From assembly GCF_023806465.1 (NCBI RefSeq), contig NZ_JAMSLS010000002.1, forward strand, positions 682,001-746,000: a stretch of DNA of 64,000 bases, written 5' to 3'. Positions 1 to 64,000 of this stretch are shown here, one piece after another; the stretch's first letter is position 1, and the number at the start of each line of letters is the position of its first letter. This DNA is from Thermomicrobium sp. CFH 73360 (GTDB lineage: Bacteria; Chloroflexota; Chloroflexia; Thermomicrobiales; Thermomicrobiaceae). The notes below the pieces were generated by a model. It made no database searches and was not told the origin of the DNA. It saw only the letters and a program-made list of their open reading frames with translations. Made by a program: the position numbers and the translations under genes.

Positions 1-1711
1 CCTCCAGGCAATCCTCCGACAGCTTCCGGCTGTTGTCTGGACGGTGGATCACGATCTCGTTTTCACCTCAAGCGAGGGAAGCGGGCTGGCACAGCTTGGT
101 CTTCGCCCTGGGCAGGTGGTTGGCCAGACGTTGTTCGAATATTTTGGAACCAGTGATCCAGATTTTCTGCCGATTCGCTTGCACCGTCTGGCACTGGCTG
201 GCGAACCACAAGAATACGAGTTCGAGTGGAATGAGCACGTCTACCGGGTTCGCCTCGAGCCGCTACGCGACCGCTCTGCGGCGATCACCGGTGTGATCGG
301 GATCGCCTTTGACATCACCGAGCAAGTACGCACCCGCCAGCAATTAGAGCGAATGGCAACGACTGATAGCTTGACAGGTCTCGCGAATCGTTCAGCGGTC
401 ATCGCCTCTCTAGAGCAGCTGATCGAAGCAGGCCAACCGTTTGCCGCACTTCTCCTCGACCTCGATGGGTTCAAAGCGGTCAATGACACCCTTGGGCACG
501 CCGCTGGTGACGTGCTCCTGCGCGAGGTCGCAATCCGACTCACCCGCACCGTCCGACGGGATGACATCGTGGGTCGGCTTGGAGGCGACGAGTTCCTCAT
601 CATCGCTCCGCTCTGCGATCGGGACGGAGCGCGAGAACTTGGAGCACGGCTGCTCGTTGCACAGTCACATCCTTACCACATCGATGGGCAAATCGTGACG
701 CTTGGGGCGAGTATCGGCGTTGTGCTATGGACCCCAGACAATCCGCGCGAGGCTGCGGAAGTTCTGCGCAATGCCGACCTTGCACTCTACAGCGCTAAGC
801 GACGCGGCAAGGGACGCATCGTGTTCTTTCATCCAGAACTGGCTGAGGAAGCACCGCAGGAGTTCGCCCTTGCACAAGCACTGCGCGAAGGGATCGAGTC
901 TGAGACGGTCGTCTTTCGCGGGCTTCCAATCGTGCACTTGCGGACCGGTGAACTCGTTGGAGTGGAACTCTTCGCGTCCTGGGTTGATCCGCAGGGGAAA
1001 GAGCGGCGGGCCGAGGATCTTGCCGGAGTAGCCGCCCGCGCGGGATTGGACAGTATCCTAGCCCAGCGTGCCGTTAGGGAAGCATTGGCCTGGTTACAAG
1101 ACCTCCCACAGCGTTGGTTTGTTATTCTCACCTTTCCCAGCGCAGCGCTGCTCGATGAGACCATCACAGAGCATTTGAGAGGACAACTCGCTGCGCAACC
1201 AGCGTTACACGGCAGACTGTGGTTGGACCTCCCAAGCAGCGTGCTCTCTGCTCCGGGTTCGCTCGAACGGCTCACTGCCTTGGCCGACCAGCAGATCGGC
1301 ATACTGGTCCGCGACCCGGTGCTCACTCCCGAAGGAATCGATCCGTTCGTCAACCTCCAACGGGTAGGAATCCGGATTCCAAGAGGATTTGTCCGGTCGT
1401 TCCTCACCGATCCTCGTGCCGCTGCCCTGGCACGGGGACTCTTAGAAGTGGCAAACGATCTCTCCTTGGTCAGCCTCGCTGAATCGATCGACGAGTTTGC
1501 CGTGTACCTGGCACTGGCGCGGAGTGGCTGTACGTTGGGACAAGGCCCACTCTTTGGTGGAGATTTCGACCGCCAAAAGGCAATCGAGGCTGCACGGCAC
1601 CTACGACATTGGCGGCACCTGGCAAGCACCTCGGTCGATACGACAGTGACGGAGAGGCTTCTCTCCTCACCCACCGCGACTAATCAGAATGAAGAGAACA
1701 GACTCACATAG
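1..1711 (+). CDS. PAS-GGDEF diguanylate cyclase with degenerate EAL domain (5' partial)
   Basis: The reading frame is already open at base 2, so the gene enters from outside the window; 569 residues are visible. Order: a PAS-like sensor (ending about residue 110 with FDITEQVRTRQQLE), a GGDEF domain with intact GGDEF motif (bases about 581-595) and an RRDD inhibitory I-site five residues before it, then an EAL-like domain. The GGDEF part should make cyclic di-GMP from two GTP with product inhibition through the I-site. In the EAL part the signature reads VELFASW, the DDFGTG loop and catalytic Lys region are not recognisable, and only the late Glu (AESIDE) and LGQGPLFGG survive. It is therefore probably non-catalytic and perhaps a GTP- or c-di-GMP-sensing module. 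The following gene starts 54 bp later on the same strand. Confidence 0.88.
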   Translation, partial: LQAILRQLPAVVWTVDHDLVFTSSEGSGLAQLGLRPGQVVGQTLFEYFGTSDPDFLPIRLHRLALAGEPQEYEFEWNEHVYRVRLEPLRDRSAAITGVIGIAFDITEQVRTRQQLERMATTDSLTGLANRSAVIASLEQLIEAGQPFAALLLDLDGFKAVNDTLGHAAGDVLLREVAIRLTRTVRRDDIVGRLGGDEFLIIAPLCDRDGARELGARLLVAQSHPYHIDGQIVTLGASIGVVLWTPDNPREAAEVLRNADLALYSAKRRGKGRIVFFHPELAEEAPQEFALAQALREGIESETVVFRGLPIVHLRTGELVGVELFASWVDPQGKERRAEDLAGVAARAGLDSILAQRAVREALAWLQDLPQRWFVILTFPSAALLDETITEHLRGQLAAQPALHGRLWLDLPSSVLSAPGSLERLTALADQQIGILVRDPVLTPEGIDPFVNLQRVGIRIPRGFVRSFLTDPRAAALARGLLEVANDLSLVSLAESIDEFAVYLALARSGCTLGQGPLFGGDFDRQKAIEAARHLRHWRHLASTSVDTTVTERLLSSPTATNQNEENRLT

Positions 1712-1765
1712 TACTATTGATGCAGATAGTCGCTTGCGAGACGGGAAGGTTCGAGGCATCAACGC

Positions 1766-2254
1766 ATGCCGCTTGCACCGGGCCATCGTCTACCCGATTT
1801 CGAAGCTGAGGGAATAGACGGTCAGCTGATTTCAACGCGCCGGTACTACCTGCGTTCGGGCCTGGTGGTGGTCTTCACGCATGCGTGGCCCTGCGCAGCC
1901 TGTCGAGCGTACCTTTCAGCACTGGATCAATACCTCCCAGAGTTTCGCACAGAGCGGACGGCACTGCTGGCGATCGTGCCGCTTGTACGCACCCTCGTTG
2001 TTGACTGGGGAGAAAGAGTGCCACAGTTTCCGATCGTGCTCGCCGAGGGAAGCGAGCTCCACAGCCGGTGCGGATTCCTCCTGGGAGAGGAGATTCCTGC
2101 AGCGGCCCTGGTGGTGACGGACGACACTGGTACAGTTTGGCAGGCATGGGATGCCGGAGATGGACACGAGCTTCCAGATACTGGAGAAGTTCTTGCATGG
2201 GTCCGCTACGTCTCGTATCAGTGTCCCGAATGCTGGGAGGCCAACCGCTGGTGA
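1766..2254 (+). CDS. Thioredoxin-fold redoxin-like protein
   Basis: 162 residues beginning PLAPGHRLPDFEAEGIDG, the usual opening of AhpC/TSA-redoxin proteins. A CAAC motif follows (WPCAACRAYL, residues about 38-47) where redoxins carry the catalytic Cys pair, then a beta strand (ALLAIVP). A second pair, CPEC, lies near the C-terminus (YQCPECWEANRW). It is likely a cytoplasmic thiol reductase or peroxiredoxin-like protein; the CxxC arrangement fits bacterioferritin-comigratory or SelL-like relatives but the exact subfamily cannot be fixed. No signal peptide is visible. The ribosome binding site is weak, so the start is chosen by homology to the domain opening. Confidence 0.72.
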   Translation: MPLAPGHRLPDFEAEGIDGQLISTRRYYLRSGLVVVFTHAWPCAACRAYLSALDQYLPEFRTERTALLAIVPLVRTLVVDWGERVPQFPIVLAEGSELHSRCGFLLGEEIPAAALVVTDDTGTVWQAWDAGDGHELPDTGEVLAWVRYVSYQCPECWEANRW

Positions 2255-2367
2255 GCCGTACCGCTGCAGGGAACTCTTGTCACTCTGCATGGTCATGAAT
2301 TTTCCTTCACAGGCTGTGGACGAATTCCGCATCTCGGTGGTGGGGTGACCGACCTCAGGAGGTTGGC

Positions 2368-3285
2368 ATGGTACCTGTTCCAGAAGCACTTCTGTTGCCA
2401 GTGCTCCGGCGGTGTGGAGAAAGCTGCGAAGCCTGGAGGGGGCTGATACTCTGGGGAAGCGTTGAAGCAGCGCTTGTGCTGACGGCAATCGGGGGAATAT
2501 CACTCGGCCTTCTCCGCTTGTTCCACCTCCTGCGTGTCATACGGTCACAGAGGGACACAATTGCCCAACTCAACGAGCGTCACCTCGGCCGAATTGTGGA
2601 ACTCTTCGGGCGTGCGACCAGCGAGATGCCCCGTCGTAGCCCGCTGAGTGAGCAGCTTGTCGCCGCCTCCCTTCTGAAAATTTCTGGAAAGTGGCAGCGT
2701 GGCAGTGGGAAGCAAAAAGAAAGTGTTACGACAGAACGAGTGGAGGAGTTCCTTGATGGACTCAAACTCGACGACGGGACTGGAGAAGTCCGCATCGCTG
2801 TCAAGGATACGCTGCGCTACTGGCCGGAGCAGGGCGCAGAGTGGCCAGCAAGCGAGGCTCCGTCTTGGGCAACTCCGCCGCCGCCAGCGGACGAAGGCTA
2901 CACGCTCATCTGTGTCACCGCGTCTGAAGAGTTTCTCCCCGTCGGCACTGACTTGTATGTCATTGGTCGATTGACTGCGCCAGGGGTTGTCGAAGCACAA
3001 GTGGCGAGTGCGACAACCGAGGAGACGACGAAACGTGCCTTGACTGCAGAGTGGCTCAGCGGCTGGATCGTTGCCGCCGTGTCATTGCTCCTAGCAGTGT
3101 GGTTGATCGATCCCGTGCTTGGTTCTTGGCAACGCTATTGGATGACATGGTCAGGCACGCCGCTCTTTCTCGCCGCTATTGTCCATACCTTGGCGTTGTT
3201 TCTCATTCTCGCTGCGAGCATTGTTGCTCTCTTCGTCACCTATGGACTCGTCCGAATCATTGGAACGATCGTCGTACAACCGTGA
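2368..3285 (+). CDS. Membrane protein with GIDE-like domain
   Basis: 305 residues; the start is preceded by CAGGAGGTTGGC, a strong ribosome binding site. One hydrophobic segment lies near residues 30-52. A cytoplasmic or exoplasmic region of about 170 residues follows, containing KLDDGTGEVRIAV and then EEFLPVGTDLYVIGRL. Two more strong membrane segments lie at about 228-250 and 265-300. The pair of motifs (a DDGTG beta turn followed by a P-G-x-x-[LV]-Y-V-[IL]-G strand) resembles the GIDE domain found in bacterial homologues of E3 ubiquitin ligase MUL1/MAPL. That domain's bacterial role is not well defined. Family assignment is by eye and tentative; that it is an integral membrane protein is clear. 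Confidence 0.6.
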   Translation: MVPVPEALLLPVLRRCGESCEAWRGLILWGSVEAALVLTAIGGISLGLLRLFHLLRVIRSQRDTIAQLNERHLGRIVELFGRATSEMPRRSPLSEQLVAASLLKISGKWQRGSGKQKESVTTERVEEFLDGLKLDDGTGEVRIAVKDTLRYWPEQGAEWPASEAPSWATPPPPADEGYTLICVTASEEFLPVGTDLYVIGRLTAPGVVEAQVASATTEETTKRALTAEWLSGWIVAAVSLLLAVWLIDPVLGSWQRYWMTWSGTPLFLAAIVHTLALFLILAASIVALFVTYGLVRIIGTIVVQP

Positions 3286-5409
3286 GCCTGCCGCGCACAT
3301 CTGCGTTCCCGATGGGAAGGAACTAGACGATCTTGTGGGGCACATCGACTGTCGCACTGTCCGAAAGCAGACGATCGGTTGCACACCGCCGACACAAAGT
3401 GCACCGAGACTCCAGGACTCCTCCCCACTTGGCCTTCAAAGATCCGGGAATCCAGCTCGGCAGTGTACGCACCACGGAGGGTACCATGCCTTGTGGACAT
3501 TACACGCCTCACCCGGGCGGAATATGATCTCTGGATCATCCTCAACGCATCGGAACCCAACATCACTGCTCAAGCGACACGAAGAGCTTCTGACCAAGTC
3601 TTACATCCTGTAAGAGGATGACACGGTCAACGGGAACCCTGGCTCACCTCCCACGTGCGATCGCTGACTGAGGAGGATCGTTGATACAGCCGGCTCCGAT
3701 CGCGATGGCGGTACGGTCATTAAACAAGCGCGGTCAAACCACCAATGGCCAATGTGACACTTCAGCGCTCGTTGCTCGTCGCGACGAGCAGTCTTCTGCA
3801 GGATCTGATGTCCCTCGCTCGACGTCTGGCCCTGATCATCGCCCCTCCCAGACAGGAACTCGCCTCTCGGCCCGGTTTGGTACACGCGCCAAGACAACGC
3901 CCTTGCAGGGGTCAGGCAAGCCCTCTGGTAACGAGTCAAAATCTTCCCCTGCTGAGATTGATGGGAAGATTCTGTCGGGTGCAGCCTCTTCATGACAGGG
4001 CAGGATTCCCCTATCGGCTCTCGGTTGCGACAAATCGCGAATCGTCTCCGAAGGGCGAGTGGTGCCGCAGCGCGATCACGCTCAAGCACAGACGAAACGA
4101 CCGCAACCGGTCGTCCGTCATCATGCGATGTGGCTACAAGAGACGCAGGAATCGACAAGCTTGGTCCCCAAAAAGGGTAGGGGAACAGGGATTACAGCGA
4201 GAGAAACAGGGAGCTTCATGTTGTGGCTGATGAACGTGGTGAGCGGATGAGGGTTGCCGGCGAAAACCACAGGCGCAGTGCCTCCAATCGGTATCGCCTG
4301 GTTATCACCGTCCCTGCCAGCCTGATGTGCCAGAAGACGTCGGGAGAGCAGGAGGTCCTGTTGCACAGAGCACACGGTTCCTACGCGGCACACCGAGGGC
4401 CAAAGGGGTGAAGCGTCATTTTGGCACTGCTCAAAGCGGTACTCCCACTGTGGTGTGAGGCAATCGTGCTTCCTGTTCTCAGAGGCGTACGTTGTCACGC
4501 AGACTGGTGTGATGAACAGGTGTGCCTCCTTCACTGGGGAACAGTGCTGGGTGGATTGGTCGGACTTGGCCGCAGGGCGAGCATCACTGACCTCCAGCGT
4601 GTTATTCACCGGCGGAGAACTCAACACCTCCGACAGGATCGCTGCGGTGACCCCATTCTTCAGAATGTTGGTCGCCTGATTGAGGTCGAGGGAAGGGTCG
4701 TGAGCTATTCACCACCTATCGGCCCCCTGAGTCAGCGCAAGGTGATCGGATAGGAGCTGGAAAGAACGGCGACGCGGACAACACCGGGAATCGTACGGAA
4801 AACATGGGCCGTGTCGACGACATTCCGATCATTTACAGACATCTTCTTCCATGAAGGCACTGGTGCCATACACCTGGAACACCAGAACACCTTGCTTTCT
4901 CAGTCGCCTGCCCGTGCAACATCGGCACTGGTGGAAGCACCAGAGTCGGCAGTATCGGTGGATTCCCTTTCCATGGAGAAGGACAAGCTGGTGCCGGTCA
5001 CTGCGGCAGAGCACTCTACCCCACACGGCACGACGCTCTTCGTCCTCGGGAAGCTCTGAGCGACGCAGACTCCGCGTTGCGACAATCCTGAGTATGGGGA
5101 CCGAGCGGATTACTCAGCGAGTGTTTCTTGCTGCAGGGATCACCTCCTTGGTAGTAGGGCTTCGGTCGCTGCTGCTGGCTATCTGGCTGAGTGACAACGC
5201 CTGCAACGCTGCATTTCAGTATCTGGAGGAACCAAATTTGCGCGGCTTCATTGAAAAGTCGAGCGCCACAGCATCACCTGGTTTTGGTCAGTATTCTTCG
5301 TCACGGGAATATTCATGGTACTCATCCGCTCCAAGTAGAGGACTGGTAACTCCATTCTCACTTTCGCCTTCCAAGGCACATTGAACAGAGCTGACTGGAC
5401 GGCCGAGAA
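3286..5409. other. Gene-poor interval with possible decayed membrane-protein remnant
   Basis: About 2.1 kb with no ORF that has a recognisable domain, a convincing ribosome binding site and normal composition together. The only protein-like trace is at 5095-5339 on the plus strand. An ATG-led stretch contains a hydrophobic segment (VFLAAGITSLVVGLRSLLL), then a shift of frame near 5255 leads to a second one (WFWSVFFVTGIFMVLIRSK, stop at about 5337-5339). This could be a frameshifted two-helix protein of about 80 residues or chance. No tRNA-like arms, repeats or terminator hairpins were noticed in the rest. Confidence 0.4.
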
Positions 5410-6471
5410 TTACAGCGGCAACACGACATCATACCCCCGTGCGATCTCCAGAAGTCGCTCCAGTACTTCTGGATGCACAGGAATTCCCTGCGCCAGCCGT
5501 TCTTGCTCTGTCTCAAACTCGAGGTCTCCGGGGACCAATACCCGCTCCGCACCCTCAGCCGGCTTGGCTCGCCGCAGCTGACCAAGCATGTCGTCCATTT
5601 CCGCGAGAAACTCCTCGAGCGGCCGAAAGACATCGACCCGGATAGCCAAAAAGGCGTGTCCTGTGCCTGAGGGGCCGATCGTTTCGGAACGTGACCCACC
5701 GACATACTTGGCCCAAGGGCCACCCGCCAGCTGCCCACAGAGTACTTCAATCAGTAGCGCTAGTGCATACCCCTTGTGACTGCGGAGCTCCGGGAAGGCG
5801 CCGAGCGGTGTGAGGTAGCGTGCAGCAAACGGATCGGTGGTTGGCCGACCTTCGGCATCCAGCGCCCAGCCAAGGGGAATCGGTTCCCGATTGCGGCGTG
5901 CAATCTCAATCTTCCCCCAAGCGACGGTGCTTGTTGCCCCATCGAAGACCAGAGGCCGCTCTTTTCCAGCAGGAATAGCGAAAGCAATTGGTGCAGTACT
6001 CAGGTACGCGTCCTGGGCATGAGGTGGCACAACCAGCGGCGTCGCATTCGTCATGGAAACACCGATCATCCCCGGCTCTCGAAGTGCCATCGTTGCGTAG
6101 TAGCCGGCGATGCCATAGTGGTTGCTGCGGCGCACTGTCGCAAGGCAGATCCCGCTCTCGCGCGCCTTCTCCAGACAGCGTCGCATGGCACGATACGCGC
6201 TGGGAAAGCCCATACCATTGTCGGCATCAAAGGCGACTGTCGAAGACGTCTCGGCGATCGCCCGGAAGTGCGGGCGGAGATTGATCGCCCCAGCTTCGAG
6301 GCGCCGCACATAGTAGTCCAGTCGGGCAATTCCATGGGAATCAAAGCCGCGTACATCCGCGGCCACCAGGATCTCAGCGCTGATCGCAGCATCCTCTCCA
6401 GTGAGTCCAGCACGCTCGAAGATGGTGGCAACAAATCGCTGAAGTTCCTCGACCGGGATCCGTACGGTCAC
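5410..6471 (-). CDS. Malate/L-lactate/ureidoglycolate dehydrogenase family (Ldh2/YlbC type) oxidoreductase
   Basis: 353 residues from a GTG at 6471, preceded by GGAGGAGGAAAGAC on the minus strand; the longer ATG (6492) would lie upstream of that site. The opening VRIPVEELQRFVATIFERAGL, the motif DVRGFDSHGIARLDYYVRRL, the NHYGIAGYYA segment, the GVSMTNATPLV strand and SHKGYALALLIEVL are characteristic of the Ldh2 fold. This is an NAD(P)-dependent 2-hydroxyacid dehydrogenase family unrelated to Rossmann-type LDH. The Ser-His of DSHG and the His of SNHYG belong to the known substrate/catalytic region. The exact substrate (malate, sulfolactate, ureidoglycolate, 2,3-diketogulonate) cannot be told. 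It stands alone, transcribed toward the gene-poor interval. Confidence 0.85.
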   Translation of the reverse strand: MTVRIPVEELQRFVATIFERAGLTGEDAAISAEILVAADVRGFDSHGIARLDYYVRRLEAGAINLRPHFRAIAETSSTVAFDADNGMGFPSAYRAMRRCLEKARESGICLATVRRSNHYGIAGYYATMALREPGMIGVSMTNATPLVVPPHAQDAYLSTAPIAFAIPAGKERPLVFDGATSTVAWGKIEIARRNREPIPLGWALDAEGRPTTDPFAARYLTPLGAFPELRSHKGYALALLIEVLCGQLAGGPWAKYVGGSRSETIGPSGTGHAFLAIRVDVFRPLEEFLAEMDDMLGQLRRAKPAEGAERVLVPGDLEFETEQERLAQGIPVHPEVLERLLEIARGYDVVLPL

Positions 6472-6657
6472 GTCTTTCCTCCTCCACGCCATCGGCCAAT
6501 CCGACGCACGCGCATGATAACGCAGAAAACTCGTGACAGGGATGCAACTACATGTTATGCTGGAACTGTCTCAACGGCGACGGGTAGAAAGACTGGGTAG
6601 AGATGACGAGACTCGGGTGCGTGGGGAATTGATAGGTATCGAGGGAAGGGGGAAGGC

Positions 6658-7530
6658 GTGATCGGGACAGTGGTCGTACCGCTTGACGGCTCCGAACTCG
6701 CAGCGGCCGCAGTGCCCTACGGGAAGGCGCTCGCTGAAAAATTTGGCACGCGGCTGTATCTGGTGCGGGTCGTCGACATTGACGCGCCGGCCGAGGTGGC
6801 GGCCGACGCACGTGACTACCTCGCCCGCATCGCGCAGGAGACTGGGTTAGCAACCGAGATCGTTGTGCGCTACGGTGATCCTGCTGCCGAGATCGCGGAT
6901 CTGGTGTTGGAACTCCCTGAGCCGATGATTACCATGACCACCCACGGACGTAGTGGCATTGGGCGCTGGCTCTTCGGGAGCGTCGCAGATCGTGTGGTAC
7001 GCAATGCTGGCGTCCCGGTATTACTCATCCGCTCCTCAATGCCGCAGCGTGAGCCAGGAGTTATCCGATCCATCCTGCTTCCGGTAGACGGATCCCCCCT
7101 CGCCGAGGCAGCAGTGCCATACGCGACGGAACTCGCCCGCCGCTTCGACGCAATGATCCACCTCGTCCGCGTTGCAGAGACACCGGAGATCTACAGTCTG
7201 CTCAGCGTACCTGCAGGCGCCCCCACCTCGGCAGAAGTCCTCAACCAGCTGGCACAACAGCTGGTGGAGACGGCTACGAGCTACGTCAACGAACTCGCTG
7301 AACGCCTGCGCAGTGAGGGACTGCGAGTTGACACGCACGTCTTGGAAGGGATCGCGCCAGAGCAACTGCTTGCCTTCGAGCGTGAGCGCCAGCCCGATAT
7401 CGTCGTCATGGCGACACACGGGCGAAGTGGACTGAGCCGGGTTGTCTTTGGAAGCGTGGCTGAGCGTCTGCTGCGTGAAGGAACGGTACCACTACTCTTG
7501 ATTCGGCCGCCCGAAGCGGCCCAAGCATAA
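6658..7530 (+). CDS. Tandem-domain universal stress protein (UspA family)
   Basis: 290 residues from a GTG preceded by GGGAAGGGGGAAGGC. Two UspA domains in tandem: residues 1-125 (opening GTVVVPLDGSELAAAAVPY and ending THGRSGIGRWLFGSVADRVVRNAGVPVLLIR) and 138-283 (IRSILLPVDGSPLAEAAVPY to THGRSGLSRVVFGSVAERLLREGTVPLLLIR). Both carry the G-x2-G-x9-G-[ST] ATP-binding loop, so both halves probably bind ATP. Such proteins are soluble cytoplasmic stress-survival factors of unclear biochemical output. A hairpin terminator follows and separates it from the convergent E1 gene. Confidence 0.93.
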   Translation: MIGTVVVPLDGSELAAAAVPYGKALAEKFGTRLYLVRVVDIDAPAEVAADARDYLARIAQETGLATEIVVRYGDPAAEIADLVLELPEPMITMTTHGRSGIGRWLFGSVADRVVRNAGVPVLLIRSSMPQREPGVIRSILLPVDGSPLAEAAVPYATELARRFDAMIHLVRVAETPEIYSLLSVPAGAPTSAEVLNQLAQQLVETATSYVNELAERLRSEGLRVDTHVLEGIAPEQLLAFERERQPDIVVMATHGRSGLSRVVFGSVAERLLREGTVPLLLIRPPEAAQA

Positions 7531-7555
7531 ACAGCGTCCAACAAACAAGCAGCAC

Positions 7556-7582
7556 GTCGCCCTGGGTCTTCCCCAGGGCGAC
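7556..7582. terminator. Bidirectional hairpin terminator between convergent genes
   Basis: GTCGCCCTGGG and CCCAGGGCGAC form an 11-bp perfect stem around a 5-nt loop, placed between the stop of the universal stress protein gene and the stop of the E1 beta gene. There is no long T run on either side, so strength is uncertain. Confidence 0.75.
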
Positions 7583-7608
7583 TGTTAACTATTCGCTGCG
7601 CGCTCTGA

Positions 7609-8628
7609 TTAAGCTCGAGCACCTGCTGCCAACAGCGCCCTGGCTTCTGCGACGATCTGCTCGACGCTGGGTATAACGGTTCGCTCGAGCGGCTCGGAGA
7701 ACGGAATCGGAACATCGGGAACTGCCAGGCGGCGAATTGGGGTCTTGAGCGCATCCAGCGCACCAGCCTGGACGTGGAAGGCCACCTCACCGGTCATCCC
7801 GTAGCTCCGATAGTCCTCGTCGACAATCAAGACCCGCCCCGTCTTACGTGCTGAGGCAACGAGCGTCTCAGAGTCGAGCGGAACCAGTGTCCGGAGGTCG
7901 ATCACCTCCGCCGAGATCCCGTCACGGGCGAGCTCGTCGGCAGCGCGCAGGCAGCGGTGAACCATAAGCCCGGCTGCGATCATCGTGAGATCGCTTCCCT
8001 CACGACGGATAGCAGCTTTCCCGAACTCAACCGTGTAGCGCTCTTCTGGCACTTCTTCTTCCTGCCCCTCAAACGGCAGGAACGGAAGACCAGTGAGCAG
8101 CTTGTGGCCAAAGATCACGACCGGGTTGGGATCACGCAGAGCGCTGATCGTCAACCCTTTTGCATCGTAGGCAGTCGCCGGCACCACAACCTTAAAGCCA
8201 GGGACATGGGCAAAGAGCCCATACAGCACTTGTGAGTGCTGAGCTGCATCGCCGTATCCGCCCCCGATCGCCGTCAGGATGGTCACCGGCATGGCGAACT
8301 GCCCACCGGACATGTAGTGGTTCTTGGCGATGTGGTTGTACATCTGGTCAAAGCCAGCACCCAGAAAGTCAACAAACATCAGTGAGACGACTGGATGCAT
8401 GCCGACCGAAGCAGCACCGCAAGCCATACCGAAGAACGTTTGTTCGGTGATCGGCGTGTCGATGACCCGATCACGCCCATACTTCTGGTGCAGTCCCATG
8501 GTGAAGCCGAACACCGCGCCCCAGTACGTTACGTCCTCACCGAGCACAACGATGTCGGAGCGTTCAGTCATTTCCTGATCAATCGCCTCAGCAATCGCGA
8601 AGGCGATACCCTTCATTGTCCTGGTCAT
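7609..8628 (-). CDS. 2-oxoacid/acetoin-type dehydrogenase E1 component, beta subunit (first copy)
   Basis: 339 residues. It contains the transketolase pyrimidine-binding domain (ALRE-like opening then VLGEDVTYWGAVFGFTMGL and DTPITEQTFFGMACGAASVGMHPV) and the C-terminal transketolase domain (EVIDLRTLVPLDSETL ... VLIVDEDYRSYGMTGEVA). With the alpha subunit it forms a heterotetrameric thiamine diphosphate E1 that decarboxylates a 2-oxoacid or cleaves acetoin. Its ATG overlaps the TGA of the upstream alpha gene by four bases, indicating translational coupling. No E2 or E3 lies next to this pair, unlike the second copy at 60-63.4 kb. Confidence 0.92.
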   Translation of the reverse strand: MTRTMKGIAFAIAEAIDQEMTERSDIVVLGEDVTYWGAVFGFTMGLHQKYGRDRVIDTPITEQTFFGMACGAASVGMHPVVSLMFVDFLGAGFDQMYNHIAKNHYMSGGQFAMPVTILTAIGGGYGDAAQHSQVLYGLFAHVPGFKVVVPATAYDAKGLTISALRDPNPVVIFGHKLLTGLPFLPFEGQEEEVPEERYTVEFGKAAIRREGSDLTMIAAGLMVHRCLRAADELARDGISAEVIDLRTLVPLDSETLVASARKTGRVLIVDEDYRSYGMTGEVAFHVQAGALDALKTPIRRLAVPDVPIPFSEPLERTVIPSVEQIVAEARALLAAGARA

Positions 8629-9662
8629 CGGAACACCCCCACCAATGCTTCCTGAGGATCCGGCAGCGGACTCTGCTCTGCGAAGGCAATGGCACGTGCG
8701 ACTTCTTCTTCGGCCTCGCGGCGGAGCCGCTCCAACGTCGCATCGTCAGCCCAGCCGAGCCGCTTGAGGCACTCGCCCAGACGCGGGATTGGATCGAGCT
8801 GACGCCAGCGCTCCACTTCTTCACGCGTCCGATATTCCTCGGCATCCCCCTCAAAGTGGCCGCGGTATCGGTAACAGACCGCCTCGATGAAACTCGGTCC
8901 GTAGCCAGCGCGAGCGCGTTCGATAGCCTCCTTGGCAGCGCGCCACACGTCGATGAGATCCATCCCATCGACGAGGTAGGTCGGCACATTGAAACCCAGC
9001 GCACGCTGGAACTGATGCGGCTGGGCGAGCGCTTGCCACTTTGGCGTGGAGTCGGCGTACATGTTGTCTTCAATCACAATCACAAGCGGCAGCATCCAGA
9101 GTACTGCGGCATTGAGCGTCTCCGCCAGGGTTCCGTGGTTCGCAGCACCCTCCCCAGCAAACGCGACAGCAACATAAGGCTCGCCGCGGTGACGAAAAGC
9201 GAAAGCAGCACCAGCCGCCTGTGGAAACGACGCCCCGACGATCCCACTGCAGGAGAAGCGATGTTCTGCATCAAACAGATGCATGTGCCCGCCTTTCCCG
9301 CGGCAGAGGCCCGTCACCTTCCCAAAAATCTCTGCGGCTAGCTTGTCAGCCGGAACCCCTTTTGCCAACGCATGATGGTGGGGACGATGTGTGCTCACTA
9401 CGACGTCAGCATCTCGAAGATGCATGCCGAGCCCGACCGCAACCGCTTCCTGCCCCACAGCGAGGTGCATCTCTCCGCGGATCGGTCCCGCTGCCATGTT
9501 GAACTGAGGCGTCTTCCCAATGTAGTAACGGTCGGCGATTGTCTCCTCAAACGAGCGGATGAGGCACATTTGCCGGTACGCCGTGAGAAGCGTCTCAGGC
9601 GTCAAACCTGCCTTCTCCACGGTGTACCGCAGGTCAGCGAGACTCGGTTCAGGCTTCCACAT
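8625..9662 (-). CDS. 2-oxoacid/acetoin-type dehydrogenase E1 component, alpha subunit (first copy)
   Basis: 345 residues; ATG preceded by GGGAGGTGCGGC. The thiamine diphosphate motif is present as GEGAANHG ... VIEDN, so the usual GDG is GEG. GKGGHMHLFD, the usual [GS]-x-HM segment, precedes it, and the C-terminus has RYRGHFEGD followed by an EV..W...DPI stretch. It pairs with the overlapping beta gene. The family includes pyruvate, branched-chain and acetoin dehydrogenases; the HMHLFD loop and the standalone alpha-beta arrangement are also seen in acetoin dehydrogenase-type enzymes, but the substrate is not determined. A good sigma-70 promoter lies 57 bp upstream of the start. Confidence 0.92.
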   Translation of the reverse strand: MWKPEPSLADLRYTVEKAGLTPETLLTAYRQMCLIRSFEETIADRYYIGKTPQFNMAAGPIRGEMHLAVGQEAVAVGLGMHLRDADVVVSTHRPHHHALAKGVPADKLAAEIFGKVTGLCRGKGGHMHLFDAEHRFSCSGIVGASFPQAAGAAFAFRHRGEPYVAVAFAGEGAANHGTLAETLNAAVLWMLPLVIVIEDNMYADSTPKWQALAQPHQFQRALGFNVPTYLVDGMDLIDVWRAAKEAIERARAGYGPSFIEAVCYRYRGHFEGDAEEYRTREEVERWRQLDPIPRLGECLKRLGWADDATLERLRREAEEEVARAIAFAEQSPLPDPQEALVGVFR

Positions 9663-9718
9663 GCCGCACCTCCCTCACTGTACCGCGGCCCGTCCCATGT
9701 GGGAGATCACCACTTTCC

Positions 9719-9747
9719 AGACTAGGAGAGTTCTGCTCACCTGTCAA
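9719..9747 (-). promoter_or_regulatory. Sigma-70-type promoter of the first E1 operon
   Basis: On the minus strand TTGACA (9747-9742) is followed after 17 nt by TAGTCT (9724-9719). The transcript would start near 9712, giving an untranslated leader of about 50 nt before the alpha-subunit ATG at 9662. Confidence 0.6.
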
Positions 9748-9749
9748 GA

Positions 9750-10680
9750 TCCGCCGCATGCGAGACCATCGCAGTGTACCGGCGTGCAACGCCACCTCTT
9801 TCTTCAGCACAGCGAGCACCATGACAGGCAGCAGCGATCACCTGACCCAAATGTGGCTCTCCGATTACACAGTCAGCAGTGCCGGTATCCGTTCGCATCG
9901 GCGGCAGACAGTTCGCCGCTCCAGGCTACATCAGCGTTCTCCACCCCCGTCACTACGTACAGGACTCCTCGGTCGCCAAACCCAAAAGAGTTCAGCAGCA
10001 TGCTCCAATCGAGAGGAAAGCGCGCCATGCTGGGCAGGTGACTCCCGTCACCTATGGGTGGGCACAAGCAGGGGATGCTCCTGGAGAATCCGTCCGAGCC
10101 GTCGCTCTCACTTTGGTCTTTTTCGAACGACGGAAGTCATGCCCAGCCCTCTTCGAACCAAGGCATGTCATGCGTTGCTCTGCGAGACAGAAGCGTTTGG
10201 CGTCACTCCCGAGCACACGAGCGAAAAGCGGTGTCGGGCAGGAACCTCCCTCTGTGTCTCAGGCCCGCTGGTCGTCGATCGAGTAGAGGCAGGAACAAGG
10301 GAATCGAGATGCTCAATGGGTCCTTCAGTGCATGGTGGGAGACTATCGCACAGGCGCACCAGGAGTCATGCGTGCGAGAGAAGAACGGCAACCGTCTCCC
10401 GAGCCGTGTAGGCCATTGCATCGCGTTGTTTAGTCAGGCAGTGAACGGCGCTCTCGGAGAATCCGCTAAAGCGCTTTACCCGGACTGGTCAAGCTCTGAG
10501 GAAGATCGAGAGGCAGCACAGAGTGAACAAGTCCTGTGCGTACCCTCCGTCGTTAGCGGCACAGAGCAGAGGTGGCTCAGAGCAGCAGGGCATCGGAGAG
10601 TTTGATGTCACCCTTCTTTTGTTCTATTGGCAACCCGGATTCCACTCCGTTTACAGGGGGTGGAGAGCGGGATTCGGCTT
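9750..10680. other. Gene-poor interval
   Basis: About 930 bp between the E1 promoter and the stop of the flavoprotein gene. Several short ORFs exist on both strands but none shows a known domain or a good ribosome binding site. The least random-looking is a minus-strand stretch, 10022-9873 (MARFPLDWSMLLNSFGFGDR at its start), with no recognised relatives. No repeat, tRNA or strong hairpin was seen. Confidence 0.5.
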
Positions 10681-12387
10681 TTAATACCCATCGCGGGAAT
10701 GCTCCCCTCCATTCTGGGTGAACGCCGCCGTCAGCTCTTGCACCGCATGCAGCATGCCAATGTAGGCGAAGGTGCAGGCTGGACCGATCGTCGAGCCTGG
10801 TCCGGGATAGGTCCGTCCCATGACTGAGGCCGTGGTGTTTCCAGCCGCATACAGCCCGGGTATCGGGTGTCCATCCTCTCGGAGAACACGCGCCCACTCA
10901 TCGGTGAGCAGTCCTCCTTTCGTCCCGAGGTCTCCAGGATAGATCGCTGTAGCGTAGAACGGCGGTCGATCCAAGGGACCCAGGTTCGGGTTAGGTCGGA
11001 CACGTGGGTCACCATAGAAGCGATCATAAGCGCTGTCTCCACGGTGAAAATCCTCATCCTTACCAGCGATCGCCATGCGATTAAAACGCTCGACCGTTCG
11101 CTGGAGCCCCACAGGATCGATGCCACAGCGCGCAGCGAGTTCGTGCAGGGTCTGGGCGCGGACAAGGAATTGCGGTCCAGTCATAGAGCGGGGGGTGACG
11201 ATCGGCGGTACAAACCCAAACGGGTAAAAACGTCGATGTTTGGAGTCGATGATCAACCAGGCAGGGATGGCCGGAACCGTGCGATGACGTTCGTACTGCC
11301 AATGGCCACAGTCGACGTAGGAAGCCGACTCGTTCATGAAGCGCTGGCCGCTGGAATCGACGATGATGCCAAAGGGGAAGGATCGCTCCCACAGGACGAA
11401 GAGCGGTCGACCGTTTGGCAGAATTGCCGTCGGTCCCCACCAGGCATCATCGAGAAGCTCAACGGCAGCACCGATGGCCTGTGCGGCACGGATCGCGTCG
11501 CCGGTATCGCTCGGCGCGGCGCTTGTCCAGTCGGTCGTGATCGGGTGTGGATGATACCGCTCCCGCATCTCCGGGTTGTGGGCGAAGCCACCAGCAGCGA
11601 GGAGCACGCCACCACGCGCTCGCACGCGCACCGTGCGGCCCTGGTGGCGGACGACGGCACCGACGACCCGGTCCCCCTCGACAAGGAGGCCCTCCAGTGG
11701 ACTCTCGAGCCAGATTGGGATACTCCGTTGGAGACACAGTTGTAACAACTGCCCGACAAGTGAGGCACCAAGTGTCAGCGGGACGCGACCACGCAGGCGA
11801 TAGGACACAAGACGCCAGAGGACGCGCGCAGCAGTCGCTGCGCCGGCCGGCGTGCGAAGAACAAGCGCGAACTTGGACGCCTCGTTGGTATAGAGGGGTA
11901 CGCTGGGAAGGTTTGGATAACGGTGGAGACGAGGCAACCATGGCCCAAGCTGCCGCCCATCGAAAATCGCTCCCTCGATTGAGCGACCAAAGGTTGAGCC
12001 ACCAGGCTTCTCTGGATAGTAGTCGGGATAGCCCAACGAAGGACGCCAGCGGAAGCCTAAGCGCTCGAGAAACTCGACCATCTGCGGTCCGTACTCGAGG
12101 AAAGCGCGCCGACGTTCCGGCGATGACGCTGGCCCGACATCGCCAATTACCTCATCCATATACCGAAGTGCCGCCTCAAACGAGTCTTGTAATCCGGCTC
12201 TTCGGCTCACCGGATTGTTGGGGATCCAGAGGCCGCCTCCGGACCAGGCAGTCGTGCCACCGACGACGTTGGTCTTCTCGATGACCAGCGGCTCGAATCC
12301 ATGCTCTTTGACAACGAGTGCACCAACAAGTCCCGCACCACCGGTCCCAACAATGAGGACATCCGTCTGGTAATCGAAATGCGGCAT
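10681..12387 (-). CDS. FAD-dependent oxidoreductase, 3-ketosteroid-delta-1-dehydrogenase/fumarate reductase-like
   Basis: 568 residues; the ATG at 12387 is preceded by GCAGGGGGTGTCGCT, so the longer in-frame start at 12465 is not favoured. The FAD-binding beta-alpha-beta is DVLIVGTGGAGLVGALVVKE, followed by VIEKTNVVGGTTAWSGGGLWIPNN, typical of KstD and related 3-oxosteroid dehydrogenases. The C-terminal part has PPFYATAIYPGDLGTKGGL and YAAGNTTASVMGRTYPGPGSTIG, the second flavin and substrate region of the same family. It probably oxidises or reduces a cyclic ketone or enone. Actual steroid use is not implied by anything nearby. It is divergently arranged with the serA fusion. Confidence 0.88.
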   Translation of the reverse strand: MPHFDYQTDVLIVGTGGAGLVGALVVKEHGFEPLVIEKTNVVGGTTAWSGGGLWIPNNPVSRRAGLQDSFEAALRYMDEVIGDVGPASSPERRRAFLEYGPQMVEFLERLGFRWRPSLGYPDYYPEKPGGSTFGRSIEGAIFDGRQLGPWLPRLHRYPNLPSVPLYTNEASKFALVLRTPAGAATAARVLWRLVSYRLRGRVPLTLGASLVGQLLQLCLQRSIPIWLESPLEGLLVEGDRVVGAVVRHQGRTVRVRARGGVLLAAGGFAHNPEMRERYHPHPITTDWTSAAPSDTGDAIRAAQAIGAAVELLDDAWWGPTAILPNGRPLFVLWERSFPFGIIVDSSGQRFMNESASYVDCGHWQYERHRTVPAIPAWLIIDSKHRRFYPFGFVPPIVTPRSMTGPQFLVRAQTLHELAARCGIDPVGLQRTVERFNRMAIAGKDEDFHRGDSAYDRFYGDPRVRPNPNLGPLDRPPFYATAIYPGDLGTKGGLLTDEWARVLREDGHPIPGLYAAGNTTASVMGRTYPGPGSTIGPACTFAYIGMLHAVQELTAAFTQNGGEHSRDGY

Positions 12388-12607
12388 AGCGACACCCCCT
12401 GCCGAAGACGAGGTCGTCGGTTGACGCGTGAAGGAGATTTTAGTACTGTGGTTCTGGTTCATCAATCAGAGGAGTTGATGACAACAAGCGCCGAGTGCTG
12501 AAAGCCCCTATTGTCGTCCAGTGCGGCAGGGTTGGGACTGCGCCATCGGAGCGACGAGGCAACTCAGCGAGCTGCACCTCTCCGTCCGAAATCTCGAAAC
12601 GTCGCTC

Positions 12608-12635
12608 TTGCCACCGTCGGCGACAGCCGTATACT
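12608..12635 (+). promoter_or_regulatory. Sigma-70-type promoter of the serA leader transcript
   Basis: TTGCCA (12608-12613), 16-nt spacer, TATACT (12630-12635). Predicted start of transcription is near 12642. This gives a leader of about 260 nt before serA, long enough to hold the upstream ORF and the pairing segments described separately. Confidence 0.65.
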
Positions 12636-12696
12636 ACAGTGAGTGTATGTGGGCGGAAACGCGCCGAGACCCGAATTGAGGGAGGTAGTGGCAACA

Positions 12697-12936
12697 ATGG
12701 ACCAATACACCACCACGCGAGCCGGGCACGTTGTCACCTTCTGCACCGCGGCGGTGGGAGTCGGTTCTGGTTCCGGTTCGGGTAGCGGTCGCGGCTCCAG
12801 TAGTCCCTCCGGTTCCGGTCGTCCCGGATCCAGTTCAGCTGGGTGGGGAACGACCGTCACGTATCCGTCGAACGTTCTGAGATGTGAACCGGAGGGGAAC
12901 AATGGAACGGCTCATACGACTCGCTCTCGATCTTGA
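12697..12936 (+). CDS. Candidate serine-sensing leader peptide (upstream ORF of serA)
   Basis: A 79-residue ORF starting ATG at 12697 with GGGAGG 11 nt upstream, ending at TGA 12934-12936, 35 nt inside the serA coding region in another frame. Codons 24-47 contain 12 Ser and 8 Gly codons out of 24. All six Ser codons (TCT, TCC, TCG, AGC, AGT, TCA) occur in this run, the first four Ser codons each being different. It has no domain and its C-terminal half is not conserved-looking. The position directly between a promoter and a serine-biosynthesis gene, and the codon content, match what is known of amino-acid-responsive leader peptides. That it is translated is inference. Confidence 0.6.
   Translation: MDQYTTTRAGHVVTFCTAAVGVGSGSGSGSGRGSSSPSGSGRPGSSSAGWGTTVTYPSNVLRCEPEGNNGTAHTTRSRS
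12804..12897 (+). promoter_or_regulatory. Anti-Shine-Dalgarno/Shine-Dalgarno pairing controlling serA start
   Basis: CCCTCCGGTTC (12805-12815) inside the Ser codon run is perfectly complementary over 11 nt to GAACCGGAGGG (12886-12896), which contains the serA ribosome binding site; one further G-U pair (12804/12897) extends it. A competing stem CTGGTTCCGG (12767-12776) with CCGGATCCAG (12824-12833), ten positions with one mismatch, flanks the same anti-SD segment. No T run follows either stem, so a translational rather than a terminator-based switch is suggested. A ribosome stalled on the Ser codons would cover the anti-SD and free serA. Confidence 0.6.
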
Positions 12937-15115
12937 TGGTGTCCTCACCGAGCATCCGGCGCCGCTCGCCCAGGCGGCCAACCGGGCACTCGGGATGCAG
13001 CTTCCAGATCACGCATTTGTGGATTCGCACGGCTGCAACGTCCCTGAGGCTGTACGGCTTTGGGTCTACGGTCCAGGTGGCCCCGCAGCGTTGCTTGATC
13101 CAGCACCAAATGCGCCGCAGCTTTTGCGGCAGCTCTTGCAGGTGCTGGGAAACGACCGCGTGACCATCATTACAGCACGGCCGGATCGCTCACAGGCCAC
13201 GACCGAAGAGTGGCTACAGCGTCATGGTTTTCCGCCATGCCGGATTGTCTTCACTGAGGACAAAGTCGCAGCCGCCCGCGAACTCGGCGTGACGCACGCG
13301 ATTGAGGATAGCCTGCGTCACGCGACGCGATACGCGGAGGCTGGTATCACCTGCTTTCTCCTCACGAGTGAGCCCGCCCCAGCTGGAGAATCGCCGTTTG
13401 TGGTGCGTGTTCCCGATCTCACCGCTGCAGTCCAGGCGATCCTCCGCCTTGCGGGTGCATCGTTGCCGGTCGTGTCCGGAGACGGAACACTTCCGCGGCG
13501 ACGGCGCATTGTAGTGAGCGATGTGATTGATCAACGGGCGCGCGAGCGGCTAGCCGCCGAGGCTGATGTGATCGAAGTGGACGGTCGGAACAAAGAAGCG
13601 CTGTACGCTGCTTTACGCGATGCCGACGCGTTGATCGTCCGCTCTGAAACCCAGGTGACACGTGAACTCCTGGCCCATGCGCCACGGCTACGAGTCGTTG
13701 CTCGGGCTGGTACCGGCGTCGACAACATCGATCTCCAGGCAGCGACTGAAGCGGGAATCTTGGTGCTCAATGCCCCGGGGGCGAATGCAGTATCGGCTGG
13801 GGAACATACCATCGCGCTTATCTTGGCCATCTCGCGGTGCCTGATCGAGGCCAATGCCACCACACACGCAGGTCGCTGGGAGCGGAAACGGTTCCGGCCG
13901 TTCGACTTAAAGGGGAAGACGGTCGGTATTGTCGGCCTCGGACGGGTCGGCTCCGTCGTTGCGCAACGACTGCGCGCCTTCGAGGTGCGGCTGCTCGGCT
14001 ATGACCCGTACGTCACCCGAGAGCGCTTTGCGCAGCTCGGCGTTGAGCCGGTGGACTACGAGACGCTGCTTGAACACAGTGATATCGTCACCTTTCACGT
14101 ACCGGCAACGCCCGAGACACGCCATATGCTGGATGCGCGAGCGATCGCACGCCTGAAGCGAGGGGTCATTGTCATCAACTGCGCCCGTGGTGAGGTCGTC
14201 GACGTTCATGCTTTGGCTGAAGCGCTCAAGAGCGGCCACGTGGCGGCGGCCGGTGTGGATGTGTTCCCAGAGGAACCGGCGCACGAAAGTCCTCTTTTCG
14301 GTCTGCCAAATGTCGTCGTCACGCCACATATTGGCGGCTCAAGCCGTGAGGCACTCCAGGCCGTAGGGGAAATCATTGCCACAACGACGCTCGCGGCGCT
14401 GCGCGGTGAGATTGTGCCGAATGCCGTGAACTTGCCAGCTGCATCGCTCCACGCGCCCGAACTTCTCCGACTGACCCAAGTCGCAGAAGCCGCTGGACAC
14501 TTGATTGCCGTCTTGCAACCGTCGCGACCTTCAACATTCGAGGTGACGGTTCATGGCCAGGTGGCACCGGATATCGCCGAGCACGTGACTGCTGTCGCGC
14601 TGGCGTCAGCGCTCCGTCGCTGGACAGTGCGCCGTGTCACGCCAGTCAATGCGCGACTCGTGGCGCAGGAGCTCCACCTCTTTGTCGACGTGCGGTTCGA
14701 TACGGGAGCCTCCACGGTGCCAGAGTTCAATTTTGAGGTGGACGGCGATCCGCCACACCATGTGATGGTGCGTTGGGATCACCGGACAGCCGGCATCATG
14801 GAGGTTGATCGCTTCTCGCTCGAACGGCCGCTCGCCGGCCACATGCTCATCACGCACCACCGAGATCGACCGGGGATTATTGGCCGCATCGGGACGATTC
14901 TTGGACGGTATGACGTGAACATTGCAGGAATGCAGGTTGGCCGGCGTCAGCGAGGCGGTGAAGCGATCATGGTGCTGAATGTTGATGACCCGATCCCTGA
15001 GGCCGCGCTGAACGAGATCCTGCAGATACCGGACGTCTGGACTGCGTATGTCGTGTCGCTGCCGGAGCCGGTCGAACCGCCTGTCATCACGCCGGCTGTT
15101 CCAGTTGATCGCTGA
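12902..15115 (+). CDS. serA: HAD-like phosphatase/nucleotidase domain fused to D-3-phosphoglycerate dehydrogenase
   Basis: 737 residues from the ATG at 12902, four nt after GGAGGGG; an in-frame GTG at 12884 would lie before that site. Residues 1-190 form a HAD domain of the NT5C-like kind: DLDGV (Asp10, Asp12), TARP (Thr91), a motif III Lys near 121 and EDS near 135-137. Residues about 201-737 are a full long-form phosphoglycerate dehydrogenase. It has the catalytic Arg in NCARGEVVD, the NAD fold VGIVGLGRVGS, PEEPA with the Glu, and the His in TPHIGGSSREA, then an intervening domain and a C-terminal ACT domain (DRPGIIGRIGTILGRYDVNIAGM) for serine feedback. It makes 3-phosphohydroxypyruvate, the first step of serine synthesis. 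The HAD part may be an accessory phosphatase; its substrate is unknown. Confidence 0.9.
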   Translation: MERLIRLALDLDGVLTEHPAPLAQAANRALGMQLPDHAFVDSHGCNVPEAVRLWVYGPGGPAALLDPAPNAPQLLRQLLQVLGNDRVTIITARPDRSQATTEEWLQRHGFPPCRIVFTEDKVAAARELGVTHAIEDSLRHATRYAEAGITCFLLTSEPAPAGESPFVVRVPDLTAAVQAILRLAGASLPVVSGDGTLPRRRRIVVSDVIDQRARERLAAEADVIEVDGRNKEALYAALRDADALIVRSETQVTRELLAHAPRLRVVARAGTGVDNIDLQAATEAGILVLNAPGANAVSAGEHTIALILAISRCLIEANATTHAGRWERKRFRPFDLKGKTVGIVGLGRVGSVVAQRLRAFEVRLLGYDPYVTRERFAQLGVEPVDYETLLEHSDIVTFHVPATPETRHMLDARAIARLKRGVIVINCARGEVVDVHALAEALKSGHVAAAGVDVFPEEPAHESPLFGLPNVVVTPHIGGSSREALQAVGEIIATTTLAALRGEIVPNAVNLPAASLHAPELLRLTQVAEAAGHLIAVLQPSRPSTFEVTVHGQVAPDIAEHVTAVALASALRRWTVRRVTPVNARLVAQELHLFVDVRFDTGASTVPEFNFEVDGDPPHHVMVRWDHRTAGIMEVDRFSLERPLAGHMLITHHRDRPGIIGRIGTILGRYDVNIAGMQVGRRQRGGEAIMVLNVDDPIPEAALNEILQIPDVWTAYVVSLPEPVEPPVITPAVPVDR

Positions 15116-15126
15116 AGGACGAAGCT

Positions 15127-16341
15127 TCACACCAGGCGTCGGTAGAGCTCAAGGGTACGCCGGGCAATGACTGCCCAACTGAACTGTTGCTCCACACGGG
15201 TGCGCCCATTCCGTCCGAGCCGGTCGCGGAGCTCCGGATCGTCGACAATTCGTTGGATCGCTTCGGCCAGTGCCCGGGCGTAGCCAAGCGGATCGATCGG
15301 CTCGCCGGTCACCGGATCGATTTCGAGGTGGACGAGGAGACCAGTCTCGCCGTCAACCACCACTTCGGGGATCCCTCCGACATCGGAGGCGACGACTGGG
15401 CACTCGCAGGCCATGGCTTCGAGGTTGATTAAACCGAACGGCTCATAAATCGATGGGCAGCAGAAGACGGTCGCGTGCGAGTAGAACTGGACGACCTCGG
15501 TGCGCGGGAGCATTTCTGGGATCCAGACAATACCCCCGCGTTGTTGACGGAGTTCAGCAACGCGGGACTCCAACGCGCGCGCCAGCTCTGGTGTATCTGG
15601 CTGTCCAGCCAGCAAGACAATCTGCACATCCGGTGCGAGGTATGGGACGGCGTCAAGCAGATGGAGAATCCCCTTCTGGCGCGTGATGCGTCCGACGAAG
15701 AGGACAGAGGGATACCTGAGATCGACGCCAGCACGCTCGAGGGCGCTGGTCTCCTCGGTCTTGCGATAAAGTTCCGTATCGATGCCGTTGTGGATGACGT
15801 GCACACGCTCGGGAGGCACAGTGAAGAAACGGAGCACGTCCGCCCGTGTCGCTGCCGACACGGCGATGATCGCATCGGCCGACTCAATTGCGACCTGCTC
15901 CATCCAAGAACTTAAACGGTAGGCCGTGCCAAGCTGCTCGGCCTTCCAAGGACGAAGCGGTTCCAACGAGTGAATGGTGAGGACGTATGGACGTTCCCAG
16001 AGGAATCGACCCCAAAGCGCTGCCAAGTCGGTGTACCAGGTATGGGCGTGGATGACGTCGGCGTCAATCGGGTCTCGTACCATGAGAAGGTTTCGGGACA
16101 GCGCGTCGAGCGCGGGCCAGTGACGCCGGTCCCCACCGCGGCGAATTTCGTCCCAACCGCCATACCCGCGTACCCGCAGATTGGGCTGCTCGACTTCTTG
16201 GGCGCCGAAACAACGCACTTCCACCACGATCTCCCGGGCGAGTTCCCGGGTCAGATACTCAACGTGGACACCAGCTCCACCGTACACATGCGGTGGATAT
16301 TCGTTCGTCAGGACAAGAACTTTCCGGACCATACTGCTCAT
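15127..16341 (-). CDS. Glycogen synthase of the corynebacterial type (GT4-fold glycosyltransferase)
   Basis: 404 residues; ATG at 16341 follows GGCAAGGGGAACGA. The opening [27 protein letters not shown], the motifs [57 protein letters not shown] (split here from one stretch), [21 protein letters not shown] and [24 protein letters not shown] are those of the actinobacterial GlgA/GlgM family (NDP-glucose to glycogen, or ADP-glucose to maltose-1-phosphate). The E-x7-E nucleotide-sugar motif is intact. It ends 11 bp from the convergent serA stop. The metal ATPase gene lies upstream and its stop is 23 bp before this start, so the two may share a transcript. Confidence 0.85.
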
Positions 16342-16364
16342 TCGTTCCCCTTGCCGGGATCGTA

Positions 16365-18650
16365 TCACGCCGTGGCCCCGGCAGGTACCTCACCACGTCT
16401 CAGCGCCGGAGTGCGGTAAGCCAGGAGGCGCAATCCGTTGAGCACCACAACAATCGTACTCCCCTCATGTCCGACAACTGCCAGCGGCAAGGGGACACCG
16501 CGAAGCAGAATACTCGCCACGAGCACGATAATGACGCCAAGGGCGATGGCGAGATTCTGGACAATGATCCGTCGTGCAGCGCGCGAGAGTTGCACCGCGT
16601 AGGGCAACTTCGCGAGATCGTCGCTCATCAACACCACGTCCGCTGTTTCGAGCGCGACATCCGTTCCAGCAGCCCCCATCGCAATGCCAACGTCAGCCGC
16701 TGCCAGCGCTGGGGCATCGTTGACGCCGTCCCCGACGACCGCGACGCGCAAGCCGGCCGCTTGCAGCTCACGGACGACGGCAACTTTGTCCTCTGGGAGA
16801 AGTCCAGCTCGCCACTCGTCGAGACCCACCTCGCGAGCGATCGCCCGCGCTGCGCGTTCGTTGTCACCCGTCAGCATGATCAGACGGCGCAGACCAAGCC
16901 CGCGGAGTTGGTCTATGACATCTCGAGCCACCGGACGCACGACATCGGCAATGCCGAACACCGCGAGCACACGTCCATCCACCACTGCGTAGACTGCAGT
17001 TCGGGCACGCTCGCGAAGTTCCGTCGCTGTGTCTCGCAGGCTCGGGGGGATCGACACTCCATGCTCTTCGAGCAGAAGCTCATTCCCCACGAGGACGGTC
17101 GAGCCAGCAAGCTCGGCCCGAACCCCACGACCCGGCAGGGCCGTCAGCGACTCAACGCGGTCGACGAGGGCACGGTCGAAAGCGCCGATCGCCTCCGCAT
17201 GTGCCACAACGGCGAGGCCAAGCGGGTGTTCAGAGCGATACTCCACCGGCGCGATGAGCCGCAACGCCTCAACCGGGTCAACGCCTTCGGCTGGCACAAT
17301 CTCTGTGAGGCGTGGCTTGCCAACGGTGAGCGTCCCGGTCTTGTCGAAGACAATTGCATCCACGACACCAATCGTTTCCAGCTGAAGCGCCCCCTTGAAG
17401 AGGACACCATGCCGCGCAGCGTTGGCCAGCGCTGAAAGGATCGATGCAGGTGTCGAGATCACCAAAGCACAGGGCGAAGCCGCCACCAACAGGGTCATTG
17501 CACGGTAGAAGCTGTCGGCAGGAGGAGCACCGAGTGCGACCGGCACGAGGAAGGCGATGGTCGAAGCAACGATGACGCCAACCGCGTATTTCCCTTGAAA
17601 GGCTTCAGCGAAGCGCTGGGCACGCGATTTCTGCTCTCGCGCTTCCTCGACGATACGGATGATGCGGGCAAGCGTGCTCTCGTGCACCGAGCGATCGACG
17701 CGGATGCGCAGGAGACCACTTGTGTTGAGGGTCCCGCTGAAGACGGGATCACCTGGGCGCTTGTGGACCGGTAGTGACTCGCCAGTAATGGCGGACTGAT
17801 CGACGCTAGAGTCACCCGCTACCACTGTGCCGTCGATCGGAATGCGCTCGCCCGGTTTGACAATCACTTCGTCCCCCGGTACCAACTCCTCGACCGGCAC
17901 GAACTCCTCGTGGTCCCCTCTCACAACGAGGGCGGTATCGGGACGCAATGAAAGAAGAGCTCGCACTGCGCGATGCGTCCGACCGAGTGCGTAGTGCTCC
18001 AGTGCGTTCCCAAGGGAGAAAAGGAAGAGCAAGATGCCACCTTCAGCCCACGCGTCAAGGAGAGCAGCCCCTGCCGCTGCCAAGATCATCAAAAGGTCAA
18101 TATCGACCGTGCGCTGACCCAGGGCAAGGAGCGCTCGATACGAGGCGTACGCACCTCCGGCAACATAGGCAGCTACGTAGAGCGCGATAGCCAGCCAGTG
18201 TGGCATCCCCGTCCGGTCCGCCAACCAAGCGGCCAGTAACAGCAGAGCTGTTGCCGCGGTACTCAGGAGGAGTCCGTGCTGACGCCACCACAGGACACGC
18301 TCCTCCTCTGCAGGGCTGCGCGTGTGAGCAGATGGTCTCACTGGTACGACCAGAGTCAACAAGTCCTCGGGCGATCCCACCCCATTGGCAACGTCAACCG
18401 ACTGCCGCCCATTGTCACAGCACGGACAGGGGTGTGTCCTGATTCCGTCTTGGTGTTGCCTGAGCACCTCGGCAGCGCGTACAGCAGTGGCGCGAAGTGC
18501 TTTCCTGTCTGCTGTTGGGCGGAAGCGAACCACGAGTTGGGACCGCTGAGGATCCCAGGTGACCGCCGCGATGTGTGGTTCAGAGAGGAGTTGTTGGAGG
18601 ACTGCTTCACACTGGACCGATTCACGTGACAACTGCACTTTCAACCTCAT
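16365..18650 (-). CDS. P1B-4-type heavy-metal transporting ATPase
   Basis: 761 residues from ATG 18650 (an in-frame TTG at 18680 is the alternative). The N-terminal 80 residues have an HMA-like fold without CxxC but end in a Cys cluster (HPCPCCD). Membrane helices follow, then the actuator loop (SAITGESLPVHK), the transmembrane motif SPC (AASPCALVIS), the phosphorylation site DKTGTLTVGKP, the nucleotide-domain HP (SEHPLG), GDGVNDAPALAAADVGIAMG and a late HEGST motif. SPC plus HEGST define subgroup P1B-4, known to export Co, Zn, Fe(II) or Ni depending on the species, unlike CPC-type Cu/Zn/Cd pumps. A promoter and a palindrome at the start codon suggest a metal-responsive repressor. Confidence 0.92.
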   Translation of the reverse strand: MRLKVQLSRESVQCEAVLQQLLSEPHIAAVTWDPQRSQLVVRFRPTADRKALRATAVRAAEVLRQHQDGIRTHPCPCCDNGRQSVDVANGVGSPEDLLTLVVPVRPSAHTRSPAEEERVLWWRQHGLLLSTAATALLLLAAWLADRTGMPHWLAIALYVAAYVAGGAYASYRALLALGQRTVDIDLLMILAAAGAALLDAWAEGGILLFLFSLGNALEHYALGRTHRAVRALLSLRPDTALVVRGDHEEFVPVEELVPGDEVIVKPGERIPIDGTVVAGDSSVDQSAITGESLPVHKRPGDPVFSGTLNTSGLLRIRVDRSVHESTLARIIRIVEEAREQKSRAQRFAEAFQGKYAVGVIVASTIAFLVPVALGAPPADSFYRAMTLLVAASPCALVISTPASILSALANAARHGVLFKGALQLETIGVVDAIVFDKTGTLTVGKPRLTEIVPAEGVDPVEALRLIAPVEYRSEHPLGLAVVAHAEAIGAFDRALVDRVESLTALPGRGVRAELAGSTVLVGNELLLEEHGVSIPPSLRDTATELRERARTAVYAVVDGRVLAVFGIADVVRPVARDVIDQLRGLGLRRLIMLTGDNERAARAIAREVGLDEWRAGLLPEDKVAVVRELQAAGLRVAVVGDGVNDAPALAAADVGIAMGAAGTDVALETADVVLMSDDLAKLPYAVQLSRAARRIIVQNLAIALGVIIVLVASILLRGVPLPLAVVGHEGSTIVVVLNGLRLLAYRTPALRRGEVPAGATA

Positions 18651-18662
18651 TTCGAAAATGAG
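18646..18662. promoter_or_regulatory. Palindrome overlapping the metal-ATPase start, candidate operator
   Basis: CTCATTT-CGA-AAATGAG is a perfect 7-bp inverted repeat with a 3-bp centre, overlapping the ATG (18650-18648). A second ATGAG copy follows at 18664-18668. It lies just downstream of the predicted transcription start, where Fur/Zur or ArsR-type repressors commonly bind; which family is not known. Confidence 0.45.
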
Positions 18663-18687
18663 AATGAGTCCTATTTGCAACGCGCGT

Positions 18688-18717
18688 AGTGTACCCCGGC
18701 TAGTGAGGGAACGTCAA
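18688..18717 (-). promoter_or_regulatory. Promoter of the metal-ATPase gene
   Basis: Minus strand TTGACG (18717-18712), 18-nt spacer, TACACT (18693-18688). Transcription would begin near 18681, about 30 nt before the ATG, placing the palindrome at 18646-18662 inside the short leader. Confidence 0.5.
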
Positions 18718-19431
18718 CCCTGTCGGCCGTGATGCCATGCATAGTAATGCGCGAGAGCACTGTGCAGAAAGCGGACAGTCGCGGCAAAAGACGGTTGATT
18801 ACCCCGCGGTCGTCCTGACCAGAACGAGTTTTTCACCGCAGCACGAGCACGCCTACCCCGTCGCATTTTGTGACGCCAGAGGACAAGTGTTTCTCTGGCC
18901 GAAGATTTGGACTGGAAACGGGGCGAGGACCGGGTCGCCCTCGGCTTTGCTGCCTCCCTTCGGCGGAGCTCGTGCCGGTGTCGACGCAGTCAAGGGAATG
19001 GTCGGACACTGAGCCGGGAGTTGGATGGGTCGGTTTTTCCCAGTGACGGCCGTGCGAGGTCGTAGGTGGGATGAAGCTCACGCGCTGTTGGCCTTGGGCG
19101 TCGTGTAGCAAGGATCTGAGGATCCGACTCCATGTAGGGGTCCAACTGCGTGTTACCTCTTCGGCAGCACGGCGATGGGCGCGACCAACTCCCCAGAGGG
19201 GAAAGGGGCGGCGACGTTCTTCACGTAGAAGCCTCAGTTCGCCACCGATCCACGCCTCTCTGCGTCGCCTTCGGTCGCATTACACATTGGCCATGACTCT
19301 TGCTCGCTGCTTGTCCCGTCTGAAGCTTCGTGCCAAGCCTGCGCTGCGCGTTGCCAAGGGCTCGGCACTGCTCTCTTTCAGTGTCGCAGACCCTCGCTGC
19401 GCTTGCCTGTGAGAAGCTCGATGGGAATTTC
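18718..19431. other. Gene-poor interval
   Basis: About 710 bp upstream of the ATPase promoter and downstream of the PNPOx-like pseudogene. ORFs on both strands are short, compositionally mixed and match no family I recognise. No tRNA or repeat was seen. Confidence 0.5.
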
Positions 19432-19877
19432 CTACAGGACACACCGATCAAGGAAGGGATACCCAGGCTCAACGAGGGTAGAGTCTCCATACTTTTGGAT
19501 AAGCCGGTCGAAGAACCAGATCCTGGTCGGCTGACCTTTCACCATCCGCACGCGTCCCCAGGTGATGACGCTCGTGTAGACGAGGGCGGAATTGCAAGCA
19601 GACGGTCGTCCGGGATGCAGCGGACCGATTTCGGATGCTTCGACACATAGCACCAGATGGCAACGGATATTGCGCAAGAAGTGGCCATCCCCGGCACCGG
19701 TATGCCCGGATAGACGAAGACCAAAAGGATGACGTATGGCCAGCCATCCTCGTCGATCGTGGCAACGTGCAGGACGCGTTGTTTGCGAAGCCAGTTACGA
19801 GCCTCTGCATCGGGCATGAGCGGCCTTGCGGGACGTATCTTGCCACGAAAGCCTGACCGCAGATCCTGGATATTCAT
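19432..19877 (-). pseudogene. Frameshifted pyridoxamine 5'-phosphate oxidase-like flavin-binding protein
   Basis: The N-terminal part in one frame (from ATG 19877) reads ARNWLRKQRVLHVATIDEDG then WPYVILLVFVY, the usual first strands of PNPOx-fold proteins. From about 19690 the homologous continuation moves to another frame: HFLRNIRCHLVLCVEASEIG, then CNSALVYTSVITWGRVRMV and WFFDRLIQKYGD. This matches the canonical core (R-N-I-R, C-x-E-x-D/E, S-V-I-x-x-G-R, L-x-x-K-Y). The segment between the FVY and the RNI motif is also shorter than normal, so a small deletion probably accompanies the frameshift. The intact protein would be about 150 residues and bind FMN or heme. A single sequencing error is possible but does not explain the missing residues. 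Confidence 0.72.
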
Positions 19878-20626
19878 CGCGCCTCTCCCTTGTTACTGGT
19901 GACCGCGACAAGTGGTTTGGTATTGTGACGACACAAACTCCAGTCCGTATCTGTTCGCATCCCTCGCTCGTTGGAAGGCGACCTGACGGCGCAGGCGAGT
20001 CACGGAAAGATCCCCCGACCACCTCATGAATCTCCATCAACCACGCAGAAGGTGAGGGCAAGCGTCCTTGTATTAGGACGGAGGCGACTTCCAGCGTTGT
20101 GGAGACACAGATAGCGGACGACAGCGCTCGCTCCGCCGGAACGCGGTTCACCATGACTAGCAGATGATCGTGCCGATGCGATCAATCCGGGCGGTGAGCA
20201 CAACCGTCATCGCGTTGCCCCGTGCCTCTGAGGCACTGCGCAGGAGCGGGAGTCAGCCTGGTTGTGGAGAAACGGTGCAGCGGGTGTGGATAAGTCACTG
20301 CGGTTGTCCACACCACAAGTAGGAGACATGTGGGCAGGTATGCTGGACCGTGAGGACAGCGGGTGGAGAGAAAAGCGGAGGTGCCAAGATAGCAGCAGGC
20401 TTCCCCACAGTGGTTTCAAGGAGCAGGCAACTCATCCACAGCGCGTGAGTGCCTATCTCGGCTTCTCCATGCGCTTTTTCCAACTTTCCCCATTCTCCAC
20501 GATCCCGACTACGGTGACGGAGTCAATCTTCTACGATGTGCACATGCGTGAACCACAATGAAGGTGCTGGAACATGCGACAATCGTTTGCGAGGTAACGT
20601 GGGCGGTGACCGGAAGGAGTCCGACG
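19878..20626. other. Intergenic region with DnaA-box cluster (candidate replication origin)
   Basis: About 750 bp without a convincing gene between a pseudogene and the sarcosine oxidase-like gene. Its right half holds the DnaA-box-like sites listed separately. By eye the plus strand is C-rich before about 20,040 and G-rich after it. A pyrimidine run (CTTTTTCCAACTTTCCCC, near 20473-20490) follows the boxes. No AT-rich unwinding element as clear as in model origins is visible. Confidence 0.35.
20263..20440. repeat. Cluster of five DnaA-box-like 9-mers
   Basis: Relative to TTATCCACA: 20285-20293 is exact (reads TGTGGATAA). 20263-20271 (TGTGGAGAA), 20304-20312 (TTGTCCACA) and 20432-20440 (TCATCCACA) have one mismatch each, and 20401-20409 (TTCCCCACA) has two. 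They lie in 178 bp of noncoding DNA in mixed orientation. This density exceeds what is expected by chance in GC-rich DNA, but no other exact box was noticed in the window. Confidence 0.5.
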
Positions 20627-21763
20627 GTGGAAAAACGATGGGACGTGATCGTTGTTGGTCTGGGAATCATGGGCTCCGCGGCAGCTGCGGCCTTAGCGCG
20701 GCGTGGTGTGCGTGTATTGGGACTCGAACAGCATGCACCCTTCCACGCACAAGGGTCATCACATGGGAAGACGCGGATTATCCGTGAAGCATATTTTGAG
20801 TCGCCGGAGTATGTCCCATTGGTTCAGCGGGCATATGTGCTGTGGCAGGAACTTGCAGAGCGGACAGGTCGGCCGCTCTTGCGGATCACTGGCGGCGTCA
20901 GCATCGGCCGCCCTGATAGTCCATTCATCACTGGCGCGCGGGAGAGTGCGTTGCGCCACGGCTTACCACACGAACTCCTGGACGCCGAGCAGGCAGGACA
21001 ACGCTTTCCGGCGCTGGCGGTTCCTGGGGAGTTTGTGGCGCTTGTGGAGGGAAGAGCAGGAATTCTCTTTGCAGAGGAGTGTTGGCGTGCGTTCTCTGAG
21101 GATGCAACGCGTCACGGCGCGGAGCTGCGTTTCGGGGTTGCTGTGCGGTCATTTGGTGCGGAGGGAGACGGAGTATTTGTCGAGGCCGATGGGGAACGGC
21201 TTCTCGCCGAACGTGTGGTGATCACTGCTGGGCCATGGGCTCCGGTGGTGCTGAGCGAGCTCGGGTTGCCGCTGACGGTTCGGCGTGTCTTGGTGGTGCA
21301 TGTCCTGCCGCATCAGCCAGAGCTGTGTACACCCGACCGACTCCCGATCTTTCTCCTGGACGTGCCGGAGGGGGAGTACTATGGCTTTCCGTTGTTGCCC
21401 GAGCAGGGTGTCAAATTCGGTCGGCACGACAGCGGCGAGCCGTGCACGCCAGAAACAGCGCGGCGCACGGTAAGTAATGAGGAAGTTCGGTGGATGACGA
21501 GCATCCTTGAACGATACGTGCCGGGTGCAGCAGGTTCTGTGCTGATGAGTGTGACCTGCCTTTATACGATGACGCCAGATGCGCATTTCATCGTCGATCG
21601 GCATCCGCGATGGCCTCAGGTGGTGTTCGCGTGCGGGTTTTCAGGGCATGGATTCAAGTTCGCTCCCACGATCGGCGAAGCGCTGGCCGAGCTTGCATTG
21701 GAGGGTGGGACGAGATTGCCCATCGGTTTCTTGCGAAAAGATCGCTTCGGGACGACTCAGTAG
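20627..21763 (+). CDS. Monomeric sarcosine oxidase/N-methyltryptophan oxidase family flavoprotein
   Basis: 378 residues from GTG 20627, preceded by GGAAGGAGTCCGAC; the longer ATG at 20558 lacks such a site. The FAD fold is [24 protein letters not shown]; then [20 protein letters not shown], the MSOX/SolA motif that follows it, and [17 protein letters not shown] with [21 protein letters not shown] near the C-terminus. These enzymes oxidise secondary N-methyl amines (sarcosine, N-methyl-tryptophan) with O2, giving formaldehyde, amine and H2O2, and carry covalent FAD attached to a Cys near the C-terminal CxYT motif, which is present. The 3' end overlaps the convergent queuosine-salvage gene by 7 bp. 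Confidence 0.88.
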
Positions 21764-22722
21764 TACCGGGTGCGGGTACGGTGGTAGGGCGGCGCATGGG
21801 GTGGGAGTGCCTGCCCAAGTTTCCACAGTACCCAATCGACCTGCCATGCTGCAGCGTGGTATCCAGCGGCACGGCGGCGAGCAAGAAGTTCATCGACTGC
21901 GCAAATCGTTGCGGCACGGATCTCGACTTCCTCGGGGGAGCCTGCGGGGAGTTCTTGTCGTGCATCGATGCGGGCGGCGAGCTGGGGATGATACTCGAGG
22001 GCACCGTAATAGCGGAGAACCTGGGGGAGTTTGTAGTCGGCGAAGGCTGTGAGTGCCTCGAGATCGTCGAAGTGACCGAGATCCTGCCCCTGGAAAGCAC
22101 CCGCGAGGTCGCTGCAGAGGAGTTGGGCGCGCTTATAGAAGGGCACGCGTAGGGTGCCATAAGTTGCGACATCATCAAACGAGGGGAAGACCTGGACGAC
22201 GAGCCTGACGAGTTGCGTGGCACGGCGACGAGCTTGGCGGATGAGCGTTGCAAAGGTGCCGGCAGAGGCGTTGGACAGACCGTGAGCGACTTCACGGATG
22301 TGTGCGATGCGCCATTCCAGAAGAGGGATGGTACCGTCACCAGCGAAGAGGTCGGCGATCTGGCTATCGGTGAGTTGGGACAGGAAGGAAGGGTCGTAGA
22401 GGGGGAGGCCGGCATCGAGCGCGCGGCGGAGCGCGGCGGTCAGTGCCCAGTAACCGTCGTGCCATGTCCCGGCGTAGGAGACGCGCCAACGTGGTTCTCC
22501 CCAAAAGCAGAAATTGAGGGCATCGAGGAGGAGAACATAGTTGGCAGTCTGGTCGGGAGTACCGCGCCAATGCAGGGGATGATCCCAGTCCGGGAGATCG
22601 GGAAGCGGATGGGGCAGCAGAGAAGCAAGCCTGTCAAGACCCTCGGGATGGAGGCGTACCCACCGGGCGCTGGAGAGGACTTGCTGAGCAGCGGCGCGTA
22701 CTCCAAGTGGATCAGCGGTCAT
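21757..22722 (-). CDS. Queuosine salvage protein (DUF2419/Qng1 family)
   Basis: 321 residues from ATG 22722; the ORF extends upstream but those residues are not part of the family. Recognisable segments: [100 protein letters not shown], and [12 protein letters not shown]. The family hydrolyses queuosine-5'-monophosphate to free queuine for tRNA modification. A bacterial member from Sphaerobacter thermophilus, a relative of the likely host, has been structurally studied. No queuosine biosynthesis genes lie nearby, consistent with salvage. Its plus-strand complement is strongly G-rich, which is unusual for a minus-strand gene here. Confidence 0.85.
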
Positions 22723-22855
22723 CGACACGGCTGCGCATCCTGTCGGATTGCCAACGAGCGAGCGTACTTCTGGGAGGATTCGGCTACGCGAGGGCCGAAC
22801 CCGGTTGAGTATACTGGCAGCACCATACCGGGTGAGGATAGGTGTGGAGGGGGCG

Positions 22856-24421
22856 ATGAGCACAATCCCGCTCGCTGAGGCGGTAACCCGAGCCGAGACG
22901 GCGCTCGAGCAAGGTCGGCTGGAGGATGCACGGCTATTGGTAGAGGTCATGCGGAGGGTCGCGCCGGAAGCGGTGAGTACTCAACGGCTCTGGGGTTGGT
23001 TGTTGCTGCGGCGAGGGGAGTTCGTTGCCGCTGAGGAGATCCTGGGACATGTGGTGCAAGTGAATCCGGAGGATGCGCGAGCCTGGGCGCTGCTTGCGGA
23101 GAGCCGGCGAACGCGTGGAGAACGAGAGGAGGCCCGTGCGCTGCTCCAGGTTGCGTGGGAATGTGCACCATGGCAGCGGACGTATGCACAACGATTGGCC
23201 GAGTGGTTCGCGGAGGATGGGATTGAGGGGCAGTTGTTCCCCTCAGCAGCGTGCCTGGCGTCATGGTACATCGTGCAGGGATGGTGGGCGCGAGCGAGCG
23301 AGGAGTGTCGCGCGGCACTGGAGCAGTTGGGCGAACGATGGGACGTGCGTCAGCGGCTGTGCCTCGCCTTGTGGTGGGGAGGTGCTCGGCGCGAGGCGGT
23401 GGGAGAAGCGGAGCGAATCTTAAGCGTGCACCCAGAAATGATAGGGGCGCTCGTGGTGGCCGCACTGAGTGCGCGAGATCGTGGTGACGAAGGGGAAGCG
23501 CGACGTCATCGGGAGCTTTTGTGCGAGCTCGATCCTGTAGGAGAAGTGATCGAGCGGAGTGTGCCCATGGAGCGATGGGAAGAGCGGGCGTGGCTCGCTC
23601 TGCCGGAACCGATCGTAGTGGAAGAACACTGGCTGGTTGCACCATTGGGGGAGACGGAGCTCCTCTGGGAGTTGCCGAGTGAGGAGGAGTTGGAAGCTGC
23701 ACGACCGAGTAGCGTGGTGCCAGAGGAGGAGGCTCCGATCCTGAAGGAGATTGAGCGTGCATTGAGCGGGGTTGTCGATGGGAATGAGGGCGGGGGAGAG
23801 ACGATCCAGTTGATCGGAGAGGCGGCGTGGGGGGAAGAGCATGAGTTCGCGGGGCTACGCGCGGAACTGGACGTTGGATGGACTGGGTTGAGTGAAGAGT
23901 GGGGGACTGCGGTTGAGGAGGGGCCTGAGGAGTCGGGGGAGGTACCGAGCGAAGAGGAGCTATCGGGTGTCGTTTCCGGATGGGGTGAGGAGAGGACGGA
24001 AGAGAAGGTTGTTGGGGCGAGCGGAGAGGCGGTGAGTGCAGGGGGAATGAGCGAGACCAGTGGGGGTGGCGAGTCCGTGGGATGGGGAACTGGAGAGGAA
24101 GTTGGTGGAGCGCGGGAAGATGAAGGGACGGAATCAGAGACGGTATCTGCCGCGGAGAATCGAGGGGACGAGGAAGTAGAGCGAGTTCGCGAGCTCCTGG
24201 CGCGCGGTGAAGTCCGGGAGGCCGTACGACGAGCGCAGGTGATGGTGTACCAAGGCAGCGCCGTGGATGAGTTGATTCCGGTGTTGGAACGAATCGTGGC
24301 AGAGGGCGGGGCAGGGGCCCGACAGGCAGCGATGACGCTTGGGGCAATTTATCGTCGGCGGGGTGAGGGAGGATTGGCGGCACGATACTATGAGTTGGCG
24401 CTGCGGGTGCGTAGCGAGTAG
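22856..24421 (+). CDS. TPR-repeat protein with long acidic Gly/Glu/Ser-rich linker
   Basis: 521 residues from ATG 22856, right after GGAGGGGGCG. The N-terminal 230 residues form helical tetratricopeptide-like repeats (RLWGWLLLRRGEFVAAEEIL, ARAWALLAESRRTRGEREEA, RQRLCLALWWGGARREAV). Residues about 270-430 are a disordered, acidic linker rich in Glu, Gly and Ser without Cys. The C-terminal 80 residues form another helical repeat (RVRELLARGEVREAVRRAQV ... AMTLGAIYRRRGEGGLAARY). No signal peptide or membrane segment is visible. It is likely a cytoplasmic scaffold with unknown partners. The coding strand is very G-rich (28 G to 9 C in bases 23941-24000). Nucleoside diphosphate kinase follows 73 bp later on the same strand. 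Confidence 0.75.
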   Translation: MSTIPLAEAVTRAETALEQGRLEDARLLVEVMRRVAPEAVSTQRLWGWLLLRRGEFVAAEEILGHVVQVNPEDARAWALLAESRRTRGEREEARALLQVAWECAPWQRTYAQRLAEWFAEDGIEGQLFPSAACLASWYIVQGWWARASEECRAALEQLGERWDVRQRLCLALWWGGARREAVGEAERILSVHPEMIGALVVAALSARDRGDEGEARRHRELLCELDPVGEVIERSVPMERWEERAWLALPEPIVVEEHWLVAPLGETELLWELPSEEELEAARPSSVVPEEEAPILKEIERALSGVVDGNEGGGETIQLIGEAAWGEEHEFAGLRAELDVGWTGLSEEWGTAVEEGPEESGEVPSEEELSGVVSGWGEERTEEKVVGASGEAVSAGGMSETSGGGESVGWGTGEEVGGAREDEGTESETVSAAENRGDEEVERVRELLARGEVREAVRRAQVMVYQGSAVDELIPVLERIVAEGGAGARQAAMTLGAIYRRRGEGGLAARYYELALRVRSE

Positions 24422-24494
24422 GCTCTGTGTCGAAAAGTGGAGACTGGCAGGCGGGCGCGCGGGCGCCCGCGTCTCGTGACTGGAGGGTAGGAGC

Positions 24495-24944
24495 GTGGAG
24501 CGATCGTTGATCATCGTGAAGCCGGACGCGGTGCAGCGTGGGCTGATTGGGGAGGTGCTGCGGCGCTTGGAGCAGCGGGGCCTGCGGTTCGTGGGCTTGA
24601 AGTTGATGCAGATCGACCGCAAGTTGGCTGAGCAGCACTATGCAGAGCACCGGGGAAAGCCGTTTTTTCAGGAGTTGCTGGAGTTTATCACGTCGGGGCC
24701 AGTGGTGGTTGGGGTGGTGGAGGGGCCGCGCGCGATTGAGGTGACGCGGAAAACGATGGGCGCAACGGATCCCGCAAAAGCGGAGCCGGGAACAATTCGC
24801 GGCGATCTGGCACTGACAATCGGACAGAACGTCATCCACGGGTCCGATAGTCCGGAAAGGGCAGCCTACGAGATCGGGCTGTTTTTCCGTGATGACGAAC
24901 TGGTGAGCTATGAACGAGCGATCGACCGGTGGATCATGAGCTGA
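24495..24944 (+). CDS. ndk: Nucleoside diphosphate kinase
   Basis: 149 residues from GTG 24495, with GGAGGGTAGGAGC upstream. It opens ERSLIIVKPDAVQRGLIGEV, contains RGLRFVGLKL, HYAEHRGKPFFQELLEFITSG, TRKTMGATDPAKAEPGTIRGD, and the active-site His in NVIHGSDSPERA. It transfers the gamma phosphate from ATP to NDPs through the phospho-His. Length is normal for a bacterial Ndk. A perfect parS sequence begins 7 bp after its stop and overlaps a strong terminator hairpin. Confidence 0.97.
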   Translation: MERSLIIVKPDAVQRGLIGEVLRRLEQRGLRFVGLKLMQIDRKLAEQHYAEHRGKPFFQELLEFITSGPVVVGVVEGPRAIEVTRKTMGATDPAKAEPGTIRGDLALTIGQNVIHGSDSPERAAYEIGLFFRDDELVSYERAIDRWIMS

Positions 24945-24950
24945 AGGAAG

Positions 24951-24966
24951 TGTTTCACGTGAAACA
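24951..24966. promoter_or_regulatory. parS centromere-like ParB binding site
   Basis: TGTTTCACGTGAAACA, a perfect 16-bp palindrome identical to the consensus parS known from Bacillus and many other bacteria. It is bound by ParB-CTP clamps that load SMC. It sits in the 3' untranslated region of ndk. No parA or parB gene is in this window; smc is at 44-47.7 kb. Confidence 0.85.
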
Positions 24967-25002
24967 CACTGGGGGACGCTGCGTCCGTCCCCCAGTGTGT
25001 TT
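24962..25002 (+). terminator. Strong hairpin terminator after ndk, overlapping parS
   Basis: AAACACACTGGGGGACG (24962-24978) and its exact reverse complement (24986-25002) form a 17-bp stem around a 7-nt loop, ending in TTT on the plus strand. It probably also ends the opposing gene transcribed toward it (stop at 25015). Confidence 0.85.
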
Positions 25003-25014
25003 GGGTGCACCGTC

Positions 25015-25404
25015 TCAGCTATCGCTCTGGCGAATGATGAGCGGATGCTTGTGCCATGCGGCGAGCAGTCGTGCAACCTCGTCACGGAGCTCGACGTCGC
25101 TGATGCTGAGATCGATTTCCTCAATCTCCTCGTACGGCTCGCCACCGAACCACTCCCGACCGGCTGCCGTATGGACCAGTGTCCGGTGGAGAATCCGTTC
25201 GCGCCGCAGTACCAAGCGTTCCCCATCACGCAGAAGATACAGGCCAAATCCAGGTGCCAAGGAAATGCCAACAACCTCCTGTTCCGGATCGTCCAGCAAA
25301 ACTGGGTAACCCGGCACAGTCCGATCCTCCAGTTGCTCGACAATCCGTCGCAGCATCGGCAACAGCCGCTGTCGCAAGACCGCAAACCCGTCCGGTGTAC
25401 TCAC
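25015..25404 (-). CDS. Hypothetical protein downstream of the YczE-like pseudogene
   Basis: 129 residues from GTG 25404, with GGGGAGCG ten nt upstream. No family recognised. It is soluble-looking: an N-terminal helix (FAVLRQRLLPMLRRIVEQLED), a beta-rich middle (PGYPVLLDD ... VVGISLAPGFGLYLLRDGE) and a C-terminal helix (ELRDEVARLLAAWH). GTG and the stop of the preceding reading frame overlap by four bases (25401-25404), so it was translationally coupled to the membrane-protein gene before that decayed. It may itself be intact; composition is normal. Confidence 0.6.
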   Translation of the reverse strand: MSTPDGFAVLRQRLLPMLRRIVEQLEDRTVPGYPVLLDDPEQEVVGISLAPGFGLYLLRDGERLVLRRERILHRTLVHTAAGREWFGGEPYEEIEEIDLSISDVELRDEVARLLAAWHKHPLIIRQSDS

Positions 25405-26055
25405 GCGCCACGCTCCCCACGTTCTCGCCGATATCCCTGTCCGCCAAGCCCAAAGAGGCGAACTCCCCAAGGCACTGCTGGGCCGACTGTGAGGGCCACG
25501 ATGATCGTGCCAATTCTAAAGGATCCACCCAAACCAATCCCGAGACAGGTGACCTCCACTTCCATTGCCCAGCGGAACCAGCCCACCGACCAGTGTGTCC
25601 GTCGTGCCAGATGGAGCCTTACGCTGTCGCACGGCCCCGCCCACAATTGGCCTCGATGTACGTACCGCTTACGATGCCGAGCAGCATCACTGATGCCGTG
25701 ACTTCGAGTGCGCCACAACCGGTTGCGAGGTCGGAGGTACCGAATTCATCCAACGGATGAGGTCCGTAAAAACGCCAGTAAGGAGAAAATTCGCAATTGT
25801 CCCAACACCAGGTGCCACACCCAAAAACCAGCTACCTCCTACCGCAATGATGCTGACCGCGATACTCGCTTGCCCAACCGTGAGCGGTGTGTCACGAGCA
25901 ATCCCATCGTGCAGGACCATCCCCAAGTACGCTCCGAGTCCGCTCTGCAACGCCAAAACGAGTGCCAGCGCAAACAGGAACAATCCAACAACAAGCAGAG
26001 CCCAACGCTGGATCGTCGCGACCCTTTGCTGGCTTGTGCCCGCCCAAACTGCCAT
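25401..26055 (-). pseudogene. Frameshifted YczE/YyaS/YitT-type membrane protein
   Basis: From ATG 26055 (after GGAGAGGGAGC) one frame gives WALLVVGLFLFALALVLALQ, VLHDGIARDTPLTVGQASIA and VGTIANFLLTGVFTDLIRWM, the first four helices of this family. The homologous continuation then runs in a second frame (TASVMLLGIVSGTYIEANCG, about 25700-25640) and a third (WAGPCDSVRLHLARRTHW, then LGIGLGGSFRIGTIIVALTVGP), ending at 25401. Two frameshifts are needed to restore a protein of about 215 residues with the family pattern of A-N-x-G-A-G-P-x-D. Two independent disruptions make a true pseudogene more likely than a base-calling error. Confidence 0.78.
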
Positions 26056-26821
26056 CGCTCCCTCTCCAACGCCAACTCTACTGAGCGGCAGTCATCTTGG
26101 AGCATCGTCGCATCGCGGCCCATCCAGTCCGCCGTTCGCGAACCGCGCTCCTCGAATACACCCGGCCTGTGATGGCTGCCGAAGACCTCTTGTCTCCTCC
26201 TGTCCCCACGCGGGTTCCGTCGTCCGCCGCTTTCCAGGATAACCACTCCCGGCACCGCAATAGCTGCACGCTCCTACAATGACCGTGCGATATTTCCCTC
26301 CTACTACATCGGATGAGGCCCACACGGAATTCACAACCTTCCCTTGTGCCCTACCCCGCGCCCCTACTACCTGCACCACCTCGCTCAACTTCACAAACGG
26401 CACAGGTCTGAACGCGAAGAACCCTCACGGTGGCGCACCCGTACGGAAGCGGCACGCTTTGGTCAACACAGGAACAAGCTGCTTCACAACCAAATGCCTC
26501 CTGCTGGCCAGAAGAGTGGACCCACGTCATGACGGGTGCCGTTTGTTGAGATGAACACCCCAACCATTGGCGGCGAGTGTCCACGTCCCGACAATCGCTC
26601 CGTATGCCCCATCGCTCACAGCTGCGACTTCTCCAACCTCTCTAGTTCTCTCGGGCTTCTGTTATCACGGCAACCGCGGGGTACTTTGGGCACTTCCCAC
26701 TGGTCGTTCAAGCAACCCGTCGGGCACACTCGAGGATCGCGCAGGAACGGGGACACGCGACGTCGCCCGCTCCCGCAACGAAGTCGAGAAGAGACGTTTC
26801 ATGAGGTCGAAAGGAGGCCGT
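26056..26821. other. Gene-poor, strongly C-rich interval
   Basis: About 770 bp upstream of the flavin reductase gene. The plus strand is strikingly C-rich (30 C to 8 G in 26341-26400). No ORF with a domain, no tRNA and no clear hairpin was seen. The last bases contain AAGGAGG, the ribosome binding site of the next gene. Confidence 0.5.
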
Positions 26822-27382
26822 GTGCGCGATCGACCACTACGGATCCTTGGTATTCCGGGTTCGCTGCGCCGTCAGTCCTACAACCGTGGACTCCTCCTGG
26901 CCGCACAAGAACTTGCTCCCCCTGACGTCACGATTGAGCTCTACGAGCTGCATGACCTTCCACTTTACGACCAGGACTTGGAAGAGGCTGGGCCGCCTGC
27001 GACGGTGCTGCACTTCAAACGTACCATCGCCGAAGCGGATGCCTTGCTCATCGCGACACCGGAATATAACTGGAGCGTTCCTGGGCCGCTGAAGAATGCA
27101 ATCGACTGGGCATCACGACCGCCGGCCACCAGTCCACTTCGCCGCAAGCCGGTCGCCCTCATGGGTGCCGCTACTGGGGTCTCCGGGACCATGCGCGCCC
27201 AGCTCGCTCTGCGACAGATCTTCGCTTCCACCGAGTCCTATGTCCTACCAAAGCCGGATGTCTTTGTCCGTGAGGCAGCGGGCCTGTTCCAAGAGGGACG
27301 TCTCGTCGACCAAGAAACGCGCGAACGCATTCGCCAACTTCTTGAGGCGCTCGTCGCCTGGACGCTTCGCTTTCGCGAGTAG
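26822..27382 (+). CDS. NADPH-dependent FMN reductase family protein
   Basis: 186 residues from GTG 26822, with AAGGAGG at 26811-26817; the ORF runs further upstream but without this site. The flavodoxin-like fold is clear: LRILGIPGSLRRQSYNRGLL (phosphate-binding loop), IELYELHDLPLYDQDLE, EADALLIATPEYNWSVPGPL followed by KNAIDWASRP, and KPVALMGAATGVSGTMRAQ. The GSLRxxSxNR and TPEYNxSxPGxLKNAIDW motifs are those of the SsuE/ArsH/azoreductase-type FMN reductases that reduce flavin or quinones with NAD(P)H. Despite being on the plus strand it is C-rich (23 C to 13 G in 26881-26940), opposite to the plus-strand genes before 25 kb. Confidence 0.88.
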   Translation: MRDRPLRILGIPGSLRRQSYNRGLLLAAQELAPPDVTIELYELHDLPLYDQDLEEAGPPATVLHFKRTIAEADALLIATPEYNWSVPGPLKNAIDWASRPPATSPLRRKPVALMGAATGVSGTMRAQLALRQIFASTESYVLPKPDVFVREAAGLFQEGRLVDQETRERIRQLLEALVAWTLRFRE

Positions 27383-28802
27383 CCCTGGCGAGAGCACAGA
27401 GCTCGCATGGGTCATACGAGAAGGCGTACTGGCCCTGAACTCACAGCTCGCGCTGTGATCTCTGAGAATGATCATCGACAGCTGAACAACGGGAGCTGGA
27501 GCCCTGAGTCGAACGACGCACCGACCCGCATACCCAGCAGACGCCCCAGCTCCCGCCCCTCCACGACATTGTTTTGGGAAACTCTTTGCTGCCTCTCTGG
27601 TTCCCGCTCCGGCTGTGCACGCGACAGGCAGCACGTGAAGCGCGCTCAGGATCCAAGAACAACAGAACGCTCGTTCCGCCTTACCACCGAGGTATCTCTC
27701 TTCCCTCTGCGAGCAGCTCCGCTCATTACCGACCGACTTACAGTGCTGCAGCGTGCTGCCGGCGGGCGCATTGACCAGGAATGGGTGTTATTGCCAGACC
27801 TCCTGAGGAGATCCACAGACTATGGCGACTTGCGACTCGTCAGTCCCTTGGGCATTGATTGACGGCAAACGGCCGTCCATTGAATACACACTGAGCGGGA
27901 CGCTCCGAACCCCCTCGCCGACAAGGCTGGTGCTTTCGTAGCCAGTGCTCGTGATTGGCGACCTGTATCCGAACCGCTGCTTGGAAATCTCGCGGTGAGG
28001 AATGCAGGTACCGAACCGCTTCTCTTCTCCTGCCATCCCTCAGGAGCGCCTCGGGAGCTACGCTCGCCCCAGTCTGATCTCCGACTGCTCACTCCCGTAT
28101 CCACTGTAGTGGTGAGGAGCGCGTGTGCAAGGCACCGAGTGGCGCAGTACGACAACAACGTCGAAGGACTTCCGGTCCAGCCCGGCGTAACCAAAACATG
28201 AGGAGCCCCCGCACCCTTCAGGCCAGGTCCCTCGGGCAGTGATCGCCTCCATGAGCCACTGAGACTGCGGCAAGGACTCGTGCCCAGTGACGTATCTCGC
28301 TACCATGCCCGTCCCCGGCATCAACGACGTGCTACGTCGCTTGTGAACACGATGCACACTGCTGCTTTTGTGGTGGCCACCGATACACGCATCGCTCTGT
28401 CCGGGACAGCGGCGCGTGACACTCGCGAAGCTCGTCGCGTAATCCACCCCGCATTCGTGGGGGAGTCGCAGCGTCCCACCGCTGCTCTCCTCATCTTCTT
28501 CCGGGCCGGCACACTCCACCATGAACTGCTCTTCCGGGTGTTTCTATGGCCACCGTGGCTCCCCGTGCACTCACGAGAGGTCTGGTACCGTTTTCCCCAC
28601 TCGTGCGTCTGCACTCACAAACCCGCATCTCCCCCAAGGTCAGACCGCAGGTCCCACGCGGGCTAGCATGACAGAACTAGCCCCGTACTCCTCCACCTCC
28701 CTATCCACGCCTCCCCTCATCGTCTCTCTATCCGTGGCTCCCACGAGGCCGATCACTCTTGTTGCTGGTTGAACGAGACCAGCACAGAAGAAAGGCTCGA
28801 AC
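27383..28802. other. Gene-poor, C-rich interval
   Basis: About 1.4 kb. Short ORFs on both strands have no recognisable domain; a stretch near 27,760-27,860 on the plus strand reads protein-like (GRIDQEWVLLPDLLRRSTDY) but has no start or partner. The right end is extremely pyrimidine-rich (32 C to 6 G in 28681-28740). GAAAGG precedes the next ATG. No tRNA or repeats seen. Confidence 0.5.
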
Positions 28803-29795
28803 ATGGTGCATCGCTCCTTGTCACGTGCAGTGTGGATTCCGTTGTTCCTCGGGCTTTTGGCGCTGCGGCCTAGCGCCGCTGTCGCCGCGAGCCCGACCGG
28901 TTACGATGTCGCACCTGTCTTTCAGGACTTCTACGAGCGCTACGGTGGCGTGCGCACCTTCGGCTATCCAATCGGGCCAGCCATCTTCGAGAGCGCCTAT
29001 CTTGTCCAGTACTTTGAGCGTCAACGCTTTGAGTATCACCCCGAACTGGCGGGGACTGACTACACCGTTCTCCTTGGTCTCCTGGGCAAAGAGATCGCTG
29101 AGCGTGAGGGGCGCGACCTCCGCCCGGTTGCGCCGCTCCCGGGTCGCCGCTATGTCCCCGAAACTGGACACCACATCGCACCGGAATTTCTCACGTATTG
29201 GGAAACACGAGGCGGTGTCCGCATCTTCGGATTCCCGATCACTGAACCCTTCTGGGAAGGTGGGATACTGGTACAGTACTTCGAGCGAGCTCGCTTCGAG
29301 TATCATCCGGAGTTCGCCGGAACCGAATGGGCGGTACTCCTGGGCCGGCTCGGCGCCGTCGTCTGGGCAGAGCGAAATCGAGACCTCAATTACCAAGAAA
29401 ATACGCTTGCCAACCAGCTTACTCAGCTCATCAATCGGACCCGTCAGGAGAACGGACTTGCACCGCTCGTCCTCGATCCGGTGCTCACTGCGATCGCCCA
29501 ATACCGGAGCAACGACATGGCTCGTCGTGGTTACTTCGCTCACGCCTCACCAGAGGGGCAGACTGCTATCGACCTCATCACCGTAACCGGTATTCCGTGG
29601 CGCCTTGCTGGTGAGACGCTCCAGCGCAATAACTACCCGCTGGAGCGTACTGCTGCGGAAGCTGCGCGGTCACTTTTCGCCAGCCCCTCACATCGTGCCA
29701 TCCTGCTCGACGGTCGCTTCACCCACTTCGGCGTTGCCCAGGCGACCGCATCCGATGGGATGCATTACTACACAGTCGTTCTCGTGCAACGATGA
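28803..29795 (+). CDS. Secreted protein with two LGFP-like repeats and a C-terminal CAP (SCP/YkwD) domain
   Basis: 330 residues. A signal peptide (VWIPLFLGLLALRPSAAVAA, cleavage after about residue 29) is followed by two repeats of about 85 residues, each with GGVRTFGYPI/GGVRIFGFPI, then LVQYFERQRFEYHPE and an LLG.LG end. The C-terminal 130 residues carry a CAP domain (LINRTRQENGLAPLVLDPVL, YFAHASPEGQTAIDLI, SPSHRAILLDGRFTHFGVA). The repeats resemble the LGFP-type cell-wall modules of Actinobacteria and Chloroflexi. The CAP domain is common in extracellular bacterial proteins of uncertain activity. It is probably exported and held at the cell surface. Confidence 0.85.
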   Translation: MVHRSLSRAVWIPLFLGLLALRPSAAVAASPTGYDVAPVFQDFYERYGGVRTFGYPIGPAIFESAYLVQYFERQRFEYHPELAGTDYTVLLGLLGKEIAEREGRDLRPVAPLPGRRYVPETGHHIAPEFLTYWETRGGVRIFGFPITEPFWEGGILVQYFERARFEYHPEFAGTEWAVLLGRLGAVVWAERNRDLNYQENTLANQLTQLINRTRQENGLAPLVLDPVLTAIAQYRSNDMARRGYFAHASPEGQTAIDLITVTGIPWRLAGETLQRNNYPLERTAAEAARSLFASPSHRAILLDGRFTHFGVAQATASDGMHYYTVVLVQR

Positions 29796-29992
29796 ACATG
29801 CTCCGGCGAAAGGCTCAAATACACATGGTCTTCCAATGACGCCTGACGGAGAACCATTCGGGCAAACACTTGTGCGATACATATCACTCCATGCGGCGAA
29901 CAGTTTCTCCGTCCTTGTCCTGCCTGTGATCGAAAGCTGATGCCCCGTGTTGCTCAAAAAGCCGGATCTTCCGTCCCCTGGTCTCTGGCTAG

Positions 29993-30799
29993 CTACGGAG
30001 CGTCCTGGGATGTCCGTATTGCTCCAAACGCCGGGCCTCGCTTCTCGAGAAATGCCCGCACCCCTTCTCGATATGCGTCGCTTTCATAAACGCTGGCCAT
30101 TAGTGCCCGGTAGCGCGGGTCCTCTGGGGTAATCCCACTCGTGGCCAGGCGTACCAGCTCCTTGGTCGCCCGTAGCGTCTCGGGAGAGAGTGTAAGCAGA
30201 CGGTCGATCCACCGCTGAACTGCAACCTCCAGCTCTTCGACAGGGGCAACCTCTGTCACGAGCCCCATCCGTTCCGCTTCTCCTGCAGTGATGAGTTCGC
30301 CACGCATGACCAACTCCACGATCTTCCCCGGTGGGAGAAGCCGGAGTAGCGTCCGCGTCTCGGCCAGTCCCGACATAACGCCCAGCCTCCCGATGGGCAG
30401 CCCGAGCCGAGCATCGTCACTTGCGATGCGCACATCGCATGCGGCGGCAAGTTCCAAGCCGCCACCAACCGCAAGCCCGCGAAGAACTGCAAGGACAGGC
30501 TGCGGAGCCTCCTGGACGGCTTCCAGTGCCGCGCTCACGAGTCGGTCGTAGGCCCACGCAGCCGTGAAGCCAGTCCGACGCTCCGGAAACTCGCGGATAT
30601 CGGCACCGGCGCTGAACGCTCGGTCACCTGCGCCACGGATGACGATCACGCGGATCGTTTCCTCCACGCTCAGCTGCCGCACCGTCTCTGCCAGGTCGCG
30701 CCACATTGCTGCTGTGAGCGCGTTGTGTGCCTCTGGACGATCCAAGACGACCGTGGCCACCGCGTCGGCGCGGTGAAGCCGGATACGTCCGTTCCTCAT
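29993..30799 (-). CDS. Enoyl-CoA hydratase/isomerase family protein
   Basis: 268 residues. Crotonase fold: VATVVLDRPEAHNALTAAMW, VIVIRGAGDRAFSAGADIRE (oxyanion-hole and CoA site), AVLRGLAVGGGLELAAACDV, then the second acidic residue region LPIGRLGVMSG and a C-terminal helix of the family. It hydrates trans-2-enoyl-CoA in fatty acid or aromatic acid degradation; the precise substrate is not known. Its ATG overlaps the stop of the upstream CoA-transferase gene by four bases (ATGA), so both are made together. Confidence 0.9.
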   Translation of the reverse strand: MRNGRIRLHRADAVATVVLDRPEAHNALTAAMWRDLAETVRQLSVEETIRVIVIRGAGDRAFSAGADIREFPERRTGFTAAWAYDRLVSAALEAVQEAPQPVLAVLRGLAVGGGLELAAACDVRIASDDARLGLPIGRLGVMSGLAETRTLLRLLPPGKIVELVMRGELITAGEAERMGLVTEVAPVEELEVAVQRWIDRLLTLSPETLRATKELVRLATSGITPEDPRYRALMASVYESDAYREGVRAFLEKRGPAFGAIRTSQDAP

Positions 30800-32034
30800 C
30801 GCGCTGCCCGCTCTCGCGTCACTGGTCCCAAAACCACTGCGCCGCGTTCAGCAAGTGCGGCGATCCCCTCCTCACTGTACCCAAGTTCCGCAAGGATCTC
30901 CGCCGTGTGTTGTGCCAGTAGCGGTGGAGCACGACGGATCACTGGCGGAGTGCGTGAGAGTTCGACCGCTGGACCAACGAGCCGGATCGGCCCGGCGAGC
31001 GCATGCTCGATCGTCTGCACAATCCCCAAATACTGCACAGGCTCGCTCTCCAGTGCCTGACCGACTGTCCAGATTGGTCCACAAGCGACTCCCGCTCGGC
31101 TCAAGCGTTCGACCCAATTTCCCACGGTGTCGTTTTGAAGTGCTGCTTCGAGCGCTGCGTTCATGGCTGCGCGGTTTGCCACGCGGTCCGCGTTCGTTCG
31201 GAAGCGAGGATCATCAAGCCACTCAGGGTGACCCACCTCTTCGGCTAAACGGCGCCACATCTGCTCGTTCGCGATGGCGATATTGATAAGCCCGTCAGCG
31301 GCCCGAAATGCCCCGTAGGGAGCAGCGACTGGGTGGTCGTTCCCTTCCAAGCCCGGTTCACCACCCCCAGCGAGGTATCGTCCTGCTTGGAACGTGAGGA
31401 CGCCGATCACCGCTCCCAAAAGCGATGTATCAACCCGTTGCCCAACGCCGGTTCGCTCGCGTTCATAGAGCGCTGCAAGGACCCCGTATGTCGCGAATAG
31501 TGCTGCCAAGATGTCAGCGATGGCAATCCCAACGCGCACCGGACCGCTCTCCGGCTTCCCAGTGACGCTCATCAATCCCGACATCCCCTGTGCCACCTGG
31601 TCGAATGCCGGGACGTCTGCCCACGGTCCACGTGGCCCGTATCCAGTGACCTGACAGTAAATGAGACGCGGGTTGTCCGCACGTAGCGCCGGCTCATCCA
31701 AGCCGAGTCGTCGCATGGCGGACGGGCGAAAGTTCGTCACCAGGACGTCAGCGCGAGTTGCAAGCTGTCGTGCCAGATGAGCACCGTCCGGGTGCTTCAA
31801 GTCGATCACGACACTTCGTTTGTTTCGGTTCACCGAGAGAAAGTAGGGACTCTCTCCGGCGACGAAGGGTGGCCCATAACCTCGGGCTGGATCGCCCTGG
31901 GGAGGCTCAATCTTGATCACATCAGCTCCAAGATCTCCAAGAAGCATAGTGCAGAGGGGGCTCGAGACTGCCTGGCCAAGCTCGATCACAGTCAGCCCCT
32001 CGAGCGGAAGACGCGGGGTCGCCTCAGCGCTCAT
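30796..32034 (-). CDS. Family III CoA-transferase (CaiB/BaiF type)
   Basis: 412 residues from ATG 32034, after AGGAAGGAGAAGAGC. LPLEGLTVIELGQAVSSPLC, LLGDLGADVIKIEPPQGDPAR, PYFLSVNRNKRSVVIDLKHPDG (an extended stretch), DVLVTNFRPSAMRRLGLDE and GPRGPWADVPAFDQVAQGMSG match the family. RVDTSLL holds the Asp that forms the acyl-aspartyl intermediate. It moves CoA between carboxylic acids. The gene starts 11 bp inside the 3' end of rsmI and overlaps the enoyl-CoA hydratase gene, giving a three-gene coupled operon. Confidence 0.92.
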   Translation of the reverse strand: MSAEATPRLPLEGLTVIELGQAVSSPLCTMLLGDLGADVIKIEPPQGDPARGYGPPFVAGESPYFLSVNRNKRSVVIDLKHPDGAHLARQLATRADVLVTNFRPSAMRRLGLDEPALRADNPRLIYCQVTGYGPRGPWADVPAFDQVAQGMSGLMSVTGKPESGPVRVGIAIADILAALFATYGVLAALYERERTGVGQRVDTSLLGAVIGVLTFQAGRYLAGGGEPGLEGNDHPVAAPYGAFRAADGLINIAIANEQMWRRLAEEVGHPEWLDDPRFRTNADRVANRAAMNAALEAALQNDTVGNWVERLSRAGVACGPIWTVGQALESEPVQYLGIVQTIEHALAGPIRLVGPAVELSRTPPVIRRAPPLLAQHTAEILAELGYSEEGIAALAERGAVVLGPVTRERAAR

Positions 32035-32896
32035 GCTCTTCTCCTTCCTCTGCTGTCGCCAGAACAGCATGCTCCCAACGTGTCGCCACAGCGATCCGGT
32101 ACAGTTCGCGACGTGGGAGTCCCGTTACACGTGCTAGCTCTCGTGCCACAGCACTCGGTGCCAGTCCAGCCGCCAATCGCTCCGCGATGAGGCCCCGAAT
32201 CGCTGTTTCGTCCCACGTCGTGGGCGTTGGTTGCTCGGCTGCGATCACCAGGACGAACTCTCCTCTGGGTTCTCGCTGCTCGAAGAGCGACAGTGCCCCG
32301 CGGAGTGTTGTCCGCTGCACTTCCTCAAACTGTTTCGTCAGCTCTCGGCAGACGGCGACCGACCGATCTCCCAGTACTTCCAGTGCATCAGCCAGCATCT
32401 CTCGTAACCGGTGCGGCGCCTCGAAGACGATCAGCGGATATGGCACCGACCGCACTGCAGCCAGCTGCTCGCGTCGTTCACTGCTGCGCCGCGGGAGAAA
32501 CCCGAGAAACAGAAAACCATCAGTCACCATCCCCGAGACCGCAGCCGCGGCCGTCACGGCAGAGGGGCCGGGTACCACAACGACGCTATGGCCAGCCGCG
32601 GATGCTGCCTGAACCAGTTCTGCTCCTGGATCCGAGATTCCCGGCATACCAGCCTCGCTGACGACAGCAACGTCACCTTCTTGGAGTGCTGCCAAAAGCT
32701 GTCGGAGGCGTGCAGGCCTGCTGTGGGTATGGTAACTGACGACTGGCGTTGTGATGCCGTAACGCCCGAGCAACTTCCGTGTCTCGCGGGTGTCCTCGGC
32801 TGCGATCAGCTGGACCTCGCGGAGGACACGCAGTGCTCGCAGCGTGATATCCTCCAAGTTGCCAATCGGTGTTCCAACAAGGTAAAGCGTCCCCAT
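32024..32896 (-). CDS. rsmI: 16S rRNA (cytidine-1402-2'-O)-methyltransferase
   Basis: 290 residues opening GTLYLVGTPIGNLEDITLRALRVL, then LIAAEDTRETRKLLGRYGI, VVSEAGMPGISDPGAELVQA, VVVPGPSAVTAAAAVSGMV, GFLFLGFLPRRSSER and FEAPHRLREMLAD: the tetrapyrrole methylase fold of RsmI. It 2'-O-methylates C1402 in the ribosomal P site using SAM. It is the first gene of the coupled run with the CoA-transferase and hydratase and is divergent from dnaX. Confidence 0.96.
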   Translation of the reverse strand: MGTLYLVGTPIGNLEDITLRALRVLREVQLIAAEDTRETRKLLGRYGITTPVVSYHTHSRPARLRQLLAALQEGDVAVVSEAGMPGISDPGAELVQAASAAGHSVVVVPGPSAVTAAAAVSGMVTDGFLFLGFLPRRSSERREQLAAVRSVPYPLIVFEAPHRLREMLADALEVLGDRSVAVCRELTKQFEEVQRTTLRGALSLFEQREPRGEFVLVIAAEQPTPTTWDETAIRGLIAERLAAGLAPSAVARELARVTGLPRRELYRIAVATRWEHAVLATAEEGEEHER

Positions 32897-32975
32897 TGCC
32901 TGCCAGGCACGTCCCCACGTATGCTTAGCTGTACGGACGCTTGCGCTGCGTCACCACTTGGAGAGGCCCCAGATC

Positions 32976-34703
32976 ATGAGTTCGTCCCGCGAGGCCAACA
33001 TGCAGTCCGGGTCATTGTACCGGAAGTACCGTCCTCAGACGTTTGAAGAACTTGTCGGACAGGAGCCGATCGCTCGTACCTTGCGGAATGCAGTCGCGTT
33101 GGGGCGGGTCGCCCATGCCTATCTTTTCTGCGGCCCGCGCGGGACAGGGAAGACGAGTACGGCTCGACTCCTCGCCAAGGCGGTGAACTGTCTTGAGCCG
33201 GATCCCTGGCAGCGACCGTGCAACCAATGCCAAGCCTGCCGGACGATTGCGGGTGGAGCCGCTGTCGATATCGTCGAGATCGATGCCGCGTCGAACCGCG
33301 GTGTGGACGATATTCGCGATTTGCGCGAGAAGGTCAAGTATGCACCAGTCGAGCTCCGCACAAAGTTCTACATCATCGACGAGGCGCATCAGCTCACGCG
33401 TGATGCCTTCAATGCCTTCCTCAAGACGCTCGAAGAGCCGCCTGCGCACGTCGTCTTTGTCCTTGCCACAACGGAACCGGACAAGCTCCCCGAAACTGTT
33501 GCCTCTCGCTGCCAGCGATTCGACTTCCGCCGCCTCTCGGTGGATCGGGTCGTCGAACGACTCCGTGCTGTCTGTGCACAGGAAGGAATCAGGGCCGACG
33601 ACGAGGTGCTGGCGCTTATCGCCCGACGGGCCACAGGGAGCCTGCGAGATGCGCTGGGTCTTTTGGAGCGTCTCGCCGTCTTCGCCGGTGAGCATTCCGC
33701 AAATCACGTCATTACTCTGGAACTCGCGCGCGAGGTTCTTGGCGGTAGTCGCAATGAGCGACTCGTCGAGGTGGTGACGGCACTCGCTGAACGCGATCCT
33801 GGCCGAGCACTCCGAACGGTCGCCGATGTCGCTGATGCTGGAGATGACTTGCAGCAGTTTGGTCGCGACCTGATCGCGTTCGTGCGGGCCTTGCTTCACC
33901 TGCGGGCAGGCGGTCGCGAACCGTTGCTCCCTGAGCCTGCCACCGAGTTGGCCCAACGGTTCTCGTTGGCCGAGCTCACCACCGTGTTGCGACGCTTGGC
34001 TGGGCTGGACGCGCCGCTGCCTCGTTCCGGTGTGGATCCGCAGCTCCTCCTCGAGCTTGCGCTCGTCGAATCAATCCTCGCGCTGCAGCAGCCGACCACG
34101 GCAGTCGCACCGACGACATCACTGCGACCGCCCCAACCGGCTCCAGCTGCTTCCCCTGCTCGTTCTCAGCCGGTGCGCCTGCCCAACGATGGATCGGCGT
34201 TGCCCACTGTTTCGCGCCCGCCGCAGGCTGCGAGCGGAACCCCAGAGACACTGGAACAATCAAACGAGGCGTTGCTCGAGCAGCTGCTGCTTCGATGGGC
34301 GGCGATCCGCCGTGAGCTCCGCGCTGCCAACAGCAAGGCGGCCGCACTCCTCGCTGACGCCGAGCCGCGAGTCGTCCGGGGTGAGGAAGTTGTACTTGTC
34401 GCGCCATATGAGTTCCACCGCAAGCGTCTCAACGAAGAAACCGAGCTCCGCCGTGTGATCGAACGGGTGCTGGCACGGCATCTTGGACGGCCATGCCGCA
34501 TCGTCTGTGTTGCGCCCGAGGACATTCCAGCGCTTCAGCCCGCCAGCACTGCTGACGGAACGGAGAAGGAAGAGCCGGTCGACCCAAAAGAGTCTGAGAA
34601 GCAGAATGCAGATTCCCAGACGGGCACACCTTCCCTGTCCCCAGATGATCTCCGTCGGCTTGAGGCAGCCAAGGCAATCTTCGATGCGGTCGAACTCTCT
34701 TGA
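32976..34703 (+). CDS. dnaX: DNA polymerase III subunit gamma/tau
   Basis: 575 residues from ATG 32976 with GGAGAGG upstream (a later ATG at 33000 is possible). QSGSLYRKYRPQTFEELVGQ, the Walker A FCGPRGTGKTSTARLLAKAV, the zinc site CLEPDPWQRPCNQCQACR, Walker B with IIDEAHQLTRDAFNAFLKTL, sensor 1 VLATTEPDKLPETV and RCQRFDFRRL are all intact. It loads the beta clamp. The C-terminal half has a Pro/Ala-rich linker then a tau-like region. No A-rich slippery sequence for programmed frameshifting was seen, so a separate gamma form is not indicated. Confidence 0.97.
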   Translation: MSSSREANMQSGSLYRKYRPQTFEELVGQEPIARTLRNAVALGRVAHAYLFCGPRGTGKTSTARLLAKAVNCLEPDPWQRPCNQCQACRTIAGGAAVDIVEIDAASNRGVDDIRDLREKVKYAPVELRTKFYIIDEAHQLTRDAFNAFLKTLEEPPAHVVFVLATTEPDKLPETVASRCQRFDFRRLSVDRVVERLRAVCAQEGIRADDEVLALIARRATGSLRDALGLLERLAVFAGEHSANHVITLELAREVLGGSRNERLVEVVTALAERDPGRALRTVADVADAGDDLQQFGRDLIAFVRALLHLRAGGREPLLPEPATELAQRFSLAELTTVLRRLAGLDAPLPRSGVDPQLLLELALVESILALQQPTTAVAPTTSLRPPQPAPAASPARSQPVRLPNDGSALPTVSRPPQAASGTPETLEQSNEALLEQLLLRWAAIRRELRAANSKAAALLADAEPRVVRGEEVVLVAPYEFHRKRLNEETELRRVIERVLARHLGRPCRIVCVAPEDIPALQPASTADGTEKEEPVDPKESEKQNADSQTGTPSLSPDDLRRLEAAKAIFDAVELS

Positions 34704-34753
34704 GCGTGTCATCCTGCCGGGTGCGCATCGCTCAATGGGAAGGGAACTGAAGG

Positions 34754-36115
34754 ATGACGGCGGGACGCTTTCCGGATGGGTTTCTCTGGGGCACGGCAAC
34801 AGCAGCGTACCAGATTGAGGGAGCAGTCCACGAGGACGGGCGTGGTCTGTCGATCTGGGATACCTTCAGCCATACCCCGGGCAAGACGTTCGAGGGGCAC
34901 ACCGGTGATCTCGCTTGTGATCACTACCGCCGTTGGCCTGAGGATGTGCGCCTAATGCAGGAACTTGGCACGCCGGCCTACCGCTTCTCGATTGCCTGGC
35001 CACGCGTGTTCCCGAAAGGTGCTGGCGTCGTCAACGAGCGTGGCCTTGCGTTCTATGATCGCCTCGTCGATGCGTTGCTCGAGGCGAAGATTACGCCATT
35101 TGTGACGCTCTATCACTGGGATCTCCCGCAAGCCTTACAGGATCAGGGTGGGTGGGCAGAGCGTGCGACGGCGGAGGCGTTTGCGGCGTATGCGGATGTT
35201 GTCGCCCGCCGACTTGGTGACCGAGTCCGCTACTGGATCACGCACAATGAGCCTTGGGTTGTCGCCTACCTTGGCCACTATCAAGGGGTTCACGCACCGG
35301 GGATTCAGGATCTCGCCACGGCGGTGCGTGTGAGTCATCACTTACTGCTTTCACACGGCCTGGCAACTCAAGCAATCCGTGCTGCCAGTCGGCAAGCTCA
35401 GGTTGGTATCACTCTGAACCTTTCACCGGTCATGCCGGCGAGCGAGGAAGAGCTGGATCGTCAGGCGGCGCAGCGCTTTGACGGGTTGCTCAACCGCTGG
35501 TTCTTAGATCCAGTCTTCGGGCGTGGCTATCCATCCGATGTTCGTGAACTCTTGGCTTCATACTACGAGCCGCCTGAGCAGGACGTGCCGGTGATTGCCC
35601 AGCCGCTTGATTTCCTTGGTGTCAACTATTACGCTCCGGCATTTGTCCGAGGGGTTAGACTTGAGGAGCAACCACTCGGGATTCAGGCATTGACCCCAGC
35701 GGAACTCCAGGAACGCGGCTACGAGTTGACAGACATGGGCTGGCCAGTGGTTCCAGAAGGTCTTGAACAACTCTTGCTGCGCCTCTCCCGCGAGTATGGC
35801 CCTCCAGCACTCTACATCACCGAGAACGGCGCAGCCTATCCCGATGAACGAGTGGACGGGGAGGTGCGGGACGAGCGGCGGATCGCCTATCTTGCGGCGC
35901 ATTTCGCTGCAGCGCATCGGGCGATCGCTGCCGGTGTGCCGCTCCGTGGCTACTTTGTTTGGTCGCTCCTGGACAACTTTGAATGGGCCTACGGGTACAG
36001 CAAACGGTTCGGCATCGTCTACGTCGATTACGCGACGCTCGCTCGCCTTCCCAAGGCAAGCTACTACTGGTATCGGGAGGTCATCACGGCCAACGCGCTA
36101 CCGGAGCGTGAATGA
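34754..36115 (+). CDS. Glycoside hydrolase family 1 beta-glucosidase
   Basis: 453 residues; start after [86 protein letters not shown], acid/base Glu in [24 protein letters not shown], nucleophile Glu in [10 protein letters not shown], and [20 protein letters not shown] are the full GH1 set. Length is normal. It is intracellular (no signal peptide) and would release glucose from cellobiose and related beta-glycosides. It is followed closely by gatC. Confidence 0.96.
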
Positions 36116-36158
36116 CCGGCGTGGTAGACTGCCACCTGGTGCAAAGATGGAGGATGAG

Positions 36159-36452
36159 ATGCGACTGAGCCGGGAGATCGTTGATCACGTGGCGATGCTC
36201 GCACGCCTCGGGCTCAGTGAGGAGGAGCGCGAGCGGATGCGTGAGCAGCTCTCCTCAATCCTCGAACATGTCAGTCGGATTCAGGAGTTGGACACCGAGG
36301 CGATTCCGCCGACGGCGCAAGTGATTGCGCTGCAGAACATTTGGCGTGAGGACGAGGTTCGTCCCTCGTTGCCGATCGAAGCGGTGCTGGCGAATGCACC
36401 GGAAAGCGAGGACGGATTCTTCCGCGTCCATGCGGTTCTCGAGCAGAGTTGA
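36159..36452 (+). CDS. gatC: Aspartyl/glutamyl-tRNA amidotransferase subunit C
   Basis: 97 residues from ATG 36159, five nt after [66 protein letters not shown] and the ending [17 protein letters not shown] are the standard GatC sequence. It stabilises GatA and threads between GatA and GatB in the Glu-tRNA(Gln)/Asp-tRNA(Asn) amidotransferase. The gatA start follows 9 bp later. gatB is not in the window. Confidence 0.95.
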
Positions 36453-36461
36453 GGGGGAAGG

Positions 36462-37931
36462 GTGGCCACCGAACTCATTCGTCTGAGCGCAGGAGAAGCG
36501 CGGAGGTTGCTCGACCGACGCGAGATCAGTGCAGTGGAGCTCCTCGACGCGCATCTGGCACAGATTGAGCGTGTGGAACCGCACATCCATGCCTTCATTA
36601 CGCTGACACCGGAAATCGCGCGCCGGCAGGCTGAAGCAGCCGATGCCCGGATCGCCCGTGGGGAAGGCACACTCCTCACGGGTATTCCGATCGCGCTCAA
36701 AGACAACCTCTGCACGGTCGACGCGCCGACAACCGCTGGCTCGCGCATCCTGGAGGGATTCTATTCGCCGTATGACGCGACGGTCGTCGCGCGCTTGCGG
36801 GCACAGGATACGGTATTCGTCGGCAAAGCAAACACCGACGAGTTCGCCATGGGTTCGTCCACGGAAAATTCGGCCTATGGGCCGACACGGAATCCGTGGG
36901 ATCTGGAACGAGTACCCGGGGGCTCAAGCGGCGGCTCGGCAGCGGCAGTCGCGGTTGGCGAGGCCATGCTCGCGCTTGGTTCGGACACCGGCGGCTCGAT
37001 TCGCCAGCCCGCTGGATTCTGCGGCATTGTGGGGCTCAAGCCCACCTATGGCCGCGTCTCACGCTACGGGCTGATCGCCTTTGCCTCGAGCTTGGATCAG
37101 ATTGGCCCCTTTGGCCGAACGGTCGAAGATGTCGCGCTACTGCTTCGGGTCATCGCAGGGCATGATCCTGCCGATTCGACATCGGTTGATCTGCCCGTTC
37201 CTGACTACCGTGCTGCCTTGATTGGAGACATCCGCGGACTCCGGATCGGGATTCCTGCCGAGTATCGTGTCCCGGGTATGGATTCCGCAGTTGAAGAGGT
37301 AATCGAGGAGGCACTGCGGACGCTGCAGGAGCTCGGTGCGGAACTGGTGCCAGTCTCACTGCCGCACACCGAGTACGCACTGGCTACCTACTACATCATC
37401 GCACCCTCGGAGGCGAGCGCGAACCTGGCCCGCTACGACGGAGTAAAGTACGGCCTCAGTCTTCCCGGTGAAACGCTGCTCGAGCGTTATCTTCGTACCC
37501 GTGGCGAGGGGTTTGGCCCGGAAGTGAAGCGGCGCATTATGCTCGGTACCTATGCGCTCAGTGCTGGGTACTACGATGCCTACTATGTGAAGGCCCAAAA
37601 AGTGCGCACGCTTATCAAGCGCGATTTCGACCAAGCCTTCGAACGCGTCGATGTTATCGCTGCACCGACCTCGCCGACCGTCGCGTTCCGACTCGGCGAA
37701 CGGACAGCCGATCCGCTACAGATGTACCTCTCTGACGTCTTTACCATTCCCGCCAACATGGCTGGCCTGCCGGCGATTGCGTTGCCGTGTGGCTTTGCGC
37801 ACGGTTTGCCCGTCAGCCTCCAGTTTATGGGACGTCCGTTCGACGAACCGACGCTGTTGCGGGTTGCGCATGCCTACGAGCAGGCGACGCCGTGGCACAC
37901 GATGTGGCCAGCTCTCGCTGCGCAGGTGTGA
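36462..37931 (+). CDS. gatA: Aspartyl/glutamyl-tRNA amidotransferase subunit A
   Basis: 489 residues from GTG 36462 after GGGGGAAGG. Amidase signature family: Lys in [28 protein letters not shown], and the catalytic Ser pair in [16 protein letters not shown], then [20 protein letters not shown]. The C-terminal [17 protein letters not shown] is also canonical. It hydrolyses glutamine to supply ammonia for transamidation of misacylated tRNA. It is in one operon with gatC and, four bp downstream, the FtsB-like gene. Confidence 0.97.
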
Positions 37932-37934
37932 GTA

Positions 37935-38330
37935 ATGCGACTGACACTTGCCTGGCTCCGCAATGTGGTCGTTGTGGCTCTGAGCTTTGCTCTCGCGCTC
38001 TACTTCGTTGTCGCGTTCGGACAACAGGCCTGGCGTGCCCGTCAGCTGGAAGCACAGGTGGCCGAACGGCGAGCGGCACTTGCGGAGTTGGTGGCTGAAC
38101 GCGATGCCCTGGCTCGTCAATTGAGCCAGCTTGAAGGTGATGCCTACCGGGCCTACGTCGAGCGAACGGCACGACGAGAACTCAACCTCACGTATCCAGG
38201 GGAAACTGTTCTCCTTGTGCAATGGCGGGAAGCAACACCAGCAGCGCTCGTGCCCACCCCAACTCCACTCCTAACTACCGAACCGAACTGGGTGCGTTGG
38301 TTGGAGGTCCTTCGTCTTCCGCAGCCGTGA
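37935..38330 (+). CDS. FtsB/DivIC-type septum formation initiator
   Basis: 131 residues: a short cytoplasmic tail, one transmembrane helix (VVVVALSFALALYFVVAFG), then a coiled coil (LEAQVAERRAALAELVAERD, ALARQLSQLEG) and the family ending YRAYVERTARRELNLTYPGE. This topology and the YVExxARxELxLxxPGE signature are those of FtsB/DivIC, which bridges the divisome membrane proteins FtsL and FtsQ. It starts 3 bp after the gatA stop. Confidence 0.87.
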   Translation: MRLTLAWLRNVVVVALSFALALYFVVAFGQQAWRARQLEAQVAERRAALAELVAERDALARQLSQLEGDAYRAYVERTARRELNLTYPGETVLLVQWREATPAALVPTPTPLLTTEPNWVRWLEVLRLPQP

Positions 38331-38334
38331 GACG

Positions 38335-39072
38335 TTAGGCCTCGGCGAGTGTCTCTTGCTCAAAGGCAAACGGCTGCTGCAGAACGCCATTGGCGAGCGC
38401 GAAAATCGCGGCCTGCGTGCGATCCTTGACCCCTAACTTGTCGAATAGCAGTGAGAGACGATTCTTGACCGTGCTCTCGGCCAGGCAAAGTACCTCCGCA
38501 ATTTCCTTGTTGGAGAGGCCAGAGGCAACCAGCTGCAGGAGCTGCGTCTCGCGGCGGGTCAAGCGAACGCCAGGCTGACCCTCTTGCAAGACACTCCATC
38601 GTTGGAGCTCGCGGAGCAGAAGACCACCATACCGTGCGCTCACATAGCTCTTGCCGCTCAATACCAGCCGAATTGCCTCAAGGAGTTCCTCGAGGCTCGC
38701 GTCATCTGCCACTAATCCATCTACCCCCGCTCGGGCGAGTGCGAGGACGAGTTCCCGATCACCACCGAGCCCATAGACCACCACGCGAAGTGCTCGACTT
38801 CTATCGAGCGCCAATGTCACAGGCCCGCGGCGGACAATTCGAATGAACCGCGGCAGACTCATCCCGAAGTGGCCGGAAAGCAGCAGGATCTGCGGTGGCT
38901 GCCATTCAAGCAGGCTTGCCAGCTGCGCTAGGTCTCCGGTCTCGGCGAGAACGCGGACAGCACCAGTCGATTCTAAATAGAGGCGCAGGCTCTGCCGGAC
39001 CGCTGCCTGCGGATCGGCAATACTCGCAGTCGGAAGATCGGCCCGACGCTGCACACTCGTTTGGAATGCCAT
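38335..39072 (-). CDS. LuxR/NarL-type regulator with atypical receiver domain
   Basis: 245 residues from ATG 39072, after GAGGCGGGAAACA. The N-terminal 130 residues fold like a receiver (ASIADPQAAVRQSLRLYLES, PPQILLLSGHFGMSLPRF, VVVYGLGGDRELVLALARAG, GLVADDASLEELLEAIRLVL) but the phosphoacceptor Asp position is Ser (LLLSGHFG) and only one acidic residue is left in the usual Asp pair. The C-terminus is a LuxR helix-turn-helix (LTRRETQLLQLVASGLSNKE, IAEVLCLAESTVKNRLSLLF). It probably acts without phosphorylation or senses a ligand. It is convergent with the FtsB-like gene and divergent from the sigma factor operon. Confidence 0.85.
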   Translation of the reverse strand: MAFQTSVQRRADLPTASIADPQAAVRQSLRLYLESTGAVRVLAETGDLAQLASLLEWQPPQILLLSGHFGMSLPRFIRIVRRGPVTLALDRSRALRVVVYGLGGDRELVLALARAGVDGLVADDASLEELLEAIRLVLSGKSYVSARYGGLLLRELQRWSVLQEGQPGVRLTRRETQLLQLVASGLSNKEIAEVLCLAESTVKNRLSLLFDKLGVKDRTQAAIFALANGVLQQPFAFEQETLAEA

Positions 39073-39492
39073 TGTTTCCCGCCTCACGTAACAGCTGCAA
39101 TGTTCTCTTCGGAGACACTCGGGCGTTACTCGACTATCCGGCATAGGAAATTGGGGCTATGTATGGCCGAGGCTCCAGCAGTAGCCGGCTTCCTGGCCTA
39201 CTCGATTCTCTCCCTGCCAGGTAAGTGCCTGTATTGAGGTGAACCGGTCTGTGCCGACGGAGTGGCAGAGCTCGGCCCCTTCCGGGAGCATACAACCACG
39301 ATGACCCCAAAGTCGGCCGTCAGGCGGGACTGCCCGGCTGTCCCTCTGCGAGGACTTCGCTTGGTCGTCACTGGCAGGGTTACTACCCAACTTGACAGAA
39401 CCAACGGAGCACATGGTGCCCTGACTTTTTGGTGCTCGACACAGGCAGCGATGTTCGGTACCGTTCCGGCAGGAGAGGAGCAGCAGCTGGCG

Positions 39493-40119
39493 ATGGGCAC
39501 TGGTGACCCTGACTCCACACTGGTTGCTGCAGCACGAGCCGGTGATCACGACGCCTTTGCCGAGTTGGTGCGGCGGTATCAGCGGCTGGTTTATGCTGTG
39601 AGTTATCGTCTCCTCCGTGACCAGTCCTTAGCGGAAGATGTCACCCAGGATGCGTTTCTGCGAGCGTATTTATCGCTCGATCGATTTCGTGGCACGAGCT
39701 TCCGTGCCTGGGTGCTGCGTATCGCCCACAATGCAGCACTCGATCAGCTACGATCCCTGGCTCGACACCGTCACGTGCCGTTGGAGGCTGTGCCAGAGCG
39801 ACCAGAGCCGTTCAACCCGCCAGCGTCGGTCGAGCACCAGGGGCTTGTTGCTGCTCTGGAAGCGGCGATCGCCGTATTGCCACCTGACCAGCGTGCGGTC
39901 GTGTTGCTCGCTGATGTCGAAGGGCTTCCCTACGAAGAGGTGGCCGAGGCTCTTGCCATCCCGCTCGGCACCGTTAAATCGCGGCTTGCCAGGGCGCGTA
40001 TGCGGCTCCGTGCGCTCTTGGAAGCTGATCCCCGTGCGCGGGAACTTTTAGAGTTGAGCGGACGTCTGGCTAGTGGAGAGTCTGACCCGCGCGACCTCGC
40101 GACCTGGACACAGGAGTGA
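39493..40119 (+). CDS. ECF sigma factor
   Basis: 208 residues from ATG 39493; earlier in-frame starts (39451, 39262) exist and the choice is uncertain, since the best purine run (GGAGAGGAG) lies 15 nt or more upstream. Region 2: HDAFAELVRRYQRLVYAVSY and RDQSLAEDVTQDAFLRAYLS; region 4: LPPDQRAVVLLADVEGLPYE and EVAEALAIPLGTVKSRLARA. It belongs to the extracytoplasmic function class. The anti-sigma gene follows 13 bp later, then a SIMPL-domain protein, suggesting an envelope-stress regulon. Confidence 0.92.
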   Translation: MGTGDPDSTLVAAARAGDHDAFAELVRRYQRLVYAVSYRLLRDQSLAEDVTQDAFLRAYLSLDRFRGTSFRAWVLRIAHNAALDQLRSLARHRHVPLEAVPERPEPFNPPASVEHQGLVAALEAAIAVLPPDQRAVVLLADVEGLPYEEVAEALAIPLGTVKSRLARARMRLRALLEADPRARELLELSGRLASGESDPRDLATWTQE

Positions 40120-40132
40120 GGACGGGCTCTTG

Positions 40133-40816
40133 ATGACGCGCGAGGCGCCACATCTCAATGAGGAGCAACTAGCGCTCTTGGCGAGCGAGGTGCCGAACCC
40201 GCTGGCTGAGGAGCACCTCGTATCCTGCGAGCGGTGCCGACGCCGCTGGCAACAGTATGTGGCGATTCGCGAGGCGATGCGTGCGCTGCCATCTCCGGCT
40301 CTGCCGAGGGATTTCACCTTCGTGCTGGAGCGAGGTGTTACCCCGCCATCGATACCATGGTGGTGGAGACATCGCTTCTCAATCCGTGTTGGAACGCTTT
40401 TGGCAGCAACGCTGCTGGTGATGCTCTTGTCCACCGCTCTCGTACTTCCAGGTCCTTCGGAGAAGCGCGCGCTGGAGCAGCCTGCGCCAACCGCCATCGC
40501 TGTGCTCTCGTCTCAGGAAACGCCCACCGGACCTGGTGCGGGCGGTGAAGTCTTGCCTCCGTCGGCAGCACTCGAAGGAACACCGATGGGCGAGGATACC
40601 GCGACTTCGGTGTCGGCTTTCGCTGCCCCAGCTGAAACGCCTTCCCGCGTTACCCCTGAGCATGAGCAGGAAGTGATCCAGCCAACTGGTGGCTTTTCGC
40701 GCCTTGGTCTCCTTAGCTTTACAGTCCTCCTGGGCATCATCACGCTTTTCGGTCTGATTTTCGGTTTTGCGCTCCCCATGATCCATCGCATCCGCAGCAA
40801 GAACGTTCTGCAGTAA
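40133..40816 (+). CDS. Zinc-finger-type anti-sigma factor
   Basis: 227 residues. The H-x3-C-x2-C signature EEHLVSCERCRRRW lies at residues about 26-39, as in zinc-binding anti-sigma (ZAS) proteins, and would bind the sigma factor of the preceding gene in the cytoplasm. A transmembrane helix follows at about 83-103 (TLLAATLLVMLLSTALVLP), then a Pro/Thr/Ala-rich extracytoplasmic stretch and a second helix near the C-terminus (LSFTVLLGIITLFGLIFGFA). The second helix is not usual for ZAS proteins; the C-terminal tail may be cytoplasmic. Confidence 0.82.
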   Translation: MTREAPHLNEEQLALLASEVPNPLAEEHLVSCERCRRRWQQYVAIREAMRALPSPALPRDFTFVLERGVTPPSIPWWWRHRFSIRVGTLLAATLLVMLLSTALVLPGPSEKRALEQPAPTAIAVLSSQETPTGPGAGGEVLPPSAALEGTPMGEDTATSVSAFAAPAETPSRVTPEHEQEVIQPTGGFSRLGLLSFTVLLGIITLFGLIFGFALPMIHRIRSKNVLQ

Positions 40817-40889
40817 ACGTGGGAACCAAAGAGCTCTCTCACTCGTCCACCATATGAGAGGGTCGGCCTTCTTGGAGGAGGGTTCATCG

Positions 40890-41615
40890 ATGCGACAGAG
40901 CTGGCTTGCCGGCGGTATTGCACTCGGGATGATTGCACTTCTGGGATCACTGCTCGTCGCTTTTGCCTCCATGCGGAATCCTGGTCCTGCCGCAGCACAG
41001 GAGCCAGCGACGCAGCGTGTCATTAGTGTGAATGGTGAGGGGCGTGTGTCTCTCCCACCTGACACGGCAGTCATTACGCTTGGTGCGGAACTTTTTGATC
41101 CTGACCCTTCCACTGCACAGCGTGAAGTTGAGCGGCGAATGGATGCAATCCTAGCGGTCTTTCGCCAGGCTGGGGTTCCAGACCAGAACATCACCACCGT
41201 CACCTATACCATTTGGGTCGAACGCGATTGGAACCAACCGGGCGGTCCGGTGGTCGGTTATCGAGTGACACATCTTGTGGAAGTTCGGTTCCAGCCGGTC
41301 GAGCGCGTGGGAGAAGTGCTTAGTCGATCGGTCCAAGCGGGAGCGAACACGATCCAAGGAATCTCATTCACATTGTCTAACCCCGCTACCGCGTTGCGAC
41401 AGGCGCGCGAGCTTGCAGTTCGTGATGCACGGCAGAAGGCCGAAGAGCTCGCTCAGTTGACTGGCGTTCGTCTTGGTAGTCCCCTTCGGATTTCGGAATC
41501 CTTGAGCAGCCCGCCAATTCCTGTTTCTGTCGGGCAGGGAGCAGAGGCGAGGGCTGTACCGGTCGGTGAAACGACCGTCACCGTGTCGGTCTCGATCGAC
41601 TATGCAATGCAGTAA
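40890..41615 (+). CDS. SIMPL-domain (DUF541) exported protein
   Basis: 241 residues from ATG 40890 after GGAGGAGGGTTCATCG. N-terminal signal or anchor (LAGGIALGMIALLGSLLVAF) followed by the SIMPL/DUF541 core: VISVNGEGRVSLPPDTAVIT, VPDQNITTVTYTIWVE, YRVTHLVEVRFQPVERVGEV, ARELAVRDARQKAEELAQLT and a closing VTVSVSIDYAM. Such proteins are periplasmic or surface oligomers, the E. coli member YggE being linked to oxidative stress. Placement after an ECF sigma/anti-sigma pair suggests it is a target of that sigma. A strong hairpin follows. Confidence 0.88.
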   Translation: MRQSWLAGGIALGMIALLGSLLVAFASMRNPGPAAAQEPATQRVISVNGEGRVSLPPDTAVITLGAELFDPDPSTAQREVERRMDAILAVFRQAGVPDQNITTVTYTIWVERDWNQPGGPVVGYRVTHLVEVRFQPVERVGEVLSRSVQAGANTIQGISFTLSNPATALRQARELAVRDARQKAEELAQLTGVRLGSPLRISESLSSPPIPVSVGQGAEARAVPVGETTVTVSVSIDYAMQ

Positions 41616-41638
41616 TGTTGTACAGTAGCCTTGCGGGA

Positions 41639-41663
41639 GCGAGCGTGGGAGTCCCACGCTCGC
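41639..41663 (+). terminator. Hairpin terminator after the SIMPL gene
   Basis: GCGAGCGTGGGA and TCCCACGCTCGC form a 12-bp perfect inverted repeat around a single G. It ends the sigma/anti-sigma/SIMPL operon; no clear T run follows. Confidence 0.7.
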
Positions 41664-41718
41664 ACGTGTGTCTTGCGCCTCGTGCGAACAATCTCTCATG
41701 GTCCTTGAAACGTTTGGG

Positions 41719-42654
41719 ATGTTGACTCGGCGAAGATTTCTTGCAGGCGCTGTTGTGGCCTTCATGGGAGGCTGCCAGCAGGATCGCAGCCGTCCGTTGC
41801 CGCTCGCTTCTGCGACGAGCTATCCGGGCGGTCAGCTTTTGATCGAGCCCCGCGAGCTCGCCGAGCGGCTGGGCGACCCGCACCTTCTCGTGCTCGATGC
41901 GAGCTCGCTCCGCGACTACAACACCGGACACATTCCGGGAGCGCTCCATGTCTGGTGGCAGGACACGATCGAACTGCACAACGACGTCTACGGCATGCTG
42001 GTGGGTGAGCCGCGTCGGACCACACTTCTCCGTGACATTGGCCTCCATCCAGAAGACGAGGTCGTTGTCTATGAGCGAGGGGATGGTCGTGGAGCTTGCC
42101 GCTGGCTCTGGTTTCTGCACGCTGTTGGGTTTGAACAGGTGCGCCTGCTCCACGGAGGGCTCGCCGCGTGGGAAGCCGCAGGCTACCCGACGACCCGTGC
42201 GTTGCCTCCAAGACCGTCTCCAGGAACGTTTGGCCCTTCACTCCGCTATGAGGTACTGGCGGAACTCCCTGACGTGCTAGCTGCACTCGGTGACCCTTCA
42301 GCACGTGTCGTCGACAACCGTACAACACAGGAACTCGCCGAGACGTGGCAAGGTCGTTTGCGCCGCGGGCGTATCCCTGGTGCTGTCTCGGTCCCCTGGC
42401 CGTCACTCCTGATGGGCAAGCCACCACTCGCCTTTCGCCCGCCCGAAGAACTTGCTATGCTCTACCGCTCAGCAGGGATTCTCCCTGAGCTGCGAATCCT
42501 CGTCTACGGCTTGCACAGTCCGAGTGCAGCCATTAGTTATGTCTCGCTACGGTTGCTTGGCTATCCGAATGTTCGGGTGTACGACGGATCATGGGCACAG
42601 TGGGGCGCATCAGACGAGTTGCCAATCGAGACATTGGCTGCATCGAGGCCGTGA
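41719..42654 (+). CDS. Tat-exported lipoprotein with two rhodanese domains lacking the catalytic Cys
   Basis: 311 residues from ATG 41719 (41698 is possible). The N-terminus RRRFLAGAVVAFMGGC combines a twin-arginine-like signal and a lipobox Cys. Two rhodanese domains follow: residues about 40-160 (LVLDASSLRDYNTGHIPGAL; LLHGGLAAWEAAGYP) and 185-305 (VVDNRTTQELAE; GRIPGAVSVPW; VRVYDGSWAQWG). In thiosulfate sulfurtransferases the second active loop starts with Cys (C-x-S/T-G-x-x-A); here the segment is VYGLHSPSAAISY, so the Cys is absent. The only loop Cys in the first domain is in GRGACRW. It is either a binding protein or an altered enzyme at the outer face of the membrane. Its stop overlaps the start of the next gene (GTGA). 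Confidence 0.78.
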   Translation: MLTRRRFLAGAVVAFMGGCQQDRSRPLPLASATSYPGGQLLIEPRELAERLGDPHLLVLDASSLRDYNTGHIPGALHVWWQDTIELHNDVYGMLVGEPRRTTLLRDIGLHPEDEVVVYERGDGRGACRWLWFLHAVGFEQVRLLHGGLAAWEAAGYPTTRALPPRPSPGTFGPSLRYEVLAELPDVLAALGDPSARVVDNRTTQELAETWQGRLRRGRIPGAVSVPWPSLLMGKPPLAFRPPEELAMLYRSAGILPELRILVYGLHSPSAAISYVSLRLLGYPNVRVYDGSWAQWGASDELPIETLAASRP

Positions 42655-43094
42655 TTGAGGATCCGGCTGGCTCGACAGTTCGGCACGTCTACGACCCCAC
42701 TACGGGAACCTGGCGCACCTTTCCGCACCCCTTCGCCCGTCGCGCCTGGTCTGCCAACTACGGATTTCTCGTCGGCACGTACAATCCGTCTGACGATGAC
42801 GCACTCGATGTCATCGTCCTTGCGAGTCGACCATTCGTGACCGGGACGCGTCTGCTCGTGCGCCCGGTCGGGCTTGTGCGACGACAGAACGGAGACGACA
42901 AGGTGCTCGCAGTGGCTTGCGCAGATCAGCGGTATGGAGCAATCTGTCGGCTTGCCGAGGTGCCGAGGGAGGACATTGAGCGGATCTTGGCGTGGTTTGC
43001 CGATTGGGAAGCGGTACCGGAGCTTGCTGACGAGACCGCGGCATGGGAGGCGGTCGCGCTGGCGCGGCGAAATGAGGAGGAGCACGATCAATGA
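42651..43094 (+). CDS. Divergent inorganic pyrophosphatase family protein
   Basis: 147 residues from GTG 42651, overlapping the upstream stop by four bases. It opens VIEDPAGSTVRHVYDPTTGT, aligned with the usual VxExPxGSxxKYExDxxTG, then YGFLVGTYNPSDDDALDVIVL, which contains the metal-binding signature D-D-D-x-L-D-V. The Lys of the usual K-Y-E motif is missing (RHVYD). The family hydrolyses PPi to two phosphates with Mg2+; normal length is about 170-180 residues, so this is short. Translationally coupled to galE downstream (ATGA overlap). Activity is uncertain. Confidence 0.7.
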   Translation: MIEDPAGSTVRHVYDPTTGTWRTFPHPFARRAWSANYGFLVGTYNPSDDDALDVIVLASRPFVTGTRLLVRPVGLVRRQNGDDKVLAVACADQRYGAICRLAEVPREDIERILAWFADWEAVPELADETAAWEAVALARRNEEEHDQ

Positions 43095-44080
43095 GCCGAC
43101 CGCTGACGGTCTTGGTGACCGGCGGAGCCGGCTATGTCGGATCGTTCACCGTCCGAGCGCTCCAGGACGCTGGTCATGAGGTCGTTGTATTCGACAATCT
43201 TCGTCAGGGACATCGCGCGGCCGTTCAGGCACCGCTTGTGATTGGCGAACTTGTCGATCGCGAAGCGGTTTTCGCCTGCTTTCGCCGCTGGCGATTTGAC
43301 GCTGTCCTCCATCTCGCTGCCTATACCTCAGTGCGAGAGTCTGTCGTCGATCCCAACAAGTATGTCGTTCACAACGTTGGTGGTGCCATCGTTCTCCTTG
43401 AGGCCTGCCTTACCTATGGTGTCCCGCATGTTGTCTTCTCGTCCACTTCGGAAGTCTACGGCGAGGCGCGCTATCTTCCGCTTGATGAGGAACATCCGAC
43501 CGAACCGGCAAACCCGTATGGCGCAACAAAGCTCCAGGTCGAGCACTACTTGCGTTGGTATGACACTGCCTATGGACTGCGCTCCATCAGTCTCCGGTAC
43601 TTCAACGCTGCCGGTGCGGCGCTGGATGGTTCCATGGGTGAAGACCACCGTCCTGAAGAGCACCTGATTCCGAATGCCATCCGCGGTGCACTCGGTCTCC
43701 AACCCTTCCGGCTGACCTCGCCACCGGTGGAGACGCCCGATGGGACGACGATCCGAGACTACGTGCACGTTCTCGACTTGGCGGAGGCACACCTGTTGGC
43801 GCTGGAGGCGCTGCGGCGTGGCCACCCCACTGATGTCATCAACCTCGGAAGTGGCGTTGGCTATTCGACTCGCCAGATTGTGGAGCTCGTGCAGGAGATT
43901 ACTGGCGTGCGCTTCCCGATCGAGCGAGGAGAGCCGCGTCCTGGTGAGCCACCAGTGAAGTACGCGAGCTATACCAAGGCAGCACGTGTCCTCGGTTGGC
44001 GTCCGCGTTACGGGATTGAAGAGATTATCGCTTCGGCTGTCGCCTGGCACAGCCGCTTTCCGCACGGTTATCCCGACTGA
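43091..44080 (+). CDS. galE: UDP-glucose 4-epimerase
   Basis: 329 residues. NAD-binding VLVTGGAGYVGSFTVRALQD, HLAAYTSVRESVVDPNKYVV, the catalytic SSTSEVYGEA with Tyr-x3-Lys in NPYGATKLQVEHYL, LRYFNAAGAALDGSMGEDH and TIRDYVHVLDLAEAHLLALE identify an extended SDR of the GalE type. It interconverts UDP-glucose and UDP-galactose. Starts inside the 3' end of the pyrophosphatase-like gene and ends 12 bp before smc, so it is part of one coupled transcript. Confidence 0.95.
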   Translation: MSRPLTVLVTGGAGYVGSFTVRALQDAGHEVVVFDNLRQGHRAAVQAPLVIGELVDREAVFACFRRWRFDAVLHLAAYTSVRESVVDPNKYVVHNVGGAIVLLEACLTYGVPHVVFSSTSEVYGEARYLPLDEEHPTEPANPYGATKLQVEHYLRWYDTAYGLRSISLRYFNAAGAALDGSMGEDHRPEEHLIPNAIRGALGLQPFRLTSPPVETPDGTTIRDYVHVLDLAEAHLLALEALRRGHPTDVINLGSGVGYSTRQIVELVQEITGVRFPIERGEPRPGEPPVKYASYTKAARVLGWRPRYGIEEIIASAVAWHSRFPHGYPD

Positions 44081-44092
44081 CCGGGTGCGCAG

Positions 44093-47000
44093 ATGGGTAT
44101 CCGTCTCACACGTCTCACCGTCCTTGGTTTTAAGAGCTTCGCTGACCCTGTTGAGCTCGTCTTCGACCACGGTATCACCGCGATCGTGGGTCCCAATGGC
44201 TCGGGGAAGTCGAACCTGGCAGATGCCATCGCGTGGGTACTCGGCGAGCAGAGCGGCGCAGCGATGCGGAGTCGCCGTGCCGAGGACGTCATCTTCGCCG
44301 GCGGCCCCGGACGCGCGGCGCTCGGTATGGCTGAAGTAACGTTAGTCCTTGAGCAGGACGGGGAAGAGCTCGGACTTCCTTTCCACGAGGTCAGTCTGAC
44401 TCGGCGTGTCTTTCGCGATGGCGAGAACCAGTATCTGATCAACGGTGCTCGGGCGCGTCTCCGCGATGTGGCTCAGATCGCCGCTGCCCTTCGGGCCGAG
44501 TGGGTCATCGTCCGTCAGGGTGCCGTCGATCACGTGCTCGACCAGCGTCCCAGCGAACGTCGCGATTTCTTGGAGCATGCAGCTGGACTGGCGACTTTGC
44601 GTCTGCGTCAAACCGAGGCACGCCAACGATTGGCTGAGGCCGAGCAGCACGCGCAACGCTTGGAAGACCTTTTACGGGAACTCGAACCGCACATTGCGAC
44701 GCTCGCCGAGGCAGCTGAGCGTGCACGCGAAGCGCTGACCGTGCGCGAGGCGCTCCGAGAGACGACGCTGCATCTTTTTGCTGCACGCTGGCGGCGCGCC
44801 CGTGACGAGAACGAACGTGCACGCTGTCGTGCTGCGGAGTATGAGCGTGCTTATGAAGATGCGGTTGGAACGGTACGACAGGCGCGGGAATCACTGGAGC
44901 GCGAAGAAAATGAACACCGTGCCCTCGCCGCGCAGCGTGAGCTGCTGGTCGAGCGCCGACGAGTTCTGGTGCGTGACGCTCAGTTCGCGGCGCACCGGGC
45001 TCACGTGGCACGAGAACGTGCTGCAGTGCTCATGCGACAACTCGACTCACTTGACCGTGACGCGGCCAGCACTCACCATGAGGCTGTTGCTCTGCAACAG
45101 GAGCTCGAGCGCGTCGCAACCCTGCACGCTACGACAACGAACCAACTCGCTGCAGTAGAGTCGGCGCTTCAGCGAGCCGAAGCTGCTGCAGCCGAACGCG
45201 CAAGCCGCGCTGCACAGCTTCGCCGTGACCTCGAAGAGCTTGAGCGTCAGCTCACCCAGTGCGAGCGTGAACGCCAGCGCCTCGCGCGTGCGCGCGCGAC
45301 ATTGGCTGCAACGACGGAGGCACGACGTCAGGAACTTGCGCAGCTGCATGCTCTTGCGGTCGAGCGGGCTCGGGAGCGTGCTGCTGCAGAACGCGAGCTG
45401 GTGACGCTCACGGCACGCGAGGCTGAACTGGCCGAACAGCTCACCGAGGCAAAGCTTGAGGCCGAGCACTGTTCCGCGTTGCTGCGGCGAACGGGCTCGA
45501 AGCTGGAGCGCCAAGTGCACGTCGTGCGTGAACTGGAGCGTGAGCTGATCTTGGCGCGCGCACGTCTCGACGCGTTGTCTCGAGCACTCGAAGGCGAGCT
45601 TATAGCCGGTGCGACGCGAGCCGTGCTCGCCGCAGCGCATCGTGGCCAGCTGAGTGGTGTCCTCGGGACGCTTGGTGCACTCATCGATGTTCCACCGGAA
45701 CTCGAGCTTGCGGTCGAGGCTGCGCTCGGTGGGCACCTCCATGATGTCGTGGTAGAACGCTGGACCGATGCGGAGGCAGCCATTGCCTTTCTCAAAGAAC
45801 ACCGTGCTGGCCGGGTGACTTTCCATCCCCTCGACAGTGTCCGCACTTTTCCGCCGACCCGACTGCCGCTCGCCATAGGTGGACCTGGTGTCATCGGGGT
45901 GGCAGCGGAACTCGTGTCCGCTTCTCCAGCACTGCGCCCTGTCGTGCAGTCCTTGCTTGGGCGGGTCCTCGTTGTCACTGACCTCGCCACAACCCGGCGC
46001 TTGCTCCCGCAGCTTCCTCCTGGCTGGGTGATCGTGACGCGGGAGGGTGAACTTGCTCGTCCAAGCGGCTCCGTCACCGGTGGAGCAGCAAAGTCCCGAG
46101 AGCGAGGGGTTCTGTCTCTGGCTCGGGAACGCCGCGAACTCGCCGCTCGGTCAGAGCGTCTAGAGCAGCTGGTGGCTCAAGGGCGACAGGAGCTCGAGTC
46201 CACGCGCGTCGAGTACGAGCAGGCGCGAATAACGGCGGACGAGGCGCAGCGCAAACTGCGTGCGCTCGAGACAACCCATGCCGAACTCCTCGCAGAGCGG
46301 CAGCGGGCAGAACGAGCGTTGACGATGCTCGTCGAAACGCAAGCCCGTGAGACACAGGCCATCGCGCATCTCGAGCGTCTTCTTACCGAGGCAGAAGAGC
46401 AAGAACGAGCGCTCGCTGCCCAAGAGGCAGAATGGGAGTCAACGCAGCACAAGATCGAGGAGCAGCGGACGCAACTCGTCGATGAACTGGCTGCGCTCGA
46501 GCGAGTTGATCCGGAGCGAGAACGATTAGCTGCTCGTGTCGCCGTCCTGCGTGAGCGTACTCATGCCCTCGAACGGGAACGAGCTCAGTTTGAACGTCAG
46601 TTCGAACTCCTTCAACAGCGGGCCGCAGAGTTGGCGAGTCGCCGGGCGCAACTGGTTGCTGACACTGAGCGGGCACTCGCAGAGGCTGAAGGAGCCGAGT
46701 CTGAAGCCGCGTCACTTTCTGCAGCGGTTTCGGAACTCGAACGAGAGGAAGTGGCTCTCGCCACGGCGCTCGAGGAACGGGCGCGTTGTCTCAGCGCTGC
46801 TCGCAGCGCGCTGGCAACGGCCGAGGAGCATCTGCGACAGACAGAACGGGAGCGAGCTGCGGTGCGGGCCGCGCTGGAACGTGCCGAAGAGCTCCAGCGG
46901 GCAGTGCTGGAGAGTGCGGCTTGGGAACTCAGCGGTGCCCAAGAGTTCCAGTGGGTGTCGGAGACGTTGGCTCAGTTGGCCGACCAGGTCAGCGAGCCGC

Positions 47001-47656
47001 CGGAGCGACTTGAGCGTCGCATCGTGGACCTGCGGCGGCGCTGGCAGGAGCTGAGCCGCTTTGGTGAGGCAGCGATCGCGCAGTACGAGGCCGAGCGGGT
47101 GCGGTACGAGTCGCTCCGGTCCGAACTCCAAGACGTGCGGGCGACGGTACAAACGCTGCGCACACTTCTTGCTGAACTCGACCGACAGATCGAGCGTCGC
47201 TTCGCACGGTCACTCCGAACGCTTGACCGTGCGTTTGCGGCGACGTTTAGCGAGCTCTTCGGTGGAGGCCGGGCACGGCTGATCGCGCGTGACGGAACTG
47301 GCTCTATCGAAGGGGTGGAACTCGTTGTCCAACCGGCTGGGAAGCGCGTTCGTTCTGTGCAGCAACTGAGTGGTGGCGAGCGTGCGCTCACCGCGGTGGC
47401 GCTTCGCTTTGCGCTGCTGGAGTCGAGCCCGCTGCCGTTCTGTGTCCTCGATGAGGTCGACGCTGCACTTGATGAGGCGAACGTGTTGCGCTTCCGAGCG
47501 GTGCTCGAACGTCTTGCTGAACGGACGCAGTTTCTTGTCATCACGCACAACCGTGCAACGATCGAAGCAGCAGGAACCCTGTATGGTGTCACAATGGGAG
47601 AGGATGGCGTCTCGCGGGTGGTCTCGCTCCGTTTGGCCGAGTACGCGTCGGAGTGA
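44093..47656 (+). CDS. smc: Chromosome partition protein SMC
   Basis: 1187 residues, normal for SMC. ABC head N-lobe with FKSFADPVELVFDHGITAIV and Walker A GPNGSGKSNLADAIAWVLGE; long coiled coils very rich in Glu, Arg and Ala; a hinge at about 515-640 (GVLGTLGALIDVPPELELAV ... VVLVTDLATTRRLLPQL region); return coil; head C-lobe with the signature LSGGERALTAVALRFALL and Walker B PFCVLDEVDAALDEANVLRF. It extrudes DNA loops from ParB-parS loading sites together with ScpA/ScpB, which are not in this window. An exact parS lies at 24.95 kb. Confidence 0.97.
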   Translation: MGIRLTRLTVLGFKSFADPVELVFDHGITAIVGPNGSGKSNLADAIAWVLGEQSGAAMRSRRAEDVIFAGGPGRAALGMAEVTLVLEQDGEELGLPFHEVSLTRRVFRDGENQYLINGARARLRDVAQIAAALRAEWVIVRQGAVDHVLDQRPSERRDFLEHAAGLATLRLRQTEARQRLAEAEQHAQRLEDLLRELEPHIATLAEAAERAREALTVREALRETTLHLFAARWRRARDENERARCRAAEYERAYEDAVGTVRQARESLEREENEHRALAAQRELLVERRRVLVRDAQFAAHRAHVARERAAVLMRQLDSLDRDAASTHHEAVALQQELERVATLHATTTNQLAAVESALQRAEAAAAERASRAAQLRRDLEELERQLTQCERERQRLARARATLAATTEARRQELAQLHALAVERARERAAAERELVTLTAREAELAEQLTEAKLEAEHCSALLRRTGSKLERQVHVVRELERELILARARLDALSRALEGELIAGATRAVLAAAHRGQLSGVLGTLGALIDVPPELELAVEAALGGHLHDVVVERWTDAEAAIAFLKEHRAGRVTFHPLDSVRTFPPTRLPLAIGGPGVIGVAAELVSASPALRPVVQSLLGRVLVVTDLATTRRLLPQLPPGWVIVTREGELARPSGSVTGGAAKSRERGVLSLARERRELAARSERLEQLVAQGRQELESTRVEYEQARITADEAQRKLRALETTHAELLAERQRAERALTMLVETQARETQAIAHLERLLTEAEEQERALAAQEAEWESTQHKIEEQRTQLVDELAALERVDPERERLAARVAVLRERTHALERERAQFERQFELLQQRAAELASRRAQLVADTERALAEAEGAESEAASLSAAVSELEREEVALATALEERARCLSAARSALATAEEHLRQTERERAAVRAALERAEELQRAVLESAAWELSGAQEFQWVSETLAQLADQVSEPPERLERRIVDLRRRWQELSRFGEAAIAQYEAERVRYESLRSELQDVRATVQTLRTLLAELDRQIERRFARSLRTLDRAFAATFSELFGGGRARLIARDGTGSIEGVELVVQPAGKRVRSVQQLSGGERALTAVALRFALLESSPLPFCVLDEVDAALDEANVLRFRAVLERLAERTQFLVITHNRATIEAAGTLYGVTMGEDGVSRVVSLRLAEYASE

Positions 47657-47658
47657 GG

Positions 47659-49134
47659 TCAAGCGAGGTCGAGCGGCCAGATTGGCCGGCGGATGTTGCG
47701 GAAGGGGAGGCGAGTCAGGTCGCTCCCTGTGATCCCTGGGCCTTCCACGAGCACCACCCGCTCGGCAATCGGCTCGAAGGCTGCGCGAAAGTGTCCCTTG
47801 CCCTTCAGTGCGAGGATGCGTTGCTCGGTCGGCTCAATCCCGTGCGATCGGAAGACATTGAGGTCAATCGGCGACTCGGCACGCTCTGTCACGATGACGG
47901 CGATTCCCTCGACCTCGAGCACAACTGTTCGGCCCAGATCCACCGTCACTCCAGCGTGCATCGGGCCGGCATTCACATACCGTCCGTCCGAGAGCAGCCG
48001 GACCACTCCCCGGACGGCCAGCGGTGGACCATGCAAGTTGTCGGTCTTCCCACCGAGCAAGACGTCCATCGTCGCGCGCACGCCCGCCTGACAGCAGGAG
48101 GCTACAACCTCGGGGTCTCGCACCAGCGCGAGAGCAGCTGGTCGTGCCTCTTGCCGGAGCAAGAAGCGCAAGAGCTCTACGCTGTCGCCAGGACCGCCAG
48201 TCCAAGGGTTGTCGGCGATATCAACCAGCACGAGTGGCCCACGTTCGATCGCACGGATAGCTGCCGCTGCTTCGTCCCACGTTGCTACTCCCCCGAGAAA
48301 GCCATGGCGGAGTTCCCAAGCGAGCGCGGCCAACTCGTCAGCGAGCTGTCGTGCGAGCGCTGGGTCCCCATCGGTTGTAACCAAGATACTCAACCCGGCT
48401 TCCGGAACGTCGGCGGGCGGGAAACCGCCGGCGATCGTCACGTCCAGCACACGCGGATCATCTTCCATCGCCTCAGCTCGGTCGAGAAGCGTGCGCATTG
48501 GTGGGCGATCGGTCGTCATCCGTTGGGACGTCGGCAGCATCGGCGGCTTGACCAACACGGCAGTCGGACGAACGTTACCACGTAGCAAGCGAAAGAGAAG
48601 CTGACCAGCTTGCCGTCCGCGCTCTCGCTGATCAACATGCGGGTAGGCATGGTAACCAAGGAGAATGTTGGCCTGCTCGACCATGAGAGAGCTGATATTG
48701 GCGTGTAGGTCGAGTACGGCAACGATCGGGACACGTGGCCCAACCAGCTCCCGCAGCCGACGGAGAAGTTCTCCATCACCGTCGGATACGTGTTCGGCGA
48801 CCATCGCACCGTGCAGTGAGAGCAGGATGCCGTCGAGCGGCTGCGCGTGCTCGATACCCGCGAGAAGCTCTGCGACCAGTGTCTCGTATGCCTCACGGGT
48901 GACTTTTCCCGCGGGCGTGATCCACACGGAAAACAGGGGCAGGAGCTCTAGTCCCAGTTCTGCGGCGGCGTCGATGAAGCCGGCGAGCACTGTCGCGGTG
49001 TCGCGTGCCTGTTCAAGGACAGCAGCTCCGCGGGCAATCCCGCAACGCTCGATGAAGGCCAGGTCGACCGGCACGCTGGAAAAGGAGTTCGTCTCGTGAG
49101 ACAGTTCAGCGATCGCAATGCGCAGGCGAGCCAT
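47659..49134 (-). CDS. M81 family metallopeptidase (MlrC-like)
   Basis: 491 residues. RIAIAELSHETNSFSSVPVD, DGILLSLHGAMVAEHVSDGDGE (an extended stretch), PIVAVLDLHANISSLMVEQA, GYHAYPHVDQRERGRQAG and DVTIAGGFPPADVPEAGLSI are those of the MlrC/M81 family. The zinc ligands are expected in the Asp/His of LDLHAN and in HAYPHVD. The prototype degrades linearised microcystin peptides; most members act on unknown small amide substrates. It lies 6 bp after a BKACE enzyme and downstream of a C45 acyltransferase, in one minus-strand operon, and converges with smc (stops 2 bp apart). Confidence 0.87.
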   Translation of the reverse strand: MARLRIAIAELSHETNSFSSVPVDLAFIERCGIARGAAVLEQARDTATVLAGFIDAAAELGLELLPLFSVWITPAGKVTREAYETLVAELLAGIEHAQPLDGILLSLHGAMVAEHVSDGDGELLRRLRELVGPRVPIVAVLDLHANISSLMVEQANILLGYHAYPHVDQRERGRQAGQLLFRLLRGNVRPTAVLVKPPMLPTSQRMTTDRPPMRTLLDRAEAMEDDPRVLDVTIAGGFPPADVPEAGLSILVTTDGDPALARQLADELAALAWELRHGFLGGVATWDEAAAAIRAIERGPLVLVDIADNPWTGGPGDSVELLRFLLRQEARPAALALVRDPEVVASCCQAGVRATMDVLLGGKTDNLHGPPLAVRGVVRLLSDGRYVNAGPMHAGVTVDLGRTVVLEVEGIAVIVTERAESPIDLNVFRSHGIEPTEQRILALKGKGHFRAAFEPIAERVVLVEGPGITGSDLTRLPFRNIRRPIWPLDLA

Positions 49135-49140
49135 ACTTCC

Positions 49141-49971
49141 TCACCCGGCGAATGGTGGGAGCCCCAGCAGTTGCCGTGCCTCGCTCGGCGTCGCAGGTTC
49201 GCGGCCGAGTTCGCGGGCGATGCGAACGATCCGGGCCACAAGCGGTGCGTTTCCCTCGGCGAGGACGCGGTAGGAATAGTAGATGTTGTCTTCAAGTCCC
49301 GTTCGCACGTGCCCGCCCATCACCAAGGCCGCCACGTTCATTGGCAGCTGGTGTCGGCCAATTGCACAGACTGACCAGAGCGAACCTGCTGGGAGTTGTC
49401 GCACCATATGTGCAAGTTGCTCGACCGTCGCTGGTGCTCCACCACGAACGCCAAGCACCATCTGGAACCAATAGGGAGGCTGGATTAGTCTCCGCTCGAT
49501 GAAACGTTTGGCCGTTTCGATGAATCCGCTATCGAAGCATTCGATTTCCGGCTTGACGCCGTGTGCCTGCATTTCCTGGGCAAGTGCTTCGAGGAACTGT
49601 GGCGAGTTGACGAAGACGCGGTCACCGAAGTTGACTGATCCGGCGTCGAACGAGGCGATGTCCGGGCGCAAGCGCACCGGTGCGATCCGTTCCTCGTCCG
49701 GAACGATACCCGCACCTCCGCCGGTCGAGAAATTGAGCACGATGTCACAGCCCTCCGCGCGAATGAGGTCGCGCACGCGTGCGTAGCGCGCGGGATCACT
49801 CGTCACGCGGCCGTGTTCGTCACGGACATGGATATGGACGATCGCGGCACCCTCACGCCAGCAGCGGATTGCCTCGGCCGCGATCTCCTCTTCGGTAATC
49901 GGGACGTAGGGGGTTTGCTCTCGTGTCGTCCAGCTGCCAGTCGTCGCGACCGAGATGATCACCTTCTCCAT
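49141..49971 (-). CDS. BKACE-family beta-keto acid cleavage enzyme
   Basis: 276 residues. IISVATTGSWTTREQTPYVP, EIAAEAIRCWREGAAIVHIH with VRDEHGRVTSDPARYARV (metal-binding His pair), DIVLNFSTGGGAGIVPDEER, FDSGFIETAKRFIERRLIQP, and GHVRTGLEDNIYYSYRVLAEGN match the DUF849/Kce family. These enzymes condense a beta-keto acid with acetyl-CoA and cleave it to acetoacetate and a new CoA ester; the prototype acts in lysine fermentation. The specific substrate is unknown. It lies between the C45 acyltransferase and the M81 peptidase, suggesting a shared amide or beta-keto amino acid degradation route. Confidence 0.88.
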   Translation of the reverse strand: MEKVIISVATTGSWTTREQTPYVPITEEEIAAEAIRCWREGAAIVHIHVRDEHGRVTSDPARYARVRDLIRAEGCDIVLNFSTGGGAGIVPDEERIAPVRLRPDIASFDAGSVNFGDRVFVNSPQFLEALAQEMQAHGVKPEIECFDSGFIETAKRFIERRLIQPPYWFQMVLGVRGGAPATVEQLAHMVRQLPAGSLWSVCAIGRHQLPMNVAALVMGGHVRTGLEDNIYYSYRVLAEGNAPLVARIVRIARELGREPATPSEARQLLGLPPFAG

Positions 49972-49986
49972 CGCCTGCCTCCTTGG

Positions 49987-51051
49987 TCACGCGAGCGGGA
50001 TCCGCTCGAAGGCGACACGGCAAGGCGCACCAGGGGCGACCCAGAGTTCTCGCCTTGTCACGTCGATCACGAGCCCGGCGATCGTCCGGCTTGCATGATC
50101 CGCTGCTGGGTCGAGGTGCTTGCAGAGAGCGTTCGGCTGATTGGCGTGGTCGCGGAGCAGTGCTTGAAGTGTCTCAACGGTGTGTTGGCCTGCAGCCAGT
50201 GTCAGCAAGCGCTGCGCACGATTGCGTCGAAGTTGGGAATCGAGTGTGTCGCCCTCCTCCAGGCTGCGTAGTTCTGGGGCGAGGACGTGATTCGCGTGCG
50301 AGAACGGCTCGTTCCCTACATAGTGAAGCGCGTACTGTCGTCCAGTGACCTCGATGTCGTAGATCTCTCCATCAGCGGTTGCGATGAGGTGGTTGTTCCC
50401 ATTAGCACGCTCTGGTAGGAGCGCGGCCTGGATTGCTCTGGCCAGTGTCGAGGCGCGCAGTACCTCACGGTAGAGGAACAACTTTGGAACACCAATCCGG
50501 AGGTCCGTTACCTGCAACGCGTTGCCCGTCGAGCCGATCCCGACCTCGTTGACACCCTGATAGAGGAAAAGGCCGCCGTAGGCAAAGGCAACAAAGGCCG
50601 GCTCATCCGCTGGTCGCACGCGAACCACAGAGACTCGCTCATGGCGGCAGGGAAGAGCGTCCTCGTTGTGGGCGAGGAGCACACTGCCGTCATTCGACGC
50701 TTCTGCTGGGACGGCAAGACTGGTGCACCCCTCTTTCATGCGGATACGGCGGGCCAGGAACAGCGTCTCCTGGAGCGCGTTCAGGCTGACGAGCGCATCG
50801 ACATCCACACCGGCAGCGCGTGCAAGCGCAGCGAGTTCCTCGGCAGTCTTTGGAAGGTTCCCCTCAAGGTCGTCACGGAGACGTCGAGCCAGATCGAGTG
50901 CCAGATCCCAGGAGATCCCGCGCCTTGCGAGTTCCTGGCGATGCCGCGTGATTGCCTCGGGCAGTATCACCTCAAGAGCGCGGCCGATTGTCTCTCCAAT
51001 CGCCGCCGGTGAGCCGCTCGCCTCGATGACCTGGACCGAGGACATCGTCAC
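49987..51051 (-). CDS. C45-type Ntn hydrolase/acyltransferase
   Basis: 354 residues. [20 protein letters not shown] and [20 protein letters not shown] precede [20 protein letters not shown], whose Cys is the processed nucleophile of acyl-CoA:6-aminopenicillanate acyltransferase-like (peptidase C45) proteins. Next come [20 protein letters not shown] and [16 protein letters not shown]. The expected autocatalytic cut is just before that Cys. They hydrolyse or transfer small acyl groups on amides. Its ATG overlaps the serS stop by four bases and it is the second gene of the serS-C45-BKACE-M81 run. Confidence 0.85.
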
Positions 51052-52385
51052 CCGTCTCCTGTCAGGGCCTGCTCACGTGCTCGTCGGGCCTGAGCAGGAT
51101 CCCAGTAGGCTGGTTGTCGGCTAATCCGCTCTTGGCCACCCATGTATGGTCGGAGCACAGCAGGGATCTCGATTGATCCGTCCGGCTGCTGATAGTTCTC
51201 CATGATCGCGATGAGCGTCCGTGGCAGTGCCAACCCGGAACCGTTCAAGGTATGGACAAACTGCGGCCGCGCACCTTCGCTCGGGCGGAAGCGGATGTTG
51301 GCGCGGCGTGCCTGGAAGTCGCGGAAGTTCGAGCAGGACGACACTTCAAGCCACTCCTGGGAGCCGGGTGCCCAGACTTCCAGGTCGAACTTCTTGGCAG
51401 CAGTGAATGACAGGTCGCCGGTACACATCTGAACAACGCGATAGGGTAACTCGAGGTGACGCAGCACGTCCTCGGCATCTGCGACGAGCCGCTGCAACTC
51501 CTCGTCCGAGCGTTCTGGCTCAACAAACTTGACCATTTCGACTTTCTCGAACTGGTGCACGCGCTTGATGCCGCGCACATCACGGCCAGCGGAGACCTTT
51601 TCTTTGCGGAAGCATGGAGTCGCGGCCACAAGATAGATCGGCAATGAGCCAGGTGGCAGGATCTCGTCACGGAAGAGGTTCGTGACCGGGACTTCTGCTG
51701 TCGGGATCAGCCAGAGGTCGGTTTCTTCGTCGTGGTAGAGGTTATCGCCAAATTTCGGAAGGTTTCCGGTGCCGACCATTGCCTCACGCCGGACGAGGAA
51801 TGGTGGGTAGACCTCAAGATACCCGTGCTTGGTGACATGCAAGTCGATCATCCACGTGATAAGTGCCCGCTGCAGCCGGGCCAAGTCTCCCCGTAGGACG
51901 TAGAAGCGGCTACCAGCGATCTTGACCCCTCGTTCGAAGTCGATCAACCCAAGTTCTTCGGCCAGTTCCCAGTGCGGCTTGACCGGGAAGTCGAACTGGC
52001 GCGGTTCGCCCCAATGTCGAACAACCACGTTAAAGCTTTCATCCGGGCCGACCGGGACATCAGGGTCAGGTAAATTTGGTACCTCAAGCAAGAGTGCTTG
52101 GAGTCGCTCCTCGACCGCTGTGAGCTCACGATCCAGTTCCTCGATGCGGTCACCAAGCGCGCGCATTGCGGCAATCGCTGCCTCCCGTTCTGTGCCGGGT
52201 GAGAGCCCAGCGATGCGCCGCGACTCCGCGTTCCGTTGCGCTTTCAGTTGCTCCACCTCGGCAACGAGCCTGCGGCGTCGTTCATCGAGTTCGAGAATCT
52301 CGTCAATTGGCGCCTCGGTGTTCAGCTTCCGCAGCGCCTCGCGGATCGTCTCCGGATGCTCGCGAATAAGCCTGAGGTCGAGCAT
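51048..52385 (-). CDS. serS: Seryl-tRNA synthetase
   Basis: 445 residues. An N-terminal two-helix coiled coil ([18 protein letters not shown] ... [20 protein letters not shown]) and the class II catalytic core: motif 2-type [40 protein letters not shown], and the motif 3 region [40 protein letters not shown] is the usual serine-site segment. It charges tRNA(Ser). It follows the HNH gene by 59 bp, too little for a T-box. A serine-responsive serA leader elsewhere in the window depends on its product. Confidence 0.97.
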
Positions 52386-52444
52386 GTCCCCCCCTTCGGC
52401 AGTGTGTCCCGCCCGAGCATGGATCGCCCGCGCGATCGTTCGAG

Positions 52445-53065
52445 TTATCGACTGCGCTGGCCCTTGACGTCAAGATCGGGGAGGAATTTCAGCCAGCTCT
52501 CATGCACTGGTGAGCGGAGCACGCGTTGGACGAGGTAGTACCGTCCTGGGCGTGGCTCGAAAGGCTGGCGCAAGAGCTGCATTCGCGCTTCGGCAAGCGA
52601 CTTGCCTCCCTTGCGATGGTTACAGGTCCGGCAGGCACTGACGACGTTCTCCCAGGTGTGCGGACCGCCGCGGGAACGCGGCACGACATGGTCGATCGTC
52701 AGGTCATGGGTGCGTACGCCGCAGTACTGGCAGGTGTAGTTATCGCGGAGAAAGACCTCGCGGCGGCAGAGTTTCACGCGCACCGGGGGACGCTTGACCA
52801 AGCTCAGAAGGCGGATGACAGACGGTGCTGGGAAGCACCGTTGTGCCGAGGCCACCTCATGCTCGTAGGTCTCCAGGATCTCTGCCTTGCCGGAGAGCCA
52901 GAGGACGAGCGCCCGACGCACCGTTGCGACATGCAGCGGCTCGTAGTTTTGGTTGAGCACGAGAACTGGTCGGTGGCCATTGAGGGACACAAGGCCATTA
53001 CCTTGGGAAGAGAAGTCCAAGGCAACGTGACCGTTGTGGCGTTGGAGAGGATCGGTGTCCGACAC
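52445..53065 (-). CDS. HNH endonuclease
   Basis: 206 residues from GTG 53065, chosen because the upstream residues look non-homologous; an alternative is 53122. After a leading segment [20 protein letters not shown], shared by a widespread HNH subfamily, comes the zinc-ribbon HNH core [22 protein letters not shown], then [20 protein letters not shown]. The two CxxC pairs hold zinc and the DH and N/H residues are catalytic. Many members of this single-gene family occur as housekeeping-like genes with unknown biological targets. It precedes serS. Confidence 0.88.
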
Positions 53066-53289
53066 GTCTACGTTCCGTTCGACCGTGTTACAGACTGCCG
53101 GTGCTGGTCGTGCCCGCCGCATCTTACCAGCACTGCGCCCAACGATGGGTCGCTTTCAATCATACCGAGCGCAAGCGCCGTCGGCCATGTATCAGAAGGC
53201 GGGGGAGTGCTGTACCTTCTTGCAGCGCGATTCACTCAGCACTGGAGTCACCATGCTGGGAAGACGGGTGTCTGGTGCCCACATTGGTC

Positions 53290-56178
53290 CTACTGCCTGA
53301 GGGAAGCCACTGCGGGTAATACCCGCCGCAACGCTTGCCCCGTGTAGGAATGCTCGACGGTCGTCAGCTCCTCCGGCGTTCCAGTCGCGACGACATACCC
53401 GCCAGCCGCACCACCCTCCGGACCGAGATCGATGACGTAGTCGGCGCACTTGATCACGTCGAGGTTATGCTCGATCACGATGACCGTGTTTCCAGCATCG
53501 GTAAGCCGTTGCAGGACCGCGAGGAGCCGCTCGATGTCGGCGAAGTGCAGCCCGGTCGTCGGCTCGTCCAGGATATAGAGGGTGCGACCGGTTGCCCGGC
53601 GGCTGAGTTCCGTCGCCAGTTTTACCCGTTGCGCTTCTCCTCCGGAGAGCGTTGTGGCCGGCTGTCCCAGCTTGATATAGCCCAACCCAACGTCGGAGAG
53701 TGTCTGCAGTTTGGCGCGGATTGCCGGGAATGCCTCGAAGAAGACAAGTGCCTCATCGACCGTCATGTCCAGGACATCGGCGATACTTTTGCCGCGATAC
53801 GTGATCTCCAGCGCTTCGCGGTTATAGCGCCTGCCATGACAGACCTCACAGGGGACATAGACGTCTGGCAGAAACTGCATCGAAATTTGAATGACGCCTT
53901 GTCCCTCGCAGGCCTCGCAGCGTCCGCCCTTCACGTTAAACGAGAAGCGGCCTGGTGCATAGCCACGCGCCTTTGCCTCTGGCAGCGAGGCATAGAGTTC
54001 GCGAATCGGTGTGAAGGCGCCGGTGTACGTCGCTGGATTCGAGCGAGGTGTCCGCCCAATCGGACTTTGGTCGATATTGATCACCTTGTCGATATGCTCA
54101 AGCCCCTCGATTGCATCATGCGCTCCTGGCCGCTCCTTCGCTCGGTAGAAGAGCTGCGCAAGTCGTCGGTAGAGCGTATCGACGACGAGCGTACTCTTCC
54201 CGGAACCCGAAACGCCAGTGACGCAAATGAAGCAACCGAGGGGGAAGGCCACGTCGATGTTCTTCAGGTTGTTCTCGCGGGCACCTCGAACGATCAGCCA
54301 CTTGCCGTTACCCGGACGTCGTCGCTCGGGGACCGCGATTCGGCGGGCACCGCTCAGGTACTGTCCGGTGATCGACTCTGGCGTGTTGACGATCACCTCC
54401 AACGGACCGGCTGCGACAACCCGACCCCCGTGCTCTCCAGCACCCGGCCCGATATCAATGATCCAGTCGGCTGCGCGAATTGTCTCCTCGTCGTGCTCGA
54501 CGACGATCACCGTGTTCCCAAGGTCGCGCAGGCGCAGCAGTGTCCGGATAAGCCGCCCATTGTCGCGCGGGTGCAGCCCGATACTTGGCTCGTCCAGCAC
54601 ATAGAGTACGCCCATCAGCCGACTGCCAATCTGCGTTGCTAGCCGGATCCGCTGCGCTTCACCACCGGAGAGGGTCGCAGTCGGACGGTCAAGCATCAAG
54701 TAGTCGAGTCCAACGTCGACCAAAAAGCTTAGCCGTTCGCGGATCTCCTTGAGAATCTGGTGGGCAATCCGTCGCTCTCGTTCGGTGAGTGGCGTCCGTG
54801 TCTCGTCAGCGAGCTCGTCAAAGAACGCGAGCGCCTCCCCGATCGCCATCCGTGTGACTTCGACGATGGACCGGCCAGCGACCGTCACCGCCCGGCTCTC
54901 CGGTCGCAGTCGCGACCCTCCGCACGCTGGACATGGGTAGGCTGCCATGTATTGCTCGATCTCAGCGCGGACGTAGTCCGAGTTCGTGCTCGCGTAGCGG
55001 CGACGCAGGCTTGGGATGACCCCTTCAAAGGTCGCGACGTATGTCCGTTCACGGCCGCTCTTCCCAGCGTAGCGGAGGGAGACCGAGCGCCCGCCGTCCC
55101 CATACAGGATGAGGTGCTTGATACGTTCAGGGAGCTCGCGCCAGGGAACGTCTGTACGGAATCGTTCCGTGCGAGCCAATGCGCGCAAGAGGGCAAGGTA
55201 CCACTCGTTACTCTCGCGTCCTTCCTTGAACCACGGGGCGATCGCCCCCTCGTCTAGTGAGCGATCCGGATCGGGAATGATGAGATCGGGATCGAACTCC
55301 AGCTTACTGCCGAGCCCGTCACAGGCCGGACAGGCGCCATGGGGACTATTGAACGAGAAGCTCCGTGGCTCCAGTTCTGGCAAACTGATACCGCAAACGA
55401 CACACGCGTTCCGCTCCGAAAAGACAATCGGTTCCCCTTCGAGCGGCTGGACGATCGCAATACCGCCGCCGAGCTTGACTGCCGTCTCCAGTGCCTCGAC
55501 GACGCGAAGGTGGAAAGCGTGCGCGTCGTCCGGCTCACGTGCCCGCACAATCAAGCGGTCAACGACGACCTCGATCGTATGCCGCTTGGTCTTGGCCAGC
55601 GTGATCGGCTCCTCCAAGTCACGGAGTTCCCCGTCGATCCGCACACGGGTAAAGCCGGCACGACGGAGCTCCTCCAGGACGCCCTGATGCTCCCCCTTGC
55701 GATCCTTCACCACCGGCGCGAGGATGAAGAATCGCGTGCCCTCGGGAAGCGCCTCGACCTGTTCAGCCATCTGCTGGACTGTTTGCGCTTGAATCGGACG
55801 CTCGCACTGCGGGCAGTGTGGCTTGCCGATGCGAGCGTAGAGGAGCCGCAGGTAGTCGTAAATCTCCGTTTGTGTCCCAACAGTTGAACGCGGGTTGTGA
55901 CTCGCGGCCTTCTGGTCAATGGAGATCGCCGGCGAAAGTCCCTCGATCTGATCGACGTCCGGTTTCTCCATGAGACCGAGGAACTGGCGAGCGTAGGCGG
56001 AGAGTGATTCCACGTAGCGGCGCTGCCCCTCGGCGTAGATGGTGTCGAAGGCCAGACTCGACTTGCCGGAGCCCGAAAGCCCCGTGATGACCACCAGCTT
56101 GTCGCGAGGGATCTCGACGTCAATGTTTTTGAGGTTGTGCTCGCGAGCGCCGCGGACGATGATCTTGTCGCTGGCCAT
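53290..56178 (-). CDS. uvrA: Excinuclease ABC subunit A
   Basis: 962 residues from ATG 56178 after GGGCGGGGGAGTTCC. First ATPase: [20 protein letters not shown] with Walker [15 protein letters not shown]; the signature domain and zinc finger ([16 protein letters not shown] ... CPACDG); [20 protein letters not shown]; second Walker [20 protein letters not shown]; the second zinc module ([18 protein letters not shown] ... CEVCHG); and [20 protein letters not shown]. It recognises bulky DNA lesions with UvrB in nucleotide excision repair. A promoter -10 (TACAAT) and a perfect 20-bp palindrome lie just upstream. Confidence 0.98.
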
Positions 56179-56189
56179 GGAACTCCCCC

Positions 56190-56209
56190 GCCCGTGTCCG
56201 GACACGGGC
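56190..56209. promoter_or_regulatory. Perfect 20-bp palindrome at the uvrA transcription start, candidate operator
   Basis: GCCCGTGTCCGGACACGGGC is fully self-complementary. It begins a few bases after the predicted uvrA transcription start and ends 12 bp before the ATG. It could be a repressor operator (for example an SOS or other DNA-damage regulator) or form a 5' hairpin. It does not match the Gram-positive or E. coli LexA consensus. Confidence 0.5.
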
Positions 56210-56217
56210 ACCGGACT

Positions 56218-56223
56218 ATTGTA
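56218..56223 (-). promoter_or_regulatory. Promoter -10 element of uvrA
   Basis: Minus strand TACAAT, 17 bp-type spacing only to a weak -35 (TCAAAC region). Transcription would start near 56211. Confidence 0.4.
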
Positions 56224-56279
56224 GCAGTGGGTGGGACACGCGTTTGACCAACTGGCACGGGTGGGTAGTTTGGCTAGGA

Positions 56280-57388
56280 ATGAGCAGGATGTACTCACAC
56301 GTCAACTGGCGATTGGCAATGAGTATTGCTGTGGGGCTTCTGGGAGCAGCGAGTGCGCTCGCGTTCGTCTGGCTGCTCGTCGTCCTCCGCGATCTGGTCG
56401 TGCTCGGTTTCCTCTCCTTGCTCGTCGCCGCGACACTCAGCCGGCCGGTGGCCTGGCTGGAGCGGCATCGCGTTCCTTCGGGGGTTGCCGTGCTGCTCGT
56501 CTTCATTTTGGTTGGATGTGTAGCGGTAGCACTCACGTTCCTCATCGTGCCGCCGCTCGTCGTCCAGGCGCTCGGGTTGCGTAACGAACTCCCCGTGTTG
56601 GTGCAGCACCTCGAGCACCTGCGCGCACTCTACGAGGAAATCCGTACGACCTATCCGGAACTTGTGCCGCTCGAGCCGCAGCTGGAAGCGACGATCGCGC
56701 AGGCACTCTCTGGGCTCGCACGTTGGCTGATGCTGCTTCCACAGCGTGTTTTCGCGACATTGCTTGATCTGGTGGCGGTCATCGCGCTGAGCAGCATGAT
56801 TGTTGTCCATCGGCGGCGCCTTCTCGCGACGCTCCTCGCGATTTCGCCACCGGCACAGCGCGAGACAGTCGCTGCTATGGTTGTGGAACTCTGGCGCCGA
56901 CTCGGCTCGTATATCGGGGCGAAACTGACGGTGATGGGGATCGTCGGTGGAGCCACGGCGCTGGCCCTGTGCCTGCTTGGTGTTCCCTCTCTATTGCTCC
57001 TTGGGCTTTTCGTCGCGCTTGGTGAACTGATTCCTCGCATCGGTCCTTGGCTAGCGCGGCTGCCACTCTTCACGATCGCTGCTCTTGTTGGATGGGTGCC
57101 CCTGGTGATGACGGTGATTACGTCGGTCGTCATCCAGAACCTCAAAGGGCTTGTAATTGCCCCGTTGGTCGAAGGTGAGCGTCTAGACGTCCATCCACTC
57201 GTCGCGCTTTTCTCGCCGTTCTGGCCGGCGCGAAGCTCTTCGGTGTCGCCGGAGCTGCGTTACCGCTGCCAGCCGCGGCAGCGCTGGATGTGATTGCCGA
57301 CCACATCCTTGTACCCCGGCTGCAACAGTGGAGCGCAAGCATAGGAGCCCAGGCGTCTTGTGAGTGTAGCCAGGAGACCACCAATTGA
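56280..57388 (+). CDS. AI-2E/PerM family transporter, frameshifted near the 3' end
   Basis: About 369 residues if repaired. Start 56280 or 56289. Family features: N-terminal helices ([40 protein letters not shown]), a soluble central part ([20 protein letters not shown]), then [40 protein letters not shown] and [20 protein letters not shown], the conserved E-L-I-P-x-x-G-P motif. At the TTTT run near 57207-57211 the frame shifts: one added T restores [20 protein letters not shown] ... [15 protein letters not shown] with stop at 57386-57388. Because the shift is in a homopolymer it may be a sequencing error. Function in the family is efflux or exchange of small molecules; not settled. Confidence 0.75.
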
Positions 57389-57411
57389 AGCAGAGACCGC
57401 TTTCATAAGTG

Positions 57412-57437
57412 GGGGCACCGGCGACTGCCGGTGCCCC
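57412..57437. terminator. Bidirectional hairpin terminator
   Basis: GGGGCACCGGC and GCCGGTGCCCC form an 11-bp perfect stem around GACT, between the converging transporter and surface-protein genes. Confidence 0.75.
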
Positions 57438-57468
57438 GTACTGAGAGCAGATGAGCTGCCAGTAAGGG

Positions 57469-59562
57469 TCAGGGTGTCCAACTCATCGTTTGTGTTACCT
57501 GGGGTTCTGTGGGTTGACATGTACCATTTGTGTTGAGATCCCAGCAGACGGTCACGGGAACCGTGGTGTTTGTGCCCCAGATCTCGACCGTGGCGATGCC
57601 GAACATGGACGTGTTCACGATCTGCGGGCTCGGCCCACCATTGATCATCAACCCTGGACCGCTGACGATCAACTGCTGGGCTGATATCTGCACCCCGTTC
57701 TCGTCCACCGTCTGGGCAACGAGAAAGGTATGCACTCCGTTCTTAAAGCCTGGTCCAGGACCATAGTCCACCCGCAGTGCACGGTCGGCTGTCGCCACGT
57801 TGAACGCCGCTGAGCCGTCGTTCTGGACGTCATAATTGACGTTGTTCGTGATGGCCACAACTTGACCGCTTCCTGGTGCCTGGCTTACTCGTACCTGGCC
57901 TTGGAAATTGTTGGGCAGTGCACCATAGTTCGGCGCGTACACAGTCACGGCGCCTCGTGGGGCGATCACCGCCAAAGTCAGCGGCGACGGTGGTTGCGCC
58001 GTGCCAGCGGCGTCAAAAAAGTCGACAGTTACCGTGGCCGGTGTTGTGGCGCTGATGTTAAAGATCTGGACACCGCTGTTGTCGTTCCCACTGACCCCCT
58101 GTTTCTGATAGAGCGGTACGCGGAGCACGGGCGCGCTGACCGGGTCATTGATGCCCATCGAGGTCAACGCTTGCCCGACGTCTTGACCACCACCAGTGTA
58201 CTTGACGGCATCCACCGAGACGACAATTGGCGCACTGCTCGTCAACACGGCTTGTGCCAGCTGGCCACCACTTCCCGACAAGTAATCGAAGTTCATGCTG
58301 TTGCCTGGTATGGTGAGGTTCTTCGTCCCAAGCAGGCTCCCGGTGGTACTGTAGTAGTTGATCGTCACGTTTGCTGGTCCCCCACCGACATTCGTCACCG
58401 CGATCCCCGTGTTCCAGTCAAAGTAGGCCTGGAAGACAAGCGGGATGTACACCGTCGGGCTCAAGCTGGTCACAGGCAGTGCCACGTTCGTCAGCGCCAT
58501 GTTGACCGGTGTGCCCCACGGCTGCGTCGGCTTGACCCGATCGACCGAAGCTGCCAAGAAGCAGCCAGGTCCTTGGATGCGCGCGGTGCCCAACCAGCCG
58601 GTTGGGAGCCCGGCGGCTTGCAGGTCGAGGTTCCAGGTTGCTCCGGCAGCGATCGACTGAGACAGGAGGTGCGTCTGCGCACCGCTTGGATGCTGGTAGA
58701 AGAGAGCGGTCGCTGCACAGGGGCCACCGCCGAAGTTGGTAATGTGGATCACAGTCTTCCAACCGTTGTAATTGGCTTGGGCAATTGGCACAGCGAGGTC
58801 GCTCCCCAATCCCTGCTGCTGACTCAGACCGCTATAGCCACTGACCATGACATGACTGTTGCTGGTGCGGCCGTTCGTCGATGGGGCAGGAGCAACCAAC
58901 TTCACTGCGGCGCTCAAGCGCGCTGGCCGACAGGGAAAGTCGTAGGCGACGACGACTTGATAGGTTGAGTTAGTCGCCGGTTCAGCGCCGCCTGGTGTCC
59001 AGTCGATGTTGAGTGTTGTCCCGACCTGATTCCAGGCATAAACGACTGGTGGATACCAGGTCGATCCCTGACTGACCGAGACATGTGTCACGTTGACGCC
59101 ACCGGGCACGGTGAGCGTGACGGTGTCCGCGGAGTTGGCTGGTGCTTGGCGCGTCACCGTGTACTGCTGAACAGCCTGGCTAGCACAGGCGCCTACCTCG
59201 TGCCCGAAGAGCAAAAGCCCGCCGCCGGGGTTGGTGCCAAACAGGGCGGCAGCAGCAAGTGCGGTCGAGCCGTTCCCTGGAATGTTCACCGTGGTGATTG
59301 GTGTGCCATCAGCTTTGGCAATATCGACGGCGACGGCGAAGGAACTCGCATTGGCGATCTGCACCACGCCATGCCACGGACCAGTCCCAGCCAGTAGCTC
59401 ATTGTTCGGCACATAGGGAATGATCAGCTGGTCGTTCACTTGCCATGTGCTGCTGACCGGGGTCATCGGTGTCCAGAGGGCCGCTGCTGGTGCCAGCTGG
59501 GCAGCAAAGGCCGCGGCAACGAGTATGAGTGCGAGAAGGAGTCGTCTCATTCGCTGTGGCAT
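57469..59562 (-). CDS. Secreted repeat-containing surface protein
   Basis: 697 residues from ATG 59562 after GAAGGGGGACGAACG. Signal peptide: RMRRLLLALILVAAAFAAQL, cleaved after about residue 29. The rest is Ala/Thr/Val/Asn/Gly-rich beta structure with about four repeats of roughly 120-150 residues, each opening with IP or VP and a Y, then a V-x-I-x-N strand, a phrase like NVGGGPANVTINYYSTTGSL or NFGGGPCAATALFYQHPSGA, and a loop of the form IPGNS or IAAGAT. There is no LPXTG or membrane anchor. Likely a cell-surface or S-layer-like protein with immunoglobulin-like modules. No family name can be given with certainty. The preceding 440 bp hold no other gene. Confidence 0.75.
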   Translation of the reverse strand: MPQRMRRLLLALILVAAAFAAQLAPAAALWTPMTPVSSTWQVNDQLIIPYVPNNELLAGTGPWHGVVQIANASSFAVAVDIAKADGTPITTVNIPGNGSTALAAAALFGTNPGGGLLLFGHEVGACASQAVQQYTVTRQAPANSADTVTLTVPGGVNVTHVSVSQGSTWYPPVVYAWNQVGTTLNIDWTPGGAEPATNSTYQVVVAYDFPCRPARLSAAVKLVAPAPSTNGRTSNSHVMVSGYSGLSQQQGLGSDLAVPIAQANYNGWKTVIHITNFGGGPCAATALFYQHPSGAQTHLLSQSIAAGATWNLDLQAAGLPTGWLGTARIQGPGCFLAASVDRVKPTQPWGTPVNMALTNVALPVTSLSPTVYIPLVFQAYFDWNTGIAVTNVGGGPANVTINYYSTTGSLLGTKNLTIPGNSMNFDYLSGSGGQLAQAVLTSSAPIVVSVDAVKYTGGGQDVGQALTSMGINDPVSAPVLRVPLYQKQGVSGNDNSGVQIFNISATTPATVTVDFFDAAGTAQPPSPLTLAVIAPRGAVTVYAPNYGALPNNFQGQVRVSQAPGSGQVVAITNNVNYDVQNDGSAAFNVATADRALRVDYGPGPGFKNGVHTFLVAQTVDENGVQISAQQLIVSGPGLMINGGPSPQIVNTSMFGIATVEIWGTNTTVPVTVCWDLNTNGTCQPTEPQVTQTMSWTP

Positions 59563-60000
59563 CGTTCGTCCCCCTTCTGTGTCACGTCCGGTACTCATCC
59601 GGTCATGATGACTTGCCCGCTGTTGGTTGCCCCACCTCCCTCCTGCAAGGTCTTTCGATAGTCCAGTGACCTCGCGACGACTTGCAGGTCCTACCGTATG
59701 CTCTTCAGGGCACTTCACGGTATCCATAATGTTCCCACTTCGTATGACATGCGTCAACTAAAAGAGGCATGTATCGGTACGAGTCAGATCGATCATCGGT
59801 GCAAGGAGGGCTGGCCACCGCGTCGTGTTGCCATGACACATGCCTCGTTCCCTTGTGGATTCTTGGTGCATTGCGTCGTCTCCTTTTCGTGATGAGAGGT
59901 ACTTGCTGCGCCGACAACCAAAAGGTCTATCGTTGCGAGTGTGTAGCGTGTCGTCTTCTCCCACTTCCGTCGTGTCTCTCCCCACTCTTGAGAACGTGGA

Positions 60001-60035
60001 AGCCCGCCCTGGTGTTACAGCACCTTGGGCGGGCT
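60001..60035. terminator. Hairpin downstream of the E2 gene
   Basis: AGCCCGCCC and GGGCGGGCT pair around a segment that contains a smaller GGTG/CACC stem. It lies 25 bp beyond the stop of the minus-strand E2 gene and probably terminates the dehydrogenase operon. The remaining stretch 59,563-60,000 shows no gene; a TTGACG at 59,757-59,752 may be part of the surface-protein promoter but no convincing -10 was found. Confidence 0.65.
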
Positions 60036-60059
60036 GGACGGTGAAGGTGACCAACAGGT

Positions 60060-61385
60060 TCAGCGTACGAGGAGCAACATTGGGTGCTCAAGCAGGTGCT
60101 GCACCGCTGCAAGAAAGCGTGCTGCTGCCGCACCGTCGGCGACCCGGTGATCAGTGGAAAGCGTCATCCGCATGCGACGCACCGGAACCGGCTCATCGCT
60201 TCCCTCTCGGTAGACCGGCTCGCGCACGATACTTCCGACAGCGAGAATCGCCGCCTGTGGCGGGTTGATGATGGCGGTAAAGTGTTCCACGAGACCAAAC
60301 ATCCCAAGGTTGGAAATGGTAAAGGTGCCGCCCTGATACTCCTCGGGCCGGAGCCGCTCTTCTCGGGCACGGGCAATCAAGTCTTTCGTGAGGCGTGCGA
60401 TCTCCCCCAGAGGTTTATGGTCAGCGTCGGGAATGAACGGCGCAATGAGACCATGTTCGGTTGCAACAGCGATATTGATGTCGATCCGCTTGTAGATGCG
60501 AAGCTGGTTGGGCGGGACAAAGCTGGCATTAAGCGTCGGAAAGTCGCGGAGTGCTAGCGCACAGGCTTTGATCAAGAGATCGGTCACCGAGACCCGTTCC
60601 TCTTCTGGGACCTGTGCGTTGATCTGCTCCCGCAAGTTCAGGAGCTCGTCGACCTCGGCGACTGTGGTGACAAAGAAGTGCGGAGCCTGCTGGAAGCTCT
60701 CGGCCATGCGCCGAGCGATCGTCTGGCGCATGCGGCTGAGTTCGACAAGTTCGAATTCCGGCAAACCTGGTGGTGCGGGTGGTGCAGCCGGTGGTGCGGC
60801 AGGTGGTGCAGGTGGGGCGGCTGGTGGTGGCGGCGGTGGGGCAGCTGGCGGTGCAGCTGGAAGTTCTGGTGCCACCGGAGCGCGCGGTGCAGCAAGAAGC
60901 GCCAAGATGTCTTCCTTGACAATGCGCCCACCGGGACCGCTGCCACGCACTTTCGAGAGATCGATGCCATGCTCGGCTGCGAGCCTCCGGACGAGGGGTG
61001 AGGCGCGGACTCGTTCACCAGGTACGAGGATCGCTTCCTCGGCAGGTGCAACGGTCGCGCTGGGGGGTGGCGGAGCTGCTGGTGCAGCGGGCGCTGCAGC
61101 ACCGACGGCTGCTCCGGCTGGTACCGCTTCCTCTTCGAGCTTCTCCCCCGGTTCTCCGATGATCGCGATCGGCTGGCCGACCGGAACCGTTTCTCCTTCC
61201 TTGGCAACGAGTTTCAAGAGAACGCCTGAGGCGAACGATTCAATTTCAAGATTGACCTTGTCGGTCTCGATTTCGGCGATCGGCTCGCCGCGCTCGACCC
61301 GATCGCCCTCGTGCTTGAGCCAGCGGAGTATTGTGCCTTCTTTCATGTCATACCCCATCTGGGGCATGACGAGTGGTCGTGCCAT
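60060..61385 (-). CDS. Dihydrolipoamide acyltransferase (E2) of a 2-oxoacid dehydrogenase complex
   Basis: 441 residues. Lipoyl domain (1-78): EGTILRWLKHEGDRVERGEP with the lipoyl Lys in ETDKVNLEIES. Then a long Pro/Ala linker, the E1/E3-binding domain (RASPLVRRLAAEHGIDLSKV, RGSGPGGRIVKEDI), a second Pro/Ala-rich linker and the catalytic domain ending with the H-x3-D-G motif (STDHRVADGAAAARF). It transfers the acyl group to CoA. The two E1 genes are immediately upstream (30-bp and 13-bp gaps). No E3 gene is in the window. Confidence 0.95.
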   Translation of the reverse strand: MARPLVMPQMGYDMKEGTILRWLKHEGDRVERGEPIAEIETDKVNLEIESFASGVLLKLVAKEGETVPVGQPIAIIGEPGEKLEEEAVPAGAAVGAAAPAAPAAPPPPSATVAPAEEAILVPGERVRASPLVRRLAAEHGIDLSKVRGSGPGGRIVKEDILALLAAPRAPVAPELPAAPPAAPPPPPPAAPPAPPAAPPAAPPAPPGLPEFELVELSRMRQTIARRMAESFQQAPHFFVTTVAEVDELLNLREQINAQVPEEERVSVTDLLIKACALALRDFPTLNASFVPPNQLRIYKRIDINIAVATEHGLIAPFIPDADHKPLGEIARLTKDLIARAREERLRPEEYQGGTFTISNLGMFGLVEHFTAIINPPQAAILAVGSIVREPVYREGSDEPVPVRRMRMTLSTDHRVADGAAAARFLAAVQHLLEHPMLLLVR

Positions 61386-61415
61386 CTGGTTCCCTCCGTC
61401 CCCAGCTCGCTCGCG

Positions 61416-62420
61416 CTAGCGAGTTAGTGGCGCCGGCAAGCGCTGATAGAGCACCTCCCGAACCGCTTCAATAACTCGATCCTTGTTTGGTACCACAAGA
61501 CGCTCCAAATTACGGGCGTACGGCATCGGTACTTCGACGCTCGCCACGCGCAGGATCGGGGCATCGAGGTAATCCAGCGCTCGCTCTTGAACCGCTGCTG
61601 CGATCTCGGCACCAACACCGAAGGATTTCCATCCTTCCTCGACGATCACGAGGCGGTTCGTCTTCTGCACTGAGCGGACGATCGTCTCGACGTCGAGCGG
61701 GCGTAATACCCGTAGGTCGATGACCTCACACTCGATCCCCGCCCGGGCGAGTTCCTCGGCTGCCCCGAGCGCGAGGTAGTATCCGCGCAGCCAGGAGACG
61801 ATGGTCACGTCCTGACCCTCGCGTCGGACTTCGGCCCCTTCCAGCGGCAGGACGAAGTCTTCTCCGTCCGGCACCTCACCGCGATTGCGATAGATGAGCG
61901 AATGTTCGATGAAAATGACCGGGTCATTGCCACGGACGGCTGCCTTGAGAAACCCTTTCGCGTCCTTTGGAACAGCCGGTGCCACGACACGAAGCCCCGG
62001 GACATAAGCGAAATAGTTCTCAAAGAACTGCGAGTGTGTCGCGGCGAGCTGCCCGAAGCCCTCGACTGTCCGTACCACCACCGGCGCGGTGAACTGCCCG
62101 TTAAACATGTAGTAGATCTTCGCCAGATGGTTCACAATCTGGTCCATGGCCAGGAGGGAGAAGTTGATGGTCATGAGCTCGACGACTGGTCGCAGACCGC
62201 CAATGGCAGCACCGACGCCCAATCCCACAATCCCGAGCTCAGCGATCGGTGTATCACGGACGCGTTCCGGACCAAACTCCTGAAGAAAGCCTCGCGTGAC
62301 GGCGTACGATCCGCCGTACGCTCCAATATCCTCACCCATCAGGAAGACGCGCTCATCGCGATACATCTCCTCGCGCAACGCCTCGCGCAGCGCGTCGCGG
62401 TATGTGATTTCGCGTGCCAT
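61416..62420 (-). CDS. 2-oxoacid dehydrogenase E1 component, beta subunit (second copy)
   Basis: 334 residues. EITYRDALREALREEMYRDE, VFLMGEDIGAYGGSYAVTRG, DTPIAELGIVGLGVGAAIGG, FNGQFTAPVVVRTVEGFGQL, AATHSQFFENYFAYVPGLRV and EVIDLRVLRPLDVETIVRSV mark the pyruvate/branched-chain dehydrogenase beta type. It is closer to classical PDH beta than the copy at 7.6 kb. Transcribed with alpha (13-bp gap) and E2. Confidence 0.95.
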   Translation of the reverse strand: MAREITYRDALREALREEMYRDERVFLMGEDIGAYGGSYAVTRGFLQEFGPERVRDTPIAELGIVGLGVGAAIGGLRPVVELMTINFSLLAMDQIVNHLAKIYYMFNGQFTAPVVVRTVEGFGQLAATHSQFFENYFAYVPGLRVVAPAVPKDAKGFLKAAVRGNDPVIFIEHSLIYRNRGEVPDGEDFVLPLEGAEVRREGQDVTIVSWLRGYYLALGAAEELARAGIECEVIDLRVLRPLDVETIVRSVQKTNRLVIVEEGWKSFGVGAEIAAAVQERALDYLDAPILRVASVEVPMPYARNLERLVVPNKDRVIEAVREVLYQRLPAPLTR

Positions 62421-62433
62421 CCTCTACCCCTCT

Positions 62434-63447
62434 CTAGCTGACCGTGATCGGGTCGGCATAGACAAACTGGGTGAGCGTCGCGGGATCGGGGTCTGGGCTC
62501 TCATCGGCGAACCGCACTGCTTCGGCGACTGCTTCCTCAACAGCTCGATCGAGCGCTGCGAGTTCCTCGATCGTTGCCACGTTGTGCGTTAGGAGCTGCT
62601 CGCGCAAGCGCGTGATCGGGTCACGGTGTCGTCGCCACTCCTCGACTTCTTCCTTGGAGCGATAGGTCTCGGGGTCGGCCATCGAATGGCCGCGATACCG
62701 GTAGGTCAGGGCTTCCAGAAAGTAGGGGCCGTTGCCGCTGCGGCAGTGGTCGAGCGCCCGCTTGGTTGCCTCGTAGACGGCAATGACATCCTGTCCGTCC
62801 ACTTGCTCCGCCGGGATGTCGTAGGCACAAGCCTTGCGATACATCTCGCGAACCGCTGAAGCATATTGCACTGCCGTACCCATGCCATACTGGTTGTTCT
62901 CACAAAGGAAGAGGACGGGGAGTTTCCAGAGCGCGGCGAAGTTGAGCGCCTCGTGGAAGGCGCCATTGTTAGTCGCGCCGTCACCGAAGATTGCGACGGC
63001 GACCCGACGCTGGTTCAAGTACTTGCTGGCCAGCCCAAGCCCCGCGGCAATTGGTAGCAAGCCTGCCACGATGGCGTAGCCGCCCCAAAAGTGTTTCGAG
63101 GCATCAGCAAAGTGCATTGACCCGCCACGACCCCCAACGAGTCCAGTTGCCTTGCCAAAGAGTTCGGCCATACAGCGCCGTGGATCCAGTCCCAGCGCCA
63201 GTGCATATCCGTGATCCCGGTAATGTGTTACGAGGTGGTCTTCCGGGTCCATCGCCCGGATCGCCCCTACCGCCACCGCCTCTTCACCGATATAGAGATG
63301 CAAGAATCCAGCGATCTTGCCGAGCGCATACTGTTCAGCTGCCACTTCTTCGAAACGCCGGATCAGCACCATCAGACGGTACATCTCGAGGAGTTCGCTC
63401 TTGGGGAGGGCTACCCCAGGCAGCTGACCATCAACTGTACTGGTCAT
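62434..63447 (-). CDS. 2-oxoacid dehydrogenase E1 component, alpha subunit (second copy)
   Basis: 337 residues from ATG 63447 after GACAGGAGGGATGTG; a longer frame to 63555 has no ribosome binding site. VGGRGGSMHFADASKHFWGG, AGLLPIAAGLGLASKYLNQR, the thiamine diphosphate motif GDGATNNGAFHEALNFAALW with CENN, and LTYRYRGHSMADPETYRSKE (phosphorylation-loop-like region) fit pyruvate dehydrogenase E1 alpha. It is the first gene of the alpha-beta-E2 operon and would feed acetyl-CoA or a branched acyl-CoA to metabolism. Confidence 0.95.
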   Translation of the reverse strand: MTSTVDGQLPGVALPKSELLEMYRLMVLIRRFEEVAAEQYALGKIAGFLHLYIGEEAVAVGAIRAMDPEDHLVTHYRDHGYALALGLDPRRCMAELFGKATGLVGGRGGSMHFADASKHFWGGYAIVAGLLPIAAGLGLASKYLNQRRVAVAIFGDGATNNGAFHEALNFAALWKLPVLFLCENNQYGMGTAVQYASAVREMYRKACAYDIPAEQVDGQDVIAVYEATKRALDHCRSGNGPYFLEALTYRYRGHSMADPETYRSKEEVEEWRRHRDPITRLREQLLTHNVATIEELAALDRAVEEAVAEAVRFADESPDPDPATLTQFVYADPITVS

Positions 63448-63564
63448 CACATCCCTCCTGTCTTCAATCTCCTTGGTCGCAATCGGCCCGCTGTGTTCGA
63501 CGGGCCCCACTGCACTGTGGTGCTTGCGACCTCCGCTGCGACGGTATCCCGGCACAACCGTCGC

Positions 63565-64000
63565 TTATGATACCCCAGGGTGGAGCTTATACCCAATCTG
63601 CCGCAGGAAGGTCATCCGCTTTGCGATATCCTCTTCCCCTTCGATCCCCAACGGCTTAAAGCCGTCCGCCACACCGAGCACGGCGCGTTGCTCGCCGAGA
63701 TCGGCCAGGACGACTTCGGCCGGATTGGCGGTAGCGCAGAAGATGGTGCAAACCTCAACGACGTTGCGAACAGCTGGCAGCACATTGATTGGATAGACAT
63801 TGCCGAGCATGATCAGAAAACAGTGACCAGCCGCAATGTTCATGACATTGCGTCGCGCCAGCTCGGTGAGTTCCGGATCGGTTCCGCTCCAGCGCACCAG
63901 CCGTGGTCCTGAGGCCTCACTGAAGGCGAGCCCGAATTTGATGCCAGGCACGGCATTCACGAGTGCTTCGTGTAAATCTTCTACCGTCTTGATGAAGTGG
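63565..64000 (-). CDS. Adenosine-specific kinase family protein (5' partial)
   Basis: The frame continues to the right window edge; 145 codons are visible including the stop. NAVPGIKFGLAFSEASGPRL, VRWSGTDPELTELARRNVMN, AAGHCFLIMLGNVYPINVLP, AVRNVVEVCTIFCATANPAE, VVLADLGEQRAVLGVADGF and the end DIAKRMTFLRQIGYKL match this small archaeal/bacterial family (DUF355), whose thermophilic members bind adenosine and ATP. Upstream of the GTG at 63960, HFIKTVEDLHEAL is still homologous, so the true start lies outside the window. Confidence 0.85.
   Translation of the reverse strand, partial: HFIKTVEDLHEALVNAVPGIKFGLAFSEASGPRLVRWSGTDPELTELARRNVMNIAAGHCFLIMLGNVYPINVLPAVRNVVEVCTIFCATANPAEVVLADLGEQRAVLGVADGFKPLGIEGEEDIAKRMTFLRQIGYKLHPGVS

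Follow-up and report, generated by a model that had tools for sequence, protein, structure and literature searches.

Surveys of amino-acid attenuators cover Trp, Leu/Ile/Val, Cys and others, and in the transcription attenuators of trp, ilv and his a leader rich in the regulated amino acid works together with a terminator (PMC1262725, PMC10272879). Leaders for Cys without terminators were predicted earlier (PMC1262725), and polycysteine leaderless uORFs have been described in mycobacteria (Canestrari et al. 2020, doi 10.1111/mmi.14498, as summarised in PMC9031893 and PMC9094748); in these summaries, a short ORF with a stretch of codons for the product amino acid stands before its biosynthetic gene, and the cysteine supply sets the speed of elongation with no obvious terminator. 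A leader-stalled ribosome frees a paired ribosome-binding site in ermB/ermC and cat (PMC8274638) and in toiL-topAI (PMC12121999), where the stall is caused by an antibiotic. As regards serine itself, starvation in Bacillus subtilis raises ribosome density at UCN codons, and slowed translation of the Ser codons within the repressor gene sinR signals the lack of serine (PMC3862929), while in alpha-proteobacteria the serC RNA motif (RF00517) is a hairpin predicted to hide the ribosome-binding site before serC-serA, for which its authors propose a protein sensor (PMC1273637).

Here we describe a serine-rich leader ORF ahead of serA in Thermomicrobium sp. CFH 73360, a member of the family Thermomicrobiaceae in the phylum Chloroflexota, within a window of 64,000 nucleotides to which all coordinates refer unless another locus is named. 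An earlier note on this DNA had proposed a translational attenuator in which leader codons pair with the serA Shine-Dalgarno (SD) sequence. The leader is a real, family-wide feature, with a stem that is weak in some genomes, and serA is probably controlled by a translational attenuator that responds to serine starvation.

The serA locus and its leader ORF

The serA gene (12902..15115, forward strand, ATG at 12902) encodes a phosphoglycerate dehydrogenase (TIGR01327, 521.5 bits, cut-off 454) with the Pfam domains 2-Hacid_dh, 2-Hacid_dh_C and ACT, fused to an N-terminal HAD-like domain of about 200 aa. This extra domain (12902-13500) carries the motif DLDGVLTEHP, is HAD-like by motif only and gave no Pfam match above the cut-off. 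When 131 genomes of the class were searched, the fused form was confined to the same order, where 34 genomes carried it. It was found in 19 of the 21 Thermomicrobiaceae genomes searched (six genera), and these 19 form our comparison set; close relatives of the window's genome include HRbin28, HRbin27 and an uncultured Thermomicrobium, with Thermalbibacter next. Upstream of the leader lies a promoter-like site on the forward strand (TTGCCA-16-TATACT, 12608..12635) with 10 of 12 consensus matches, as compared with 0.1 such sites expected in shuffles, and the leader RNA is expected to start near 12641. Each of the 19 family genomes has a TATACT or TATCAT box, read by eye, upstream of the leader.

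The leader ORF (12697..12936, forward strand) runs from ATG 12697 to the TGA at 12934-12936 and encodes 79 aa, 15 of them Ser, behind an SD sequence, GGAGGT (12681..12686, forward strand), that we read from the sequence. An early Gly-Ser repeat with four Ser codons (S24, S26, S28 and S30; 12766..12786, forward strand) is followed by three consecutive Ser codons, TCC AGT AGT (12796..12804, forward strand). The ORF is not confined to the region upstream of serA: it overlaps the serA start out of frame and stops 35 nt inside the gene, so that ribosomes reading the leader also pass over the serA start. A serine-rich leader was present ahead of the fused serA in all 19 genomes (11-18 Ser, 59-79 aa), always in the same +2 frame, always with a TGA stop and always reaching 26-41 nt into serA. 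In every genus the chosen leader start has an SD-like site ahead of it, a weaker one in g2 and g5, and the TGA arises where the conserved LDLDG motif of serA encodes Leu-Asp.

The peptides diverge between genera (GSGSGSGRGSSSPSGS; SSSSGRGASSPSGSS; WWSSSSSRGSSSPSSSSS; SSSMCRSRTSSMSSS) with their Ser richness kept, Ser making up 17-26% of the leaders versus 3.8% of serA across the 19 genomes. In the leader frame 251 of 1019 codons were Ser codons (172 TCN and 79 AGY), with zero stops, while the other two frames held 91 of 1019 and 76 of 1000, with 44 and 28 stops, respectively. Since both boxes are enriched, in frame only, and lie more than one point mutation apart, selection appears to act on serine and not on one nucleotide motif. 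The pN/pS of the leader (0.73, against 1.23 and 0.89 in the other frames) is weak support for selection at the peptide level. The leader Ser codons of the 19 genomes (271 in total) were distributed as TCC 74, AGT 54, TCG 50, TCA 38, TCT 29 and AGC 26, unlike those of serA, most of which are AGC or TCG (149 and 101 of 363).

Comparison of the leader with Pfam and NCBIfam profiles returned nothing meaningful. By eye, we recognised no comparable leader at 14 HAD-serA loci of the order's other families or in 90 further Chloroflexota serA upstream regions, a sample biased to high-scoring serA and one in which poor sequence match could conceal distant leaders. Ser-rich stretches outside the family, reaching 10 Ser in 25 codons, resemble shifted frames of the neighbouring coding sequence.

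Pairing of leader codons with the serA SD

Positions 12805-12815 (CCCTCCGGTTC) are the exact reverse complement of 12886-12896 (GAACCGGAGGG), and a U12804-G12897 wobble lengthens the stem to 12 pairs. The anti-SD arm (UCCCUCCGGUUC, 12804..12815, forward strand) is made of the codons for Pro-Ser-Gly-Ser, the last in part, read in the leader frame opened by ATG 12697; the sequestered arm (GAACCGGAGGGG, 12886..12897, forward strand) holds the serA SD, GGAGGG. None of 60 leaders recoded synonymously with codons drawn from serA reached the observed helix score (30.5, as compared with a mean of 17.2) or the observed cost of opening the SD, and none of 60 leaders with shuffled codon order reached that helix score. 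Sequence reading, folding and these controls thus bear out what the earlier note had put forward: a Ser-rich ORF ahead of serA, an exact 11-nt complementarity that includes the serA SD, and sequestration of that SD by leader codons. A second complement of the serA SD, of 10 bp, lies at 12771-12780 within the early Gly-Ser repeat; it may serve as a reserve lock or be left over from expansion of the repeat.

The stem is present in the minimum free energy fold of 12642-12910, a region whose overall folding z-score is only -1.8. Thermomicrobium is a thermophile, and the probabilities of the twelve pairs spanned 0.78-1.00, 0.67-1.00 and 0.62-1.00 at 37, 60 and 70 °C, respectively, with the core pairs above 0.9 at all three temperatures. 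The folding prediction of the earlier note held for the unmasked RNA; when 12766-12830 was masked, the SD found other partners at 37 °C. Its candidate for the alternative fold, a competing stem between 12767-12776 and 12824-12833, contains one mismatch and had a probability of 0.00 in every state tested, and we discarded it.

Within the window's genus (g1), each of the six genomes that have the locus carries the 12-bp SD helix unchanged. Genome G009 has an 11-bp helix and g3 a 9-bp helix, while in g5 the site is shifted, G014 and G019 having 10 bp, G020 8 bp and G010 a bulged helix. The helix exceeded synonymous recoding in g1 (0-1 of 60 versions reaching the observed score), G009 (0/60), g3 (0-2/60), G014 (4/60) and G019 (2/60); in G011 the SD-opening cost exceeded the recoded control (1/60) and the helix score did not. 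In g2 the helix has at most 8 bp, and neither there nor in G010 and G020 was it above recoding (60 versions each). The SD is therefore hidden by pairing with the leader in the window and in most genera, and weakly so in g2, G010 and G020. The earlier note had asked whether relatives might keep the Ser codons and lose the complementarity: two of the three g2 genomes have indeed lost it at the homologous site, while most genera retain it. As for the compensatory changes that it had suggested looking for, two pairs are changed on both sides in G009 relative to g1 (G-C to A-U and U-A to C-G), but covariation on the seven distinct helix haplotypes of g1-g4, in a trimmed alignment made by hand, was not significant (two doubly changed pairs; 204 of 500 shuffles). 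The covariation measures of these seven helices do exceed those of slid versions.

Ribosome position and the control of serA

We calculated the cost of opening the SD by folding the RNA ahead of the ribosome alone, the ribosome's front edge being assumed to lie 12 nt downstream of the first base in the A site. With the A site on the early Ser codons (12766-12786), the SD was still shut and required about 17-18 kcal/mol to open. The modelled cost fell from 15 kcal/mol, when Gly33 occupied the A site, to 7 at Ser34 and 4 at Ser35, within the three consecutive Ser codons, in agreement with the earlier suggestion that a ribosome stalled on the neighbouring AGT/TCC codons (here 12796-12804) would mask the anti-SD. 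It likewise fell at or next to Ser codons in G018 of g3 (16 to 1 kcal/mol), G019 (12 to 3), G011 (11 to 4), G014 (13 to 7) and G009 (8 to 5), and was nearly flat in g2, G010 and G020. When the upstream RNA was also allowed to fold, the first four bases of the SD were 0.6-0.9 unpaired at 37 °C with the A site at 12799-12808; at 65 °C the SD was less unpaired, except with the A site at 12808.

Because the first four Ser codons of the window precede the opening point, as do the early ones of g1 in general and several in g3, a stall there would leave serA shut, which in this model is a real weakness of a one-ribosome picture. In a simulation of ribosome traffic, whose rates were assumed and whose figures are model output, slow Ser codons raised SD exposure 3- to 10-fold in 8 of 11 genomes at a low initiation rate (for instance 0.09 to 0.64 in G000, 0.11 to 0.77 in G019 and 0.10 to 0.71 in G007). 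Slow Thr or Ala codons mostly gave a smaller rise than slow Ser, and G005, G010 and G015 showed little or no Ser-specific response. The simulation suggests that the later Ser codons would suffice to expose the SD in most cases.

We propose that the promoter at about 12608-12635 would yield an mRNA with the Ser-rich leader as its first ORF and that, by default, leader codons 12804-12815 would base-pair with the SD of serA and silence the gene. If a ribosome stalled at the Ser codons 12796-12804, or at later ones, it would cover the anti-SD or have melted it, leaving the SD free for as long as it stays. With ample serine, fast ribosomes would traverse the SD and the serA start and terminate 35 nt inside serA, and the stem would re-form behind them. 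The leader would thus be translated, a shortage of charged Ser-tRNA would stall ribosomes on it, and serA expression would rise in response. As the earlier note had expected of an attenuator working without a terminator, the region 12450-13100 contained no terminator-like site. We favour serine attenuation because the gene concerned makes serine, because the helix exceeds synonymous recoding in most genera and because the Ser-rich leader and its frame are kept in all 19 family genomes; attenuators also appear to be in use in this family, since ilvB there has a branched-chain-rich leader. It is conceivable, if rather doubtful, that the switch has two layers, the sensor codons themselves forming the SD-blocking arm while running ribosomes occlude the serA start and held ones open it. 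If true, this would be an amino-acid attenuator that dispenses with a terminator, a separate anti-SD element and intergenic space.

The overlap with the serA start in all 19 genomes would also fit translational coupling, in which the leader merely opens the SD stem and feeds ribosomes to serA by termination and reinitiation, with no sensing of serine, and leader genes near a start can increase downstream translation (PMC4833913). We consider this unlikely: it leaves unexplained a Ser content of 17-26%, drawn from both codon boxes, beside a serine gene in 19 of 19 genomes, and the leader stops 26-41 nt inside serA, as compared with the spacing of 10-11 nt upstream described for reinitiation (PMC4833913). 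Equally improbable, in our judgement, is a control by occlusion in which the stem is secondary: ribosomes on the leader would block the serA SD and start when serine is replete, and Ser shortage would hold them upstream. The out-of-frame overlap retained in all 19 genomes agrees with this, and such control would also work where stems are weak (g2, G010 and G020). Against it, a stall at the early Ser codons is predicted to leave the SD paired in most genomes, the stems are above the synonymous control in most genera, and the overlap could be a side effect of serA coding, the TGA being supplied by its conserved Leu-Asp codons. That the Ser run is itself a by-product of selection for the stem, the RNA being a constitutive or temperature-dependent damper of translation, is very improbable: UCC is used more than any other Ser codon in the leaders (74 of 271) and pairs with the GGA of the SD, but AGY and TCA/TCG/TCT codons form the majority, the enrichment is frame-specific, and the stem still forms at 70 °C, which speaks against a thermometer.

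Relation to known regulatory leaders

Two other amino-acid loci also carry leader elements. In the same genome, the leader ORF of ilvB (L182, about 1182-1335) is branched-chain-rich (...LSLVVVILILTGLPLVGG) and is followed by a strong hairpin (ATCGCGAGCCTCCC/GGGAGGCTCGCGAT) that lacks a T run; leader and hairpin together are a probable attenuator. At the ilvB loci L166-L183 of the family, the branched-chain-rich leader ends about 160-200 nt before the profile start. A T-box leader (RF00230, 99.4 bits) lies 5' of trpE in this genome (L201, 3115-3399, reverse strand), so that the RNA sensor of Trp synthesis is of another type than that of serA. At serA, an Rfam scan gave no match at E ≤ 1, including T-box, the serC motif RF00517 and riboswitches, although the same scan detects the T-box at trpE.

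If the serine attenuator is real, serine gains an attenuator of its own, in a phylum with few descriptions of such control. The design would be compact, since UCC and AGU Ser codons naturally complement an SD-type sequence and a serine sensor can thus double as a lock on the ribosome-binding site. In the open-access literature searched, we found no serine leader of this type.

Among the known systems, the trp, ilv and his attenuators share with serA a leader rich in the regulated amino acid but need a terminator, and none is present at serA. The serC motif resembles the serA stem in hiding a ribosome-binding site, but it has no leader peptide. As proposed for serA, sinR uses slowed translation of Ser codons as the signal, but its sensor codons have neither leader nor SD stem. 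In ermB/ermC, cat and toiL-topAI the release of a paired ribosome-binding site by a stalled ribosome matches our proposal, with lack of aminoacyl-tRNA taking the place of the antibiotic. The mycobacterial Cys uORFs, as far as the summaries describe them, share with the serA leader the codon run before a gene for synthesis of the same amino acid and, as proposed here, elongation set by its supply without a terminator; they differ in sensing cysteine, in their leaderless start and in belonging to Actinobacteria, whereas the serA leader has serine codons, is SD-led, spans 59-79 codons and overlaps its gene. Unlike in those uORFs, the proposed sensor codons of the serA leader double as the anti-SD. 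As far as the literature searched shows, control of this kind is already known from the mycobacterial Cys uORFs and from ermC and cat, and what is new at serA is the serine signal, the phylum and an anti-SD built from the sensor codons.
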